Part shown: in pieces, positions 1 to 64,000 of the stretch
Layout of the letters: each line of letters starts with the position of its first letter
Numbering within the stretch: the first letter of the stretch is position 1
Assembly: GCA_944323075.1 (NCBI GenBank)
Contig: CALURC010000008.1
Coordinates: forward strand, 186,001-250,000
From: an uncultured Alistipes sp.
GTDB lineage: Bacteria; Bacteroidota; Bacteroidia; Bacteroidales; Rikenellaceae
Direction of reading: 5' to 3'
DNA length: 64,000 bases
Position numbers and translations under genes: made by a program
The notes under the pieces: generated by a model
Told to the model about the DNA's origin: nothing
What the model saw: only the letters and a program-made list of their open reading frames with translations
Database searches by the model: none

Positions 1-995
1 GGCACGACAAATCCCACCTCCTGATCGGGAACGATCTCGCGCAATCCGCCGACATCGGTAACAACCATCGGAACATCAAAATAGTAAGCCACCTGTGTCA
101 CCCCGCTCTGCGTGGCATCACGGTAGGGCTGTACAACCAGATCACTCACCGAGAAGAACCGCGCCACCTCATCGTCCGGAACGAAATAGTCGAACATCAG
201 AATCGTATTCCGAATGCCGAGCCGATCGATCTGACTCATGTAGCGCTCCTTTCCGCTATAATATTCACCAGCGATGATCAGCCGATGCCCGTCGAGCTTG
301 CCTCTGCGATAAAGCTCCGCCCATGCATCGAGCAACAGATCCAGCCCCTTGTAATCGCGCACGAATCCGAAAAACATCGTATAGCGGCAATCCGGATCGA
401 TCCGCAACAAACGGCATGCCTCCTCCCGGTCCATCTTCTCTCCGTAGTTCGTGTACATCGGATGGGGCGAAAAAATAGCTGGACTGGAGGGCTTAAACAG
501 CCTTAAATCACGACAGACCTGCTCGGACATATAGATAAACCCATCGATCGATCCGAGAAAATATTTGGTCAAAGAGGTATCGAAGAGTCGTTTCTCGTGC
601 GGGATTACGTTATCCAACACCGCGATCGTCCGGACTCCTTTCCGCCGGGCAATCCGGCACACGGTCCCGAAAGCCGGGGCCATCTGCGGAATCCAGTAGC
701 GCACGATCAACACATCGGGTCGCTCACGCGCAATCTTCAGCCCGGTGCGGATCCAGCTGATCGGATTGACCGAGTTAAGCATACGGGTAATATCGACCCC
801 CTCGGGAGCCGGACCGTCATCATACTGACTCTTTCCGGGAAAGAGGAAAGAGGGGTACTGCAACGTAAAGGTAATGATCCGACAAGCTATCCCCTCCTGA
901 ATAAAAGTCCGGGTCAACGTCTGGTTGGTTCCAGCCAACCCTCCCCGATAGGGATAAGCTGTCCCCAAAAGGATTGCAGATTTCATCTCTTTCAT
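1..995 (-). CDS. GT4-type glycosyltransferase, C-terminus cut by window edge
   Basis: Reading the minus strand from the ATG at 995 gives an uninterrupted frame of about 331 codons that runs off the left edge. The N-terminus carries the GT-B pattern AYPYRGGLAGTNQ (glycine-rich loop after the first strand). Later segments read FFGFVRDYKGLDLLLDA, RLIIAGEYY and VPDDEVARFFSVSDLVVQPY, which are the hallmarks of the nucleotide-sugar-binding half of GT4 (group 1) enzymes, followed by a GGLREIV segment near the edge. The acceptor and sugar cannot be told. The ATG overlaps the TGA of the upstream GH3-family gene (ATGA), so the two are probably translationally coupled. A second in-frame ATG lies nine bases downstream at 986. 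Family call is firm; function beyond hexosyl transfer is open. Confidence 0.85.
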   Translation of the reverse strand, partial: MKEMKSAILLGTAYPYRGGLAGTNQTLTRTFIQEGIACRIITFTLQYPSFLFPGKSQYDDGPAPEGVDITRMLNSVNPISWIRTGLKIARERPDVLIVRYWIPQMAPAFGTVCRIARRKGVRTIAVLDNVIPHEKRLFDTSLTKYFLGSIDGFIYMSEQVCRDLRLFKPSSPAIFSPHPMYTNYGEKMDREEACRLLRIDPDCRYTMFFGFVRDYKGLDLLLDAWAELYRRGKLDGHRLIIAGEYYSGKERYMSQIDRLGIRNTILMFDYFVPDDEVARFFSVSDLVVQPYRDATQSGVTQVAYYFDVPMVVTDVGGLREIVPDQEVGFVV

Positions 996-2518
996 ACCGA
1001 TCTTCCGTTTTGATCGAGCAGTTGCTCAATATAGGTCCGGTCGTTCGACAGACGCGGAACCTTGTTCTGTCCGCCGATCTTGCCGCGACGCTTCATCCAT
1101 GCATAAAAAGTCCCTTGCGGCACATGTGTCACCGTCGGACGCAGCAGTGTCGTATCCTTGAAACGTTTGGCCTCGTAATCGGAGTTCACCTGCTGCAACG
1201 TCTGGTCGAGCACATCGGTAAACCGTTCGGGATCGGAAGGCGGTACCTGAAATTCGATAACCCACTGATGCGAACCTTTACGACCCTCCGTCATGTAGAT
1301 CGGACCGGCCGTATAATCTGCAATCTGTGCCCCCGTAGCCTGACAGGCGGCCTGAAGCGCCCGATCGGCATTGTCGACAATCACCTCCTCGCCAAACGCA
1401 TTGATAAAGTGACGGGTCCGGCCCGTAATCCGGATTTTGTACGGAGCCAACGACGTAAACTCCACCGTATCGCCGATCATGTACCGCCACAAACCGTTGC
1501 AGGTCGTGATGATCATCGCATAGTTCTCTCCGCGCACCACCCCTTCGAGCGGAACGCACTTCGACGGATCGTTCAGATCCTTCATCGGCAGGAATTCATA
1601 ATAGACCCCGTAATCGAGCATCAACAACATGTCGTCGGCCGACGGATCGTTCTGTATTCCAAAAAAGCCCTCCGATGCGTTGTAAGTATTCATATACTTC
1701 ATCTGCGGCGAGGGAAAGATCCGACGATACTCCTCGCGGTACGGTTCGAAGTTCATCCCTCCGTGCGTAAAGAGCTCCATATGCGGCCACACCTCCAAGA
1801 TGTTGTTTTTCCCGGTGTATTCAAGCACCTTTTTGAGCATCACCAGATTCCACGAAGGAACCCCCGCAAAGGCCGTTACACGCTGCGAAACGGTCTCGCG
1901 ACAGATCGCATCGACCTTCTGTTCGAAGTCGGGGATCAACGCCGTCTCTACCCTCGGAACCCGAAACCGGGAGGCGATACGCGGCGTATTTTCGATCAGT
2001 ATCGCCGATAAATCGCCCTCCTGTGCCACACCGTCGCTGCGCACCAGACGATGACTGCCTCCGAGCGTCAGGGTCTTTCCCGAAAAGACACGACTCCCGG
2101 GATAAAGATCCGAAAAGAGCGCTACAATATCTTTTGGGCCCCGCATGTGGCAACGTCGCAAACCCTCTTCGCTAACAGGAATAAACTTACTCTTGGCCGA
2201 GGTAGTCCCGGAGGATTTGGCAAACCACCGGATGGGCGTTGGCCAAACCACCTGCTGTTCCCCCTGTCGAACCCGTTCTATATATCCACAAAAGGCGTCG
2301 TAATCGGTTACCGGCACCTGCCGGGCAAACTGCTCCGGTGTGCGAATCGAGGCAAAACCGTGCTCCTTTCCGAAAACGGTCTCAGCCGCTCGACCGACCA
2401 AATCGTACAACTGTTCCTGCTGCACCTCTATGGGATGCATCATAAACCGACGTATCTCTCTTCTACGCGGCGCTGTTGCCGCACGAACCAATTTTGTCAA
2501 CCACGACATACCCACCAT
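992..2518 (-). CDS. GH3 family acyl-adenylate/amido synthetase-like protein
   Basis: About 508 residues resembling the GH3 family, first known from plant enzymes that adenylate an acid and conjugate it to an amino acid. The ATP-binding P-loop-like signature SSGTTSAKSKFIPVS is near residues 102-116, and the central segment with NTYNASEGFFGIQ matches the acid- and nucleotide-binding core. No signal peptide or membrane segment, so it should be cytoplasmic. A TTG at 2521 extends the frame by one codon, but the ATG at 2518 overlaps the trkA stop (TGATG) and is preferred; another ATG at 2509 (MSWLTKL) also fits the family N-terminus. Its 3' end overlaps the following glycosyltransferase. The natural substrate of bacterial GH3 proteins is not established. 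Confidence 0.85.
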   Translation of the reverse strand: MVGMSWLTKLVRAATAPRRREIRRFMMHPIEVQQEQLYDLVGRAAETVFGKEHGFASIRTPEQFARQVPVTDYDAFCGYIERVRQGEQQVVWPTPIRWFAKSSGTTSAKSKFIPVSEEGLRRCHMRGPKDIVALFSDLYPGSRVFSGKTLTLGGSHRLVRSDGVAQEGDLSAILIENTPRIASRFRVPRVETALIPDFEQKVDAICRETVSQRVTAFAGVPSWNLVMLKKVLEYTGKNNILEVWPHMELFTHGGMNFEPYREEYRRIFPSPQMKYMNTYNASEGFFGIQNDPSADDMLLMLDYGVYYEFLPMKDLNDPSKCVPLEGVVRGENYAMIITTCNGLWRYMIGDTVEFTSLAPYKIRITGRTRHFINAFGEEVIVDNADRALQAACQATGAQIADYTAGPIYMTEGRKGSHQWVIEFQVPPSDPERFTDVLDQTLQQVNSDYEAKRFKDTTLLRPTVTHVPQGTFYAWMKRRGKIGGQNKVPRLSNDRTYIEQLLDQNGRSV

Positions 2519-3858
2519 CAATTAAAGAATTTTCCAATCTTCGCAATCGCAGAGGGCAACGCGAAGACCACAACACGATCGTATGCATTGATCTCCATGT
2601 TACCGACCGCAATAAACGTCTTGTCGCCACGCACAACACCTCCGATAATCGCATCGTGCGGAAATTTCAGATCCCGGATCTTATTTTTGGTTGCCGGAGA
2701 GTTCGGCTTCACGATAAACTCCAGCACCTCCGCATCGCATCCGGTCAAACACTTGATCGCCTGTACGTCGGTACTCATCGTAAAACGGAAAATACTGCTC
2801 GCCATAATCAGCTTCTTGTTGATGATCGTATCGATCCCCATACTCTCGGCCAGATTGATGTAATTGAGATTCTCCACTTCGGCAATCACCTTTTTCACCC
2901 CGAGACGTTTTGCCAACATCGCCGCCAAAATATTCGTTTCGGCCCGACCCGTCACCGCAAGGAAAGCGTCCATATTACTCAAACCTTCCTCGACCATTGC
3001 ATCCGTATTCCGTCCATCCTCATTAATGATCAAGGTTTTATCCAACTGCTCGGCCAGTTTATAGGCCTTCTCGGGCGTATAGTCGATCAGTTTGATATTC
3101 ACCTCGTCTTGCAAAGCTGCCGCAACCTGTACTCCGATCCTACTTCCTCCCAAAATCATCATGTTCTTGATATCGATATCGGTCTTTCCGGAGAAGGCCA
3201 CCACCTCCTTTTCGGCATACTGATTGGCAATCACATAGATGTTGTCTCCCTCTTTAAACCGATCGTTTCCACGGGGGATGATCGTCTCCCCATTGCGCGA
3301 TATGGCAACCGTCCGATAGGGCAGATTCTCCTGATCGGCCGAGGCCTCGATCAACGATTTATCGACCAACGGCGACGACGCATCGATCTTGAATACAACC
3401 AACGAGAGCTTTCCACCCGAAAAGTCGACATATTCGGTCGTACTGGTGTGTCCCAACAGATTGATCACCTCCTGTGCGGCCGCTTTCTCGGGATAGAACA
3501 AATAATCGATTCCCATGTTGATAAAGGCCTCCTTATTGTTGGGTTCCAAATATTCATTGTTGTCAATACGGGCAATCGACTTACGGGCTCCGAGCTGTTT
3601 GGCCAACATGGCCGAAACGATGTTCGATGTTTCATCGGGCAAAACGGCAATATAAAGATCAGCCTTCCGCACCGAAGCCTTTTTCAAAACGGCAAAGGTC
3701 GTACAATCTCCGTCAATCACGATCACATCGGCCATCCCGGCAATCGATTCGAGCCGTTTCGGATCGCTGTCAACCACCGTTATTTCGTGATATTCGCTGC
3801 TCAACATCTTGGCCAGATGGCTCCCCACCTCTCCGGCTCCAGCAATTACGATTTTCAT
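2518..3858 (-). CDS. trkA: TrkA, NAD-binding regulatory subunit of Trk potassium uptake
   Basis: 446 residues with two tandem RCK units, each an RCK_N Rossmann domain plus an RCK_C domain. The first nucleotide-binding loop is GAGEVG at residues 7-12 and the second is at GGSRIG near residue 230. TrkA sits on the cytoplasmic face of the TrkH/TrkG channel and gates potassium uptake in response to nucleotide. The length matches the usual duplicated TrkA. The membrane partner TrkH is not beside it here: the next gene downstream is a GH3-family protein, overlapping by one base, and the upstream gene is divergent. A -7-like element lies at 3925-3932. Confidence 0.95.
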   Translation of the reverse strand: MKIVIAGAGEVGSHLAKMLSSEYHEITVVDSDPKRLESIAGMADVIVIDGDCTTFAVLKKASVRKADLYIAVLPDETSNIVSAMLAKQLGARKSIARIDNNEYLEPNNKEAFINMGIDYLFYPEKAAAQEVINLLGHTSTTEYVDFSGGKLSLVVFKIDASSPLVDKSLIEASADQENLPYRTVAISRNGETIIPRGNDRFKEGDNIYVIANQYAEKEVVAFSGKTDIDIKNMMILGGSRIGVQVAAALQDEVNIKLIDYTPEKAYKLAEQLDKTLIINEDGRNTDAMVEEGLSNMDAFLAVTGRAETNILAAMLAKRLGVKKVIAEVENLNYINLAESMGIDTIINKKLIMASSIFRFTMSTDVQAIKCLTGCDAEVLEFIVKPNSPATKNKIRDLKFPHDAIIGGVVRGDKTFIAVGNMEINAYDRVVVFALPSAIAKIGKFFN

Positions 3859-3924
3859 GACTTACTTGTTTTCTTCTCCTCTCAGGCAAAATTCATTCCC
3901 ACCTTCGCCGAGAACATAACGTTA

Positions 3925-3932
3925 CAAAGATA
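3925..3932 (-). promoter_or_regulatory. Candidate Bacteroidota -7 element for trkA
   Basis: On the minus strand this reads TATCTTTG, an exact match to TAnnTTTG. It is 66 bases before the trkA ATG. No TTTG was seen at the -33 spacing, so the call rests on the -7 match alone. Confidence 0.4.
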
Positions 3933-4037
3933 AAACAATTCCTCTTTTTATTATTGCAGTAGGGAATATTGTTGTTTTTTCGCCATCTTTGTATGAACTT
4001 TGTACGAAGCAAGCTATTCAATACAAGACTACGAATT

Positions 4038-4328
4038 ATGTCATCCGGATTACTGATTTTTCTGATTACCTTAGGAGCCGTCGCCTTTTTCGTTATCGGA
4101 CTATCGCTGACAATCATCTTCAAGGGCCACTATATGGACTCTGAAATCGGAGAAAATCAACACATGAAGGAGCGCGGAATTCGATGTGCCTCACAACAGA
4201 TGCGTGAAGAGGAGGCCTTATTGCGACAAGGTACCGCTGCACCATCGAACGCCACAAATTGCTCCACCACCGGATGTGCCTCATGCACTGCAGCAGCTTG
4301 CCCCCAACAACATTCTGAAACCCACTGA
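4038..4328 (+). CDS. Small single-pass membrane protein with Cys-rich tail
   Basis: 96 residues from the ATG at 4038, which places a hydrophobic segment (residues about 3-25, GLLIFLITLGAVAFFVIGLS) at the very N-terminus. The middle part, SEIGENQHMKERGIRCASQQ, resembles a group of short Bacteroidota membrane proteins of unknown function with a similar G-N-x-x-M/L-R/K-x-R/K-G-I-x-C motif. The C-terminus carries Cys in the pattern NCSTTGCASCTAAAC, which could bind metal or form disulfides. An upstream in-frame start at 3969 would put 23 non-conserved residues before the membrane segment and is less likely. It ends 11 bases before a glycosyltransferase gene, so co-transcription is probable. No function is assigned. 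Confidence 0.7.
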   Translation: MSSGLLIFLITLGAVAFFVIGLSLTIIFKGHYMDSEIGENQHMKERGIRCASQQMREEEALLRQGTAAPSNATNCSTTGCASCTAAACPQQHSETH

Positions 4329-4339
4329 ACCCTGAAATT

Positions 4340-5101
4340 ATGAAAATATCGGTCGTAATCAATACCTTCAATTCAGAACGCTTCCTCGACGCATGTCTAA
4401 AGTCAGTCGCCACTTTCGATGAAATCGTTCTTTGCGACATGCACTCGACGGATCAGACCTGCGCCATTGCCGAAAGATACGGTTGTCGGATCGTGTATCA
4501 CGAACGGACCGGATTCGTCGAACCGGCCCGCAATTATGCAATCGCTCAAGCCTCCAACGAATGGGTACTGGTGCTCGACTCGGATGAAGTGGTTCCTGAG
4601 GCATTGCGTGAATATCTTTATCGTTTCGCCGAACGGTCCGAACACACGGAGTACGCTGCATTGAGGATGCCCCGCAAAAACTATTTCTTTGGAAAGTTCA
4701 TGCACGGTGACTACCCCGATTACATTGTCCGACTTATCCGCAAATCGAAATGCGACTGGCCGGTGACGATCCATGCACGACCGAATATCAACGGGCGTAC
4801 GGCCTCTATTCCCAGCCGTCGGCATGATCTGGCGATTGTACATTTAGCCAATGAAAGCGTCGAAGCCCGACTTGCCAAAATCAACGTCTATTCCGACAAG
4901 GAACTGTTGCGCCGCAACAATCAACGATTCTCGGTCGGGAAGGCATTCTTTAAGTGTAGTTGGCGTTTTTTGCGTTTCTACCTCATCAAGGGAGGATTCC
5001 GCGACGGGAAAGCAGGCTTCACCTATGCCGCACTGAACGCCTGCTACAAATTCACAACTATTGCAAAGATTTGGGAACGGCAATCCTTGTCGGGAAAATA
5101 G
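4340..5101 (+). CDS. GT2 family glycosyltransferase, WaaE/KdtX-like
   Basis: 253 residues with a GT-A fold: the N-terminal strand KISVVINTFN, the CDMHSTDQT segment that holds the nucleotide, and the metal-binding DSD at residues 80-82 in LVLDSDEVVP. The arrangement, in particular the short N-terminal GT2 domain followed by an R-x-P-R-K-N-Y-F segment, matches the WaaE/KdtX subgroup, which adds a beta-linked glucose to the lipopolysaccharide inner core in other bacteria. The protein lacks a signal peptide; it should act at the inner face of the cytoplasmic membrane. lpxK elsewhere in the window shows that the organism makes lipid A. The acceptor is inferred, not shown. Confidence 0.85.
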   Translation: MKISVVINTFNSERFLDACLKSVATFDEIVLCDMHSTDQTCAIAERYGCRIVYHERTGFVEPARNYAIAQASNEWVLVLDSDEVVPEALREYLYRFAERSEHTEYAALRMPRKNYFFGKFMHGDYPDYIVRLIRKSKCDWPVTIHARPNINGRTASIPSRRHDLAIVHLANESVEARLAKINVYSDKELLRRNNQRFSVGKAFFKCSWRFLRFYLIKGGFRDGKAGFTYAALNACYKFTTIAKIWERQSLSGK

Positions 5102-5226
5102 TTTTTCAGAGTTGGTTCTACTGACAGAGAACGTTATCTGTTATAAAAAAGATACTCTTTGCAATCGTCCCAAACCTTTTCCAAAATAAACTATCCGGAT
5201 TGTCACACAACCGGTACATGCTTCGT

Positions 5227-5257
5227 TTTGAAATCTCGAAGCGAATCGTTACATTTG
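5227..5257 (+). promoter_or_regulatory. Bacteroidota-type promoter of murA
   Basis: TTTG at 5227-5230 and TACATTTG at 5250-5257 are separated by 19 bases, matching the -33 TTTG / -7 TAnnTTTG arrangement of the Bacteroidota primary sigma factor. The murA ATG is at 5277, leaving a very short leader. Confidence 0.7.
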
Positions 5258-5276
5258 ACATATAAAGCTCATTTTT

Positions 5277-6584
5277 ATGGCAACATTCGAAGTCAAAGGC
5301 GGCACTCCGCTTAAAGGAGACATCTACCCACAGGGGGCCAAAAACGAGGCCCTTCAGGTGCTATGTGCAACGCTGTTAACGCCCGAAAAGGTAACCATCC
5401 GCAACATACCGGCGATTGTCGATATTCTTCAATTGATCGAACTTTTTAAGAAGATGGGGGTAACCGTCGAGAAGATCGACGAAAGTACCTATTCGTTCGA
5501 GGCCAAAGAGATTGACTTCGACTACCTGAACAGCGAGGATTACCGCAAACGTGCAGCACGCCTTCGGGGATCGGTCATGATCATCGGACCGCTGCTCGCC
5601 CGTTACGGAAAGGGATTTATTCCCAAACCGGGAGGCGACAAGATCGGACGTCGACGTCTGGATACCCACTTCATCGGTTTCCAGAAATTAGGCGCCCAAT
5701 TCGATTTCGACAGCAACTCAAACTTTTTTTCCGTATCGGCCAAGAGACTGACCGGATGTTATATGCTGCTTGATGAAGCCTCCGTCACCGGAACCGCCAA
5801 CATCATCATGGCAGCCGTACTGGCCAAAGGCCGAACCACCATTTACAACGCAGCCTGCGAACCCTACGTACAGCAACTTTGCCGGATGCTGAACCGTATG
5901 GGAGCCCTGATATCGGGCATTGCATCCAACCTGTTGATTATCGATGGTGTCGACAGTCTGCACGGAACAAACCACACCCTACTGCCCGATATGATCGAAG
6001 TAGGCAGTTTTATCGGCATGGCCGCCATGACTCGTAGCGAAATTACAATCAAAGACGTATCCTTTGAAAACCTGGGTATCATTCCTGCCCAGTTTGCCCG
6101 CATGGGGGTCAATTTCGAACAGCGTGGCGACGACATCTACATTCCGCGCCACGACCACTATGAAATCGAAAGTTTCATCGACGGATCGATCATGAACATT
6201 TCGGATGCACCGTGGCCGGGCTTAACCCCTGACCTGCTGTCGGTCTTTCTGGTAGTCGCCACACAGGCCAAAGGTGCCGTACTGATCCACCAAAAGATGT
6301 TCGAAAGCCGTCTGTTCTTCGTCGACAAGCTGATCGACATGGGGGCTCAGATCATCCTTTGCGATCCGCACCGGGCAACGGTCATCGGACAGGACCACCA
6401 GATCCAACTTCGGGCCACCACCATGTCCTCTCCCGATATTCGGGCCGGAGTCGCCCTGTTGATCGCCGCCATGTCGGCGGACGGACGCAGTATCATCCAG
6501 AATGTCGAACAGATCGATCGAGGCTACCAGAATATCGATACTCGCCTGAATGCCCTCGGAGCCGAGATCCGGCGTATCGATTAA
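5277..6584 (+). CDS. murA: MurA, UDP-GlcNAc 1-carboxyvinyltransferase (Asp active-site form)
   Basis: 435 residues, the full length of the EPSP-synthase-type MurA fold. It transfers enolpyruvate from PEP to UDP-GlcNAc, the first committed step of peptidoglycan synthesis, in the cytoplasm. The substrate-binding GAKNEAL is at residues 20-26. The mobile loop reads PKPGGDKIGRRRLD, so the residue corresponding to E. coli Cys115 is Asp121. In Mycobacterium, Chlamydia and others the Asp form is active and not alkylated by fosfomycin. The gene has its own promoter just upstream and is followed by a hairpin terminator facing yidD. Confidence 0.95.
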   Translation: MATFEVKGGTPLKGDIYPQGAKNEALQVLCATLLTPEKVTIRNIPAIVDILQLIELFKKMGVTVEKIDESTYSFEAKEIDFDYLNSEDYRKRAARLRGSVMIIGPLLARYGKGFIPKPGGDKIGRRRLDTHFIGFQKLGAQFDFDSNSNFFSVSAKRLTGCYMLLDEASVTGTANIIMAAVLAKGRTTIYNAACEPYVQQLCRMLNRMGALISGIASNLLIIDGVDSLHGTNHTLLPDMIEVGSFIGMAAMTRSEITIKDVSFENLGIIPAQFARMGVNFEQRGDDIYIPRHDHYEIESFIDGSIMNISDAPWPGLTPDLLSVFLVVATQAKGAVLIHQKMFESRLFFVDKLIDMGAQIILCDPHRATVIGQDHQIQLRATTMSSPDIRAGVALLIAAMSADGRSIIQNVEQIDRGYQNIDTRLNALGAEIRRID

Positions 6585-6647
6585 ATTTTAGGCAGGAGCA
6601 ACAACACAAAAGAAAACTTTAGTCCTCCTTCTCGCTTAAAAAAGCAA

Positions 6648-6690
6648 GGCCGCATCCCGGAAATGAGATACGGCCCTTTATTTTCTTTGA
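6648..6690. terminator. Bidirectional terminator between murA and yidD
   Basis: GGCCGCATC (6648-6656) pairs with GATACGGCC (6667-6675) with one mismatch. A T-rich run follows on the plus strand, and an A-run precedes it, giving a T-run on the minus strand. It sits between two convergent genes and can serve both. Confidence 0.7.
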
Positions 6691-6726
6691 TTCGACGTGT
6701 AATTTTCGAAATGTGATCTTTTTTAT

Positions 6727-6999
6727 CTACGGAACTGGATCATAACCGCTTCCTCCCCATGGATGACACCGTAACAAACGCCGGATTCCCAAGTATCCCC
6801 CACGAATCAAGCCATGTTTGCGTAATGCTTCGGCACAATATTGTGAACACGTCGGGGTAAACCGACAGGAGGGAGGCGTAAACGGAGAGATACAATGGCG
6901 ATATATCCAGATTAATGCTAAAAACGGGGCTATCGCAACCCGTTTAACCCCTGTTTTCAGTCTGGTCCAAAAGTTTGGATATGATTTTTCGTACGGCAT
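6727..6999 (-). CDS. yidD: YidD, membrane protein insertion efficiency factor
   Basis: 90 residues from the ATG at 6999. The family core is clear: [27 protein letters not shown] with its three conserved Cys, then the [23 protein letters not shown] end. YidD is a small amphipathic membrane-associated protein that helps YidC-dependent insertion of inner-membrane proteins. Its start lies inside rnpA (56-base overlap), a linkage seen in many bacteria. yidC itself is not in the window. It is the last gene of the long minus-strand run. Confidence 0.93.
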
Positions 7000-7345
7000 A
7001 ATCAATCGCAGCGAAATCCGCTATCTCTTTCGATACATAAAGCAAAGCGAAAGTCAATCGTTCTCTCTGACCCGACACTCGATCCTTCAGCGGATTCCGA
7101 TTCATGCGATAGGCTTCCCTAATACGTCGTTTCAACAGATTACGGACATTGGCCCGTTTATGATGCTTTTTAGATACAGAAACGAGCACCCGTATACCGA
7201 CATTCTGCTCTTCGACCTTCTCTCTTCGGACCACACAGCGCAACGGATAAAAGGTTTCCCCACGTCCCTCTCCGAAAAGAGCAGCAATCTCTTTTCGAGA
7301 CTTCAACCGTTCATTACGGGGAAAAGTATGATCCGTAGCCATCAT
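6944..7345 (-). CDS. rnpA: RnpA, protein component of RNase P
   Basis: About 133 residues. The RNA-binding signature is [17 protein letters not shown], and the N-terminal [19 protein letters not shown] matches the substrate-cleft strand. It assists the RNase P RNA in removing 5' leaders from tRNA precursors. The frame is open upstream to a TTG at 7381, but the double ATG at 7345/7342 lies just after a GGAG and gives the family's usual N-terminus. The usual upstream neighbour rpmH is absent; here hemD precedes it. The 3' end overlaps yidD. Confidence 0.93.
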
Positions 7346-7396
7346 CTCCACAAATGGTTTTCCCAGGCCGAAACGCAGCAAATAGCAAACTCGTCA

Positions 7397-8260
7397 CTAT
7401 TTACCCTGGCCCGATGTAGCTGTTTTCACCGAACGGCTTCGCTTTGTCTTTTTCGCATTCTCGATAATAGCCAGGTCCGATGTTTTCTCCTGTAATTCAA
7501 CCGGAGCAACCTCTTCTCCCGCATTGATTCGGCGAATATAGATATCCAAAGCCTTAGTCATGGAGGGAGCTTCCGGCGTAGGTGCCATGGCACTGACGGT
7601 TAAACCGCCTTCGACTGCTGCACGCGCAGTACCATTTCCGAATACCGCAATTTTCGGATGAACCGATTCGGCAGGGAAACGGCCGAGCAGCGAAGAGATT
7701 TCAGAAGGACTGTAAAACACCAGCAAGTCATATTTCTCTATATCCACAGACTCGAGATCAGCACTGACCGTACGGGCCAAAATAACTTTGTCCCACTTGA
7801 GCTGCAGTTTTTCCAAAGCCATCGGCATTTCGGGTTTATGCGGCTCCGAAAGCGTCAACAAGAATTTTTCATCTTTATGCTTTACGATCAATTCGAGCAA
7901 TGAAGAGAATGTTCCATCAGCAAAAAATATTTTCCGTTTTCGGTAGACAATATATTTTTGCAAATAGAGTGCAATCGCTTCCGTATTACAGAAATATTTC
8001 ATCGTTTCAGGAATCGTAATTCTGGCCTCTTCGCAGATTCGGAAGAAGTTATCGATCGTTACTCGACTGGTAAAGATCACTGCACTGTGTTCCAAAATAT
8101 CGACTCTCTGTCCTCGGAACTCTTTTAATGAAACACCCTCCAGTTTAATGAACGGATGGAAATCCACATGAACTCGATGTTTGAGTACAATCTCGTTAAA
8201 CGGAGACTTTTCGGCAACTACCGGTGCCGGCTGCGAGATTAAAACATTTTTTATTTTCAA
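7397..8260 (-). CDS. hemD: Uroporphyrinogen-III synthase (HemD family)
   Basis: The protein matches the Bacteroidota form of HemD: KIKNVLISQPAP at the N-terminus, ILEHSAVIFTSRVTIDNFF, IPETMKYFCNTEAIALYLQKY and YRKRKIFFADGTF. It cyclises hydroxymethylbilane to uroporphyrinogen III in tetrapyrrole synthesis. The family N-terminus begins at a TTG (8260), preceded by a G-rich Shine-Dalgarno-like run; the ATG at 8356 would overlap the upstream gene by over 70 bases and add unconserved sequence. The last 25 or so residues are a Lys/Arg/Ser-rich tail beyond the catalytic fold. Gap to the preceding gene is 23 bases, consistent with one operon. Confidence 0.88.
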   Translation of the reverse strand: MKIKNVLISQPAPVVAEKSPFNEIVLKHRVHVDFHPFIKLEGVSLKEFRGQRVDILEHSAVIFTSRVTIDNFFRICEEARITIPETMKYFCNTEAIALYLQKYIVYRKRKIFFADGTFSSLLELIVKHKDEKFLLTLSEPHKPEMPMALEKLQLKWDKVILARTVSADLESVDIEKYDLLVFYSPSEISSLLGRFPAESVHPKIAVFGNGTARAAVEGGLTVSAMAPTPEAPSMTKALDIYIRRINAGEEVAPVELQEKTSDLAIIENAKKTKRSRSVKTATSGQGK

Positions 8261-8283
8261 AACTCCCCCTCTTTTATATCGGC

Positions 8284-9105
8284 TTATTCTCTGATGAAAA
8301 TCAAAACGAAAAAGCTTATCGGAAAAAATTCGACGGCGCAAAGGTACAAAATCCATTGCAGAATTGAAACATTCCGGGCAGCAAAGAACCGATAACTTTT
8401 TGTTAGATAAAGCATATAAAGCCCCAAAGCTAAAATAATCGTCACATACAAGACATTATCAATGGCAACGCTGTCGGATAATCCGACAATCAGAAAGAAA
8501 GGCGCTAATACAAAACATGAAAAAGCCGAAACTATGCTACTTGTAAACCGTAACATACTGAAAAACGATTCATTACAAATGATTTTCCCGACCGTTTTCA
8601 TTATGATCCAACGATAGATCACCACTGCAGACACCATTGTTACGACCGCCAGACAAAGCAAATCCTCCATCTGCCGCACCGAATCCGGAAGCCATGATTC
8701 GATCTTCAGCCATGTTCCAACCCGAATCAACAATCCGCTTATCAACAACACACAAAACAATCGACTGCGAATCAAAAATTTCTTGAAAAACAACGATTGT
8801 TCATCAAAAACCTTCCCTTCAGACAATCTTCCGGCCAGCACTTTAAAGACAATCGCCAAACTGCTGCGATAACTATGGATCAGATAACCCAACAAGACAA
8901 ACACAGCCAATACAATTCCATGATAGGCAAAACTTTCGGTCATTCTCACTGGCATGGGACGACCCGACAACACTTCAGACGGCTGTATTTCGACCAGGAC
9001 GGAGGAGGAACCAAAGATATCGGTCTCGGTCGGAACATGTGCCCCTTCTACCGCTTGTATCGGACTGAGATAACAATCGCAATCTGTTACATATAAACTC
9101 TCCAT
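8284..9105 (-). CDS. DUF4271 multi-pass membrane protein
   Basis: About 273 residues. After a polar N-terminus there are several hydrophobic segments (for example AYHGIVLAVFVLLGYLIHSY, LFCVLLISGLLIRVG, LAVVTMVSAVVIYRWIIM, FSCFVLAPFFLIVGL and WILYLCAVEFFPISFFVLIFI), so it is an inner-membrane protein. The pattern and the position directly before hemD fit DUF4271, a Bacteroidota family of unknown function. The ATG at 9105 is preferred to the TTG at 9108. It is embedded in the minus-strand run with gaps of about 25-30 bases on each side. Confidence 0.75.
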   Translation of the reverse strand: MESLYVTDCDCYLSPIQAVEGAHVPTETDIFGSSSVLVEIQPSEVLSGRPMPVRMTESFAYHGIVLAVFVLLGYLIHSYRSSLAIVFKVLAGRLSEGKVFDEQSLFFKKFLIRSRLFCVLLISGLLIRVGTWLKIESWLPDSVRQMEDLLCLAVVTMVSAVVIYRWIIMKTVGKIICNESFFSMLRFTSSIVSAFSCFVLAPFFLIVGLSDSVAIDNVLYVTIILALGLYMLYLTKSYRFFAARNVSILQWILYLCAVEFFPISFFVLIFIRE

Positions 9106-9135
9106 CAAATGCCTCGTTCCCTTCCTGTTTATGAT

Positions 9136-10293
9136 TTATGAATAGATCTTTTTCAATGCAATCCGAATCGTCGTTCCCTTGTTGATTTCAGAATCAAGGA
9201 CGAAAATTTTTCCATTATGAGCTCCTTCAATGATTCGTTTGCTTAACGACAATCCCAACCCCCATCCTCGGGTCTTGGTCGTAAATCCAGGCTCGAAAAT
9301 CCGCTTGAAATTCCCTTTGGCAATGCCTTTACCCGTATCCTTGACATCGATATAGATCCAATTATCGTCGTTCGACAACTTGACGTCGATCGTTCCCTTT
9401 CCCGAAAGAGCATCCATCGCATTTTTCAACAGGTTTTCGATCACCCATTCGAAAAGCGCTTCGTTAATCATCGCTTTCTGCTGAGCCATAGCCAATCCGT
9501 TGTAAGAGATCGTCACATTCTTGGGCACACGGGTACGGAAATAGATGACGCTATTGCCAACAATTTCATTAATCACTCCTTCGGACAGCGAAGTTGCCGC
9601 ACCGATTTTGGAGAACCGATCGACCACTTTCGTCAGCCGGATGATATCCTTATTCATTTCGGCAATAGCTGTCGGATCGATATTTTGTGTCCGGAGATAT
9701 TCGAGCCAACCCAAAAGCGATGAGGTTGGCGTTCCCAACTGGTGGGCGGTCTCTTTGGCCAGGCCGATCCACACACGGTTCTGCTCATCCTGCTTAGTAG
9801 ACCGCAACGCAATGTAACCGAACAATACGAAAACTATAATAACCAACAGCTGAATATACGGGAAATAGGTCAATGATTTAAGCAACCCCGACTCATCGAA
9901 AAAGATATAAAACGTTTCGTTATAAAGTGTCTCCACTTTGATTCGGGGATTAATCTCAGCTAGTTCGACCAATTTCTGGTTCAACAAGTCGGGATGGTTC
10001 AGGATATGTTCGGGGATCAAATGAGAAGCAATCACCCGTTGGTCGCGATCGATCAAAATAAACGGAATGTTGTTTCGAGTGGTAATGATCGACAGCAACA
10101 ACGGATTACCCGGATCGGCGCCCAATTCTCGGAATGCCGCAACCCAGATATCCACCTCGTTCTTCTCCTTCTCGCGCAACTGCGCGGCCATATTGTTGGT
10201 AAACAGCAGGGACGAAACTCCTATTACCAGACCTATCGCAATAACGACCAGACGGCTTCTGAACGAAAAAACTTTATGCAATATACGTCCCAT
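9136..10293 (-). CDS. Orphan sensor histidine kinase
   Basis: 385 residues. A first membrane segment is at about 14-33 and a second at about 145-163, bracketing a periplasmic sensor region of roughly 110 residues with no recognised ligand motif. The catalytic part has the phosphoacceptor His184 in ETAHQLGTPTSSLLGWLE, the N-box ENLLKNAMDALSG, the G1 box DTGKGIAKG and the G2 box GWGLGLSLSKRII. No response regulator gene is nearby, so its partner is elsewhere. It lies 12 bases after the S41 protease gene, which suggests an envelope-related signal, but this is only context. Confidence 0.92.
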   Translation of the reverse strand: MGRILHKVFSFRSRLVVIAIGLVIGVSSLLFTNNMAAQLREKEKNEVDIWVAAFRELGADPGNPLLLSIITTRNNIPFILIDRDQRVIASHLIPEHILNHPDLLNQKLVELAEINPRIKVETLYNETFYIFFDESGLLKSLTYFPYIQLLVIIVFVLFGYIALRSTKQDEQNRVWIGLAKETAHQLGTPTSSLLGWLEYLRTQNIDPTAIAEMNKDIIRLTKVVDRFSKIGAATSLSEGVINEIVGNSVIYFRTRVPKNVTISYNGLAMAQQKAMINEALFEWVIENLLKNAMDALSGKGTIDVKLSNDDNWIYIDVKDTGKGIAKGNFKRIFEPGFTTKTRGWGLGLSLSKRIIEGAHNGKIFVLDSEINKGTTIRIALKKIYS

Positions 10294-10305
10294 TCAAACC
10301 ACGAT

Positions 10306-11991
10306 TTACTCCACGTTACGAGGCGTATCCTGCGAGGTCAGAATACGTCGATACTCCTCCCCGTTTTTGAGGACCTCAACGGCACGGCGCACCTCCGGAT
10401 CGTTCAAAGATATCCGGCGGGCCACGCCTTCATAGTAATGATACCGTAAAACGATCTCCTCTTCGAGCAACTTCCGGACATCGTCCTTAAAACTTTCAAG
10501 ATCCGCCACCTTGTCCTCTTTCAACTTTTCGGCAATCTGGTCAAGCTCTTCGGAAATCCGGTCGGCATACTTTTCACGCTCCGCCTTACGTCGTAACTCC
10601 TTAAGTGCCTCCTGTGTCTCTGAATCGTATTCGACCTCTTTATCGGACATAAACGCCTCGAACTGACCATACTCTTCATCCGACAAGTGGAATGTATCGA
10701 CATCAACGCCTTCCCGATGACGTTTATAATAATCATTTGCAAAATCTTCGATATATCCTTGTGCATACAGCGACATGGTAAATCCACTGGTATAGTTGGG
10801 GTCCAACCGTACGTCGGGCATGATACCTCCGCCATCATACACTTTACGTCCGGCCACCGTCGTATACTCCTTGATCAACGAATCGGGAACCGTTCCAACG
10901 CTTCCATCCTCATTCCGGTGAGCATAATCAACCGACTGAATGCATCGTCCGCTCGGAATGTAATATTTGGCCGTCGTAACCTTCAAATAGGCATTATAGC
11001 CCAACGGACGGGTCACCTGAACCAATCCCTTACCGAAAGTTCGTTGTCCGACCAATACGGCACGGTCCAGATCCTGAAGCGCTCCCGACACGATTTCAGC
11101 CGCAGACGCCGTCATACTGTTGACCAATACAACGATTGGTATCTCCGTATCGACCGGATCCGTTGCCGTTACAAATATCTCATTCGAATCCTCCGAACGC
11201 CCCTTCATCGATACTACCGTCGTTCCCTTGGGTACGAACATCGAAAGAATCTTTACCGCCTCCTGCAAAATACCGCCTCCGTTTCCACGCAGGTCGATAA
11301 TCAACGATGTGATCCCTTCCTTTTTTAATGCTTCGAACGCCGTCAACACATCTTGGCTGCAGTCTTCCGAAAAATCGTTATGCAGAATATATCCGACGTC
11401 CCCGTCAATCACGCCATAATAAGGCACTCCGGAGATCACGATCCGCTCTCGTTTAATCTCAACGTCAACCTGCTCTCCGGTAAGTAACTTTTCAACCGTA
11501 AGCTTCACAGAGGTTCCGGGAGTTCCTTTGAGCATACTGCTTACTTTCGTAGCATCGTACGCTTTAATGTTTTCGCCATCGATTGCTACGATCTTATCGC
11601 CGATCACCAATCCAGCCTTGTCAGCCGGAAAATTTTTGTACGGTTGGGCAATCATTACGTAATCACCGCTTTTACGAATAATGGCTCCGATTCCGGCATA
11701 TTTTCCTGTCGCCTGAATTTCAAAATCAGCCATCTCCTTTTCAGGAATTAACTCGGTATATGGATCGAGTTCTGAAACCATACCCGCAGCAGCATTTTCG
11801 AGCAACCGGTCGGCATCGACCGAATCAACGTAAAACAAACTTACGTCTCGAAACATATTGAACAGTATCTGTATGTTCTTACCGATAAGAAAATCGGGTT
11901 GCGAAGCTGCAGCAAACGATCCTCCGGCAATAAGGAGCAAAGCTCCCCACACGATCCATTTCTTAAATTTTTTATGCATTTTTTCGATCAT
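10306..11991 (-). CDS. C-terminal processing peptidase, S41 family
   Basis: 561 residues: an N-terminal hydrophobic segment (about 11-29) as signal or anchor, a PDZ domain at about 95-180 with PADKAGLVIGDKIVAIDG, then the S41 protease domain. The catalytic Ser is S296 in MTASAAEI and the Lys is K321 in RTFGKGLVQ; the substrate-binding DLRGNGGG is at 233-240. It should cut unstructured C-termini of envelope proteins in the periplasm. A coiled, highly charged C-terminal region of about 150 residues follows the protease domain. The start at 11991 and the internal ATG at 11979 are both possible. It is the second gene of the tight cluster 12501 to 6727. Confidence 0.93.
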   Translation of the reverse strand: MIEKMHKKFKKWIVWGALLLIAGGSFAAASQPDFLIGKNIQILFNMFRDVSLFYVDSVDADRLLENAAAGMVSELDPYTELIPEKEMADFEIQATGKYAGIGAIIRKSGDYVMIAQPYKNFPADKAGLVIGDKIVAIDGENIKAYDATKVSSMLKGTPGTSVKLTVEKLLTGEQVDVEIKRERIVISGVPYYGVIDGDVGYILHNDFSEDCSQDVLTAFEALKKEGITSLIIDLRGNGGGILQEAVKILSMFVPKGTTVVSMKGRSEDSNEIFVTATDPVDTEIPIVVLVNSMTASAAEIVSGALQDLDRAVLVGQRTFGKGLVQVTRPLGYNAYLKVTTAKYYIPSGRCIQSVDYAHRNEDGSVGTVPDSLIKEYTTVAGRKVYDGGGIMPDVRLDPNYTSGFTMSLYAQGYIEDFANDYYKRHREGVDVDTFHLSDEEYGQFEAFMSDKEVEYDSETQEALKELRRKAEREKYADRISEELDQIAEKLKEDKVADLESFKDDVRKLLEEEIVLRYHYYEGVARRISLNDPEVRRAVEVLKNGEEYRRILTSQDTPRNVE

Positions 11992-12027
11992 TTTTTTAAC
12001 ATAACGCGGAATTTTCCCGAATCGGTA

Positions 12028-12501
12028 TCAATCCTGCAAAAAAGGTTGCAAACGGAACTCGATTCGCGCCACCTCTTTTCTCAAACCCTCCATTTCAATT
12101 CCCTCTTCAGTAGCCGAAACAACAATCCGATCCTCTCCAAGCGCCAGCAATCGTCCCAAAGAGGAGGACATTCTGAATACCATCATGTTATCCTTTTGTT
12201 CAAGCAGAACAAATCCGTTATCGGAGAAGACCTTCTGTATCTGCTCTTTACCAGCATTAAAATCCATTTTCAACGGCTGACGGATAAATCCGAGCTTCGG
12301 ATAAACCAACGACCATAAAACGATAATCGCCAAAAGCAACAACGCTTTCGGCGTCAAAAACACATCGGCCAGGTTTCCGTCAGCCCCCGTACGAGCCATT
12401 CCGGTAGCAACCATTACGGCAATCAATACAAAAACCAACACCAACAGGCGAACCATATATTTCACAGCTCTCCGGCAATACACTTTTCTATTCATACTCA
12501 T
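12028..12501 (-). CDS. Hypothetical two-pass membrane protein
   Basis: 157 residues. Two hydrophobic segments at about 16-34 (MVRLLVLVFVLIAVMVATGM) and 50-68 (FLTPKALLLLAIIVLWSLVY) are followed by a soluble domain of about 85 residues with alternating hydrophobic residues. No family is recognised. A -7-like element stands 20 bases upstream, and the stop is 36 bases before the S41 protease gene, so the two are likely co-expressed. Confidence 0.75.
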   Translation of the reverse strand: MSMNRKVYCRRAVKYMVRLLVLVFVLIAVMVATGMARTGADGNLADVFLTPKALLLLAIIVLWSLVYPKLGFIRQPLKMDFNAGKEQIQKVFSDNGFVLLEQKDNMMVFRMSSSLGRLLALGEDRIVVSATEEGIEMEGLRKEVARIEFRLQPFLQD

Positions 12502-12520
12502 TTCGTTGTAAATAATCCCC

Positions 12521-12528
12521 CAAAGATA
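12521..12528 (-). promoter_or_regulatory. Candidate -7 element before the S41-protease cluster
   Basis: Minus-strand TATCTTTG matches TAnnTTTG, 20 bases before the ATG at 12501. It lies in the 33-base gap after the cyclo-ligase gene. No -33 TTTG is evident. Confidence 0.4.
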
Positions 12529-12534
12529 GCGAAT

Positions 12535-13131
12535 TTACCGATATGAATCGCTTTCGGCATCCGGAATACCTCTTCGCCAGACATTTATCCATGTTTTCGA
12601 GCCACAGACGACCCGATCGACGGGAACGTCAAATTCAGAAACGGGAACCGAATCAAAAAGTTGATAATCAAAACAGATACCGATCTTCAACGTATCGCCT
12701 CCTCCACGAAGCAACCGGTCATAAAACCCCTTGCCGTGACCAAGCCGGTTTCCCATACGATCGTACCCGACAGCCGGCACCACAATCAGATCAAGCTCAG
12801 ACAACAAAACCGACTCACCCTCACTCGGTTCAAAAACCCCAAAACAAGCCTCTTGAAGCTGACTGCTATCGACATATCGTCTCAACAACAACTCCTCACC
12901 CTGCATGACCGGGAGATAAATCCGCTTCGAACCACACCAACGCTCCACAAAACGGTGTGTGGCCACCTCATTAGGTAACGACCAATAAAGAGCAATCCGT
13001 TCCGCAGACTGAAACTCCGGCATCTGTTCGATCCGCTCCAGAATACGACCGGAAATATCCTCTCTTTCGTGCGCATCGTAACGCTCCGCACATGCCCGCA
13101 CAAACCGTCTCAACTCGTTTTTTTCCATCAT
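12535..13131 (-). CDS. 5-formyltetrahydrofolate cyclo-ligase
   Basis: 198 residues from the double ATG at 13131/13128. The signature RLGHGKGFYDRLL binds ATP and folate near residues 130-142, and the N-terminal part has the usual QMPEFQSAERIALYWSLPNEVATH layout. The enzyme converts 5-formyl-THF to 5,10-methenyl-THF with ATP, keeping folate one-carbon pools free of the inhibitory 5-formyl form. The frame extends upstream to 13167, but those 12 residues precede the conserved start. The neighbours are a patatin protein upstream and a membrane protein downstream; no metabolic link is evident. Confidence 0.92.
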   Translation of the reverse strand: MMEKNELRRFVRACAERYDAHEREDISGRILERIEQMPEFQSAERIALYWSLPNEVATHRFVERWCGSKRIYLPVMQGEELLLRRYVDSSQLQEACFGVFEPSEGESVLLSELDLIVVPAVGYDRMGNRLGHGKGFYDRLLRGGGDTLKIGICFDYQLFDSVPVSEFDVPVDRVVCGSKTWINVWRRGIPDAESDSYR

Positions 13132-13192
13132 ACACCAAAAGTCACAAAAATTTTGAGACACGGCCACGCCTCTTCTCTCCCCCTCTGTTCAA

Positions 13193-15496
13193 TCAATAAA
13201 ACAATCCGTTCTGATTGAAAATCGTAAATCCGAGATTAAATGTGAGGAACCAGTTATATTTATTGGTCGCGTCATACTTTGAAAGCGCCAGGCTGACCGG
13301 CCCCACCGGACTCTGATACACCAATGCCGAACTGAACATGAACCGTATTCGTTTGCGAATGTTCTCCTTGACCGAGTTGTTGTCCTCGGGAAGGAAGAAA
13401 AATACGCTGTTTTTCAGGTAAAATTTCGAACTGAACTCAAAAGTAGGCATAGCTCCCACCCCGAGGAAAGAGCTGCTACGAAAATCTTTTATATATACGA
13501 ATTTACTATGTTGTGTCGGGGTAAAAGCAGGTGATGTAATATTTGTCGCATACTCATTCGTAAAAGAGGGATGATTGGTCCACACCCCCTGCACCAAATA
13601 TCCGAACGAGAACCATTTGGCTATCGGATAATAGTGCTCGCGCAAAAACTCCGCTCCAAACCAATGCCGGGGCTGTCCCGCACGCTGCATCGCCCCCTCT
13701 GGAGCACGGCTTCCGGGTTGATAGAGTTCATTTCCGGCAATAAATATCGCAGAGAGCGACTGCCGAATACCCCGCGTCGGATAGAGCAGATAGTTCAGAT
13801 CGTTCCGGTCCCACTCCAGTCTGGTTCCGAAGTAGGAAAATTGAGTACGATCCATAATGTCTGTATCGGCATAATCGGTAGTCTGGAAATAACTGTACCG
13901 ATCGTATCCTCCATTCAAACGTAACGACACGACCGAATGGCGATCAATCGGAAACTTCAATGCTGCTGTAAAATAAGAATCGATATATTTCGAATAGGAC
14001 AAATCGGTTTTTTTGGTCAATCCACCGAAATTACTTTTAAAATAGTTGTAATAATTCAACATAAACCCGTAATCGACCGAAAAAAGTTTTTTCAGGAAAA
14101 AGTCGGTTTTTCCCCTCAATCCCATCGAGGTATAAAGAGCGCTGAAATACCCATCGAAATTATAAGTTTGATAACTCCGTCCGATTCGGCTGTATTCGAG
14201 TCCCACATAAGCCTGATTCATCGATGTAGACGAAATGTTACCCCCGAACAGCACTTTAAAACTGGGTTTGGTCTTCATCTCTATATCCAAACCGAAAAAA
14301 TGGGTCGAATCATTATATGAGATATTCGGATAACTCCCTTCAATCTCTCCATCATACAGAATCTTAAAATACCCTTCTCGAAAATCTTCAAGATCGAAAA
14401 CATCCGATTCCTTATCCGATTTTTTCGCTTTATCGAGAAATAGCATCCGCTTGACATAATTCGTCTGATTCTCGTTCAATCCATGAATGCGATAGTTGTC
14501 GAAAAACAGGTTGGGCAACGACTCCCGATAAGCCTTTCTTCGAGCCGCCAATGAATCGGCACTCATGCGACGAGTTATACGCTCCTTGATCTGAGGCATG
14601 GCATCTATGGCGTCGCTGTAGCCTTTATTGATGATATAATCCACTTTCGAGAAATCAAGCGTAGAAACGTCCTCGAATGCATGCTCGATCAGAATATCCT
14701 GCTCCGAAGGCAAGTCATAATCGGTATGCATCATCGTCAACGCAAGCACCTGTTCAACTACATCATCTTCCTCGGGATAACTGTTTCCTGCCGTACATTT
14801 ACTACCGATAAGAATATCCGGATTAAAATCCTCCTTCAGAACCTGCCAAGGAAAGTTGTTATAAATTCCACCGTCGTACAACAATGTCGAATCCTGTTTC
14901 AACGGTTTGAAGACCAAAGGAATTGTCATGGAGGCCCGAATAGCCTTACCCAGATCGCCCTCGCGGTAAACCACCTCTTTACGGGCCGCAGCATCGGTCG
15001 CTACACAGCGAAACGGGACAAATAACCGATCGAAATCACCCTGACACTGTGCATTAGCCGATGAAAAAAACTCGACAAAAGCCATATCGATCTGATGGGA
15101 CGGAATCAGGTTGGTCGGCAATTGGGCCACCTTTTTCGAATTCTTCAGATCAAGTCTCAGCGTAAGCATCGCTGCATTGGGCTGTTTTTGACGAAAATAG
15201 TAAATATATTGAGCCTGAATACGTCCACTCATCCAATAACTGATCTGATCGGACTTGAAAATATCCGCCATTTCGTCTGGCGTATAACCGATCGCATAGA
15301 GCCCGGCCACAATCGAGCCCATGGAGGTTCCCGAGATATAGTCAATCGGTATTTCATTCTCTTCAAGTGCCTTCAGTACACCGATGTGATACAAGCCTTT
15401 AGCCCCGCCTCCACTCATCACCATACCGACCTTTTGGGCCGACACCCAACTGCTCAAAACCAACAGAAATGAGGTAATTATGCTTTTTATGCGCAT
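13193..15496 (-). CDS. Patatin-like phospholipase with C-terminal outer-membrane barrel
   Basis: 767 residues from the ATG at 15496, which gives a clean signal peptide (MRIKSIITSFLLVLSSWVSA). The patatin domain follows at once: oxyanion loop GGGAKG at 29-34, nucleophile Ser58 in GTSMG, and catalytic Asp208 in DGG. The second half has alternating short strands rich in Tyr, Phe and Asp and ends FLTFNLGFTIFNQNGLFY, typical of an outer-membrane beta-barrel of the Omp85/surface-antigen type. This is the PlpD-like arrangement: an esterase or lipase carried by its own barrel. The frame is open upstream to 15772 but that part overlaps pheS antisense and is not conserved-looking. Confidence 0.9.
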   Translation of the reverse strand: MRIKSIITSFLLVLSSWVSAQKVGMVMSGGGAKGLYHIGVLKALEENEIPIDYISGTSMGSIVAGLYAIGYTPDEMADIFKSDQISYWMSGRIQAQYIYYFRQKQPNAAMLTLRLDLKNSKKVAQLPTNLIPSHQIDMAFVEFFSSANAQCQGDFDRLFVPFRCVATDAAARKEVVYREGDLGKAIRASMTIPLVFKPLKQDSTLLYDGGIYNNFPWQVLKEDFNPDILIGSKCTAGNSYPEEDDVVEQVLALTMMHTDYDLPSEQDILIEHAFEDVSTLDFSKVDYIINKGYSDAIDAMPQIKERITRRMSADSLAARRKAYRESLPNLFFDNYRIHGLNENQTNYVKRMLFLDKAKKSDKESDVFDLEDFREGYFKILYDGEIEGSYPNISYNDSTHFFGLDIEMKTKPSFKVLFGGNISSTSMNQAYVGLEYSRIGRSYQTYNFDGYFSALYTSMGLRGKTDFFLKKLFSVDYGFMLNYYNYFKSNFGGLTKKTDLSYSKYIDSYFTAALKFPIDRHSVVSLRLNGGYDRYSYFQTTDYADTDIMDRTQFSYFGTRLEWDRNDLNYLLYPTRGIRQSLSAIFIAGNELYQPGSRAPEGAMQRAGQPRHWFGAEFLREHYYPIAKWFSFGYLVQGVWTNHPSFTNEYATNITSPAFTPTQHSKFVYIKDFRSSSFLGVGAMPTFEFSSKFYLKNSVFFFLPEDNNSVKENIRKRIRFMFSSALVYQSPVGPVSLALSKYDATNKYNWFLTFNLGFTIFNQNGLFY

Positions 15497-15513
15497 GATT
15501 CGCAAAATATTTG

Positions 15514-15521
15514 TACCTTTG
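15514..15521 (+). promoter_or_regulatory. Candidate -7 element of pheS operon
   Basis: TACCTTTG matches TAnnTTTG, 51 bases before the pheS ATG in the short divergent gap. A clear -33 TTTG was not seen at 19-21 bases. Confidence 0.45.
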
Positions 15522-15572
15522 TTTGTTAAAACCTCCGGGTAAAAGTAGAGATAAAAACATAAAACACCAACA

Positions 15573-16595
15573 ATGATTGACAAAATAAACGATTTGTTGC
15601 GTCGGGTCGAAGCATTCAAACCGAAAGTCGACAATGAAATCGAAGAATTCCGCATCCGAATGCTCGGACGCAAAGGCGAGATGAACGACCTGTTCGAAGA
15701 GTTCAAAAAGGTTGCCCCCGAAATGAAAAAAGAGCTGGGGCAAAAGATCAATGCGCTTAAAAACCGCATCAACGAGAAAATCGCAGAGATGAAGGCTGCG
15801 GCAGAAAATGCAGAGACGACAGCTCAATCCCAGATCGACATGACCCGCCCCGGATCGAATGATCCGATCGGAAGCCGCCATCCGATCTCTTTGGTAAAAA
15901 ACCAAATTGTCGAGATCTTTTCCCGTCTGGGCTATACCGTAGCCGAAGGTCCCGAAATCGAGGATGATTGGCACGTTTTTTCGGCACTGAACTTCCCGCC
16001 GGAACATCCCGCCCGCGACATGCAGGATACCTTCTTCATCTCGAAAAATCCCGATATTCTGCTCCGTACCCACACCAGTTCAATTCAGGTCCGCACCATG
16101 GAGCATCAGAAACCGCCAATCCGTGTCATTTGTCCCGGCCGGGTATTCCGTAATGAGGCGATCTCCTATCGGGCCCACTGTATCTTCCATCAAGTGGAAG
16201 GTCTGTATATCGACGAAAACGTATCTTTTGCCGACCTGAAACAGAGCATCCTCTATTTTGCCAAAGAGATGTTCGGCGAAAAGGCCCGGATCAGAATGCG
16301 TCCCTCATACTTCCCCTTCACCGAACCATCTGCAGAAGTAGATGTTTCATGTAACTTGTGCGGTGGAAAGGGTTGTAATGTATGCAAGCACACCGGTTGG
16401 CTCGAAATCATGGGTTGCGGCATGGTCGATCCCAATGTGCTTGAAGCATCCGGCATCGATTCGAAAAAATATTCCGGTTTTGCATTCGGCATGGGAGTTG
16501 AACGTATATCCATGTTAAAATATGGAGTCAAAGATTTACGTTTATACTTTGAAAACGATGTTCGTTTCCTGAATCAATTTGATTCGGTATACTAA
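15573..16595 (+). CDS. pheS: Phenylalanine-tRNA ligase alpha subunit
   Basis: 340 residues, the usual PheS length. After an N-terminal coiled-coil of about 80 residues that binds tRNA, the class II catalytic core shows motif 2 (RVFRNEAISYRAHCIFHQVEGLY) and motif 3 (GFAFGMGVERISMLKYG). It charges tRNA-Phe as an alpha2beta2 enzyme with PheT, whose gene is not here. It is the first gene of a plus-strand run to mnmG with gaps of 8-21 bases. Confidence 0.97.
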   Translation: MIDKINDLLRRVEAFKPKVDNEIEEFRIRMLGRKGEMNDLFEEFKKVAPEMKKELGQKINALKNRINEKIAEMKAAAENAETTAQSQIDMTRPGSNDPIGSRHPISLVKNQIVEIFSRLGYTVAEGPEIEDDWHVFSALNFPPEHPARDMQDTFFISKNPDILLRTHTSSIQVRTMEHQKPPIRVICPGRVFRNEAISYRAHCIFHQVEGLYIDENVSFADLKQSILYFAKEMFGEKARIRMRPSYFPFTEPSAEVDVSCNLCGGKGCNVCKHTGWLEIMGCGMVDPNVLEASGIDSKKYSGFAFGMGVERISMLKYGVKDLRLYFENDVRFLNQFDSVY

Positions 16596-16614
16596 ACTCC
16601 ATCCGGAACACACC

Positions 16615-18345
16615 ATGCTATACAAAAACGGAATTGTCTTGTTATCAATCGTTCTGTTCGGAACGTTCGTGTTTACATGTCCGCTTTTCGGCCGCTCCCC
16701 GAAAGCAGACGCGAAAGAGAAAAAAACACTGCCCCGATCCGAACAGGCTGCCTATTTCTATATGGAAGGGATAAAAAGCAACATTTTAGAAGGGGATTCC
16801 GCCCGTTCAAAAGCATGGTTCCAAAAAGTTTTAGAGATCGATTCCACACACAGTCCCTCCCTCTACGAACTGGCGTCTTTGAACGCTCTCGACCACCCGG
16901 AAGAGGCTCTGCGATACAGTCTGAAAGCAAATGCGATCGATACAGCAAATGTTTGGTACAAAATGCAGCTGGGACGACTGCTGATTGCCACTCAACGTTA
17001 CGATTCGGCCCTGACGTTGTATGACCAACTGATTAAAGTCAATCCGGACAATCCGGATAACTATCGGTTAAAAGCCCTGCTGTATGATCAGCTGGGGGAA
17101 CCACAGAAGGCACTGGAGGTACTCGAAACCGCTGAAAACCGTTTCGGACTTATCGAACTGCTTTCAAGCCACAAATTACAGCTCCTGCTCAACACACAAC
17201 AGTTCGATCGTGCCATGGCAGAAGCCCGTATGTTGGTCGAAACATTTCCATACAACGAGGAGTATTACGTGGTATTGGCAGAACTCTATTCCATGATGAA
17301 TATGGACCATTTGGCCCAAAAAAACTATGATAAAGCTCTCAGCCTCAATCCAAACAGTTTGAGGGTCTTGGCATCGTTAAACGACTTTTATAAAAGACAC
17401 AACGACAACGTCCGTTTTCTGGAAACCGCTGCAAAACTCTTCAGTTCAAAAGAATTTCCTCTGGAAACCAAGCTGAAATTTTACGAAGAGCTGTTTCAAA
17501 CTCCCAATTTTCTCAGAAACAATTTTATACAGATGGGTGATTTGGTACGGACCTTAGCTATTACTTATCCTGAAGATCTTCGGACACTGGAGTTATATGC
17601 CCGTTATCTGATTGCAGGAGGATCGATAGAACAAGCCCTCCAGCTCTACAAATCGCATGTAACCGACTCGATACCCCAAAAAAAGGTTTTCAATGAAATT
17701 ATCGGCATGGAGGCCTACCTCAAACGGGCCGACTCGGTCGACAAGTACACGACAATCGCATTGGAACGGTTTCCTAAAGATGCGGAACTCCGGCTGCAAA
17801 AGGCATCGGTAACCGCATATATGATGGAAAAACCCCAAGAAGCTGTTCCTCTCTTTGAGGAGGCCCTAAAATATGCTCAGACAGACTCTTTGCGCAGCGT
17901 GATCTATGGTGCCATCGGGGACAATTATCACTCTTTAGGTGACGATAAAAAATGCTTCAAAGCTTACGACAAAGGAATGAAACTCGATACGACCAACGTA
18001 TCGATCTATAATAACTACAGTTATTTTTTGAGTCTTCGTAATGAACGGCTCGATAAGGCATTGGAATGGTCGCAAAAGGCCGTACGCCTCGATCCGAACA
18101 ACCCGACTTTTTTAGACACCTATGCATGGGTCCTCTACCAGTTAGGGCGTTACGAGGAGGCCCGTATTCCGATGCGACAGGCCATATCGCTCGACTCAGA
18201 CAACAACAAGGAGCTGTACGTTCATTATGGAGATATCCTATACAAATTGGGTGATCGGTTTATGGCCTCATATTACTGGAAAAAAGCCCTTGAAAACGGA
18301 TACGACGCTCAAGAGATTGAAAACAGGCTCAAACAAATCGAATAG
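16615..18345 (+). CDS. Exported TPR-repeat protein
   Basis: 576 residues from the ATG at 16615, giving a signal peptide-like start (NGIVLLSIVLFGTFVFTCPLFG); a Cys near residue 22 leaves a lipoprotein possible. The rest is a series of tetratricopeptide repeats, with recognisable units such as SPSLYELASLNALDHPEEALRYSLKA, YDSALTLYDQLIKVNPDNPDNY and NYSYFLSLRNERLDKALEWSQKAV. TPR arrays are protein-binding scaffolds; the partner is unknown. It stands between pheS and an EnvC-like gene and probably works in the envelope with the latter. Confidence 0.88.
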   Translation: MLYKNGIVLLSIVLFGTFVFTCPLFGRSPKADAKEKKTLPRSEQAAYFYMEGIKSNILEGDSARSKAWFQKVLEIDSTHSPSLYELASLNALDHPEEALRYSLKANAIDTANVWYKMQLGRLLIATQRYDSALTLYDQLIKVNPDNPDNYRLKALLYDQLGEPQKALEVLETAENRFGLIELLSSHKLQLLLNTQQFDRAMAEARMLVETFPYNEEYYVVLAELYSMMNMDHLAQKNYDKALSLNPNSLRVLASLNDFYKRHNDNVRFLETAAKLFSSKEFPLETKLKFYEELFQTPNFLRNNFIQMGDLVRTLAITYPEDLRTLELYARYLIAGGSIEQALQLYKSHVTDSIPQKKVFNEIIGMEAYLKRADSVDKYTTIALERFPKDAELRLQKASVTAYMMEKPQEAVPLFEEALKYAQTDSLRSVIYGAIGDNYHSLGDDKKCFKAYDKGMKLDTTNVSIYNNYSYFLSLRNERLDKALEWSQKAVRLDPNNPTFLDTYAWVLYQLGRYEEARIPMRQAISLDSDNNKELYVHYGDILYKLGDRFMASYYWKKALENGYDAQEIENRLKQIE

Positions 18346-18353
18346 TGAGAGAG

Positions 18354-19562
18354 ATGATTCGAACAAGACGGTTGTGGATATATGTATGTGCTATCTTATT
18401 TACTCTGACTGCAGATGCTCAACAGTTGGAGTCACTTCGGGAAGAGATACGTCAAGCCGAAGAAGATATCCGCATTACCGACCAGCTGCTTTCGAAAACT
18501 CAAAAAAGCCAAAAGAACGCTGACCAACAGCTGAAATTGATCCAAAACAAAATCCGTAACCGGAAAAATATCATCTCAAACCTCGACAAACAGTCAAATC
18601 TGATCGGGAACGATATCGGAACAAAAAATACGACGATCAGATCGCTGGAAGGAGATCTAAACCAACTGAAGAAGGAGTATGCCGCCATGGTCTATGACGC
18701 TTACAAGAACTATAAGCTGAACAATTTCATGCTTTTTCTCTTCTCGTCACGTGACTTCAACGACGCTACTCTGCGGATTGCCTACATGCAACGGTATAAC
18801 CGCATGCGGGAGCTAAAAGCAGCTGAAATTGACTCGCTATCGGCATCGATCAACCGGGAAGTGAACGAACTCGAACAGCAAAAAAGCGAATTGGACAAGG
18901 TGAGACAGAGCCGGAATGCCGAACTGAACTCTTTGGGCAAGGACGAGACACAATATCGTGCAACCTCAAACAAACTCAAAAAAGAGGCAGCCAAACTCTC
19001 TTCATCGATTCGGGCCAACAAGGAGAAGATCGATCGGCTGCAGCAGCAGATCCGTAAGATCATCACCGAAGAGTCTCGTAAAACAAACTCCAAAACCCAA
19101 ACGACTGAACAACGGGAATACACGGCCAAACTGACCGGTGCATTTGGACAAAACATGGGCAAGCTACCCTATCCTGTCCACGGAGTCATCGTCGATCGGT
19201 TCGGTATTCACCCGCATTCGACCATAAAAGGGCTCACATCGAACAATACGGGAGTTGATATTGCAGCCGATAAAGGAGCCACAGTACGGGCCGTTTTTGA
19301 GGGAGAAGTGAGCCAGATTTTTGCCTCTCCTGCCGGAATGAACAACGGTATTATCATCCGTCACGGTAATTATTTTACGGTATACGCCAACCTCTCGTCC
19401 GTCAGTGTCAAACGGGGTGACAAAGTTGCGCTCAATCAACCGATCGGCCAATTGGCCGCATCAGAATTCGAAGATAACAGTACACTTCATTTTGAGGTTT
19501 GGAAATGGAATGGAGCTGGTAATCCTACTAATCTAAACCCGGAAAAATGGCTGCACAGATAA
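18354..19562 (+). CDS. EnvC-like murein hydrolase activator with degenerate M23 domain
   Basis: 402 residues: a signal peptide (WIYVCAILFTLTADA), a long coiled coil at about 25-250, and a C-terminal LytM/M23 domain. The start at 18354 follows a GAGAGAG Shine-Dalgarno; the GTG at 18345 overlaps the previous stop. In the M23 domain the expected zinc ligands are mostly missing: NNTGVDIA has Asn where active enzymes have His, YANL replaces YAHL, and TLHFEVW lacks the first His of HLHFE. This matches E. coli EnvC, which lacks metal and activates amidases instead of cutting peptidoglycan. It therefore likely promotes septal wall cleavage in the periplasm. Confidence 0.88.
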   Translation: MIRTRRLWIYVCAILFTLTADAQQLESLREEIRQAEEDIRITDQLLSKTQKSQKNADQQLKLIQNKIRNRKNIISNLDKQSNLIGNDIGTKNTTIRSLEGDLNQLKKEYAAMVYDAYKNYKLNNFMLFLFSSRDFNDATLRIAYMQRYNRMRELKAAEIDSLSASINREVNELEQQKSELDKVRQSRNAELNSLGKDETQYRATSNKLKKEAAKLSSSIRANKEKIDRLQQQIRKIITEESRKTNSKTQTTEQREYTAKLTGAFGQNMGKLPYPVHGVIVDRFGIHPHSTIKGLTSNNTGVDIAADKGATVRAVFEGEVSQIFASPAGMNNGIIIRHGNYFTVYANLSSVSVKRGDKVALNQPIGQLAASEFEDNSTLHFEVWKWNGAGNPTNLNPEKWLHR

Positions 19563-19583
19563 CGATAATTTAAAGGTAAAATC

Positions 19584-20036
19584 ATGCCTATAAACTACTA
19601 TACCGACGATTGTACGTTTACCTATCGAGGAAAGATAAAAACCTCGAAATGGATACGGGAAACGGCCCAAAGCGAGGGTTGGAAATGCGGAGCTGTATCT
19701 ATCGTTTTCTGCTCCGACGCCCGGATACTCGAAATAAACAACAAATATCTGAATCACAACTATTTAACAGATATTATTACGTTCGATTACGACAATTCGG
19801 ACGAAAAGACGATTTCGGGTGATTTGATGATTGGAATCGACACCGTACGCGATAATGCCGAACAGTTCGGCGTTCCGTTCGAAAACGAACTTCATCGGGT
19901 AATCATTCATGGAATCCTCCACCTTTGCGGATACGAAGATAAAACGCCGGAGGCTGAAAAACAGATGAGAGAGTTGGAAAACCGATACCTTACTGTTTTC
20001 TACAACAGCTCATCCGAAAATCGAACGGAAAAATAA
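19584..20036 (+). CDS. ybeY: YbeY, endoribonuclease / rRNA maturation factor
   Basis: 150 residues. The metal-binding motif is HGILHLCGYED (His109, His113, Asp119), where many homologues have HGxLHLxGYDH, so the third ligand is Asp here. The SDARILEINNKYLNHNYLTDIITFDY segment is the family's second signature. YbeY acts in 16S rRNA 3'-end maturation and ribosome quality control. It lies 21 bases after the EnvC-like gene and 15 before mnmG, in one run. Confidence 0.93.
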   Translation: MPINYYTDDCTFTYRGKIKTSKWIRETAQSEGWKCGAVSIVFCSDARILEINNKYLNHNYLTDIITFDYDNSDEKTISGDLMIGIDTVRDNAEQFGVPFENELHRVIIHGILHLCGYEDKTPEAEKQMRELENRYLTVFYNSSSENRTEK

Positions 20037-20051
20037 AAAGAGATAGATAAA

Positions 20052-21923
20052 ATGAGATTCGAATACGATATCATCGTCATCGGAGGAGGCCATGCAGGAT
20101 GTGAAGCAGCAGCAGCGGCAGCCAATATGGGATGCCAGACCCTGCTGATCACGATGGACATGACCAAATTTGCGCAGATGTCATGCAATCCAGCCGTTGG
20201 AGGTGTGGCCAAAGGACAGATCGTGCGCGAGATCGATGCGATGGGCGGATATATGGGAATCGTTACCGACCGAACAACACTGCAATTCCGCATGCTGAAT
20301 CGGTCAAAAGGTCCGGCTATGTGGAGTCCCCGCGCACAGTGCGATAAGGCCAAATTTTCGGCCGAATGGCGCCGTATGCTCGAAAATACACCGAACCTCT
20401 ACCTTTGGCAGGATGCTGTCGTAGATCTGGGTGTAGAAGAGGGTAAAGTCCGTAGTGTCACAACCCGTATGGGCGTTGTTTTCGAAGCCAAGGCCGTCAT
20501 CCTGACCGCCGGAACTTTCTTAGAGGGCCTGATGCACATCGGGCGCACGCACGCATCCGGAGGACGTGCAGGAGACGCAGCATCGCACGGACTGAGTGCA
20601 CGTCTGGCTGAATTGGGATTCGAAGTCGGACGTATGAAAACCGGTACTCCGGCCCGTCTAGATGCACGAACCATCGATTTTGCAAGTCTCGACGAACAAC
20701 CCGGAGACGAACAACCTTGCAAATTTTCATTTTCCACTGATACAGAGTGTGTTAAAAAACAAAAGAAATGCTATTTGGTCTACACCTCAAAAGAGGTGCA
20801 CGACACGCTCAGCAGCGGTTTTGCCGATTCGCCCCTATTCAATGGAACCATCAAAGGAATCGGCCCACGATATTGTCCAAGTATCGAAGACAAATTGCGC
20901 ACATTCGCCGATAAGGAGAGCCACCAACTCTTTCTCGAACCCGAAGGTGCCGATACAAACGAATACTATCTGAACGGATTCTCCTCTTCCTTACCGTGGT
21001 CAATACAAGTCGCCGCTCTACAGAAGATCAAGGGTTTAGAAAACGTACAGATCTACCGCCCGGGCTATGCCATAGAATATGACTATTTCCCTCCGACACA
21101 GCTTTATCATACACTGGAAACAAAACTGATTGAAGGGCTCTATTTTGCAGGGCAAGTAAACGGGACAACAGGTTACGAAGAAGCTGGTGCACAAGGACTT
21201 ATGGCTGGGATTAATGCGGTACTGAAATTGCGAGGCGAAGAGCCTCTGGTTTTGCGCCGCGACGAATCCTATATCGGCGTACTGATCGACGATCTCGTTA
21301 CAAAAGGAGTTGATGAACCCTACCGGATGTTTACCAGTCGTGCTGAATATCGCATTCTGCTCAGACAAGACAATGCCGATTTACGCTTGACCCCTATCGG
21401 ATACAAAATTGGACTGGCCACAGAAAAAAGGTATACGCAAGCTATGAGAAAAAAAGAGCTTGTCGAATCGTTGATCACCTTTGTCCGGCAATACAGTGTT
21501 TCGCCTCAAGAGATTGCTGATTATCTAAAATCGGTAGAATCGACACCGCTCACACAGGGTAAAAAGTTATACGACGTCATACTGAGAAACAAGGTAACGA
21601 TTGAGGGATTGATTGACAACATCTCTGCGCTGAGGGATTTCATTGAGCGCCAGGAGTGCACACAAGAGGTAATTGAAGAGGCCGAAATTCAGATCAAATA
21701 CCACGGATACATTGAACGTGAGCGACACATTGCAGACAAGATGACACGGTTAGAGAATATTCGGATTCGGCCAGATTTCAATTATAGCGAACTCAAGTCA
21801 CTATCGATCGAATCAAGACAGAAATTAACACGAATTCGGCCATCGACAATAGGACAGGCATCGCGAATACCGGGCGTCAGTCCATCAGACATCAACGTGC
21901 TCCTTGTATATTTCGGCAGATAA
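20052..21923 (+). CDS. mnmG: MnmG (GidA), tRNA U34 carboxymethylaminomethyl modification enzyme
   Basis: 623 residues with the FAD-binding GGGHAGCEAAAAAA at about 11-24 and the MnmG signature SCNPAVGGVAKGQIVREIDAMGG. With MnmE it installs the cmnm5 group on the wobble uridine of several tRNAs, using 5,10-methylene-THF, FAD and GTP. The C-terminal helical domain for tRNA and MnmE binding is present (SRQKLTRIRPSTIGQASRIPGVSPSDINVLLVYFGR). The TAA stop is immediately followed by the first parS palindrome. mnmE is not in the window. In many bacteria this gene lies near the origin and parAB; parAB are not here. Confidence 0.97.
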   Translation: MRFEYDIIVIGGGHAGCEAAAAAANMGCQTLLITMDMTKFAQMSCNPAVGGVAKGQIVREIDAMGGYMGIVTDRTTLQFRMLNRSKGPAMWSPRAQCDKAKFSAEWRRMLENTPNLYLWQDAVVDLGVEEGKVRSVTTRMGVVFEAKAVILTAGTFLEGLMHIGRTHASGGRAGDAASHGLSARLAELGFEVGRMKTGTPARLDARTIDFASLDEQPGDEQPCKFSFSTDTECVKKQKKCYLVYTSKEVHDTLSSGFADSPLFNGTIKGIGPRYCPSIEDKLRTFADKESHQLFLEPEGADTNEYYLNGFSSSLPWSIQVAALQKIKGLENVQIYRPGYAIEYDYFPPTQLYHTLETKLIEGLYFAGQVNGTTGYEEAGAQGLMAGINAVLKLRGEEPLVLRRDESYIGVLIDDLVTKGVDEPYRMFTSRAEYRILLRQDNADLRLTPIGYKIGLATEKRYTQAMRKKELVESLITFVRQYSVSPQEIADYLKSVESTPLTQGKKLYDVILRNKVTIEGLIDNISALRDFIERQECTQEVIEEAEIQIKYHGYIERERHIADKMTRLENIRIRPDFNYSELKSLSIESRQKLTRIRPSTIGQASRIPGVSPSDINVLLVYFGR

Positions 21924-21939
21924 TGTTCCACGTGGAACA
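21924..21939. promoter_or_regulatory. parS centromere-like site 1
   Basis: TGTTCCACGTGGAACA, a perfect 16-base palindrome. It differs from the general bacterial parS consensus only by the symmetric C/G pair and equals the form used in Pseudomonas. It begins at the base after the mnmG stop codon. ParB would be expected to load here. Confidence 0.85.
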
Positions 21940-21965
21940 ACAAAAAGAGATCTAATAAACACTAA

Positions 21966-23552
<1,587 letters not shown>

Positions 23553-23564
23553 GTAAACACATAT

Positions 23565-23609
23565 AATTAATTGATAAACAATTAATTGATAAACAATTAA
23601 TTAATAGAC
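23565..23609 (+). repeat. Three tandem 15-base repeats after thiC
   Basis: AATTAATTGATAAAC occurs at 23565-23579 and again at 23580-23594; a third unit with changes, AATTAATTAATAGAC, is at 23595-23609. It lies between the thiC stop and its terminator. No function is evident. Confidence 0.8.
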
Positions 23610-23632
23610 AAAAAGTAAATATTAAGACTGTA

Positions 23633-23677
23633 AAAAACCTGCGGCTATGTCTTTCCCAATAGCCGCAGGTTTTTTGT
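23633..23677. terminator. Bidirectional terminator after thiC
   Basis: AACCTGCGGCTAT (23636-23648) pairs perfectly with ATAGCCGCAGGTT (23659-23671), loop of 10 bases, with an A-run before and a T-run after. It serves convergent thiC and the methyltransferase gene. Confidence 0.92.
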
Positions 23678-23694
23678 CAACAAATAAACTAACA

Positions 23695-24798
23695 CTAATA
23701 TATGGTTCCGTACTTTTTACAGAGCTCAATAAACTTTTCTACACGCTCCGGAGTAACATCGCTTTGAATAATATGAGCTGGTGCAATCATATATCCACCT
23801 CCGGCACCAAGAACATGCATCTTATCTATAATATCAGCTTCCAACTCTTCATCAGTACCGAATGGCAAAAGTTTTTGCTGGTCAATAGCACCCCAAAATG
23901 CAAACATATCACCAAAGCCATCTTTGATCTCCTTAGCTGAATGACCCGGTACATCGGGTTGAACCGGATTAAACACCTCAAAACCCATATCTTTAATATC
24001 AGGTAACAATGGCGCCACTGCCCCATCACTATGCAAAATCAACACGATATCTGGATTCAATTTTTTTAACTCAAGATTCATATTCTTATACCAGGGTTTT
24101 ACCTGATCCTTAAAAATATCGGGCGGCATCAACAGACTGTTTTGTGTGCCGAAATCATCACCGTACCAAATGGCATCAACACCACGCTTAATCAATTCGG
24201 CTGCAACTTGGGTCTGGAACTCCGCACACTTTTGAAACAGAGGCTTTACATATTCAGCCTCAAGCATCATGTCGATAAGGAGTTTTTCGAGTCCCACAAG
24301 TTGCTGTGCCAGCGAAAATATGGTAACTTCAATATCACCGATAATAAAGTAACGGTCCTTGTATTCAGCAACAAGTCGCTCGACCTCTTTGTAGCGACTC
24401 GGATCAGCAGGATCTGGAAAATGATATGCATCAACATCAGCCTTAGTTTGAGCCTCAGCCAAAGGATATCCGACGACATCAACATATATAGGTCCCTGTC
24501 TCATGACCATACCATACTCATTCAACCAGGTACCGTCACTACGCTTTTCACGTTTGAAACCATCAGCAACAGATGCTCCGACCACAACAACGTCACTTCC
24601 CATAGCCACGCGTATCTCATTGCCGCTGATACGCCACGTAACATCCTCATAGAGATTGTCGGTAATGTTTACCGGTATACCTAATTTGTTTCCAAAATAT
24701 TCGAGATGCTGCTTACACAAATCGAACTGAATAGGTACTCTGTCTGGTGTGCCTGGAACTATTTTCAGTGCCTTAAGCACGCGTTCTCTACTGTTCAT
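23695..24798 (-). CDS. UroD-family protein, probable corrinoid-linked methyltransferase (no Cys zinc site)
   Basis: 367 residues of the uroporphyrinogen decarboxylase (TIM-barrel) superfamily. It starts NSRERVLKALKIVPGTPDRVPIQFD as in the MtaA/CmuA-like branch, not true HemE. The segment equivalent to the zinc site of MtaA reads LILHSDGAVAPLL, with HxD instead of HxC, and no later Cys is placed to serve as third ligand; an IAPAHIIQSDVTPE segment is near the C-terminus. Together with the corrinoid protein gene cluster 3-6 kb away it may be a substrate-to-corrinoid methyltransferase, but a lyase or decarboxylase role is not excluded. It is transcribed alone, between thiC (convergent) and an AraC gene. 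Confidence 0.75.
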   Translation of the reverse strand: MNSRERVLKALKIVPGTPDRVPIQFDLCKQHLEYFGNKLGIPVNITDNLYEDVTWRISGNEIRVAMGSDVVVVGASVADGFKREKRSDGTWLNEYGMVMRQGPIYVDVVGYPLAEAQTKADVDAYHFPDPADPSRYKEVERLVAEYKDRYFIIGDIEVTIFSLAQQLVGLEKLLIDMMLEAEYVKPLFQKCAEFQTQVAAELIKRGVDAIWYGDDFGTQNSLLMPPDIFKDQVKPWYKNMNLELKKLNPDIVLILHSDGAVAPLLPDIKDMGFEVFNPVQPDVPGHSAKEIKDGFGDMFAFWGAIDQQKLLPFGTDEELEADIIDKMHVLGAGGGYMIAPAHIIQSDVTPERVEKFIELCKKYGTIY

Positions 24799-24937
24799 AT
24801 ACGATAAGTTTAATAGATTTAGTAGTTAGAAGATATAATCTACGTAAAATTAAATTTTTACACTGAATCCTGACAACGGCATTTTGGCTTTAAGCTTTTG
24901 AAATTTGTCTTTTTACCCAACAGAAGTACAATTCCCC

Positions 24938-25849
24938 CTACCCTTCATCCCCCTTAGTGATGCATCCCGTACAATTCGTCCTGTATTCTGAAGGAGACAA
25001 ACCGATGTATTTTTTGAATATAGACGAAAAATAAGCCGCATCTTCATAATTAAGAGAAAAGGCAATCTCTTTTACACTCATCGTTGAATTAAACAAAAGA
25101 GACTTTGCTTTCTGTAATTTCAGAAAGGTAATATAGTGTGCGGGGGACATGTTCGTATACTTTTTAAACGTCTTGCGAAACCATGAATAACTCATGTTTA
25201 TCGCCTCAGCGACCTGCTCCGGGGTAATATCAGACAGAAATTTTTCACGCATCATACTCCGGGCGCGATCCATCTTATCGTCCGTAACCGAATGCGACTG
25301 AGTCACCCTGTGGTCATAATACAGCGTGTAAGCAAGTATGGAATTGGCAATAGCGGCCAAAACCTGCTGGTAGCCCGATTTTTCACTTAAGGCAATCTCG
25401 ATGGCCTCTTTGTAATAACCGATGACCTGCTCGTGCAAACCGATTTCATGAATAATCTTACGACGACAAAAAAAACCGTTTTCATAGCGACTGTCGATGT
25501 GTGGCCCACGAATACCTATCCAATACTCCTGCCACCCGGTTTTTTTATCGGGACAGTAGCTGTGCCAAGTGTATGGAGGAATAATGAGCATCGATCCACG
25601 GTTTAAGGCTACACGCTTGTCTGGTGATTCATAATACCATCCCCGTCCCCGCGTAATATAAACCAACTGATAATTATCCATTACACGACCTTTGTCCACA
25701 TCGAAAAAATACCCTTCAGGGTGACCTACAAGAGGAGGATAACAGTCGTATCCGGGTGGTACACAGTATTCACCGACGTTATCGACCGTTATACCCCACA
25801 AACGGTCACTATCGCCACTGACCAAATATGTAAAACTACGCTGCGTCAT
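24938..25849 (-). CDS. AraC-family transcriptional regulator
   Basis: 303 residues. An N-terminal cupin-like sensor domain (about 40-120, with RGSMLIIPPYTWHSY) is followed by the C-terminal pair of helix-turn-helix motifs (DITPEQVAEAINMSYSWFRKTFKKYTNMSPAHYI and STMSVKEIAFSLNYEDAAYFSSIFKKYIGLSP). Regulators of this layout bind a sugar or small molecule and activate neighbouring catabolic genes. It precedes the UroD-family gene at 24798 in the same direction with a 139-base gap, and faces away from a second AraC gene. The ligand is unknown. Confidence 0.93.
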   Translation of the reverse strand: MTQRSFTYLVSGDSDRLWGITVDNVGEYCVPPGYDCYPPLVGHPEGYFFDVDKGRVMDNYQLVYITRGRGWYYESPDKRVALNRGSMLIIPPYTWHSYCPDKKTGWQEYWIGIRGPHIDSRYENGFFCRRKIIHEIGLHEQVIGYYKEAIEIALSEKSGYQQVLAAIANSILAYTLYYDHRVTQSHSVTDDKMDRARSMMREKFLSDITPEQVAEAINMSYSWFRKTFKKYTNMSPAHYITFLKLQKAKSLLFNSTMSVKEIAFSLNYEDAAYFSSIFKKYIGLSPSEYRTNCTGCITKGDEG

Positions 25850-26167
25850 GATTCATCGTAAACACGATCTTAAACAGTTAAAAATACAAAAACTTAAAGA
25901 AATTGCCTGAATTGTTTTTACCGACAAGTAAAAAATTATCAGATGAAAACGACTGTCGAACCCGCAAAACTTGTCGATAGATTCCCAAGCGATCGAATAC
26001 CACAGAAACAAAACAAATATCCATATAAACCACTTGAGGTCTCTGATATTTTTACTACCTTTCCCATGTAAAGTCAAAATACGATTCATTACAAACGTCT
26101 GACAGACAAATATTCTGAAAGCATAACATTACTAAATCCTGTAATCAAAACAAGATCGGTCAATCAT
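25850..26167. other. Divergent intergenic region between two AraC genes
   Basis: 318 bases, AT-rich, without a convincing gene. A 78-codon minus-strand frame lies here but has no Shine-Dalgarno or family resemblance. It must hold the promoters of both regulators; no exact TAnnTTTG element or clear inverted repeat was found. Confidence 0.6.
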
Positions 26168-27055
26168 ATGGGCATTGAAACTGGTTTTCCCGGAGAACGT
26201 CGCATCGTCATTCCACAACAATTTCTTGATCTGATACAAGACGATCCGCTGACTGGAGATTTGTACATCCACTCACTGGGATATTTAGCACATGCCCGAC
26301 ACCATCAGGTCGAACGTTTGAACGGCGATGACGCATACGTGTTCCTCTACTGCACCTGGGGAAGCGGCTTCATCCGCATCCGAGAACAGACCATTACAAT
26401 CAAAGCGAACCAGTACATCGTTTTACCCAAACAAACCCCTCTCGCATATGGTGCTGAAAACGATGACCCCTGGAGCATCTACTGGATAAAATTCAACGGC
26501 GAAAAAGGAAAAATTTTCGCCAGAAAAATGAATACTCCGATAACAGTGATGCCCTCGATCAATATCCGAATCGAACAGCGGGTCGAACTGTTTGAAAATC
26601 TTTACGCCATACTATGCGGAAAGCTCACGCTGGACCGTTTAAATTACGCAAATTTGGTGTTCGCACACTTCATCGCCTCATTTCGATTTCTGAACCTGTT
26701 CGAATCGATCAACGAACAACCTCGCCATATCGAAGGCATTGTCAACCGCGTCACACACTACATGAACGAAAACATCGACCGCAGACTTACCATTGATGAA
26801 ATTGCCAGCTTTGCAGGATATAACCCATCGTACCTATATCGTCAATTTGTCCGTCAGACCTCAATGGCACCAATAGACTATTTCACCCACCTTAAGATCA
26901 ACAAAGCAACCGTATATCTTCTCAAAACCTCAATGACGATTGCCCAAATTGCTGCGAAACTCGGATTCAGCAGTGCCGATCACTTCTCGCGCACATTCAA
27001 ACGGATCGTAGGCATCTCGGCTTCGGAGTTCCGCAAACAGGATTTTCGTTTATAA
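26168..27055 (+). CDS. AraC-family transcriptional regulator
   Basis: 295 residues. The N-terminal cupin-like domain contains LYCTWGSGFIRIREQTITIKANQYIVLPKQTPLAYG, and the C-terminal DNA-binding domain has both helix-turn-helix units (RLTIDEIASFAGYNPSYLYRQFVRQTSMAPIDYF and MTIAQIAAKLGFSSADHFSRTFKRIVGISASEF). It is divergent from the AraC gene to its left and convergent with the corrinoid methyltransferase operon on its right, 47 bases apart. It is not a close copy of its neighbour. The probable targets are the operon 29436 to 27103, the glycosidase gene at 29694, or both. Confidence 0.92.
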   Translation: MGIETGFPGERRIVIPQQFLDLIQDDPLTGDLYIHSLGYLAHARHHQVERLNGDDAYVFLYCTWGSGFIRIREQTITIKANQYIVLPKQTPLAYGAENDDPWSIYWIKFNGEKGKIFARKMNTPITVMPSINIRIEQRVELFENLYAILCGKLTLDRLNYANLVFAHFIASFRFLNLFESINEQPRHIEGIVNRVTHYMNENIDRRLTIDEIASFAGYNPSYLYRQFVRQTSMAPIDYFTHLKINKATVYLLKTSMTIAQIAAKLGFSSADHFSRTFKRIVGISASEFRKQDFRL

Positions 27056-27102
27056 TAGGGAACGCTTTCAGCAAATAAGATCAAAAAACACAGAAAAATC
27101 GC

Positions 27103-28107
27103 CTATCGCCTGGAATTAAAATCCTCTACTGCACGGTAAAAAGCTTCAATATTAGTCATTGGAATCTCGGGAGGGGTATCACAACCGGTAGAGACAACAA
27201 AATTCGGAAAATTAGATGTTCGCTCCAATAAAGTCCGCGTGGCATCTTCCACGACATCAGAGTCAGCGTTTTTAAACAATTCAACCGGATCCAAATTTCC
27301 CATAACCAACGAATCGGCCGGACAATCACGAAGAGCATCCAACATGTCAATCTTATTCCCGAAATGATAACCTTTTGCACCCGTCGCAACCATAGCCTCC
27401 GTACAATGTCCCGAATTACCACAATTATGTAAAATTACAGCAAAAGTATCATCTTGTAGAGCTTCGACAATCTTTCTGACATATACGGATGAGTAACGCA
27501 AACAATCTTCATTGGGCAACAGACCTGCTGCTGGTTCAGCAATAATCACTCCGGCAACTCCACTCTCCTTCAATGCCTGACAATAAGAAAGAAGAAATGC
27601 CGTACACTTTTCCAACAGAGCCATAACCGTATCGGGTTCAGTATAAATCGCCATCATGATTTCCGTCATGTCGAAAAGACGACCGGCTAAAGAATAAGGA
27701 CCGATACATCCCGCGAATACCGGTTTACGGATGTGGTTAACTGCCAAACGGTTAGCTTTAATATACTCAGGAATCCGAGCTACATCGAGTGATGGGACAG
27801 GCAATGCACACACCTGGTCATAGGTCGATACCAAACGTCCCGTCACACTCGGAACCTCATTGTCTGCGAAATGGAGCTGAGCACCGAATGCTTCGGCTTC
27901 TACCGAGAGATCCATGATCACCGTACAAGCTGCCGATTGAGGGAAACGCTCGTTAAGGGCATTTATTGCTTCAAAATGGATTTGCCCATCCTTTACTGCA
28001 TCAAGCACCCGATATCCCAAAATTTCGATGCCCGGATGCGTCATAATCGGTATCGCAGAGACACGATTCGACGCGATAATCGAGCTAATCCAATCAGTAG
28101 TATTCAT
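27103..28107 (-). CDS. UroD-family methyltransferase with MtaA-like zinc site
   Basis: 334 residues of the UroD/MtaA/MtbA superfamily. It has the full zinc-ligand pattern of methylcobamide:thiol methyltransferases: H-N-C in AVILHNCGNSGH, then a Cys 80 residues later in VVSTGCDTPPE. Family members move a methyl group between a corrinoid protein and a thiolate acceptor; in bacteria without coenzyme M the acceptor is often unknown. It lies two bases after the MetH-activation-like gene and is the last gene of a three-gene operon. Compared with the paralogue at 23695-24798 it is shorter and keeps the Cys ligands. Confidence 0.85.
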   Translation of the reverse strand: MNTTDWISSIIASNRVSAIPIMTHPGIEILGYRVLDAVKDGQIHFEAINALNERFPQSAACTVIMDLSVEAEAFGAQLHFADNEVPSVTGRLVSTYDQVCALPVPSLDVARIPEYIKANRLAVNHIRKPVFAGCIGPYSLAGRLFDMTEIMMAIYTEPDTVMALLEKCTAFLLSYCQALKESGVAGVIIAEPAAGLLPNEDCLRYSSVYVRKIVEALQDDTFAVILHNCGNSGHCTEAMVATGAKGYHFGNKIDMLDALRDCPADSLVMGNLDPVELFKNADSDVVEDATRTLLERTSNFPNFVVSTGCDTPPEIPMTNIEAFYRAVEDFNSRR

Positions 28108-28109
28108 AA

Positions 28110-28808
28110 CTATTCTGTTTTACGTAATCGGTTTTTATAACAATCTTTGCGGCCGCAAATTGCACACCCGTATGGTTTTTTTTCGATCTTGGAGCCCACA
28201 GCCACTATTCCGCTTATCGACTTGATCGGCAACATCAGGGATGAATCGGTCAACGTTATACCACACGGAGCCGGAGGCAACAGCGAAAAAAGAGTCTGCT
28301 GTTCGGAAACCGGCCATCCACAATACCCGGGACTATATCTGTTGCTGACACGATAAGTCCGCACAGACTGTTCACGCTCCAACTCTCTGGAAAGCAAACG
28401 TCCAGAAGCTTCAGCAATCTCGGATCCAATAATATCCGCCATAAATTGCTTTACAATATCCCCCTCGCATTGGAGTCTGTGTTGCAAAGCTTCGAATTCA
28501 GGACCTGCGGTCGCGACGAAAATTACAAATTCTTCAGCTTCAAAAAGATAACGGGAAATAATTCCTCCTGCATGGAAGATCTTACCTCCTAAACGTAAAG
28601 TCGTACGATCGCTTCCCTCGTTCGGATAAAGGACATATCCGTACGACGGACGGACTTTTTCCGCCACTTCGTCAACAACTTCATGGAACAATCTTTGCAT
28701 CTGGCTGTCGGGGACGTACCCTTCAAAACCGCTGTTGAGCCAAATATTCTTCCAATCAATATCGAGTACATCAAGCGAGACAGACCGAGTGTACATCTTG
28801 TCAAGCAT
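28110..28808 (-). CDS. MetH activation-domain-like protein (corrinoid reactivation)
   Basis: 232 residues resembling the AdoMet-binding reactivation domain of cobalamin-dependent methionine synthase, here as a stand-alone protein. The AdoMet-binding segment RYSPGYCGWPVSEQ corresponds to R-x-x-x-G-Y in MetH, and LPPAPCGITLTDSSLMLPIKSISG follows as in the MetH fold. A C-terminal CAICGRKDC cluster suggests iron-sulfur or zinc binding. In corrinoid systems such proteins likely reduce and remethylate inactive Co(II). It overlaps the corrinoid-protein gene by eight bases and precedes the UroD gene by two, so the three are surely one operon. Confidence 0.85.
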   Translation of the reverse strand: MLDKMYTRSVSLDVLDIDWKNIWLNSGFEGYVPDSQMQRLFHEVVDEVAEKVRPSYGYVLYPNEGSDRTTLRLGGKIFHAGGIISRYLFEAEEFVIFVATAGPEFEALQHRLQCEGDIVKQFMADIIGSEIAEASGRLLSRELEREQSVRTYRVSNRYSPGYCGWPVSEQQTLFSLLPPAPCGITLTDSSLMLPIKSISGIVAVGSKIEKKPYGCAICGRKDCYKNRLRKTE

Positions 28809-29436
28809 TTACCAACCGACGGGCTAAAGCAACGGCATCGTTGGCATTAGAACTATATCCATCGGCACCGATAGCTACTGCAAAGTCATTATTCAACGGA
28901 GCACCCCCCACCATGACCTTCACCTTACCTTTCAGTCCCGATGCCTCGAGAGCAGCGATAACCTCCTTCATATAATTCATCGTCGTAGTTAAAAGAGCCG
29001 ACATACAAATAATATCAGCTTGGTTGGTCTTTGCCGCATCGATAAACTTTTCGCTCGACACATCGACCCCCAGATTGATCACCTCAAATCCACACCCTTC
29101 GAGCATCGAAGCTACCAGATTCTTTCCGATATCATGCAGGTCGCCTTTCACGGTTCCGATAACAACCCGACCGGCCGACTTGCTGTTATCTCCTTTAAGT
29201 AAAGGTTTAAGTAATTCGAGACACCCCTTCATTGCCCGGGCGCTCATCAAAAGATTAGGGACGAAAGCTTTTCCTGCTTCGAAACGAGCACCGATCTCCT
29301 CCATCCCTTTTACCATGTAATCGTTGATAATGGACTGAGGTTCGATTCCATCGGCGATAGCCTGTTGGGTCACAGCCTGTGCCTGTTCGAGCTTACCTCC
29401 CAGAATCGCTTCGTAAAGTTCATTTAAGTTTGTCAT
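28801..29436 (-). CDS. Corrinoid (B12-binding) methyl-carrier protein, MtaC/MtbC-like
   Basis: 211 residues with the layout of small corrinoid proteins: a helical cap domain (about 1-85) and a Rossmann-like B12-binding domain. The cobalt-ligating His is His101 in DLHDIGKNL, and the later VMVGGAPLNNDFAVAIGADGYSSNA completes the binding site. It carries the methyl group between the two methyltransferases of a system. It is the first gene of the minus-strand operon, with a divergent 257-base gap to the secreted glycosidase gene. Confidence 0.93.
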   Translation of the reverse strand: MTNLNELYEAILGGKLEQAQAVTQQAIADGIEPQSIINDYMVKGMEEIGARFEAGKAFVPNLLMSARAMKGCLELLKPLLKGDNSKSAGRVVIGTVKGDLHDIGKNLVASMLEGCGFEVINLGVDVSSEKFIDAAKTNQADIICMSALLTTTMNYMKEVIAALEASGLKGKVKVMVGGAPLNNDFAVAIGADGYSSNANDAVALARRLVNA

Positions 29437-29473
29437 AATTCAGGCTATTAATAAGTGATAGTTTTCATTTTCA

Positions 29474-29481
29474 CAAATATA
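29474..29481 (-). promoter_or_regulatory. Candidate -7 element of the corrinoid operon
   Basis: Minus-strand TATATTTG matches TAnnTTTG, 38 bases before the corrinoid-protein ATG. No good -33 element is seen at 19-21 bases, which would fit a promoter that needs an activator. Confidence 0.4.
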
Positions 29482-29644
29482 CAACGAATGGGTACATTTT
29501 AATCCGTCAAATTATTGCCTAATAAACGTATAATTATTGCATTCTTCCTATTTCCATAGCCAAACAATAAAAATTAATTTTATTAAAAAATAAATATCAC
29601 CATAAAAACTCTCGAAACGCCTTCCGAATTAAATCGAGATAACG

Positions 29645-29652
29645 TATATTTG
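29645..29652 (+). promoter_or_regulatory. Candidate -7 element of the glycosidase gene
   Basis: TATATTTG matches TAnnTTTG, 42 bases before the ATG at 29694. It is the same octamer as the one serving the divergent corrinoid operon; again no -33 TTTG. Confidence 0.4.
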
Positions 29653-29693
29653 TATAAAGTCCTAAATATTACTACTAACCAAAACCCAATAAA

Positions 29694-32420
29694 ATGAACT
29701 TAAAAACATCTGTTGCATGGATTACATTCGTGTTCATGCTGGCTGCCGGAAATGTCTGGTCCCAAACTAATGAAAAAACGCAGTACTCATTCGCCATCGA
29801 ATGGGCTTCAGGAGGGGGTTCCGGAAGTCTATCGGCAGAATACGGAACGATCGAACATCTTAACGGTATCAGAAACATCCGAACCAAAGGAGAAAGCTTC
29901 AAATTCAAAGATACCACAGGAGGCAGGATAGAATGTCAACTCGACAGTGCCAACGTCGCATACGGACCCGATGCAACCCTTATTCACGTACACGCTCCAC
30001 AAGGTTCATTCTCATTCTTCCTACGCGATGTAAATACTAATACACCGATATACATACCCGATTACCGAGTTGTCGTTATTCCTGAAGACGATATACGGTC
30101 TTATACCGAAGTAGAACGCGATATACTCGCCCGTAAGAATCGGACAAAAATCCAACGAATCGAATCCGAACCGGAGGTCTCTTTTGATATAGCAGCCAAG
30201 CGCACCCGAAACTCCAACGTACCGATCTGGCTTGGACTAAGTCGTGATATCCGTATGTTCGAAATTACCGAAGAGCTTCCAGACGGTATGCTTGAAGACA
30301 AGACGATACGCCCTATTTTTTCGTCATCACCCGTCGTGTTGCCCGAAACCAACTCGGCACCGGTATATTATCGCTATGCATTGGGCCGGGGTGTAGGAGT
30401 AATGGATAATATCAAGAGAAATTTAGAGAATGGCGTATTGCCGATCTATCACTCACATCTGATCGATGATGATATACACTATAACAGCGTTTCATTCGTT
30501 TCGCTCGAGAAATCGGTACTGACCGCAGAGAATGTCGAGGGAACCCACTATATGATTTCAGACAGTCGGTCTGGAGGGCGCATCTTTACCGAAACTCATA
30601 AAAAACAATTAGAAGAGATCATAGCCTCCACGCCACCCTCAAACGAAGAAACTGTACTATACATTCTGACTTCCATTGAAAACAAAGGATCGGTTCCCCG
30701 ATATGCGTGGGTCAAAACACCCCGCCCTGCCCTACCTATAAATAATCTGTATATGGGGGCTGAATATCGTTATGACCCGAAGCAGGGGTTCTCCTCTTTC
30801 TCCGAAGATAGGATTTTCTGTATCTCGAAAATCGAAGGAAAACCGATAGAAAACGAAGAGATTGCTATTCTGCTACAACCGGGAGAAAAGATCGACGTAT
30901 CGTTCTGTCTTCCCCACGAACCCATATCAATGGAGCGTGCCGAACAGCTTGCGCAGGAGTCTGAAAAAAGCCGTTATGAAGCCTGCAAAACCTATTGGCA
31001 AAACAAACTGAACCAAGCCGCACAGATCACTCTTCCTGAACAGAGAATAGATGAAATGATTCGTGCCGGATTGTTACATCTTGACATGGTTACTTATGGA
31101 AAAGAACCCGACGGAACTCTTGCAGCCAACGTAGGAGTTTACACACCAATCGGTACGGAAAGTGCGCCGATCATCCAATTTTATCTCTCCATGGGATGGA
31201 ATGACATCGCCAAACGGGCCTTGAATTACTTTATAGAGACCCAACAGGAGGATGGCCGAATCGAAAACTACAATGGCTATATGGTCGAAACAGGAGCTGT
31301 ATTGTGGTCAATCGGAGAGTATTATCGCTATACTCGTGATCGGGAATGGATCGAGCAGATCACACCCTCTTTGGAAAAGGCTTGTAATTACCTCCACCAA
31401 TGGCGTGACCGCAGCAAAAAGGATAGCCTCCGAGGAAAAGGTTACGGTATGATTGACGGAAAGGTAGCCGACCCGGAAGATCACTTTCACCAATTTATGC
31501 TGAACGGATACGGTTATCTGGGAGTAAAACGTATGGCCGAAGTGTTTGCTGCAATCGGGGAGAACGAAAAAGCTCAAAACCTGCAAACTGAGGCGGATGA
31601 TTGGAAAAAGGATATTCGTGAATCAATAGACAGCACCATGGCAAAATCACCTGTCGTACCATTAGGTGACGGTACATGGTCACCCACTCTTCCTCCTTGG
31701 ACCGAAGCTCCAGGCCCTCGTTTGCTTTATCAGAAACACGAAACATTCCGCTCACACGGGACCTTTACCGCGCCAGACTGTATGCTAGGTCCAATGTATT
31801 TGGTGTTCTGCGAAGTCGTCGATCCGAACGAACCCTTGGCCGAAACCCTGCTTAACTATTACAGCGAACTGATGTTTCAGGAAAATTCAGCTTTCAGCCA
31901 ACCTTACTACTGCCGCCACAACTGGCTTCAGGCACGAAAAGGGATGGTAAAACCTTTCTTAAGCACCTACTATTACACAATGGCCCCCTATGCGGATAAA
32001 GGAACCTACACCTTTTGGGAACACTTGTATAAGCTAAGTCTGCACAAGACGCACGAAGAAGCTAACTTCCTGATGGAAACCCGATGGATGCTTTATATGG
32101 AAGAAGAAGATACACTTCAACTATTCCGTGTCATTCCGCGCCGATGGATGGAAGACGGTAAGAGTATCGAACTAACGAACGTACAGAGCTATTTCGGAAC
32201 ATTTGATGTAAAGGTGGTCTCACACGTTCGGGAAGGGCGTATCGAGGCTATCGTAAAATGCAACGACAATACCCGTAAACCGGCATGTGTAAAGATTCGA
32301 CTTCCCCACCCCGAAGAAAAACTACCCACTAAAGTAACAGGGGGGGATTACGATTCGAAAACCGAAACCGTAACTTTATCTCCATTTACCGGCGAAGCCC
32401 GAATAACACTTGAGTTTTAA
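29694..32420 (+). CDS. Secreted six-hairpin glycosidase-like protein
   Basis: 908 residues with an N-terminal signal peptide (SVAWITFVFMLAAGNVWS). The first half (about 25-420) is beta-rich; the second (about 440-800) has the helical repeats of an (alpha/alpha)6 barrel, with segments such as YTPIGTESAPIIQFYLSMGWNDIAKRALNYF, QEDGRIENYNGYMVETGAVLWSIGEYY and HFHQFMLNGYGYLGVKRMAEVF. A beta-sandwich tail ends the protein. This is the shape of six-hairpin glycosidases such as GH78- or GH95-type enzymes; the exact family, catalytic residues and substrate cannot be fixed by eye. It is divergent from the corrinoid operon, which hints at processing of an O-methylated glycan or glycoside. A strong terminator follows. 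Confidence 0.75.
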   Translation: MNLKTSVAWITFVFMLAAGNVWSQTNEKTQYSFAIEWASGGGSGSLSAEYGTIEHLNGIRNIRTKGESFKFKDTTGGRIECQLDSANVAYGPDATLIHVHAPQGSFSFFLRDVNTNTPIYIPDYRVVVIPEDDIRSYTEVERDILARKNRTKIQRIESEPEVSFDIAAKRTRNSNVPIWLGLSRDIRMFEITEELPDGMLEDKTIRPIFSSSPVVLPETNSAPVYYRYALGRGVGVMDNIKRNLENGVLPIYHSHLIDDDIHYNSVSFVSLEKSVLTAENVEGTHYMISDSRSGGRIFTETHKKQLEEIIASTPPSNEETVLYILTSIENKGSVPRYAWVKTPRPALPINNLYMGAEYRYDPKQGFSSFSEDRIFCISKIEGKPIENEEIAILLQPGEKIDVSFCLPHEPISMERAEQLAQESEKSRYEACKTYWQNKLNQAAQITLPEQRIDEMIRAGLLHLDMVTYGKEPDGTLAANVGVYTPIGTESAPIIQFYLSMGWNDIAKRALNYFIETQQEDGRIENYNGYMVETGAVLWSIGEYYRYTRDREWIEQITPSLEKACNYLHQWRDRSKKDSLRGKGYGMIDGKVADPEDHFHQFMLNGYGYLGVKRMAEVFAAIGENEKAQNLQTEADDWKKDIRESIDSTMAKSPVVPLGDGTWSPTLPPWTEAPGPRLLYQKHETFRSHGTFTAPDCMLGPMYLVFCEVVDPNEPLAETLLNYYSELMFQENSAFSQPYYCRHNWLQARKGMVKPFLSTYYYTMAPYADKGTYTFWEHLYKLSLHKTHEEANFLMETRWMLYMEEEDTLQLFRVIPRRWMEDGKSIELTNVQSYFGTFDVKVVSHVREGRIEAIVKCNDNTRKPACVKIRLPHPEEKLPTKVTGGDYDSKTETVTLSPFTGEARITLEF

Positions 32421-32467
32421 GAAAAATAGTTTTATTTTTTACAAAAATATATATAAAAATTCATCAA

Positions 32468-32505
32468 AAAAGATCGGTTTCAAGATTATGAAACCGATCT
32501 TTTAA
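32468..32505. terminator. Bidirectional terminator after the glycosidase gene
   Basis: AAAAGATCGGTTTCA (32468-32482) pairs perfectly with TGAAACCGATCTTTT (32489-32503), a 15-base stem with a six-base loop, between convergent genes. Confidence 0.9.
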
Positions 32506-32538
32506 TATAAAGATTTCTACTTTGTTCAACCTTGAAAA

Positions 32539-33204
32539 TCAACGAGGTGGCAACTCAAAATAGATCTGAGCCAAAGTACGATAAGGCACTCCATTACGCG
32601 TGGCAGGTTGCCAACCTTTCCACGAAAGATCATAAATCTTATCGATAAAAATCTGCGCATACTGTTTCAAGGCGCCGTTCAGCTCAACAATCTTTCGTAC
32701 TCTACCCTCTTCATCGATATCAGCCTCGATAATAAAAACATTGGGTCGATCCGGCGACAACAACGTACGGTCATGAATCAACTTCTCAATTTGAGGCTGC
32801 CAAACCGTAGCAAATTTAGCCAGAGATAAGCCATCATAACTGGGTTCGCGATAGTCATACTCTTTTCGCTCAATAAAATTAAAACCAGCTCCCTTAAATT
32901 GCCGTTTATTGCGGTCATAAATCAACCGTGCGACAGGTGCTGTACGGGTTATGCGAAATACATAATCCTTCCGACTGATGTTGAGCGTCAGCAGCGAAGT
33001 GCTGTCGTTCTCGGGCTGCAGTGCAACCGTAACCCCCTCCTTCTTAAAGTCGGAAGCCATTTGTGCACTGAACTCATCCAATGAATAACGGTAAATATTC
33101 GTATAACCTGGCGTGGTGATGATGACTTTACAACTGTCGGTTTGGGCTGAACAAAAAAGCACACAAAAACAAAAGAAAAGTATAAAACCAAATCCGTATT
33201 TCAT
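32539..33204 (-). CDS. Exported protein with TonB C-terminal-like domain
   Basis: 221 residues with a signal peptide (GFGFILFFCFCVLFCSAQ). The last 65 or so residues, VFIIEADIDEEGRVRKIVELNGALKQYAQIF through WKGWQPATRNGVPYRTLAQIYFEL, match the TonB_C fold seen in many Bacteroidota periplasmic proteins. The N-terminal part is not recognised. It lacks the proline-rich linker and membrane anchor of a true energy-coupling TonB, so a periplasmic binding role is more likely. The stop faces a terminator; the start is 27 bases after glnS. Confidence 0.75.
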   Translation of the reverse strand: MKYGFGFILFFCFCVLFCSAQTDSCKVIITTPGYTNIYRYSLDEFSAQMASDFKKEGVTVALQPENDSTSLLTLNISRKDYVFRITRTAPVARLIYDRNKRQFKGAGFNFIERKEYDYREPSYDGLSLAKFATVWQPQIEKLIHDRTLLSPDRPNVFIIEADIDEEGRVRKIVELNGALKQYAQIFIDKIYDLSWKGWQPATRNGVPYRTLAQIYFELPPR

Positions 33205-33231
33205 TTATCTAATCTTCTTGTCGCTTGAAAT

Positions 33232-34923
33232 CTATTTAGTAGCCATTTTTGCCCAACTGTCTTTGAGCGTAACAGTGCGATTAAACACCTGCTTTTCCGG
33301 TGTCGAATCACGGTCAACACAAAAATAACCCAAACGTTCGAACTGGAAGACCTCTCCTACTTTCGCGTTACCCAAAGCCGGTTCAAGATAGCCGGTAACC
33401 ACACGTAACGAATCAGGATTGAGGTAGTCTTCAAATGTTTTGCCTTCTTCAAGATTGTTCATATCCTCTTTTACAAACAATCTGTCAAAAAGACGCACCT
33501 CGGCCTCTACCGCATCTTCTGCCGATACCCAATGGATCACTCCCTTAACCTTACGGCCATCCGACGAACTGCCCCCGCCAGAGAGCGGATCGTAAGTACA
33601 ATGAAGCTCCACTACTCTACCCGACTCATCCTTGATCACCTCGTCGCAACGGATCAGGTAGGCATAACGTAACCGCACCTCCTTGCCCGGCGAGAGACGG
33701 AAATATTTTTTCGGCGGCTCTTCCATAAAATCATCACGTTCGATAAAGATCTCTCTTCCGAACGGGACTTCACGACGTCCGGCCAATTCATCCTCCGGAT
33801 TGTTGACGCAGGAGATCATCTCCTTCTTACCCTCCGGATAGTTCGTGATTACGACACGGATCGGATCCAATACGGCCATACGGCGCTGAGCCCTCTTATT
33901 GAGGTCCTCACGTACACAAAATTCGAGCAATCCGTAATCGATCACGTTATCGCGCTTGGCCACTCCTACCTTGTCGGCAAACATCCGCACACTTTCGGGC
34001 GTATATCCCCGACGTCGCAGGGCACAAATGGTCGGCATACGAGGATCATCCCACCCCATGACGCTCTTTTGTTGCACCAGTTGCAAGAGTTTTCGTTTAC
34101 TCATCAGCGTATAGGTCAAGTTCAAACGGGCAAACTCATATTGATGGCTTGGATAGATCTCCAATTTTTCGATAAACCAGTCGTACAGCGGACGGTGCAC
34201 GTCGAATTCAAGCGTACAGATCGAATGGGTCACGTGCTCGATCGAGTCGCTCTGTCCGTGCGCATAGTCATACATCGGATAGATACACCACTTGTTACCC
34301 GTACGGTGATGTTCGGCATGGACGATCCGGTAGAGGATCGGGTCACGCAACAGCATATTGGGATGTGCCATGTCAATCTTGGCCCGAAGCACCTTTTCTC
34401 CATCGGCAAACTCACCGTTTTTCATCCTTTGGAACAGATCGAGATTCTCCTCGACCGACCGATTCCGATAGGGGCTCTCCTTGCCGGGAACGGTTACCGT
34501 ACCCCGATTCAACCGGATCTCCTCCTGTGACTGATCGTCAACGTAGGCAAGCCCCTTACGGATCAATACAAGGGCCCATTCATAGAGCTGGTCGAAGTAG
34601 TCGGAAGCGTAATGGATGCCGGCCCAGTCGAAGCCCAACCAATGTACATCCTCCTGAATCGAATCGACATATTCGACATCCTCCTTAACGGGATTCGTAT
34701 CGTCGAACCGCAAGTTACACTTTCCACCATACTTCTTGGCCAGACCGAAATTCAAGCAGATACTTTTGGCATGGCCGATATGCAAATAACCGTTCGGTTC
34801 GGGCGGGAAACGGGTTTGGATATGTTTTTCGCCTTTCGCGATACTCTCTTCGATAATCTCTTCCAGAAAATTGAGCGACTTCTCTTCGTTTGCTGAAGCC
34901 GCATTTTCGCACAAATGGTTCAT
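33232..34923 (-). CDS. glnS: Glutamine-tRNA ligase
   Basis: 563 residues from the ATG at 34923. The class I motifs are [16 protein letters not shown] (HIGH) and LMSKRKL (KMSKS-like), and the anticodon-binding barrels fill the C-terminal half. It charges tRNA-Gln directly. The frame continues to another ATG at 34965, but a TAATTTTG -7 element lies between the two, so the downstream start is more likely; the region before HIGH also then has the family's normal length. It is 65 bases from the S46 peptidase gene and 27 from the TonB-like gene. Confidence 0.95.
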
Positions 34924-34940
34924 ACTACAACGATTTGACG

Positions 34941-34948
34941 CAAAATTA
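34941..34948 (-). promoter_or_regulatory. Candidate -7 element of glnS
   Basis: Minus-strand TAATTTTG matches TAnnTTTG, 17 bases before the ATG at 34923 and inside the longer glnS frame. No -33 TTTG is present. Confidence 0.35.
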
Positions 34949-34988
34949 ATCTTATTTTCCGACATTCGTCCATCCGATCGAAAAATCC

Positions 34989-37136
34989 TTAACGCACGAT
35001 GGTCATTTCGTCGATCAGACGGCTGTCTCCGGCAAATTTGTCGATGACGAAGAGCACATAGCGAATGTCGACACAGATGGTCCGCTGCAGCTCGGGTTCG
35101 AACACCGTATCGCCGCTCATCGCCTCCCAGTTTCCGTCGAAGGCCAGACCGATCAACTCACCTCGGGCATTCATCACGGGACTTCCAGAATTTCCTCCCG
35201 TAATGTCGTTATTGGTCAGGAAATTGACATGCATAACCACTTTTTCGGCATAGGGACCGTAATCTTTCTGCTGGTACAGCTCTTTCAATCGCTCTGGTAC
35301 TTCAAACTCATACGGATTCTCCGGGTCCTCTTTCTGCATTACCCCTTCCAGTGTGGTATAGTAGTCATAGAAAACCGCATCCTGCGGATAGTAGGGCAAA
35401 ATCTGACCGTAGGTCAACCGCATCGTAAAGTTCGCATCGGGATAGAATTTTTTCTGAGGGTTCATCTCCATTAAACCCGCTACATAAAGCCGGTGTCCAC
35501 GAATCAAATCGTCCCGATAGGTACCGATCGAATCGATCAGACGATTGTAGGAGTTGACAAGACCAAACCAAAACTTGTAGGCAGGATCATTCACCAAAAC
35601 ATTCACATCGGGGTGCTCCAAAAATTGCTCGGCCCGCTGTTCGGAGGAGAACAGCGAACGATCGTACATATCGTCGACATAATCGGAAACGTTGTTGCCG
35701 TAATAGTCGCGAATCACTCCGAAACTCGGCGTCAAATCTTCGCCCGGAAAATCGTCCCGTACAATCTCGAACATCCGTTTGGCGATCTTCCGATCGGTCT
35801 TTTCGCTGTAATTTTTATAAAATTCCTTTAACTTTTTCCGGGCCTCTTCCCAACGTACCGTATCGATCGTACGATCCTCCTTAAAAATGGAACGTACAAT
35901 GGATGCCGCATTCTTAATCTCCACCCCATTAATCAATGCCTCGGCAAGGTACTGCTGCCGATCCCGCAGCGGTGTCATACCCTCGATAGATCTACAAATC
36001 AAATTGAGCGCCTGTCCGTATTTGGCCTTACGCGCCGGATCGGACTCAACCCATTCGGTAAAACGGGCCTCCTCGTCCAACATACGATCCTTTATCTTCA
36101 AGCGTTTCAATCCCTGACTCTCCCCGATCGAATTTTTCCAATAGTTGGACGATCCGCTGTATTTCGTTGCATACTGGATCTTTACCTGCTCATCAGCCAT
36201 CATATCCTCCATCATCAGCTCTTGCCGCTCGCCACGGATGAAAATCCGGTTGGGATTGTCCACCTCCAACGTGAAATCGATCTCGCAAGAGGTTTTGTAG
36301 CGTTCGGTCGATCCGGGAAATCCGATAATCATCGAAAAATCACCAGGTTTATACCCCTTCAACGAAACAGAAAGATGAACCGGAGCCTCGTAAGGCACAT
36401 TCTCCGGGGCATATTCGGCCGGAGAACCGTTCGGAGCGGTGTAGATGCGAAACACCGAAAAGTCACCCGTATGCCGGGGCCACATCCAGTTATCGGTATC
36501 CCCTCCGAACTTGCCGATCGAACTGGGCGGCGCACCCACCAAGCGCACGTCCCTATACACCTCCTTGACAAAGAGCAAGTACTGGTTTCCTCCAAAAAAA
36601 TCCTTGATCTCCACCTCCTGACTCTTCCGGTCGAGCTGCGTCTCGCTCTTGATCTGCTGCACGGCAGCAAGTACACACTCAGCCCTACGCTCCTCACTCA
36701 TCGTATCGTTCAACTGAGAGAGAATCCGATCCGAGACATCTTCGATCCGCCGGATAAAGGTCACGGTCAATCCGGGAGTCGGAATCTCCTCCTTGTCGGA
36801 CATCGCCCAGAAACCATCCTGCAGATAGTCGTGCTCGACACTGCTGTGCTGCTGAATCGCCCCATACCCGCAGTGGTGGTTGGTCAGCACCAATCCGCGC
36901 TCGGAGACCACACTCGCCGTACATCCGCCTCCGAAAATCACAATGGCATCCTTCAAGGCCGTACCGTTAGCCCGATAGATATCCTGCGCCGAAAGTTTCA
37001 GCCCCTTAGCCTTCATATCCTTGATATTCAACTGTTGCAGATAGGGCAACAGCCACATGCCCTCGTCGGCCCGTGTCGCTACCACCGAGAGACACAAAAC
37101 AGATAGAAGAACTACCCTACTCCAGAACTTTTTCAT
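34989..37136 (-). CDS. S46 family dipeptidyl-peptidase, DPP7 type
   Basis: 715 residues with a signal peptide ([16 protein letters not shown]). The chymotrypsin-like catalytic triad is visible: His in TNHHCGYG (about 88), Asp in [20 protein letters not shown], and Ser650 in [10 protein letters not shown]46 enzymes remove N-terminal dipeptides from extracellular oligopeptides. In Porphyromonas gingivalis, Gly versus Arg 18 residues after the Ser separates DPP7 (hydrophobic P1) from DPP11 (acidic P1); here that residue is Gly668 in LAFDGNWE, so DPP7-like specificity is expected. It supplies dipeptides in the periplasm. Confidence 0.93.
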
Positions 37137-37326
37137 ACCACACGTTTTTAATAACTTTTTCGGTTATTTTTTTACACTTCCTTACTTTTTCAATGATTTA
37201 CATATCAAATAAAAGCAGAAAGAGAAAGGTGAAAAGAGCAATAAATCCACGCAAAAACGAGATGACTCACCACCGGTTTCACCACCTTCATATTAAAGCG
37301 TCCGATCCGACCAAGCCTCTCCCCTT

Positions 37327-38316
37327 CTAACTCCTTTTGATCTCCAACATGCGCTGGATAGAACGTTCCGCCTTACGCCGGATCTCTTCTTCAAGTATTA
37401 CTTCAGGTGACTCCTCCAGCAACGTCCGGTAAATTTTTTCCAGAGTCACCATCTTCATGTACTCGCACTCGTTACAACCCGATTCGACCCCAGCGGGTGG
37501 TACCGGAATAAACCGTTTGTTCGGATTGTCCTGCTGCATCTGGAACAAAATTCCGGCCTCGGTCACCACGAGGAAAGTATCACACAGATCGCTCGAAGCG
37601 AACTTCAACAGAGCTGCCGTACTGCCCACCACATCAGCCACCGCCAAAACCTCCTCCTTGCACTCGGGATGGGCCAAAACCTTAGCTTGCGGATAGCGTC
37701 TCTTCATCTCGAGAATCTTCTCGGCGGAAAACTTTTCGTGCACCTCACAGGCTCCGTCCCAGATCACCATATTTTTCCGCCCCGTAATCCGCTGAATATA
37801 GCTGCCGAGATTCCGATCCGGCGCGAAGACGATTTTCTGTGTCTCAGGCAGCGAACGGATCACCTCGACTGCATTGCCGGATGTACAACAAATATCCGTC
37901 AAGGCCTTCACCCCAACCGACGTATTTACATAGGATACCACCGTATGGTCCGGATACCCTTTTAAAAATTCGGCGAAACGATCCGCCGTACAGGAGTCGG
38001 CCAACGAACACCCGGCTTGGGGTTCAGGCAGCAACACTTTTTTATCAGGGGCAAGAATTTTTGCAGTCTCCGCCATAAAATGGACGCCAGCAAAGAGCAG
38101 GATCGCCGCATCGGTCTTAGCTGCCTGCGCCGAAAGAGCCAGACTATCTCCGGTAAAGTCGGCAATCTGCTGGACCTCCGGCAAAGTATAATAGTGGGCC
38201 AGGATGATCGCATTTTTTTGTCTCTTCAGATCGCGAATCCGTTCCATACACTCCATAACTGAAGAAGAACATGAAACCGGGTTGTTGTTATTTTGATCAT
38301 TCATGTTTTTGTTCAT
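37327..38316 (-). CDS. nadA: Quinolinate synthase
   Basis: About 329 residues. NadA condenses iminoaspartate with dihydroxyacetone phosphate to quinolinate, using a 4Fe-4S cluster; the cluster Cys are those of CSLADSC, ICCTSGNA and SGCNECEY. The HYYTLPEVQQIADFTGDSLALS and MAETAKIL segments are typical. The ATG at 38316 is taken as start (a TTG at 38328 and an ATG at 38304 are alternatives); the first 20 residues are Asn-rich and not conserved. nadB and nadC are not adjacent. The gene reads away from the putative replication origin. Confidence 0.95.
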   Translation of the reverse strand: MNKNMNDQNNNNPVSCSSSVMECMERIRDLKRQKNAIILAHYYTLPEVQQIADFTGDSLALSAQAAKTDAAILLFAGVHFMAETAKILAPDKKVLLPEPQAGCSLADSCTADRFAEFLKGYPDHTVVSYVNTSVGVKALTDICCTSGNAVEVIRSLPETQKIVFAPDRNLGSYIQRITGRKNMVIWDGACEVHEKFSAEKILEMKRRYPQAKVLAHPECKEEVLAVADVVGSTAALLKFASSDLCDTFLVVTEAGILFQMQQDNPNKRFIPVPPAGVESGCNECEYMKMVTLEKIYRTLLEESPEVILEEEIRRKAERSIQRMLEIKRS

Positions 38317-38329
38317 TTTATTTTTCAAA

Positions 38330-38788
38330 TTTAAAATTCAATCTAAAAAAGAATCAAAACAATAACTGTTCATATTGTTTATAACTAAATTAACTTTTAT
38401 TTATAATCGTTTATCGACAGTTTATAGACAATTTAATCAGCTCTTTACTTATTGAATATCAATTACTCTTTTTGTTGTTTTGAACTTTATGCACATACTT
38501 TTTCCGAAAATATAACGGGATTATCGACAATGAGGTATTTCGACAAAACTGTTTTTATTTACTGTGCAATAGTGTCCATAAGTTCGAACATTTTTCCCTT
38601 GCATTCTTCTTGTTTTTTTATATTCCCTTCTTCTCTTGAATTACGCAAATGTTTTTAATGAAAATCTATGAAAGAATATAAACCGGTGTTAGAATATATT
38701 CCAACACTTTTTTAACATCGCTACCCCGTCCTGTAACTATTGTAAATCAGATGTTTCAAAAAAAACAAGAGAAATTTATCAAAAATCC
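38330..38788. other. Candidate chromosomal replication origin (oriC)
   Basis: 459 bases without a gene, very AT-rich, between nadA and mrp. DnaA-box-like 9-mers (consensus TTATCCACA) occur as TTATCGACA at 38411-38419 and 38521-38529, TTATAGACA at 38422-38430, TTATGCACA at 38487-38495, and TTATGGACA on the minus strand at 38573-38581; a weaker ATTTCGACA is at 38537-38545. All five fit TTATnnACA. The plus strand is C-rich to the left and G-rich to the right even over genes of the same orientation (for example 26 C/10 G in 37621-37680, within minus-strand nadA, against 9 C/22 G in 52321-52380, within a minus-strand peptidase gene). That is the skew change expected at an origin. Confidence 0.75.
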
Positions 38789-39856
38789 TTATTGCTTATT
38801 GAGTACTTCGAGCATATGGTCTGCTAATAATTGATAGTATTCACTCGTGGGGGTATTCTCCATGGAAATAGGTTTACCTTCGTCAGCTGATTCCATAATG
38901 TTTTGGATCAGCGGGATTTGGGCCAGCAACGGCAATTGTTCCTTTTCTGCCAGTCGTTTCGTGCCCTCTTTGCCGAAAAGGTAGTATTTGTGGTCAGGTA
39001 ACTCTTCAGGAGTAAACCACGCCATGTTTTCAACAAGTCCCAATACCGGAATTCCGATCTTTTCATTGCGGAACATCGATATACCTCGTACCACATCGGC
39101 CAATGCTATCTTTTGTGGCGTACTGACAATGATGGCTCCGCTCAGAGACATCTCCTGAAGTATTGAAAGGTGTATGTCTCCGGTTCCGGGAGGCATGTCG
39201 ATCAGCAGAAAATCGAGTTCTCCCCATAGAGTTTGTCGAATCATCTGTCGCAGTGCATTGATGGCCATAGGGCCTCGCCACATCAGTGCATCTTTTGGGT
39301 TGATAAAAAAGCCGATAGACATGATGAGGATCCCGAAACGATCTGCCGGACGAATCCATTCGTGTCCATCAACCTCTATACCGTCGGGTTGATACCCTTC
39401 AAGGTCGAACAGCATAGGCTGTGAGGGGCCGTAAATGTCGGCATCGAGTATTCCGACTCGATACCCTTTTTTTGAAAGAGCAACAGCCAGATTAGCCGTA
39501 ACCGTACTCTTCCCCACTCCGCCTTTTGCTGAACTGATTGCTACGATTCTTCCTGTTTTACCATCGCTGCCGAATACGGTGCGTTCATGAGTTTCGGTTG
39601 GCTTTTTATTTGGATTCTCTTTGATAAAGATGTGTATGTTGCCAGCGTATTCGGGATGACGGGCAACGATCAACTCTTCGCAACGCTTTTTGATGGCTGC
39701 GGCGAACGGGTCCCGGTTTCTGGTGAAAACAAGGGAAAATTGAATTTTTTCTGATGTGACCGTAGGATTTTCGATCATGCCTAAGGTGACGATATCACCT
39801 TGTCGTTCGGGATGTACTACTTCATGTAATAGACCGAACAGTTCTTCTTGTGTCAT
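38789..39856 (-). CDS. mrp: Mrp/NBP35-family iron-sulfur carrier ATPase (ApbC-like)
   Basis: 355 residues: an N-terminal MIP18/DUF59-like domain (about 1-80) and a ParA/MinD-like ATPase with the deviant Walker A SAKGGVGKSTVTANLAVALSKKG. DADIYGPSQPML and MPPGTGDIHLSI complete the P-loop fold. Mrp proteins carry or transfer 4Fe-4S clusters. The CxxC that many family members have after the VENMAWF segment is absent here (FTPEELPDHKYY), as in other Bacteroidota versions. It is the only minus-strand gene immediately to the right of the putative origin. Confidence 0.93.
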   Translation of the reverse strand: MTQEELFGLLHEVVHPERQGDIVTLGMIENPTVTSEKIQFSLVFTRNRDPFAAAIKKRCEELIVARHPEYAGNIHIFIKENPNKKPTETHERTVFGSDGKTGRIVAISSAKGGVGKSTVTANLAVALSKKGYRVGILDADIYGPSQPMLFDLEGYQPDGIEVDGHEWIRPADRFGILIMSIGFFINPKDALMWRGPMAINALRQMIRQTLWGELDFLLIDMPPGTGDIHLSILQEMSLSGAIIVSTPQKIALADVVRGISMFRNEKIGIPVLGLVENMAWFTPEELPDHKYYLFGKEGTKRLAEKEQLPLLAQIPLIQNIMESADEGKPISMENTPTSEYYQLLADHMLEVLNKQ

Positions 39857-39877
39857 ACTTAAACGGTGTTGAAATCA

Positions 39878-39885
39878 CAAAGATA
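39878..39885 (-). promoter_or_regulatory. Candidate -7 element of mrp
   Basis: Minus-strand TATCTTTG matches TAnnTTTG, 21 bases before the mrp ATG. No -33 element is obvious. Confidence 0.4.
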
Positions 39886-39971
39886 AAGTTAATAAAAATA
39901 ATTTGTAAATTTACGGGCGTGAATCGTCTGTCCGCAAAAGGAAATAGGGATTGACAGTTAATAAGTGGAGA

Positions 39972-41762
39972 ATGAATCAGTTTATTAAGACTTTTTTGGC
40001 CTGTTTATTGGCTTTGGTGGTCGCAGGAGTGCTTGCGAGCGTATTTTTTGTGATGGTTATCGCCAGTTTCGGAACGGTTTTTATGGAAAAAATACCCGAT
40101 GTGAAGGAGAAATCGGTATTAAAAATCGACTTTTCGGAACCTGTTTACGATAATCCTGGTTATGACCCCTTTTCTGTATCGGGATTTGGTGATCTGATGA
40201 ACATGCAGATGAAGGGATATGCCTTGATTGATGTGTTGAAAGCCATTGAAGCTGCCGAAACGGATGATCGTATTGCCGGAATCTATCTGAATATTACTCC
40301 CAATGCCAGGATGGGTCTGGCTACGATGCAGGAGATACGTAATGCTTTATCAACTTTTCGTCGTTCGGGAAAATTTATTGTGAGTCATGCTGATTTTTAT
40401 ACACAGAGTTCCTATTATCTTTCGTCGGTTGCTGATCAGGTGTTATTGAATCCACAAGGAGATGTCATGTGGTATGGAATGGCTTCCGGAACTCTGTTTT
40501 ACAAGGGATTACTGGATAAACTTGAAGTACAGGTAGAGGCAATTCGGCACGGATCGTTCAAATCGGCGGTCGAGCCTTTCATTATGGATCAGATGAGTCC
40601 CGAAAACAGACAGCAGATCGAGATGTTATTGGGGTCGCTGTGGGGGACCGTTGTGGGAGATATTGCCGATTCGAGAGGGATAGATTCCATGTCTCTTCAA
40701 TCCTTTGCTACGAATTTGGAGATCAAAGATGCTTCGTATGCGCGACAGTTGGGTATGGTCGATTCGTTGATGTATGGACAGCAGGTGGAACAGATGCTCG
40801 GGGAGTGGACTGAGCAGGAGGAGCCGAACTATGTCTCCCTGAGAAGTTATATCGATCGCATTTTGATGGAGGAGTCGAATGTATCGAAAAATAAGATTGC
40901 GGTAGTGTATGCCGAAGGTCAGATTGTCGACGGGAAGAGTCGTGAGGGATTGGTCGGAGGAGAGACCCTGGCACGGCAGTTGGCTGCGTTGAAGGATGAT
41001 GATGAAGTGAAGGCGGTCGTACTTCGGGTGAACAGTCCGGGCGGAAGTGCACTGGCTTCTGAAGTGATTTGGCATGAGGCGGAGGCTTTACGTCAGGTGA
41101 AACCGTTGATCGTGTCGATGGGGAATATGGCTGCATCAGGCGGTTATTATATTTCTGCTCCTGCCGACATGATTCTTGCTTCACCGATGACCGAAACCGG
41201 TTCGATCGGAGTTTTCGGACTGGTGTTAAATGGTGAACAAGGACTTAAAAATAAGTTGGGTATTTCGGTTGATGTGGTCAAGACCAATCCGTCGGCTGAT
41301 ATGGGTATGACGGTTTTCGGTGCAGTAGGAGTACGTCCGTTGTCTCAATCGGAGCGCGATTATATGCAATATGGGGTGGAACAGGTGTATAAAACTTTTG
41401 TCGGACATGTGGCCGAAGGGCGTAATTTGAGTGTTGAAGCGGTGGATAGCATTGGTGGAGGACACATCTGGTCCGGAACCGATGCATTGAATATCGGTTT
41501 GATTGATGGTTTTGGGGGATTGAAAGAGGCGATTAGCTTTGCCGCAGAACGAGCTGGTGTCTCGGGTGATTTTCGTATTGTCTCTCCGGCGACAGATGAG
41601 AGCCGGTTGGCGCAAATCGTAAAGCTTCTTTCGGCACAGGCTCGTGCAGAAATGTTCCAGGGGGAGACAGGCGAAGTATACGAAATGTATGATATGTTAC
41701 GAAATATTCTCTATTCGAACAGCATTCAGGCGCTTACTCCGTATCGCGTCGAGATGAAATAG
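39972..41762 (+). CDS. sppA: Signal peptide peptidase SppA, 67 kDa type
   Basis: 596 residues from the ATG at 39972, which has a GTGGAG Shine-Dalgarno; the TTG at 39951 is only an upstream extension. One N-terminal membrane segment (about 8-34) anchors it with the two tandem SppA domains in the periplasm. The Ser-Lys dyad is Lys197 in RHGSFKSAVEPF (first domain) and Ser389 in NMAASGGYYIS (second domain). It degrades cleaved signal peptides in the membrane. First gene of the long plus-strand series to the right of the putative origin. Confidence 0.95.
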   Translation: MNQFIKTFLACLLALVVAGVLASVFFVMVIASFGTVFMEKIPDVKEKSVLKIDFSEPVYDNPGYDPFSVSGFGDLMNMQMKGYALIDVLKAIEAAETDDRIAGIYLNITPNARMGLATMQEIRNALSTFRRSGKFIVSHADFYTQSSYYLSSVADQVLLNPQGDVMWYGMASGTLFYKGLLDKLEVQVEAIRHGSFKSAVEPFIMDQMSPENRQQIEMLLGSLWGTVVGDIADSRGIDSMSLQSFATNLEIKDASYARQLGMVDSLMYGQQVEQMLGEWTEQEEPNYVSLRSYIDRILMEESNVSKNKIAVVYAEGQIVDGKSREGLVGGETLARQLAALKDDDEVKAVVLRVNSPGGSALASEVIWHEAEALRQVKPLIVSMGNMAASGGYYISAPADMILASPMTETGSIGVFGLVLNGEQGLKNKLGISVDVVKTNPSADMGMTVFGAVGVRPLSQSERDYMQYGVEQVYKTFVGHVAEGRNLSVEAVDSIGGGHIWSGTDALNIGLIDGFGGLKEAISFAAERAGVSGDFRIVSPATDESRLAQIVKLLSAQARAEMFQGETGEVYEMYDMLRNILYSNSIQALTPYRVEMK

Positions 41763-41816
41763 AATTTTCATGAGTTGTTTTTTCGGATAGTACGGATTTT
41801 ATAAATTGATAAAAAA

Positions 41817-41847
41817 TTTGATATTCAATCTTTTTACGTTATTTTTG
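41817..41847 (+). promoter_or_regulatory. Bacteroidota-type promoter of lpxK
   Basis: TTTG at 41817-41820 and TATTTTTG at 41840-41847 are 19 bases apart, the full -33/-7 arrangement. The lpxK ATG is 23 bases further on. Confidence 0.7.
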
Positions 41848-41869
41848 AAGATTGGATATACGGAACGAA

Positions 41870-42946
41870 ATGATAAAATTACCCTCATTGATTGCGGCAC
41901 CGTTAGCCTTTCTTTATGGAACGGCCGTGCGGATCAGGCACAAACTTTTCGATTTGAAGGTACTTCGAAGCGAGGAGTTTGATATCCCTATTGTATGTGT
42001 GGGTAATTTGACGGTTGGCGGGACCGGAAAAACGCCGGTTACCGAATTTTTGATTGAGTGTTTGTCGGCTGATTATCGTGTAGGAGTTCTTTCGAGGGGA
42101 TACCGTCGGAAAACAAAGGGTTTTGTGCTGGCAACTCAAAAATCTTCGGCACGAATGATCGGAGATGAACCGCGGCAGATTAAGTTGAAGTATCCGGATA
42201 TTCCTGTTGCGGTGTGCGAAAAACGGGTTGAAGGTATTCATAAATTGCGAGAAGCTCATCCCGAGATCAATTTGATTCTGTTGGACGATGCTTTTCAACA
42301 CCGTTACGTCGAGGCATGGGTCAATGTTCTGTTGATGGATTACAACCGACCGATTTATCGTGATAAGATGTTGCCATGGGGGCAACTGCGGGATGTTCCC
42401 TCTCAGATTCATCGGGCCGATTTGGTTTTGGTCACCAAATGTCCGAAAGATATCAATCCGTTGGAAATAAGGATTGTGATCAATTCGCTCGGACTTTACC
42501 CCTATCAATCGCTCTATTTTACGACAATGGAGCAGGACGAGATCGCTCCATTGTTTCCGGATCGTGCCGGAAGACGGCTTTATGCCGGTGATCCGGTGAT
42601 CGTGATGTCGGGAATTGCAAATCCGGAACCTTTAATTAAGCAGACCGAAGAACGATTCCGGATTGTCGATCGATTGATTTTCAGTGATCACCATGTCTAT
42701 CGGGTCAGCGATATGAGACGATTGTGCGAATTGATAGAGAAGTATCCCGATGCGGTTGTCTTGACCACGGAAAAAGATGCGGTGAAGCTAACCAACCGCA
42801 AAAAAGTTCCTGAAGAGGTACAGAAACGTCTCTATTATGTGCCCGTTCGGGTAGCTTTTATAGGGGATTCGGAACATGATTTTTTACGTCAATTAAAAAA
42901 ATATGTTAGCTCAAATCAAAAATACAGCATCCTTCATCCGGAGTAA
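41870..42946 (+). CDS. lpxK: Tetraacyldisaccharide 4'-kinase
   Basis: 358 residues from the ATG at 41870 (the frame also has a TTG at 41852, inside the leader). The P-loop is GNLTVGGTGKT at 45-55, after an N-terminal membrane-associating helix (LIAAPLAFLYGTAVRIRHKL). LpxK phosphorylates the disaccharide precursor at the 4' position to form lipid IVA on the inner face of the cytoplasmic membrane. Other motifs are LSRGYRRKTKG, DEPRQIKLKYPDIPVAV and LLDDAFQHRYV. It overlaps the next gene by 44 bases. Confidence 0.95.
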   Translation: MIKLPSLIAAPLAFLYGTAVRIRHKLFDLKVLRSEEFDIPIVCVGNLTVGGTGKTPVTEFLIECLSADYRVGVLSRGYRRKTKGFVLATQKSSARMIGDEPRQIKLKYPDIPVAVCEKRVEGIHKLREAHPEINLILLDDAFQHRYVEAWVNVLLMDYNRPIYRDKMLPWGQLRDVPSQIHRADLVLVTKCPKDINPLEIRIVINSLGLYPYQSLYFTTMEQDEIAPLFPDRAGRRLYAGDPVIVMSGIANPEPLIKQTEERFRIVDRLIFSDHHVYRVSDMRRLCELIEKYPDAVVLTTEKDAVKLTNRKKVPEEVQKRLYYVPVRVAFIGDSEHDFLRQLKKYVSSNQKYSILHPE

Positions 42947-43718
42947 AATAGATTTTGAACCGGAGGTAGGGATCATTCTCGGAACGGGACTCGGCCGGAT
43001 GGTCGAAAGCATGGAGATTCAGGCATCGATCGATTATCGGGACATTCCGGATTTTCCGGTCTCGACAGTCGAGGGGCATGCCGGAAAATTGATTTTCGGT
43101 ACCTTATCCGGACGTCGGGTTGTCGCCATGCAGGGACGATTCCACTATTACGAAGGCTATACGCCGCAGCAGGTGGTTTTTCCGGTGCGGGTGATGAAAT
43201 ATTTGGGTATCAAGGTGCTTTTTGTTTCGAACTCCAGCGGCGGTGTAAACCCTACTTTTCGGCCAGGAGACCTGATGGTGATTACCGACCACATCAATCT
43301 GATACCTAATCCGCTGGTAGGGCCAAATGAGGCTGAATTGGGGCCAAGATTTCCCGATATGAGCGAACCATATGACCGGCGTTTGGTCACTTGGGCCGGA
43401 GAGGTGGCTTGTAAGGAGGGGATTCCGCTTCAGTATGGCTGTTATACCGGAGTGACCGGCCCGACTTTTGAAACCCGCAAGGAGTATCGTTTTTATCATA
43501 CAATCGGCGGAGATGCTGTGGGGATGTCTACAACACCTGAGGTGATTGCGGCCCGACATATGGGTTTGCCGGTTTTTGCGGTTTCGGTTATTACGAATAT
43601 GGGTTTGGATGGAGCGAAGGCCAGCCATGAGGAGGTCCAGAGTGAAGGAGCGAAGGCGGAGATAAAGATGACCCGGCTGTTTATTGGAATGCTCGAAAAG
43701 CTGGAAAACTTTATTTAG
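42903..43718 (+). CDS. Purine nucleoside phosphorylase (PNP/MTAP family)
   Basis: 271 residues of the trimeric PNP family: GIILGTGLGRMVE binds phosphate near the N-terminus, MQGRFHYYEGY and SNSSGGVNPTFRPGDLMVITDHINL follow, and VTGPTFETRKEYRF and AVSVITNMGLDG hold the base. It splits inosine or guanosine with phosphate for purine salvage. The start ATG lies inside lpxK, so the two are read together though their functions differ. Confidence 0.93.
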   Translation: MLAQIKNTASFIRSKIDFEPEVGIILGTGLGRMVESMEIQASIDYRDIPDFPVSTVEGHAGKLIFGTLSGRRVVAMQGRFHYYEGYTPQQVVFPVRVMKYLGIKVLFVSNSSGGVNPTFRPGDLMVITDHINLIPNPLVGPNEAELGPRFPDMSEPYDRRLVTWAGEVACKEGIPLQYGCYTGVTGPTFETRKEYRFYHTIGGDAVGMSTTPEVIAARHMGLPVFAVSVITNMGLDGAKASHEEVQSEGAKAEIKMTRLFIGMLEKLENFI

Positions 43719-43851
43719 ATCCGGTAATAGGTGCGGTTTTGCAGATCGGATAACGATAAAATCGGGTCAATTGAGATTGTGGAGATCGATTGCAGAGCTG
43801 CATGATGGAGGGCTTTGAAATTGAAAATTTGTCAGTAATATTAGGAAGGAG

Positions 43852-44328
43852 ATGGTTAACAAAGTGATTTTGATCGGAAACGTAGGGATGGATCCGGAAG
43901 TGAGAACTCTTGAAGGAGGAAGTAAAGTGACACGATTGCGCGTGGCTACGACAGAACGGATCTATAACCGTCAAACTCAAGAGACAAGGGAACATACCGA
44001 ATGGCATACAGTAACGTTGTGGCGGGGATTGGCCGATGTGGCTGACCGGTATGTCCGTAAAGGGAGTCAGGTTTATATCGAAGGCAGTATCCGGACGCGT
44101 GAGTGGACGGATAAGGACAATAACAAACGATATTCGACGGAGATTGTCGCCAACGATATGCGTTTGTTGGGGCGCCGTGCCGAGAATGCCGGTATGCCGA
44201 TGGACGGAACAACCTATGGAGCTGCTCCACGCCCACAGGCTGCAGCACCTGCCGCGGCGATTCAGCAACCGTCGGGCAGTATGGGAACAGCCGCCCCGGA
44301 GGATGAGGTGGACGATCTGCCGTTTTAA
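43852..44328 (+). CDS. ssb: Single-stranded DNA-binding protein
   Basis: 158 residues: an OB-fold (about 1-105, starting MVNKVILIGNVGMDPEVRT) and an acidic C-terminal tip EDEVDDLPF that recruits replication and repair proteins. The linker is Ala/Pro/Gln-rich. A GGAAGGAG Shine-Dalgarno is directly upstream. It is 19 bases before the SUI1-type gene. It lies about 5 kb from the putative origin. Confidence 0.97.
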   Translation: MVNKVILIGNVGMDPEVRTLEGGSKVTRLRVATTERIYNRQTQETREHTEWHTVTLWRGLADVADRYVRKGSQVYIEGSIRTREWTDKDNNKRYSTEIVANDMRLLGRRAENAGMPMDGTTYGAAPRPQAAAPAAAIQQPSGSMGTAAPEDEVDDLPF

Positions 44329-44347
44329 TTCTGTTTAGCCTAAGGAT

Positions 44348-44698
44348 ATGTCTGATAACGATTGGAAGAGCCGTCTGCATGTCGTCTATTCGACGAATCC
44401 CGATTTTCAGTATCAGTATGAAGAGGATGAGCCGGTGCAGGAGACTTTGCCTCCGGCGCAGCAGCGTCTGAAAGTGTGGCTCGACCGGAAACAGCGGGCC
44501 GGAAAACAGGTTACGCTCGTTAAGGGGTTTGTCGGGACGGAAGAGGATTTGAAGGAGTTGGGACGGATGCTCAAGAGTAAGTGTGGAGTAGGGGGTACGG
44601 CGAAGGATGGAGAGATTCTGATACAGGGAGATTTCCGCGATCGGGTGGTCGAGGTTTTGACCCGTGCCGGTTATCAAGCCAAGAAGGCGGGAGGATAG
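44348..44698 (+). CDS. SUI1/eIF1-like translation factor (YciH family)
   Basis: 116 residues. The C-terminal SUI1 fold is recognisable in [56 protein letters not shown]. Bacterial members influence start-codon selection, but the role in Bacteroidota is not established. The N-terminal 40 residues are acidic and probably flexible. The gap to ssb is 19 bases and the next gene starts five bases after its stop. Confidence 0.9.
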
Positions 44699-44702
44699 AT
44701 CG

Positions 44703-47552
44703 ATGAGGGTGCTGTTGCGGTGTATCGGTGCGTGGATAGTCGTGCTGATAGGATCGGGATTTTCGACCCTGTCGGGACAATACTACGATTGGGGCCGTTC
44801 GCCGCAGAGTATTCGGTGGAATCAGGCCAAAACCGCTGAAGGAACCATTATCTTTCCGGATTATTACCAGAAGAATGCAGCCCGGATCGCATCCTATATG
44901 GAGCTGTTGCGTCCGTCGGTTGCGTATGGATTCAAGTATGGGCCGTTGCGCATGCCCGTATTGTTGCATACCCAGAATTTCGTATCGAACGGAATCGTAA
45001 TCTGGGCGCCGAAGCGGATCGAGCTCGAAGCGATTCCCCCGGCAGCTCCCTTTGCCGAACCGTGGCACAAACAGTTGATCGCCCATGAATACCGCCATGC
45101 GGTCCAGTACAACAACCTCTATCGCGGACCGATGAAGTGGTTGGGGTACCTGATCGGACAGCAGTCGGGTTTGATCAGTTCGGTATTGATGCCGATCTGG
45201 TTTTTGGAGGGTGATGCGGTTATGCACGAAACGCAGACGGCTACTTACGGTCGGGCGTTGCAACCCTCCTTTACGATCGAATACAGGGCCTACCTGACCG
45301 AAGGAAAACGCAAATTTGCCTTGGACAAATGGTTCTGCGGCTCCTATAAAGATTACATTCCGGACCACTATCAGTTCGGGTATCAGCTGGCTACATGGTC
45401 GCGCGAACGGTACGGAGATGACATGTGGTCTCGTGTGGCTGAATACGCCTCCAAACGCCCCTATACGATTTTTACTACACCGTGGGCCCTGCGCAAATAC
45501 TACCGGACAACCTCCGGTCGGATTGCTCGTGAAACGCTCGACGAGCTCGAACGCTTCTGGAAAACGCAGCCGGTCGAACCGAACAGCAGTGTGATCATTC
45601 CGACCCCGATTACCAGCTATACGGTCTATTCGGCTCCGATGAAGCTGAACGATACGACGGTGCTTGCGCTCAAGCGCGATATGGACCGTACCAGTCGGGT
45701 GGTGGTCGTGGATTCCCGATCCGGAAAGGAGCGCAGGCTCTTTTATACGGGAAGTGTAAATACGGCTCCGGTCTTGCGCGACAGTGTACTCTACTGGAGC
45801 GAGTACCGCAGCAGTACGTTTTGGAGCCAGCGGATCTCTTCGAAGATATGCTCTTATGACTTGAGGAGTGGAAAACGTCGGACGTTGCGGCATTTCGACA
45901 ATGCGCTCTTTCCGCAGCCGTTGGATGACGGTACGCTGGCGGCGATCGGGTACGATTATCGGGGGATTTACCGGTTGGAGTTCAGTGACGGACGGCAATT
46001 CAATCTGCCCGATACGGTTTCGGTGCACGGATTGGCCTACGATGATCGTACCCGGACGTTGGCCGTTATTACGTTAAGCGATGCGGGTATGGCTATCCGC
46101 CGGATCGATCCCGAAACCGGAGCGATGACCGCTCTTACGGAACCTTCGTATGTCAGCATATATAACTTGCGCGGAGGAGCCGGCAAACTCTCCTTTAACT
46201 CGATCGCTTCGGGAAAAGACGAGATTCATCTCTATGATCTGGAGCAACATCGCGAATTTCGGCTGAGTCGGTCGCGATACGGTTCGGTTGCGCCGTCAGA
46301 CCCTGCATCCGATGATACGCTTCTGTTCACGACCTATTCGTTGGAGGGTTATCGTTTGGCCCGGCAGCCGATCGTTGCGGATTCTCTTGTACCTGTCGGG
46401 TATCGGAAAATACCCGAAAACCGGGTGAATCCACCTCGGCGAAAATGGAACATAATCAATATCGATACGGTCAGGGGCGATTCGCTTTTTTGTGACGGAG
46501 TGCGCGTGAAACGATATAGAAAGGGAACCCATCTGTTCAACCTGCACAGTTGGGCACCGTGGAACTTCAATCCGTTCAACATCGCCGGAGAGAGTCGGAT
46601 CGATGTGGGATTCGGGGCTACGGTCATGTCGCAAAACCTGTTGGCCAACACGTTCGGTTATTTGGCCTACGGGTATTCGCCCGGTAACGGAAGTCTGCTT
46701 CGCGGTGCACTGAACTACTACGGATGGGCTCCGAAATTCGAATTCTCTTTTCTCTATGGAGGAGGGAAGCAACAGGTTTATGGAACATATCCTGAAGAAC
46801 GGGATTTCATTGCTCGAAAAGAGTATGTCGATCTGGGAATCATGGCCTATCTGCCGATGACCCTCTCTTCCGGACATTTGACGCGTACGTTGGCACCGGC
46901 CGTCGAATTGCGGCATACGAATGCACTGCTCGTTGAAAACTCTTCGGTAACGACCGGATATCAGCGGATGGTGGTCAATCTGACCTATTCCGAGAATGTG
47001 CGGATGGCTACGCGCGATCTGTTGCCCCGATGGGGATACCTGTTGCGGGCCTCAATGGTGTGTGCTCCCTTTTCGTCGAAGTTCAGTCGGATCTATTCAC
47101 TGTTCGGAAGGGTTTATCTGCCCGGTGTAATGATGCATCACTCGTTGACGTTGCGGGGTAACCTGCAGCGTCAGAAGACCGCCACCTATGGCTTTTATTA
47201 CAAAGAACTCTTTCCGCGTGGAGCACGTTATGATGTTTCGGCAAATCGGCTCGGAGCCCTTTCGGTCGATTATCAGTTTCCCGTGTGGTGTCCCGACGGA
47301 GGGATCAACAGCATCCTTTATTTCCGGCGGATCCGGTTGAACGGTTACTACGATTTTGCCCGGATCGAATCCTCGGAGGGAGGATCGCACTTGAGGTCGA
47401 CGCAGACAGTAACCTCCTATGGTGGTGAGCTCATTTTCGATGTGCAGCCGTTGCGTCTGCCGGTCAATACGGCTTCGGTAGGAGTTTATATCTATAAGCC
47501 CAGTGACCGGGCCGGCGTGGTTACCGGAGTCAGTCTGTCGCTTCCGTTGTAA
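44703..47552 (+). CDS. Large exported protein: gluzincin-like peptidase, propeller and barrel
   Basis: 949 residues with a signal peptide (LRCIGAWIVVLIGSGFSTLSG). An N-terminal domain has a zinc-metallopeptidase signature, HEYRH at 128-132, and a Glu at 169 in WFLEGDAVMHET that fits the third ligand of gluzincins. The middle (about 300-600) has repeats with short Asp/Gly-rich turns such as DSRSGKERRLFYTG and YDLRSGKRRTL, typical of a TolB/WD40-like propeller. The last 350 residues alternate short Tyr/Arg-rich strands and end VSLSLPL, as in outer-membrane barrels. The role is unknown; a surface protease anchored by its barrel would fit. It starts five bases after the SUI1-type gene. Confidence 0.8.
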   Translation: MRVLLRCIGAWIVVLIGSGFSTLSGQYYDWGRSPQSIRWNQAKTAEGTIIFPDYYQKNAARIASYMELLRPSVAYGFKYGPLRMPVLLHTQNFVSNGIVIWAPKRIELEAIPPAAPFAEPWHKQLIAHEYRHAVQYNNLYRGPMKWLGYLIGQQSGLISSVLMPIWFLEGDAVMHETQTATYGRALQPSFTIEYRAYLTEGKRKFALDKWFCGSYKDYIPDHYQFGYQLATWSRERYGDDMWSRVAEYASKRPYTIFTTPWALRKYYRTTSGRIARETLDELERFWKTQPVEPNSSVIIPTPITSYTVYSAPMKLNDTTVLALKRDMDRTSRVVVVDSRSGKERRLFYTGSVNTAPVLRDSVLYWSEYRSSTFWSQRISSKICSYDLRSGKRRTLRHFDNALFPQPLDDGTLAAIGYDYRGIYRLEFSDGRQFNLPDTVSVHGLAYDDRTRTLAVITLSDAGMAIRRIDPETGAMTALTEPSYVSIYNLRGGAGKLSFNSIASGKDEIHLYDLEQHREFRLSRSRYGSVAPSDPASDDTLLFTTYSLEGYRLARQPIVADSLVPVGYRKIPENRVNPPRRKWNIINIDTVRGDSLFCDGVRVKRYRKGTHLFNLHSWAPWNFNPFNIAGESRIDVGFGATVMSQNLLANTFGYLAYGYSPGNGSLLRGALNYYGWAPKFEFSFLYGGGKQQVYGTYPEERDFIARKEYVDLGIMAYLPMTLSSGHLTRTLAPAVELRHTNALLVENSSVTTGYQRMVVNLTYSENVRMATRDLLPRWGYLLRASMVCAPFSSKFSRIYSLFGRVYLPGVMMHHSLTLRGNLQRQKTATYGFYYKELFPRGARYDVSANRLGALSVDYQFPVWCPDGGINSILYFRRIRLNGYYDFARIESSEGGSHLRSTQTVTSYGGELIFDVQPLRLPVNTASVGVYIYKPSDRAGVVTGVSLSLPL

Positions 47553-47588
47553 ACCCGTGATGAAATAACTGCAATATCTGAACGTTAT

Positions 47589-47619
47589 TCTGTAAAATAG
47601 AGATAAAATTGTACCTTTG
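47589..47619 (+). promoter_or_regulatory. Candidate promoter of the PBP gene
   Basis: TACCTTTG at 47612-47619 matches TAnnTTTG; TCTG at 47589-47592, one base off TTTG, lies 19 bases upstream. The ATG is at 47642. Confidence 0.5.
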
Positions 47620-47641
47620 CGCGGTATAACGTCGTACGATT

Positions 47642-50014
47642 ATGACTAAAAAAAAGATTATAGAAACGCTCCAGACTCCCCGTGCCGTGAGGTGGTTCTG
47701 GATCTTGATCATATCGCCGATCGCTCTGATTCTGATTCTGCTCTTTTTGATCCGGATCGGGGTATTCGGTAAGTTGCCCACTTTCGAGGAGCTCGAAAAC
47801 CCGAAAAGCAATCTGGCCACCGAAATCTATTCGCAGGACGGCGAGATGATTGGAAGCTTTTTCGTGCAGAACCGTTCCTATGTCGATTACGAGGAGCTCT
47901 CTCCGGCATTGATTGCCGCTTTGGTATCGACTGAAGATATGCGCTTCTACTCTCATTCCGGGATCGACTTCATCTCGTTGGCCCGTGTGGCGGTCAAGAC
48001 CATGGCGCTCGGAAACCGGAGTCAGGGTGGGGGAAGTACGATTACACAACAGTTGGCCAAGAACCTCTATCCGCGGGATACGTCGATTTATGATAACGCC
48101 ATTTCGAGAACTTCGAAGCTGGTGATCTCGAAGATGAAGGAGTGGATCACGGCTGTGATGCTCGAATACAACTACACGAAAGAGGAGATTCTGACGATGT
48201 ACCTCAATACGGTGGCATACGGAAGTAATGCTTACGGAATCAAGTCGGCCGCCCGGACCTTTTTCAATAAGTTGCCTTCGGAGTTGAACGTACAGGAGGC
48301 TGCGATGCTGGTTGGGGTGGTGAATGCCCCGACTCGATATAGTCCCCGAAGCAATCCGGACCGTGCCTTGATTCGGCGCAACACGGTAATTGACCGTATG
48401 AAGAACGGTGGTTACTTGACACGTCATCAGCGCGATTCGATTAAGGCATTGCCCATCGAGCTCGACTTCCAGCCCATTTCGCACAATGCCGGAACGGGAA
48501 CCTATTTCCGTGCGATGTTGCAGCAGGTGATGACGTCGGATCGGCCTTCACGGAAGAGCTTTGCTGCCGGAGTTGAGGGTGACTGGGAGTACGAAAAGGC
48601 TGTCGAACAGTGGGAGAACAATCCGCTGTACGGTTGGTGCGAGAAGAATACGAAGGCGAACGGTCAATCCTATGACCTCTATCGGGACGGTTTGAAGATC
48701 TACACGACGATTGATGCTTCGATGCAGCGCTATGCAGAGGAGGCTGTGTGGGAGCAGATGAGCGAAACGGTGCAGCCGAAGATGGATCAGACGATCAAGG
48801 CGCGCCGGTCGATCTTCACCAACATTACGGATGAAGAGGAGGAGGCCATCATGCGCCGTGCGATGCGCAATTCGGACCGGTATCGTTTTCTGAAAAAGGA
48901 GGGTGCGAGCGATCAGGAGATCGAAAAGGCGTTCAATACCCCGGTTAAGATGCGTGTCTTCGATTACGGTGGTGATAGGGATACGTTGATGACGCCAAAA
49001 GATTCGCTCTACTACTACAAGCGGTTTTTGCGGGCATCGTTTATGGCGCTCGATCCGTCTACGGGATATGTAAAGGCCTATGTAGGAGGAACTTCTTTCC
49101 GCTATTTCAAGTACGATATGGTGAAGCAGGGAAAGCGGCAGATCGGATCGACCATCAAACCGTTTGTCTATACCTTTGCTATTGAACAGCTCGGGCTGAC
49201 GCCTTGTACGCCGGTGCCGAATCTTCCGGTGACGATTGAGACCCCGAGCGGACCCTGGTCGCCGCGTGAAGCCAGCAAGGTAGTGTATGACGGAGCGCTG
49301 AATCCGTTGTGGTGGGGGTTGGCCCGCAGCCGTAACAACTATTCGGCATGGATCATGAAGCAGACGCGTCAGCCTGAAGCCGTTGCCGATTTGATTCACA
49401 AGTTCGGTATTGAAAGCTATATAGATCCAGTTTATCCGCTCTGTTTGGGAACATCGACTTTTTCATTGTTCGAACTTGTCGGGGCCTATGGGACTTTTGC
49501 CAATAGAGGGGTGCATATTGATCCTATCTTCGTTACCCGAATTGAAGATCGTCAGGGAAATGTTTTGGCTAACTTCGCAGCTCCGATGCAGGAAGCAATC
49601 TCCGAACAGACCGCTTTTACGATGCTCGACATGCTGCGGAGGGTAGTCAACGCCGGAACGGCAGGAAGTATCCGCAGATTGGGTATTAAGGAGGCGGATA
49701 TGGGAGGTAAGACCGGAACTTCGCAGAATAACTCCGATGCATGGTTTGTCGGGGTGCTGCCTAAGTTGGTCGGTGGTGCATGGGTCGGTGGCGAGGACCG
49801 GAGTATTCACCTCTCTTCGGGCGGTGAGGGAGCACGGATTGCCTTGCCGATTTTTGCGAAGTTTATGGAGCGTGTGTATGCCGATCCCAAACTCGGTATT
49901 ACGCAAAAGGATAAATTCCCGGTACCGGTCGGAGCGGTGTCGTATGATTGTGATGAAAGCGCTGAAGCTCCCGCAACTTCGACTACATTCCGTGAAGATG
50001 AGTTCTTTGATTAA
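47642..50014 (+). CDS. Class A penicillin-binding protein (PBP1A-like)
   Basis: 790 residues: a cytoplasmic tail, one membrane segment (about 20-42), a GT51 glycosyltransferase domain and a transpeptidase domain. The first has EDMRFYSHSGID and QGGGSTITQQLAKNLY. The second has the SxxK active site in GSTIKPFVYTFA, SRNN as SxN, and the KTG motif in GGKTGTSQNNSDAWFVG. It polymerises and cross-links peptidoglycan in the periplasm. A long charged insertion around 300-380 separates the domains. murA, asd and dapD in the window act in the same pathway. Confidence 0.95.
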   Translation: MTKKKIIETLQTPRAVRWFWILIISPIALILILLFLIRIGVFGKLPTFEELENPKSNLATEIYSQDGEMIGSFFVQNRSYVDYEELSPALIAALVSTEDMRFYSHSGIDFISLARVAVKTMALGNRSQGGGSTITQQLAKNLYPRDTSIYDNAISRTSKLVISKMKEWITAVMLEYNYTKEEILTMYLNTVAYGSNAYGIKSAARTFFNKLPSELNVQEAAMLVGVVNAPTRYSPRSNPDRALIRRNTVIDRMKNGGYLTRHQRDSIKALPIELDFQPISHNAGTGTYFRAMLQQVMTSDRPSRKSFAAGVEGDWEYEKAVEQWENNPLYGWCEKNTKANGQSYDLYRDGLKIYTTIDASMQRYAEEAVWEQMSETVQPKMDQTIKARRSIFTNITDEEEEAIMRRAMRNSDRYRFLKKEGASDQEIEKAFNTPVKMRVFDYGGDRDTLMTPKDSLYYYKRFLRASFMALDPSTGYVKAYVGGTSFRYFKYDMVKQGKRQIGSTIKPFVYTFAIEQLGLTPCTPVPNLPVTIETPSGPWSPREASKVVYDGALNPLWWGLARSRNNYSAWIMKQTRQPEAVADLIHKFGIESYIDPVYPLCLGTSTFSLFELVGAYGTFANRGVHIDPIFVTRIEDRQGNVLANFAAPMQEAISEQTAFTMLDMLRRVVNAGTAGSIRRLGIKEADMGGKTGTSQNNSDAWFVGVLPKLVGGAWVGGEDRSIHLSSGGEGARIALPIFAKFMERVYADPKLGITQKDKFPVPVGAVSYDCDESAEAPATSTTFREDEFFD

Positions 50015-50100
50015 TCGAAGAGTATACGTTTGATTCTATTGATAAATTAACAAAATAAATAAAAATTTAACAATTAGTAGGATTTTATTTCGGTGTGGTA

Positions 50101-50108
50101 TACTTTTG
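50101..50108 (+). promoter_or_regulatory. Candidate -7 element of asd
   Basis: TACTTTTG matches TAnnTTTG in the 171-base AT-rich gap, 78 bases before the asd ATG. A -33 TTTG was not seen. Confidence 0.4.
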
Positions 50109-50185
50109 CGCCCGAAACGGTGTGTAAACAAATGGGAATGAGATAGAGAGTCAAAAAAAATTAACATAAAAACTGAAAACCGATT

Positions 50186-51196
50186 ATGAAAGTTGCGATT
50201 GTAGGAGCAAGTGGTGCCGTAGGTCAGGAATTCCTGAAGGTACTTGAACAGAGAAATTTTCCGATTGACGAGTTGTTGTTGTTCGGATCATCACGGAGTG
50301 CGGGTCGGACGTATGTTTTCCGCGGGAAAGAGATCCCGGTTCGTTTGTTGGCCCATAACGATGATTTTAAGGGCGTAGACATTGCCTTCACTTCGGCCGG
50401 TGCCGGAACGTCGAAAGAGTTTGCAGAAACCATTACGAAGCATGGTGCTCTGATGATCGACAATTCGAGTGCTTTCCGGATGGATGAGGATGTGCCTTTG
50501 GTTGTTCCGGAAGTTAACCCGACGGATGCCATCAATCCGCCGCGCCGCATCATTGCCAATCCAAACTGTACGACGATTCAGATGGTCGTAGCCCTGAAAG
50601 CAATAGAGGGATTGTCTCACATTCGTCGAGTACATGTGTCGACCTATCAATCGGCCAGCGGTGCGGGTGCAGCTGCCATGGAAGAGCTCAAGGAGCAGAA
50701 TGCCCAACTGGTTCGCGGGGAGGAACCGACGGTCAACAAATTCGCTTTTCAGTTAGCCTATAACGTAATTCCTCAGGTTGATGTTTTTACCGATAATGGC
50801 TATACGAAAGAAGAGATGAAGATGTATAACGAAACGCGTAAAATCATGCATTCGGATGTTAAGGTGAGTGCGATGTGTGTTCGCGTTCCGGTTATGCGGG
50901 CTCACTCCGAGGCGGTATGGGTTGAGACGGAGCGTCCTATTTCTACCGAGGAAGCGCGTAAGGCATTTGCTTCAGCCGAAGGAGTTGTGCTGATGGACGA
51001 GCCGGAGAAGAAGGTCTATCCGATGCCTCTGCCGTTGGCGGGAGTCGATGCAGTTTATGTAGGTCGGATTCGTCAGGATCTTTCTGATCCGAACGGATTG
51101 ACGTTCTGGTGTGTGAGCGATCAGATCCGCAAGGGTGCCGCTCTCAACGCCGTGCAAATTGCCGAATATTTGGTTAAAAACGGTCATGTAGGATAA
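50186..51196 (+). CDS. asd: Aspartate-semialdehyde dehydrogenase
   Basis: 336 residues. NADP is held by GASGAVG at 7-13, and the catalytic Cys128 lies in [10 protein letters not shown]. It reduces aspartyl phosphate to the semialdehyde that leads to lysine, DAP, threonine and methionine. The enzyme has its own promoter and terminator, so it is a single-gene unit. dapD, later in the same branch to meso-DAP, is 3.3 kb downstream. Confidence 0.96.
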
Positions 51197-51221
51197 CCTG
51201 ACAGTTTAAAATAAAATATAG

Positions 51222-51262
51222 AAAAGCGGGATGAGTTTTAACCTCTCATCCCGCTTTTCATC
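51222..51262 (+). terminator. Terminator of asd
   Basis: AAAAGCGGGATGAG (51222-51235) pairs perfectly with CTCATCCCGCTTTT (51245-51258), a 14-base stem with a nine-base loop and T-run. Confidence 0.92.
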
Positions 51263-51287
51263 TGTGAAGTTATGAGTGGAACAGTTC

Positions 51288-51317
51288 TTGCGTAGGATAG
51301 CGGTAAAACCTACGCAA
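51288..51317 (+). promoter_or_regulatory. Hairpin at the ribosome-binding region of the decarboxylase gene
   Basis: TTGCGTAGG (51288-51296) and CCTACGCAA (51309-51317) form a perfect nine-base inverted repeat with a 12-base loop. It ends two bases before the ATG at 51320. There is no T-run, so it is not a terminator; it could hide the ribosome-binding site in the mRNA or be an operator in DNA. Confidence 0.6.
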
Positions 51318-51319
51318 AG

Positions 51320-52303
51320 ATGAGAAAAAAAATATTGGTTACGGGTGGAGCCGGATTTATCGGCAGTCACCTGTGCGAACGTCTGCTCGCTGAAGGAAAC
51401 GAGGTGATCGTGCTGGATAACTTTTGCACCAGCACTCGCCAGAATGTGGACCATTTGCTGCACAATCCGTTGTTCACGTTGTTGCGGCACGACATAACGT
51501 TTCCCTACTTCGAGGAGGTCGATTGTATCTATAATTTGGCGTGTCCGTCGGCTCCGGGCAGCTATCTGCGTGATCCGGTGATGACACTCAAAACTTTGCT
51601 GATCGGAACGATCAACATTTTGGAGTTGGCCAAGCGGATGCAAGCTCGAGTGATACAGGCTTCATCAGCCGAAGTGTATGGAAAGATGTGTCGTTATCCC
51701 GTAACGGAGGATTATCAAGGATGTGTTGATACGGTAGGTGAGGGAAGTTCGTATGCCGAAGGGAAAAGGGCTGCCGAAACGATTTGTACGGCCTATCGGA
51801 ATCAGTATGGCGTTGATGTGCGGATTGCCCGTCTGTTTCATATTTATGGGCCGGGCATGCCGTTGAACGACGGCCGGTTGCTTTCGGGATTTATTCGTAG
51901 TGCATTCGATAACGAGCCGTTGGTTATTCGGGGCAATGCGGCCCAGATGCGCAGTTTCCTCTATATCGATGATGCGATCGATGCCTTGATCCGGCTGATG
52001 GACTCCGGCGGGGATGTCGCAAAACCGGTCAACATCGGTAGTGTCGAGTCGATTCGGGTCGATGCTTTGGCCGAGGATGTGGTACATTTGACCGGCAGCC
52101 AGTCCAAAATCGTATGCCTCAATCTGCGCTCCGGTTCTGTGCCGTATATCATTCCTGAAATCGGTTATGCTCGTAACAGGCTCGGATGGGAACCGACGGT
52201 TTCCATCGAAGAGGGATTGATCCGGACGATCAAGGAGTTCGACCGCGTGCGGAAAGCGAATCAGAAGTCGTTTGCCGGACTGAGCTGGGTCGAAATCATG
52301 TGA
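51320..52303 (+). CDS. UDP-glucuronate decarboxylase-like NAD-dependent epimerase
   Basis: 327 residues, short-chain dehydrogenase of the extended type. NAD is bound at GGAGFIGSHLCERLL; the catalytic Tyr-Lys pair is in YAEGK, preceded by SSAEVYG. Segments DNFCTSTRQNVDHL, YNLACPSAPGSY and HIYGPGMPLNDGRLLSGFI match UXS enzymes, which convert UDP-glucuronate to UDP-xylose, better than simple 4-epimerases. UDP-xylose or a related sugar may feed a surface glycan, but no glycan cluster is adjacent. A nine-base hairpin precedes the start. It converges with the next gene, five bases between stops. Confidence 0.87.
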   Translation: MRKKILVTGGAGFIGSHLCERLLAEGNEVIVLDNFCTSTRQNVDHLLHNPLFTLLRHDITFPYFEEVDCIYNLACPSAPGSYLRDPVMTLKTLLIGTINILELAKRMQARVIQASSAEVYGKMCRYPVTEDYQGCVDTVGEGSSYAEGKRAAETICTAYRNQYGVDVRIARLFHIYGPGMPLNDGRLLSGFIRSAFDNEPLVIRGNAAQMRSFLYIDDAIDALIRLMDSGGDVAKPVNIGSVESIRVDALAEDVVHLTGSQSKIVCLNLRSGSVPYIIPEIGYARNRLGWEPTVSIEEGLIRTIKEFDRVRKANQKSFAGLSWVEIM

Positions 52304-52308
52304 TCTTT

Positions 52309-54378
52309 TTAGACGGTCGCGGGGTCGTCGTGGATCAGATGGTAAGGTGTTTCGGTGTTCTCGAACAGAAACGCAAGTTGATCGGTCTGCTCCTCGATCT
52401 TTTTCGAGAGAGGTTTTCCCATGCCGTGTCCGGCTGCGGAGTCGATTCGGATCAGGATCGGACGGTCTCCTTTTTGTGCGGCCTGAAGCGTAGCGGCAAA
52501 CTTGAAGGAGTGGGCCGGTACGACGCGGTCGTCGTGATCGGCGGTTGTAATCAGTGTAGCCGGATAGTCGTGACCTGGACGGATGTTGTGCAGTGGCGAA
52601 TAGGCATACAACCATGTGAACTCTTCGGGAAGTTCGCTGTTGCCGTATTCGACACACCATCCCCAGCCGACGGTGAAGTATTGGTAGCGCAGCATATCCA
52701 TAACGCCTACGGCAGGAAGAGCGACAGCGAAGAGGTCGGGACGCTGGGTCATACAGGCTCCGACCAGCAGGCCGCCGTTCGATCCGCCCGCTATGGCCAG
52801 TTTTCGGGGCGAGGTGTATCCGCTGTCGATCAGCTGTTGGGCAACGGCGATAAAGTCATCGAAAACGTTCTGTTTCCGGGATTTCATTCCGGCCCGGTGC
52901 CACTGCTCTCCGAACTCCCCTCCGCCCCGCAGATTGGCGACCACATATAGGCCGCCCTGTTCCATCCATGCGATGGCCATTGGGGAGAAGGTGGGGGTCA
53001 GGCTGATGTCGAATCCACCATATCCGTAGAGATAGGTCGGGCGATCTCCGTCGGGGCGGCTGCCCCGGTGCCGGACGACGAAAAACGGAATCGATGTTCC
53101 GTCTTTGCTTTGGGCCCGGTGCCGTTCGACTACAAAAGAGGCCGGATCGAACTGTTTCTCCGGAGAGCGGTACAGCGAAGATTTTCCGCTTCGGAGATCG
53201 TAACGGTAGATCGAAACCGGATCGATGAAGGAGGTGTAGGAGTAAAAAATATCGTCGTTGCCGTCGTTGTCGAACCCCGAAACGGTGCCGTTTCCCGGAA
53301 GGTCGACTTGGCTGGTACGATTTCCTGCATTATCAAGGCGGATGATTTCGCTGCAGGCGTCCTTGAGGTAGTGGGCAAAATAGGCTCCTCCGGCCGAAGT
53401 CACCTGAATCAACCGGTTGTCCGATTCGGGCAGCCACGGTTCAATCTGCGGGTTATTCTGTAAAATCGCCCGGACGACTTTCCCGTTCGGAGCCTGTTCG
53501 TTGGTCAGGAAGAGGGCCTCGCCCCGATCGGCACATACAAACGTATAGTCGTAGTCGAATCCCGAAAAGAGCAGGTGAAATTTCGTCTCATCTTCAATTC
53601 GTCGGTAGAGAACCTCACTGCCCGATGTCCCTTCTGACGCTATGATAAAAAGATGCTGTTCGTCGCGACTGACCGATGCCTGAAAATAGCGTTGCGGGTG
53701 TTCCGGGTCGTGATAGACGGTCTGGTCTTCGCTCTGTTCCGATCCTAAACGGTGGTAGAATATCTTCTGGGCGAGCGATTGTGCTTCATACTCTTTTCCC
53801 GTGTCCGGAGCATCGAATCCGCTGTAATAAAAACCCTCGCCGCACCATACGGCACACGAGAACTTTACCCAGTGGATGCGGTCAGCAAGCAGGTGTCCCG
53901 TAGCACACTCCATGATTCGTATTTCGGACCAGTCCGAACCGGAAACGGCGAGTGAGTAGGCCATATACTTTCCGTTTTTGGAGAAAGAGATGCCGGTGAG
54001 AGCAGCCGTTCCATCCGGAGAGAGGGTGTTCGGATCGAGAAAGATCCGGGCCTCTTCACCGTCGGGCTGGCAGTATAGGATACTTTGGTTGTGCCCGCCG
54101 TCGTTATAGAAAAAGAAGAGCCGGTCACCGTGCCGTTCGGGGATGCCGAACTGGGGCGAGTGCCACAATTCTGTCAGCCGCTGGCGGATCGCCGGACGAT
54201 ACGGAATAGCTGAAAGGTAGTTTTTACTCAATTTGTTTTGAGCCGCGATCCATTGTTGGGTTTCGTCGGAACGACCCTCTTCGAGCCAGCGGTATGGGTC
54301 GGCAACCTCTGTCCCAAAATAGTTGTCGATTGTTTCGCCCCGGCGGCTGAACGGATATTTGATTTTTGTTGATGTCAT
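52309..54378 (-). CDS. Prolyl oligopeptidase (S9A)
   Basis: 689 residues: an N-terminal segment, a seven-bladed propeller (about 70-400) and a C-terminal alpha/beta hydrolase. The catalytic Ser is in AIAGGSNGGLLVGA, the Asp in DHDDRVVPAHSFK and the His in AAGHGMGKP. It cuts short peptides after proline. No signal peptide is present, so it probably acts in the cytoplasm, unlike the periplasmic S46 enzyme. It is the one long minus-strand gene in the mostly plus-strand series right of the putative origin. Confidence 0.94.
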   Translation of the reverse strand: MTSTKIKYPFSRRGETIDNYFGTEVADPYRWLEEGRSDETQQWIAAQNKLSKNYLSAIPYRPAIRQRLTELWHSPQFGIPERHGDRLFFFYNDGGHNQSILYCQPDGEEARIFLDPNTLSPDGTAALTGISFSKNGKYMAYSLAVSGSDWSEIRIMECATGHLLADRIHWVKFSCAVWCGEGFYYSGFDAPDTGKEYEAQSLAQKIFYHRLGSEQSEDQTVYHDPEHPQRYFQASVSRDEQHLFIIASEGTSGSEVLYRRIEDETKFHLLFSGFDYDYTFVCADRGEALFLTNEQAPNGKVVRAILQNNPQIEPWLPESDNRLIQVTSAGGAYFAHYLKDACSEIIRLDNAGNRTSQVDLPGNGTVSGFDNDGNDDIFYSYTSFIDPVSIYRYDLRSGKSSLYRSPEKQFDPASFVVERHRAQSKDGTSIPFFVVRHRGSRPDGDRPTYLYGYGGFDISLTPTFSPMAIAWMEQGGLYVVANLRGGGEFGEQWHRAGMKSRKQNVFDDFIAVAQQLIDSGYTSPRKLAIAGGSNGGLLVGACMTQRPDLFAVALPAVGVMDMLRYQYFTVGWGWCVEYGNSELPEEFTWLYAYSPLHNIRPGHDYPATLITTADHDDRVVPAHSFKFAATLQAAQKGDRPILIRIDSAAGHGMGKPLSKKIEEQTDQLAFLFENTETPYHLIHDDPATV

Positions 54379-54469
54379 GGGTAAGCAAGTGTTGCAACGG
54401 AGAGAAATGTCAACCTTCTCTCCCGAAGCAAATGTAGGGATTGTTTCGCGGAAAACATGTAAAAATTCA

Positions 54470-54477
54470 TAACTTTG
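54470..54477 (+). promoter_or_regulatory. Candidate -7 element of dapD
   Basis: TAACTTTG matches TAnnTTTG, 29 bases before the dapD ATG. The -33 region is TTCG-like, a weak fit. Confidence 0.45.
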
Positions 54478-54505
54478 CGCATGTAGTATTAAAATAGGGT
54501 TAGAG

Positions 54506-55327
54506 ATGTATCAAGAGGTAAAGGAGATTATCGAACAGGCTTGGGAAAACCGGGATCTGTTGAAAGAGGAGCGGGTCAAACGGAGTATTCGGCAGGTGAT
54601 CGAATGGCTCGATAAAGGTAAAATTCGTACGGCAGAGCCACTCGCCGACGGAACATGGCAGGTGAATGAATGGGTGAAAAAAGCGGTGATTCTTTATTTC
54701 CCGATTCAGGAGCTCGAAGTTTCCGAAGCCGGGCCGATGGAGTTTTATGATAAACTGAGGCTGAAAACCGAATATAAGGACCTTGGAGTGCGGGTAGTGC
54801 CGCATGCTGCAGCTCGTTATGGGGCTTATTTGGCTCCAGGAGTGGTTATGATGCCCTCATATGTCAACATTGGAGCCTATGTCGGTGAGGGTACGATGAT
54901 CGACACCTGGGCTACGGTCGGTTCATGTGCCCAGATCGGAAAAGGGGTGCATCTGAGCGGCGGTGTCGGTATCGGTGGTGTTCTGGAACCGATTCAGGCA
55001 GCACCTGTGATTATCGAGGACCATTGCTTTATCGGCAGCCGATGTATTATAGTCGAAGGAGCTCACGTTTGTCAAGAGGCTGTGCTCGGGGCCAATGTAG
55101 TGCTTACAGGATCGACCAAAATTATTGACGTGACAGGTCCGGAACCCATCTACTATAAGGGATACGTGCCACCGCGTTCGGTCGTTATCCCCGGATCCTA
55201 TACAAGACAGTATCCGGCAGGAGAGTACCACGTTTCCTGTGCCTTGATTATCGGCCAGAGGAAAGAGTCTACTGATAGAAAAACAGCTTTGAATCAAGCT
55301 TTGAGGGATTTCGGGGTGTCGGTATAA
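54506..55327 (+). CDS. dapD: Tetrahydrodipicolinate N-succinyltransferase
   Basis: 273 residues. The C-terminal left-handed beta-helix shows hexapeptide repeats around VVMMPSYVNIGAYVGEGTMIDTWATVGSCAQIGKGVHLSGGVGIGGVLEP. DapD adds succinyl from succinyl-CoA in the lysine and meso-DAP pathway. Its presence says the organism uses the succinylase route. It is 37 bases before birA and transcribed with it. Confidence 0.96.
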   Translation: MYQEVKEIIEQAWENRDLLKEERVKRSIRQVIEWLDKGKIRTAEPLADGTWQVNEWVKKAVILYFPIQELEVSEAGPMEFYDKLRLKTEYKDLGVRVVPHAAARYGAYLAPGVVMMPSYVNIGAYVGEGTMIDTWATVGSCAQIGKGVHLSGGVGIGGVLEPIQAAPVIIEDHCFIGSRCIIVEGAHVCQEAVLGANVVLTGSTKIIDVTGPEPIYYKGYVPPRSVVIPGSYTRQYPAGEYHVSCALIIGQRKESTDRKTALNQALRDFGVSV

Positions 55328-55364
55328 AGCACACATATTGGGTATCTCAATCATTCGTGGGGGC

Positions 55365-56144
55365 ATGATGGATTTGAAACAACGGTTGGAACAGTTTGCT
55401 GCTGTTGCGGGTTTTGGTTTTCATTACTTCGGAGAGCTGACATCGACCAATGATGAGGCGAGGAAACCGTCATACGTGGCGGGTGATGTTATCTTGGCCG
55501 AACGGCAAAGTCAGGGTAGAGGCCAAAAAGGAAATCGCTGGAGTAGTAAAACAGGCGCAAATTTGACCTTTTCGGTCATTTTGTGTCCTGATTTCCTTCC
55601 GGCCGAACGTCAGTTCAGGTTGTTGCAATCCGTGGCTTTGGCCGTTGCCGATACGTTGGATGCATTCGGAGTTCCCGCACGAATCAAATGGCCCAACGAT
55701 ATTTATGCCGGAGACCGTAAGGCTGTCGGCATGTTGATCGAAAACGATCTGTCGAATGGATATATTGCCCGTTCGATTGCAGGGATTGGAATCAATGTGA
55801 ATCAGACCGAATTCGATCCTGCGTTACCGAATCCAACTTCTCTGGCTCTTGAACGGGGACAGTTTTTTGATAGAGGAGCTGTTTTCGAGACGTTTTATCA
55901 AAAAATGAGTTTTCGTTATGCGATGTTGGAACGGGGTGATGAACAACAACTCGCTAAAGATTATTTAGAGCGTCTGTACGGTCTTGATGAGCGCAAGTGC
56001 TATATCGATGGATGCACCGGAGAGCGCTTTGAGGGGGTGATTCGTCATGTGTTGCCTTCGGGAGAGTTGGAGGTGGAACATCTCGATGGATCGATACATC
56101 GCTATCTGTTTAAAGAGATCGAATATGTTATCGGAAGCAAGTAA
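55365..56144 (+). CDS. birA: Biotin-[acetyl-CoA-carboxylase] ligase, no DNA-binding domain
   Basis: 259 residues from the first of two ATGs (55365, 55368); an extension to 55338 is not conserved-looking. The biotinyl-AMP site is QGRGQKGNRWSS and the catalytic Lys is in RIKWPNDIY; a C-terminal SH3-like domain follows. It attaches biotin to carboxylase subunits. The winged-helix repressor domain of E. coli BirA is absent, so this is a monofunctional ligase. Confidence 0.93.
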   Translation: MMDLKQRLEQFAAVAGFGFHYFGELTSTNDEARKPSYVAGDVILAERQSQGRGQKGNRWSSKTGANLTFSVILCPDFLPAERQFRLLQSVALAVADTLDAFGVPARIKWPNDIYAGDRKAVGMLIENDLSNGYIARSIAGIGINVNQTEFDPALPNPTSLALERGQFFDRGAVFETFYQKMSFRYAMLERGDEQQLAKDYLERLYGLDERKCYIDGCTGERFEGVIRHVLPSGELEVEHLDGSIHRYLFKEIEYVIGSK

Positions 56145-56226
56145 TTGAATTTACTTCCAAAAAAACGATGTTCGATGTAACTTTTCCACTTTATTATACG
56201 TTGTACCGTCAAATACCGGTGTTTGC

Positions 56227-56715
56227 ATGACAGCCTCAGAATACGATAGATGCGTCGACCTGTATTCCGACAACTTATACCGGTTTGTCCTCAAATCCTT
56301 GCGGGATGAAGAACAGGCCAAGGATGTTGTTCAGGAGAGTTTTCTGAGATTGTGGGAGAATCGCGAGGCTGTAATCAGCGGAAAGGAGAAAGGTTATCTT
56401 TTTACGATAGCCTATCGATTGGTGGTAGATCAGATCCGTATGCGGCAGCGATACGTCGGCGGTGAGCAGGTATTGATAAATCGAGGAAGTTCGCAGAGAG
56501 GTGAATTCGACAACCTGTCTGAAACGATCGAACGTTATCTGGACCTTTTGCCTCCGATCCAAAAGTCATTGATTCTGCTGCGTGATTATGAAGGATACAG
56601 TTATCGGGAAATGGCTGAAATGACTGCATTGAGCGAATCTCAGGTGAAGGTCTATATTTTTCGGGCGCGGGTAACGTTGAAAAAGTATATTGGAGATATA
56701 AACGATATTTTGTGA
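56227..56715 (+). CDS. ECF-type RNA polymerase sigma factor
   Basis: 162 residues with region 2 (about 6-75, LYRFVLKSLRDEEQAKDVVQESFLRLWENRE) and region 4 (about 100-155, RDYEGYSYREMAEMTALSESQVKVYIFRARVTLKKY). It directs RNA polymerase to a regulon that cannot be read from sequence. The stop overlaps the next gene, a membrane protein that is probably its anti-sigma factor, by one base. Confidence 0.95.
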   Translation: MTASEYDRCVDLYSDNLYRFVLKSLRDEEQAKDVVQESFLRLWENREAVISGKEKGYLFTIAYRLVVDQIRMRQRYVGGEQVLINRGSSQRGEFDNLSETIERYLDLLPPIQKSLILLRDYEGYSYREMAEMTALSESQVKVYIFRARVTLKKYIGDINDIL

Positions 56716-57578
56716 TGTACGATTGGGATCATTACGAAGAGCTGGCTTTGGATTATATCGAGGGTAATCTTTCGGACGAACGGCGACGGACGTTCGAATC
56801 CTTTATGGAGAGCCATCCTGAAGTAGCTCAAGAGGTTCGTTCCTTAAAAGAGAGTATGCCGGTTTTGTCGGTCGATCGTGTGGAGTTTCCGGATAAAGAG
56901 AGATTGAAACGCGGTGTGAAGCGAAGTTTGCGCTGGCGTCAAGTGGGGTCTTTTGTAGGGGGTGCAGCAGCAGCTTCTGTTGTGGTTGGATTGTTCGGCC
57001 TGCTTGGGAGTCTTGGTAGGATCGACGATTCGATAGAGTATGGCGGGCAACAGTTGGCCGAGCAGATCGAGGTGATTTATCAGGAAACAGCAAAATCCGT
57101 AGCAGCAGAGACGGAAGTTGCCCAGGCCGATGATGTAAAACAAGATGTGGTTTCGGATGTTATCTCCGTACCGGAGAAGGTGGTTTCGACTGTCGATACA
57201 TATGTTGGAGCGGTGACGCCATTGACAACTTTGAATAAAAGAATTGAGGCACCAAAGGTCGATAAGAATCAAGAAGAACTGAATCCTGTGGTTTTGGAAC
57301 CGTTGTTTACGGATTCGTATGCGGTTCCTGATTTGATCGCTTCGAATAGAGATATCACTTTGGAACAAGTGGAGTTGCCGGAAGCAACGACCGATGAACT
57401 TCCCGGGTATGATGATTCGGATGAGGGTCTCACGGATGGGACTAAGGAAGCGATGCGTATTTTGGCTTCCCTGTTGGCTCCGCTCGATGATTTGTTGCCG
57501 ATAAAGAGATACAGTACGGAGAATGAACGTGGAATAGAGATTGCATCGTTTATCCGGATAGGAAATCGAGTCGAATAA
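56715..57578 (+). CDS. Putative membrane-bound anti-sigma factor
   Basis: 287 residues. The N-terminal 70 residues (YEELALDYIEGNLSDERRRTFESFMESHPEVAQEVRSL) resemble a sigma-binding anti-sigma domain, without the HCC zinc motif. One membrane segment follows (about 76-98, VGSFVGGAAAASVVVGLFGLLG), then a long acidic, low-complexity periplasmic part. Its ATG overlaps the sigma stop (TGATG), so stoichiometric production is likely. A GTG one codon upstream is also open. The pairing is inferred from position and layout, not from a known close homologue. Confidence 0.75.
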   Translation: MYDWDHYEELALDYIEGNLSDERRRTFESFMESHPEVAQEVRSLKESMPVLSVDRVEFPDKERLKRGVKRSLRWRQVGSFVGGAAAASVVVGLFGLLGSLGRIDDSIEYGGQQLAEQIEVIYQETAKSVAAETEVAQADDVKQDVVSDVISVPEKVVSTVDTYVGAVTPLTTLNKRIEAPKVDKNQEELNPVVLEPLFTDSYAVPDLIASNRDITLEQVELPEATTDELPGYDDSDEGLTDGTKEAMRILASLLAPLDDLLPIKRYSTENERGIEIASFIRIGNRVE

Positions 57579-57598
57579 TTTGAGGAAAACGGAGATTG

Positions 57599-58447
57599 AT
57601 GATACAAAAGACTTTTTTGGGTGTGTTGCTGTCCGTTATGGTGTGTTTTGGTGTGTACGGTCAGTCACAGGATACGACGGTTCTGCAAGGAGATGTGGTA
57701 TCCGGTCAGGAGGATGCAGGGATGGTTCCGGAGAGCGCCGGAGAGAAACGGGGACGGTTGACGATCGCGATAAAAAATATTTCGAAAACGGATGAAGGAG
57801 AGCAACGCCACAATCGATTGTTGTGGAACGACGGACATTGGGCCGGTATCGGTATTCACTATAGCGGGTTGATTACCAATCTGACTCACATGAATCTTCC
57901 GGAAGGGGCCGAATTCCTGTCTCAAAGCGCAAAGTCAATAGGGGTTACGCTGAATCCAATCGATTATACGTTGTTGAAAAGCAGACATGTTGGGTTGGTT
58001 ACCGGTTTGGGTGTGGAGTTCAATAATTTCCGTTTTGATGAGAATATGACGTTAAAGGTAGAGGATGGTGTGACCGTTCCGGATTACCAGTATCAGGCGC
58101 AGAATATTCGTCTGGAGAAATCGAAACTCTATACCTGTTATTTGAATGTTCCCTTGTTGGTCGAGGTACAGATGGGACGGAACAATAATTTCTTTATCAA
58201 TGCGGGTATGGTCGGAGGATGGCGTATCGGAACCCATACAAAGATTAAAGCGTCGGATCCTCGATTGAGCGGAAAATACAAAGATCATGGCAGTTTCGGA
58301 CTTCGAAATTTCCATTACGGATATACGATCAATATCGGATATAACCACTTTGCTTTGTCAGCAGTTTATTACCGTTCGACGTTATTTAAAGACGGAAAGG
58401 GACCTCGAGTGCAGCAGATTAATATCGGATTGACCTTTTTGTTGTAA
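57599..58447 (+). CDS. Outer-membrane beta-barrel protein, PorT-like family
   Basis: 282 residues from the ATG at 57599, with a GGAG Shine-Dalgarno. A signal peptide (FLGVLLSVMVCFGVYG) is followed by a charged stretch and eight or so amphipathic strands (WAGIGIHYSGLITNL, HVGLVTGLGVEFNNF, KLYTCYLNVPLLVEV, FFINAGMVGGWRIG), ending INIGLTFLL. This is the small barrel type common in Bacteroidota (PF13568-like). It is 20 bases after the anti-sigma gene and may be the envelope part of the same stress module. Confidence 0.82.
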   Translation: MIQKTFLGVLLSVMVCFGVYGQSQDTTVLQGDVVSGQEDAGMVPESAGEKRGRLTIAIKNISKTDEGEQRHNRLLWNDGHWAGIGIHYSGLITNLTHMNLPEGAEFLSQSAKSIGVTLNPIDYTLLKSRHVGLVTGLGVEFNNFRFDENMTLKVEDGVTVPDYQYQAQNIRLEKSKLYTCYLNVPLLVEVQMGRNNNFFINAGMVGGWRIGTHTKIKASDPRLSGKYKDHGSFGLRNFHYGYTINIGYNHFALSAVYYRSTLFKDGKGPRVQQINIGLTFLL

Positions 58448-58496
58448 AATTTCGGATTGTTTGTACGACTGATTTGACGTATGTTGAAATTGATAT

Positions 58497-58524
58497 AACG
58501 AACCTCCAAAGGGTTCGTTTTTTT
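58497..58524 (+). terminator. Terminator after the sigma/barrel operon
   Basis: AACGAACC (58497-58504) and GGTTCGTT (58512-58519) form a perfect eight-base stem with a seven-base loop, then a T-run. Confidence 0.85.
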
Positions 58525-58631
58525 GCGTTTATGTATCAAATTTCGGGAAAGATCGAGCTATCATTGGGTTATATCGCGAAGACAGGTCTTCTATCTTTCC
58601 TGTATCTGTTCGATCTTTCCGCATTATTTAT

Positions 58632-58639
58632 TATCTTTG
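58632..58639 (+). promoter_or_regulatory. Candidate -7 element of deoC
   Basis: TATCTTTG matches TAnnTTTG, 37 bases before the ATG at 58677; the -33 region is TTCG, a partial match. Confidence 0.45.
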
Positions 58640-58676
58640 CAGGAAGTAATGGATCGGATCAACGAAATTCAGAATC

Positions 58677-59555
58677 ATGGAATACAGCAGCAATCTGAAA
58701 AAGTTCGGAACGGGTGTTTCCTCTGCGGAAATTGAGGAGATTCTTGCTGCGGTACGTCGTGTCCTGCCGAAAAATCGAAACAAGAAAGTCTATAAAAGGT
58801 GTTTCGGGGCTATCGATCTGACCTCACTCAACAGTACGGATTCGAAAGATCGGATCGATCGTTTTGTTACGCGTGCCGTAGAACTGCCGGATCGATATCC
58901 GGATGTGCCGAATGTCGCTTCGGTATGTGTCTATCCCGTTTTTGTTGAGACGGCGGGTATGGCTATCGGAGATTCTGGAATGTCCATTACAAGCGTATGT
59001 GGCGGTTTCCCCTCCTCTCAGACCTATTTAGAGGTGAAAATGCTCGAAACGGCGATGGCGGTCGAAAATGGAGCTGACGAAGTGGATGTAGTCATTAGTA
59101 TCGGAGAGTTTCTTAACGGTGAATACGATCTGATGGGGAATGAGATCGAGATGCTTCGCAATGAGATTGGTGATGATATCGTATTGAAAGTGATTCTTGA
59201 ATCGGGTATCTTGGCTTCACCCGAAGCAATTCACCGGGCATCGGTTATTGCGATGTCGGCAGGAGCAGATTTCATTAAAACGTCGACAGGGAAAGCGGCA
59301 GTGGCAGCAACACCGGAAGCAGCTGTGGTTATGTGTCGAGCAATCCGGACTTTTGCGGAAAAAACGGGCCGACAAGTCGGTTTCAAGGCGGCCGGAGGTA
59401 TTTCTACGGAAGAGGATGCGTTATTGTATTATACGATAACCGAGCAGATTTTAGGGGAGGAGTGGCTGACTCCCGAACGTTTCCGTATCGGTGCAAGTGG
59501 TTTGGGAAATCGGCTGTTGTCGGCCATTGTCGGTGAATCGGTCGTATATTTTTAG
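58677..59555 (+). CDS. deoC: Deoxyribose-phosphate aldolase
   Basis: 292 residues, longer than E. coli DeoC and close to the class with an N-terminal extension. The Schiff-base Lys201 is in DFIKTSTGK and the second Lys237 in GFKAAGGI; GADEVDVVISIGEFLNG is the DeoC signature. It splits deoxyribose 5-phosphate into acetaldehyde and glyceraldehyde 3-phosphate, completing nucleoside salvage with the phosphorylase at 42903. Confidence 0.95.
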   Translation: MEYSSNLKKFGTGVSSAEIEEILAAVRRVLPKNRNKKVYKRCFGAIDLTSLNSTDSKDRIDRFVTRAVELPDRYPDVPNVASVCVYPVFVETAGMAIGDSGMSITSVCGGFPSSQTYLEVKMLETAMAVENGADEVDVVISIGEFLNGEYDLMGNEIEMLRNEIGDDIVLKVILESGILASPEAIHRASVIAMSAGADFIKTSTGKAAVAATPEAAVVMCRAIRTFAEKTGRQVGFKAAGGISTEEDALLYYTITEQILGEEWLTPERFRIGASGLGNRLLSAIVGESVVYF

Positions 59556-59677
59556 TCTTTTTGTGGTTTTGGAGCTGAGTGCGATTCGACAGTTGTGGGG
59601 AATCGTGGTGTAGATGCGACAAAAATCGAAACGAATGAATTTTAATGAGGAATGAATAAATAGCGGAGGATTAGAGT

Positions 59678-61042
59678 ATGAATAAAGAGTGTATCATCAG
59701 CAGATTGTCGGAATCGATTAAAACAACCAGTCGTATTGATAATGAGTTGTTTATAAAATATAACGTCAAACGGGGTTTACGTAATGAGGACCATTCCGGT
59801 GTATTGGTCGGATTGACTAAGATCGGTAATGTGGTAGGATATGAAGCCCTGCCCGAGGGAGGATTACGTGCAATACCGGGTCAGTTGATTTATCGGGGAA
59901 TCAATGTAGAAGATCTGGTACGGGGTATTCAATCTGAGGGTCGTTTTGGTTTTGAGGAGACGGCTTTTCTGTTGTTATCCGGTTATCTGCCCGACAGTGA
60001 GGAGCTCGCTGCTTTTAGTAAGATGATTCATCAGTGTATGCCTCTGCCGCAAAAGACTAAAATGAATATTCTCGATCTGGAGGGTCAGAATATTATGAAT
60101 ATCTTGGCACGCAGTGTTTTGGAAATGTATACGTTTGATGATAATCCGGATGATACCTCCCGAATCAACTTGATGCGCCAATCGATAGATCTGATCTCTA
60201 AATTCCCGACGATTATCGCTTATGCATACAATATCGTCCGTCACAGCAATGAAGGACGGTCGTTGCATATCCGTTTCCCGAAAGAACATCTGTCGGTTGC
60301 AGAGAACTTCTTGTATATGTTGAAGGGTGAGTATACCGATCTGGAGGCCAAAACCCTTGATTTGGCGTTGATGCTTCATGCTGAGCATGGCGGTGGTAAC
60401 AACTCGACTTTTACGGTACGGGTGACCAGTTCATCAGGAACGGATACCTATTCATCTATCGCTGCAGCGATTGGATCACTCAAGGGTCCATTGCACGGAG
60501 GTGCTAATCTTGCTGTGGTGAGCATGTTCGAACATCTTAAAGAGAATATTCACGATTGGACGAATGTGAGCGAAATCGATGAATATTTGCGTAAGATGTT
60601 ACGGAAAGAGGTGTATGACAAGTGTGGTTTGATTTACGGGATCGGGCATGCGGTTTATACGATTTCGGATCCTAGAGCTTTGTTGTTGAAGGAGATGGCT
60701 CGTGATCTGGCTAAAGAGAAACAGCGTGAAGAAGAGTTTGCCTTTTTGGAATTGCTCGAGGAGCGTGCAGTGCATACTTTTATGGAGTTCAAAGGGAATA
60801 AAGTCAATAAGCGGGTGTGTGCCAATGTCGACTTCTATTCAGGTTTTGTATACGACCTGATTGGGCTGCCTCGTGACGTATTTACTCCGTTGTTTGCCAT
60901 GAGCCGTATTACTGGATGGGCAGCACACCGTATCGAGGAGCTCAATTTCGATAGCAAACGGATTATTCGTCCTGCTTATCGTAATGTAGGATTAGATCAG
61001 CAATTTATTCCTCTCAATCAGCGTAACCACAACAAAGAATAA
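59678..61042 (+). CDS. gltA: Citrate synthase
   Basis: 454 residues. The active-site His and Asp are in HAEHGGGNNSTF, GIGHAVYTISDPRALLL and FYSGFVYDLIGLP, and GPLHGGANLAVV binds substrate. It makes citrate from oxaloacetate and acetyl-CoA. It starts 122 bases after deoC in a gap with no clear promoter and ends at a small hairpin terminator. No aconitase or isocitrate dehydrogenase gene is adjacent. Confidence 0.94.
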   Translation: MNKECIISRLSESIKTTSRIDNELFIKYNVKRGLRNEDHSGVLVGLTKIGNVVGYEALPEGGLRAIPGQLIYRGINVEDLVRGIQSEGRFGFEETAFLLLSGYLPDSEELAAFSKMIHQCMPLPQKTKMNILDLEGQNIMNILARSVLEMYTFDDNPDDTSRINLMRQSIDLISKFPTIIAYAYNIVRHSNEGRSLHIRFPKEHLSVAENFLYMLKGEYTDLEAKTLDLALMLHAEHGGGNNSTFTVRVTSSSGTDTYSSIAAAIGSLKGPLHGGANLAVVSMFEHLKENIHDWTNVSEIDEYLRKMLRKEVYDKCGLIYGIGHAVYTISDPRALLLKEMARDLAKEKQREEEFAFLELLEERAVHTFMEFKGNKVNKRVCANVDFYSGFVYDLIGLPRDVFTPLFAMSRITGWAAHRIEELNFDSKRIIRPAYRNVGLDQQFIPLNQRNHNKE

Positions 61043-61072
61043 GGGTCTCGATTGAGGAAAGATAAGAAATAG

Positions 61073-61097
61073 AAGCGGCCATAGGGTCGCTTTTGTT
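61073..61097 (+). terminator. Terminator after citrate synthase
   Basis: AAGCGGCC (61073-61080) and GGTCGCTT (61085-61092) pair with one G-U, tetraloop ATAG, followed by a T-run. Confidence 0.75.
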
Positions 61098-61138
61098 GTA
61101 TATGGGCCTTTTTTGTTAACTTCGCGAGATAATTGTCG

Positions 61139-62752
61139 ATGAAGATGAATTCAAAAAAAGATTATACGGGTTATGCCTCATTGATCGCTATTTTGGTGAT
61201 TGTTTTTTTGGCAGCGGCCTCCCGTATTCCCGGAACAAAAGTCGGGGAGATGAAATTGAAAAAGATCAATATTCTATCGGATTTGATCGAAGATGATACC
61301 CCATCGGATTTGGAGGAAGATCTCTATTTCGATACGACTTTTCTTGCGGAAGCCGATGCAATAGAAGCGGATATGGCTTTGCATACTCCGGTACGCAATA
61401 CAGAGGTTGAGACACAAACCGTGAAGACGGTAGAGGAAAAGACGGTACAGGTGTCGGATCAAACTGAATCGAATGGAGAGTCTCAGATTACAGAACAGAC
61501 GGTTCAGGATGCCATGCAGTTGGTTGAGAAAGAGAGACCTCGGGTTGAGATACCCTATTTGGAAGATTTCGGAGACAGTAGCTCGGCACTTCTGCCTTTT
61601 TACGATGCCATGCTGGATACGGCCGGGCATAGCCGGGTACGGGTTGCCGTATTGGGAGATTCATTTATCGAGGGCGATATCGTAACGGCAGATCTGCGAG
61701 AACAGTTGCAGGAGGCTTATGGTGGATCCGGTGTCGGTTTTGTTCCTTTTTCGTCTCCGATCGCTCAATTCAGGGGAACGGTTCGCCATGTGTTTGAAGG
61801 GTGGCAGACGTTGGATGTCAAAAATGCCCGAAATGTTTCAGAGGATCTGAAAGACAAGTTTTTTGTTTCGGGATATCTCTGTATTCCCGAAGAAGGTGCA
61901 TCCGTACGACTTGAGGGTGTAAGCTTCAGGAAACATTTGTGGAGTGTTCCCGAGTGCCGTCTGATATTTATGAATCGAGGAAAAACTTGTATACAGGTTA
62001 CGATCAACGATACGATCCATCAAGAGTATCGTCCCGAATCGAGTGAAGAGGTACAACAGATCCGTATTAAACAGCGGTCAATCCATTCGATTGAGTGTCG
62101 GTTGACAGAAACAGAAGGCTTTATCGGGTATGGAATCGTTTTGGGTGGAACAGGAGGTGCCGGACTCGATAATTATTCGATTCGTGGAAACAGCGGATTG
62201 GCTCTTTTTGCTACGAACGGAAAAATCAATGGAACGATTGGAGCGATGTTCGATTACGATCTGATCGTATTGGAGTATGGTTTAAATGTCCTGACCGCCG
62301 ATGTGTTGCATTACGACTCTTACAGAAAGGCGTTTGTGCGGGTCATCAATTACATGAAGCGTTGTTTCCCGAATGCAGCCGTGTTGGTGATGGGAATTTG
62401 CGACCGAAGTATGCAAAATAACGGGGTGTTCGAGACGATGCCGTCGGTCGATGGGATGATTGCGGCGCAGCGTGCTGCAGCAGAGGAGACTGGTGTGGCA
62501 TTCTGGAATACGTTTGAAGCAATGGGCGGACGCAACAGCATGGCCGAATTCGTCGAGAAAAACTGGGCTGCCAAGGATTATACGCATATCAGTTATGCAG
62601 GAGGTAAGTTTGTTGCCCGCAAATTGTTGGAGAGTCTGACGCAGGGAGTAGAGGAAGAGAAACGGTTCCGTGAAGAGGAGACTGAGCGGATCGAACAACA
62701 GAAGATGGAGAGTTATACTCCGGTTTTCGATTCGGTAGTAGTTGTGGAATAA
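61139..62752 (+). CDS. Membrane-anchored SGNH/GDSL-type hydrolase-like protein
   Basis: 537 residues from the ATG at 61139. One N-terminal membrane segment (ASLIAILVIVFLAAASRIPG) leads to a periplasmic protein. After a variable linker, an SGNH domain starts with VAVLGDSFIEGDIV; LIVLEYGLNVL and the C-terminal DYTHISYAG give the Asn and the Asp-His. It is followed 14 bases later by a second SGNH gene. Such pairs occur beside MBOAT acyltransferases and handle O-acetyl groups on wall or surface glycans; no acyltransferase is visible inside the window. Confidence 0.82.
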   Translation: MKMNSKKDYTGYASLIAILVIVFLAAASRIPGTKVGEMKLKKINILSDLIEDDTPSDLEEDLYFDTTFLAEADAIEADMALHTPVRNTEVETQTVKTVEEKTVQVSDQTESNGESQITEQTVQDAMQLVEKERPRVEIPYLEDFGDSSSALLPFYDAMLDTAGHSRVRVAVLGDSFIEGDIVTADLREQLQEAYGGSGVGFVPFSSPIAQFRGTVRHVFEGWQTLDVKNARNVSEDLKDKFFVSGYLCIPEEGASVRLEGVSFRKHLWSVPECRLIFMNRGKTCIQVTINDTIHQEYRPESSEEVQQIRIKQRSIHSIECRLTETEGFIGYGIVLGGTGGAGLDNYSIRGNSGLALFATNGKINGTIGAMFDYDLIVLEYGLNVLTADVLHYDSYRKAFVRVINYMKRCFPNAAVLVMGICDRSMQNNGVFETMPSVDGMIAAQRAAAEETGVAFWNTFEAMGGRNSMAEFVEKNWAAKDYTHISYAGGKFVARKLLESLTQGVEEEKRFREEETERIEQQKMESYTPVFDSVVVVE

Positions 62753-62766
62753 ACACGGAAGAAAAG

Positions 62767-64000
62767 ATGAGGCGATTCGGAAATGTAATCGGATGGGGGC
62801 TAGTCATCGTTTTTGCGTTGATGGTAACGGTTCTTCGTGCGGAGGACTGCGATTCACTCTCCGTGCGGAAGTGGCCCGACTATGTTTGTGTCGATTCGAA
62901 CCGGATTACCGGAAATATTGCCGCACTGGATGAGGTGTTCCGCAAATGGAGTGCAGTCGGAAGTGATACTTCTGTTGTCGTCTCTATTTTGCATTTGGGG
63001 GATTCACACATTCAGGCCGGATTTTTTTCGGGTGCCGTGCGAGACAGCCTGCAGGCAGTGTTTGGAGATGCAGGGCGCGGATTGATTGCACCATTGAAAC
63101 TGTTGGGAACGAATGAACCTTCGGACTATACGATCACTTCGCCGAACAGTTGGTATGGAGCAAAATGTGTTGATTTGCGTCCACAGGAGGTGGTTGGGGT
63201 ATCCGGGATGGTATTGGCGACATCGGATCGTGAGATTGAATTCCGTATTGAAGATAAAACGCCGTTTGATCGGGTATTGGCTTTTCATCATGCACGGGCT
63301 CCGTTGCTCGAGGTATCCGATTCGCTCGATGCGGGGATCTGGTGTCCCGAACCAAGCGATGAGTTGACTTCGATTCAGTTGGATAGTGCCGTATGTCGCG
63401 TGGTTTTAAAGGCACGGGTGACCGATACGGCCTATGCTCACCCCTGTTTTTACGGATTTTCGCTGGACCGTACCCAAAACGGGGTGCGGTATCACAGTGT
63501 AGGAATTAATGGAAATACCTTTTCTGCTTTTGTGCGGAATCCTCAGATTTTTGAGCAGGCGGCGTGGCTCGATCCTGATTTGGTGATTGTTTCTTTGGGA
63601 ACGAACGATTGCAGTGGATCCCGGTTCGATCGGGAGTATGTCGAGCGGCAGGTTGCCAATCTGTTGGATCAGATTGCCCGGTCGATGCCGACGGCTGCGG
63701 TGCTGATGACCACTCCGATGCAGTGTTGTCGGGCGGTGCGGTCACGGGGACGGATCTATCGTCGCGAGAATCCCCATGTCGCTTCGATGCGGGAGGTGAT
63801 TCTGGATGAAGCTGCCATGAGGGGAATTCCGGTTTGGGATTTTTATGAGGTTGCCGGAGGGAAAGGGGCTGTTACGTCCTGGTGTGGTTCGGGTATGATG
63901 AATCGGGACAGGATCCATTTGACCCGAGAGGGATATCAAATGCAAGGAGAGTTGCTTGCCGAGGCACTTCTTTCAGCCTATTCCGACTATGCGCAGCGTA
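62767..64000 (+). CDS. SGNH-hydrolase-like exported protein, C-terminus cut by window edge
   Basis: The frame opens at the ATG at 62767 and stays open to the right edge (411 codons). A signal peptide or anchor (VIGWGLVIVFALMVTVLRA) is followed by an SGNH core: LHLGDSHIQAGFFSGAV as block I, VIVSLGTNDCSG as block III and RDRIHLTREGYQMQGELL as the terminal Asp-His block. The block III Asn and Asp are closer to the classic family than in the preceding protein. The inserted part between blocks I and III is about 180 residues, with Trp- and Tyr-rich beta segments, perhaps a carbohydrate-binding domain. Confidence 0.82.
   Translation, partial: MRRFGNVIGWGLVIVFALMVTVLRAEDCDSLSVRKWPDYVCVDSNRITGNIAALDEVFRKWSAVGSDTSVVVSILHLGDSHIQAGFFSGAVRDSLQAVFGDAGRGLIAPLKLLGTNEPSDYTITSPNSWYGAKCVDLRPQEVVGVSGMVLATSDREIEFRIEDKTPFDRVLAFHHARAPLLEVSDSLDAGIWCPEPSDELTSIQLDSAVCRVVLKARVTDTAYAHPCFYGFSLDRTQNGVRYHSVGINGNTFSAFVRNPQIFEQAAWLDPDLVIVSLGTNDCSGSRFDREYVERQVANLLDQIARSMPTAAVLMTTPMQCCRAVRSRGRIYRRENPHVASMREVILDEAAMRGIPVWDFYEVAGGKGAVTSWCGSGMMNRDRIHLTREGYQMQGELLAEALLSAYSDYAQR

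Follow-up and report, generated by a model that had tools for sequence, protein, structure and literature searches.

A probable chromosomal replication origin between nadA and mrp, unlinked to dnaA, in an uncultured Alistipes

In Escherichia coli, the AT-rich DNA of oriC is opened by DnaA acting on several 9-mers. The oriC of Bacillus subtilis contains a basal unwinding system (BUS), made up of DnaA boxes 6/7 and DnaA-trios (PMC8287927). In the part of that paper available to us, a BUS has one or two DnaA boxes, tandem boxes being the most frequent arrangement and the upstream box the better one, and the trios follow at a spacer that peaks at 10–13. The search rule given there asks for at least three 3′-NAN-5′ trinucleotides within 16 bases of a box; the trio proximal to the box is most often 3′-GAT-5′, which is a tendency and not a requirement. 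In the Bacteroidetes, oriC commonly lies far from dnaA (PMC4755523). One such origin, that of Prevotella intermedia OMA14 chromosome 1, was predicted by Ori-Finder using E. coli boxes, and the accessible part of the same paper mentions neither a trinucleotide element nor a nadA/mrp context. Ori-Finder and DoriC use boxes, skew and trios (PMC10225481, PMC6323995), and by word search the string "Bacteroid" is absent from the main texts, as available, of these two papers and of PMC8287927. A literature search returned no paper on DnaA-trios in Bacteroidetes, nor any on an Alistipes replication origin or DnaA box; database entries (e.g., predictions for relatives in DoriC) may exist.

Here, we analyze a window of 64,000 nucleotides from an uncultured Alistipes (G000:C8:186001-250000), whose genome is a 2,535,248-base draft in 19 contigs. 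We conclude, with a probability of roughly 0.94, that the gap between nadA and mrp (38317–38788) is the chromosomal oriC, where DnaA would act through its boxes and through a box pair with an adjoining trinucleotide tract. An earlier note on this DNA had placed an origin of the non-dnaA-linked kind between these two genes, and had seen no dnaA in the window. Indeed, dnaA lies on a separate contig (G000:C1:100111), and the proposed origin is supported by its boxes, by the switch in skew, and by the corresponding gap of three relatives. The site is of an ordinary kind and well supported: an origin with a conserved unwinding element, unlinked to dnaA. Bacteroidetes with an origin away from dnaA have been described before; the lineage is new, and so is the putative BUS-layout element at the nadA end of the gap.

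Like E. coli oriC, the locus combines AT-rich DNA, here predicted to open, with several DnaA 9-mers; unlike it, the locus has another box preference at position 6 and another gene context. With the P. intermedia OMA14 chromosome 1 origin, as far as it is described in PMC4755523, it shares a skew transition, multiple DnaA boxes and the lack of a nearby dnaA. The likeness to the B. subtilis BUS, taken from the available text of PMC8287927, consists of tandem boxes, the first being the better match, and a tract at a spacer of 10–13. Unlike that BUS, the site here is unlinked to dnaA, its boxes mostly carry A or G at position 6, and its tract, read on the box strand, consists mostly of TTA/TTN and not of the complement of the 3′-GAT-5′ consensus. 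In the mechanism we envisage, DnaA from the distant gene would bind the scattered boxes and the abutting pair at 38367–38384. An ATP-DnaA filament would then extend from the pair onto one strand of the tract at 38346–38363, the AT-rich DNA by the nadA start would open, helicases would load, and forks would leave in both directions.

For a gut-type Bacteroidales lineage that has been little studied, this narrows the probable origin to about 470 bases, and the conserved context of the gap offers a usable anchor for rotating assemblies and for read-depth estimates of growth rate. What appears to be an unwinding element of the B. subtilis type is also seen here at origins that are not linked to dnaA.

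DnaA boxes in the nadA–mrp gap

The gap, its flanking genes and its scattered boxes are as follows.

37327..38316, minus strand: nadA, quinolinate synthase, left neighbour (NCBIfam NF006878/TIGR00550; ATG at 38316, ORF open from TTG at 38328)
38317..38788, no strand: proposed oriC intergenic region, the nadA–mrp gap (six DnaA boxes, GC3 skew switch, gap kept in relatives)
38411..38419, plus strand: DnaA box TTATCGACA
38422..38430, plus strand: DnaA box TTATAGACA, 11 bp from the box at 38411
38487..38495, plus strand: DnaA box TTATGCACA
38521..38529, plus strand: DnaA box TTATCGACA, second copy
38573..38581, minus strand: DnaA box TTATGGACA
38686..38707, minus strand: near-perfect 22-base palindrome, terminator-like (1 found vs 0.1 expected)
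38789..39856, minus strand: mrp/apbC-type P-loop ATPase, right neighbour (best NCBIfam match NF008669, below cut-off)

DnaA boxes are clustered in this intergenic DNA. The earlier note had counted five TTATNNACA 9-mers in an AT-rich gap; the cluster and the AT-richness stand, and the count becomes six, at 38376(-), 38411(+), 38422(+), 38487(+), 38521(+) and 38573(-). In 5000 dinucleotide shuffles of the 459-base gap, the mean number of TTATNNACA was 0.23 and the maximum 4, none of the shuffles reaching six. As judged by sequence composition, the DNA beside the boxes is AT-rich (74% for the gap). Our sample of the genome comprised the window and 40 further stretches, a total of 822,952 bases or about one-third of the 2,535,248. 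Nowhere else in this sample do more than four TTATNNACA fall within 459 bases, and two places have four. The narrower pattern TTATNGACA fits four of the gap boxes, all inside 171 bases, and has 119 sites in the whole genome.

Could this be a locus that binds DnaA to regulate or titrate it, as datA and DARS do in E. coli, without firing? Box clusters do occur elsewhere in the genome, as such a reading would have it. Loci of this kind are not expected, however, to coincide with a skew switch or to carry a box pair and tract, and we regard the idea as almost certainly wrong.

The number of TTATNNACA is not the conserved part of the site: the same gap holds one in the one-contig relative G206 (L036) and none in G253 (L295). 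In both of these gaps, the box pair and tract are kept, with diverged boxes.

Several minor features may be recorded here. The palindrome at 38686..38707 may perhaps end mrp transcription, and a promoter scan gave no excess (3 found vs 3.1 expected). Beyond mrp, the plus strand carries sppA, lpxK and pnp. A dpp7-like peptidase gene lies directly upstream of mrp in 7 of 80 named mrp records (L087, L094, L096, L107, L118, L125, L138); in the window, dpp7 lies just past nadA. An ORF of 962 aa at 44664-47552 has no Pfam or NCBIfam match at E 0.001; relatives at the corresponding position share 69% identity with it in G206 and 60% in G245. One four-box TTATNNACA cluster (L271:5291-5731, G000:C13 about 90291) adjoins a ribonuclease HII gene, and another (L216:15459-15584, G000:C3) adjoins a uvrA-like gene. 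About 2.6 kb upstream of dnaA, past two ORFs, three TTATNNACA occur in a stretch of 76% AT (L233:12604-12769, G000:C1 about 103604).

Strand skew in the window and along the chromosome

Across the gap, the plus strand passes from C-rich to G-rich, as the earlier note had stated also for genes of the same orientation. We scored GC3 skew in 38 long ORFs, chosen from the ORF list between 7397 and 62752. On the plus strand, all 21 scored genes on the left (7397 to nadA) have negative values and all 17 on the right (mrp to 62752) positive ones, irrespective of gene orientation. The contrast is sharp even between the two neighbours, with nadA at -0.28 and mrp at +0.14, though both are minus-strand genes. 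Thirty ORFs initially left out (about 150 aa or more, many overlapping scored genes) behave similarly: skew is negative for 15 of the 17 left of the gap and positive for 11 of the 13 right of it, and each of the four exceptions (15399, 34069, 40723, 52186) overlaps a longer ORF. Gene orientation also turns mostly plus to the right of the gap, as had been noted, with 15 of 17 scored genes on that strand. Cumulative skew within the window has its minimum at 39571, in a near-flat region from 38250 to 39750.

Since the genome is a draft in 19 contigs, a full cumulative skew curve is impossible, and skew was sampled instead. On C8, four stretches before the window are negative and two after it positive. 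Elsewhere, stretches are negative on C16 (9/9) and on C1, which carries dnaA (4/4), and positive on C5 (3/3), C13 (2/2) and C7 (2/2). A plus-to-minus change on C14 may mark the terminus side. No clear minus-to-plus switch was seen on another contig in the 40 stretches, 12 of the 19 contigs being sampled by one stretch each; the only hint is in the first 5 kb of C4.

From each of three relatives in the family whose genomes are single contigs (G206, G245, G282), we took 20 stretches of 20 kb. In every one of these relatives, the main minus-to-plus switch among the sampled stretches falls inside the stretch that holds nadA and mrp. In G206, with the switching stretch excluded, skew is below zero, in some cases only slightly, in all 11 stretches between 0.30 and 1.82 Mb and positive in all eight others. 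In G245, 18 of 19 stretches agree with a pair of switches, at the gap and on the far side, the exception being 0.30 Mb (+0.017); the same two-switch pattern accounts for 18 of 19 in G282, with an exception at 2.55 Mb (-0.002). Within the gap stretch, the cumulative minimum lies at 1838149 in G206 (nadA at 1835910), 1779420 in G245 (1779212) and 1153807 in G282 (1154627), within about 2.3 kb of nadA in all three. In G282, the point opposite the gap is bracketed by the far-side switch; in G206, the switch is close to that point, and in G245 it is 0.2–0.3 Mb off. The family member G211, also a single contig, has nadA and mrp some 826 kb apart; its skew is weak and irregular, with no clear switch at nadA.

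These data bear on a different account of the skew switch, in which segments of opposite skew were brought together here by a local inversion or a foreign island, the true origin lying elsewhere, for example at dnaA. The draft state of the genome and the sampling of skew leave some room for it. Yet the gap is also the place of the switch in three one-contig relatives, G206 and G245 share the block of genes around it, and the contig with dnaA is negative in all of its four stretches, so that this account appears extremely unlikely. In G206, G245 and G282, the distance from the gap to dnaA is 1.2–1.4 Mb. On the path from the origin to the opposite point, dnaA stands at about 78%, 82% and 81%, respectively, closer to the terminus than to the origin.

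The box pair and its trinucleotide tract

The most telling feature of the site, absent from the earlier note, is a pair of abutting boxes followed by a tract of trinucleotides.

38376..38384, minus strand: BUS DnaA box 1, TTATAAACA
38367..38375, minus strand: BUS DnaA box 2, ATATGAACA, abutting box 1 (column counts in 34 gaps)
38346..38363, minus strand: six trinucleotides NTN (3′-NAN-5′ on the other strand), DnaA-trio-like, 12 bases after box 1 (rule of PMC8287927)

We examined 53 genomes of the family and found the order nadA, gap, mrp in 34, giving 34 distinct gaps. In all 34, the best match lies at the nadA end and has the same layout: a box resembling TTATCAACA abuts a second one resembling NTATGAACA, and a few bases further on comes the tract TTATTATTnTTnTT, with AT-rich DNA after it. 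The consensus match is better than all 30 single-base shuffles in 33 of the gaps (the exception is L281); this test is partly circular for eight of them, because the consensus was built from an alignment of those eight, which belong to the genus. A three-base period is evident in the tract, T making up 82–100% of columns 23-24, 26-27, 29-30, 32-33 and 35-36 and at most 18% of columns 25, 28, 31 and 34.

The tandem boxes of the window (38367–38384), in the layout common to the 34 gaps, are followed within 16 bases by six 3′-NAN-5′ trinucleotides at a spacer of 12, where at least three mark a BUS; shuffles of the tract's own bases reach three in 61%. At a spacer of 10–13, at least three are present in 32 of the 34 gaps, L289 and L291 having two, and control positions in the same gaps reach that number in 8%. 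At least six are present in 30 of 34, compared with 15% of the own-base shuffles. Since the tract is T-rich and such shuffles often reach three, run length alone is weak evidence. None of the six trinucleotides in the window is 3′-GAT-5′; several relatives carry CTA at the box-proximal place on the box strand.

The element is conserved in the family and rare elsewhere in the sampled genomes. Using a 40-column model built without the sequence under test, the site in this genome scores 35.4, while no other place exceeds 12.3 in the 40 stretches or 9.4 in the rest of the window. Among the relatives, the site compares with the best match elsewhere in 20 stretches as 50.0 to 14.2 (G206), 36.2 to 7.7 (G245) and 42.3 to 12.3 (G282). 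The spaced pattern TTATNNACANNATNAACAGNNATT has a single exact match in the whole genome, at the gap, with one place at one mismatch (C8:101711) and one at two. A second, opposite-facing element at 38582(+) was considered and dropped, as its score is only 9.4.

In the 19 family genomes for which the nadA-gap-mrp order was not observed, the element is present in six, with scores of 27–43. It lies upstream of nadA in G225, G217, G203, G204 and G231, and beside mrp in G290; in G225, G203 and G204, the contig ends at the site, which limits the call of gene order. In the fetched stretches of the other 13, some of them cut by contig ends (G267 and G208 close to nadA), the element did not turn up, and its position is therefore not shared by the whole family. 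These findings are pertinent to the suggestion that the conserved element is a promoter or leader of nadA, and that the skew switch is nearby by coincidence. In keeping with this, the element ends 27–58 bases from the nadA start in 28 of the 34 gaps (69–163 in the other six), and G217 and G231 keep it upstream of nadA without mrp alongside. In G290, on the other hand, the neighbours of the element are mrp and a DHH-family gene; nadA lies on a different contig, and no element was found upstream of it there. In L063 (score 24.5), a record titled Alistipes, the element follows mrp and one further ORF, a setting similar enough to suggest that the family genomes are relatives of Alistipes (Rikenellaceae). 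As either gene can be missing beside the element, a plain signal of nadA or of mrp would not account for it. Furthermore, nadA is found without the element in the fetched stretches of G211 (L206, L305) and G224, an Rfam search of the window gave no family at the gathering threshold, and the gap shows no unusual RNA folding (z -1.06). We consider a promoter or leader a very unlikely explanation, and favor a role for the element in the origin.

Other search patterns were tried and set aside. A degenerate pattern with one mismatch allowed, applied order-wide, matched 77 of 199 genomes, including all three family genomes in the draw; as the reversed control matched about 64, the result carries little weight beyond the family. 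Of 13 genomes searched with a stricter pattern that allowed two mismatches, five gave hits, at the origin in G206, G245 and G290 and without TTATNNACA nearby in G211 and G224; this pattern missed G253, G282 and G296, whose gaps carry the element, and is thus not sensitive. As an origin marker, mrp alone was also rejected: among the mrp loci collected, 107 showed no nadA in the stretch of DNA available around them.

Box preference and the DnaA recognition motif

Origin boxes of the family are mainly TTATC[A/G]ACA, with A or G at position 6, and not TTATCCACA. DnaA touches its box with residues of a recognition helix, and in all 12 DnaA proteins of the family (from this genome and 11 further members) the motif at that position is NHATV. 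In a phylum sample, DH[STA]TV is present in 30 of 30, these being the best-scoring 30 loci of 60 genomes and hence biased to canonical forms. For the order outside the family, 17 of 19 readable DnaAs have DH[SA]TV (20 fetched; 61 genomes had matches), the exceptions being one NHATV (G011) and one KHSSV. Chain 8btg, which we take to be B. subtilis DnaA, has DHTTV at the matching place. It is conceivable that DnaA and box changed together in this family, a natural shift of the DnaA-box code; given that the correlation comes from sequences of one lineage, we put this forward tentatively, as a possibility on the doubtful side. The proposed match between the altered motif in DnaA and the altered box is testable. 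A literature search found no paper on DnaA Asp433 together with Thr435.

Word counts, which assume no motif, were made in 33 non-redundant gaps. The enriched words include TATCAACA (23 gaps), TATCGACA (17) and, in fewer gaps, TATCCACA (7). Most of the top words represent the DnaA box or the box-tract junction, as pieces or variants, or else are TTATTATT; a few of those listed are not clearly box pieces, for example ACAACTGT, which is present in 8 gaps.
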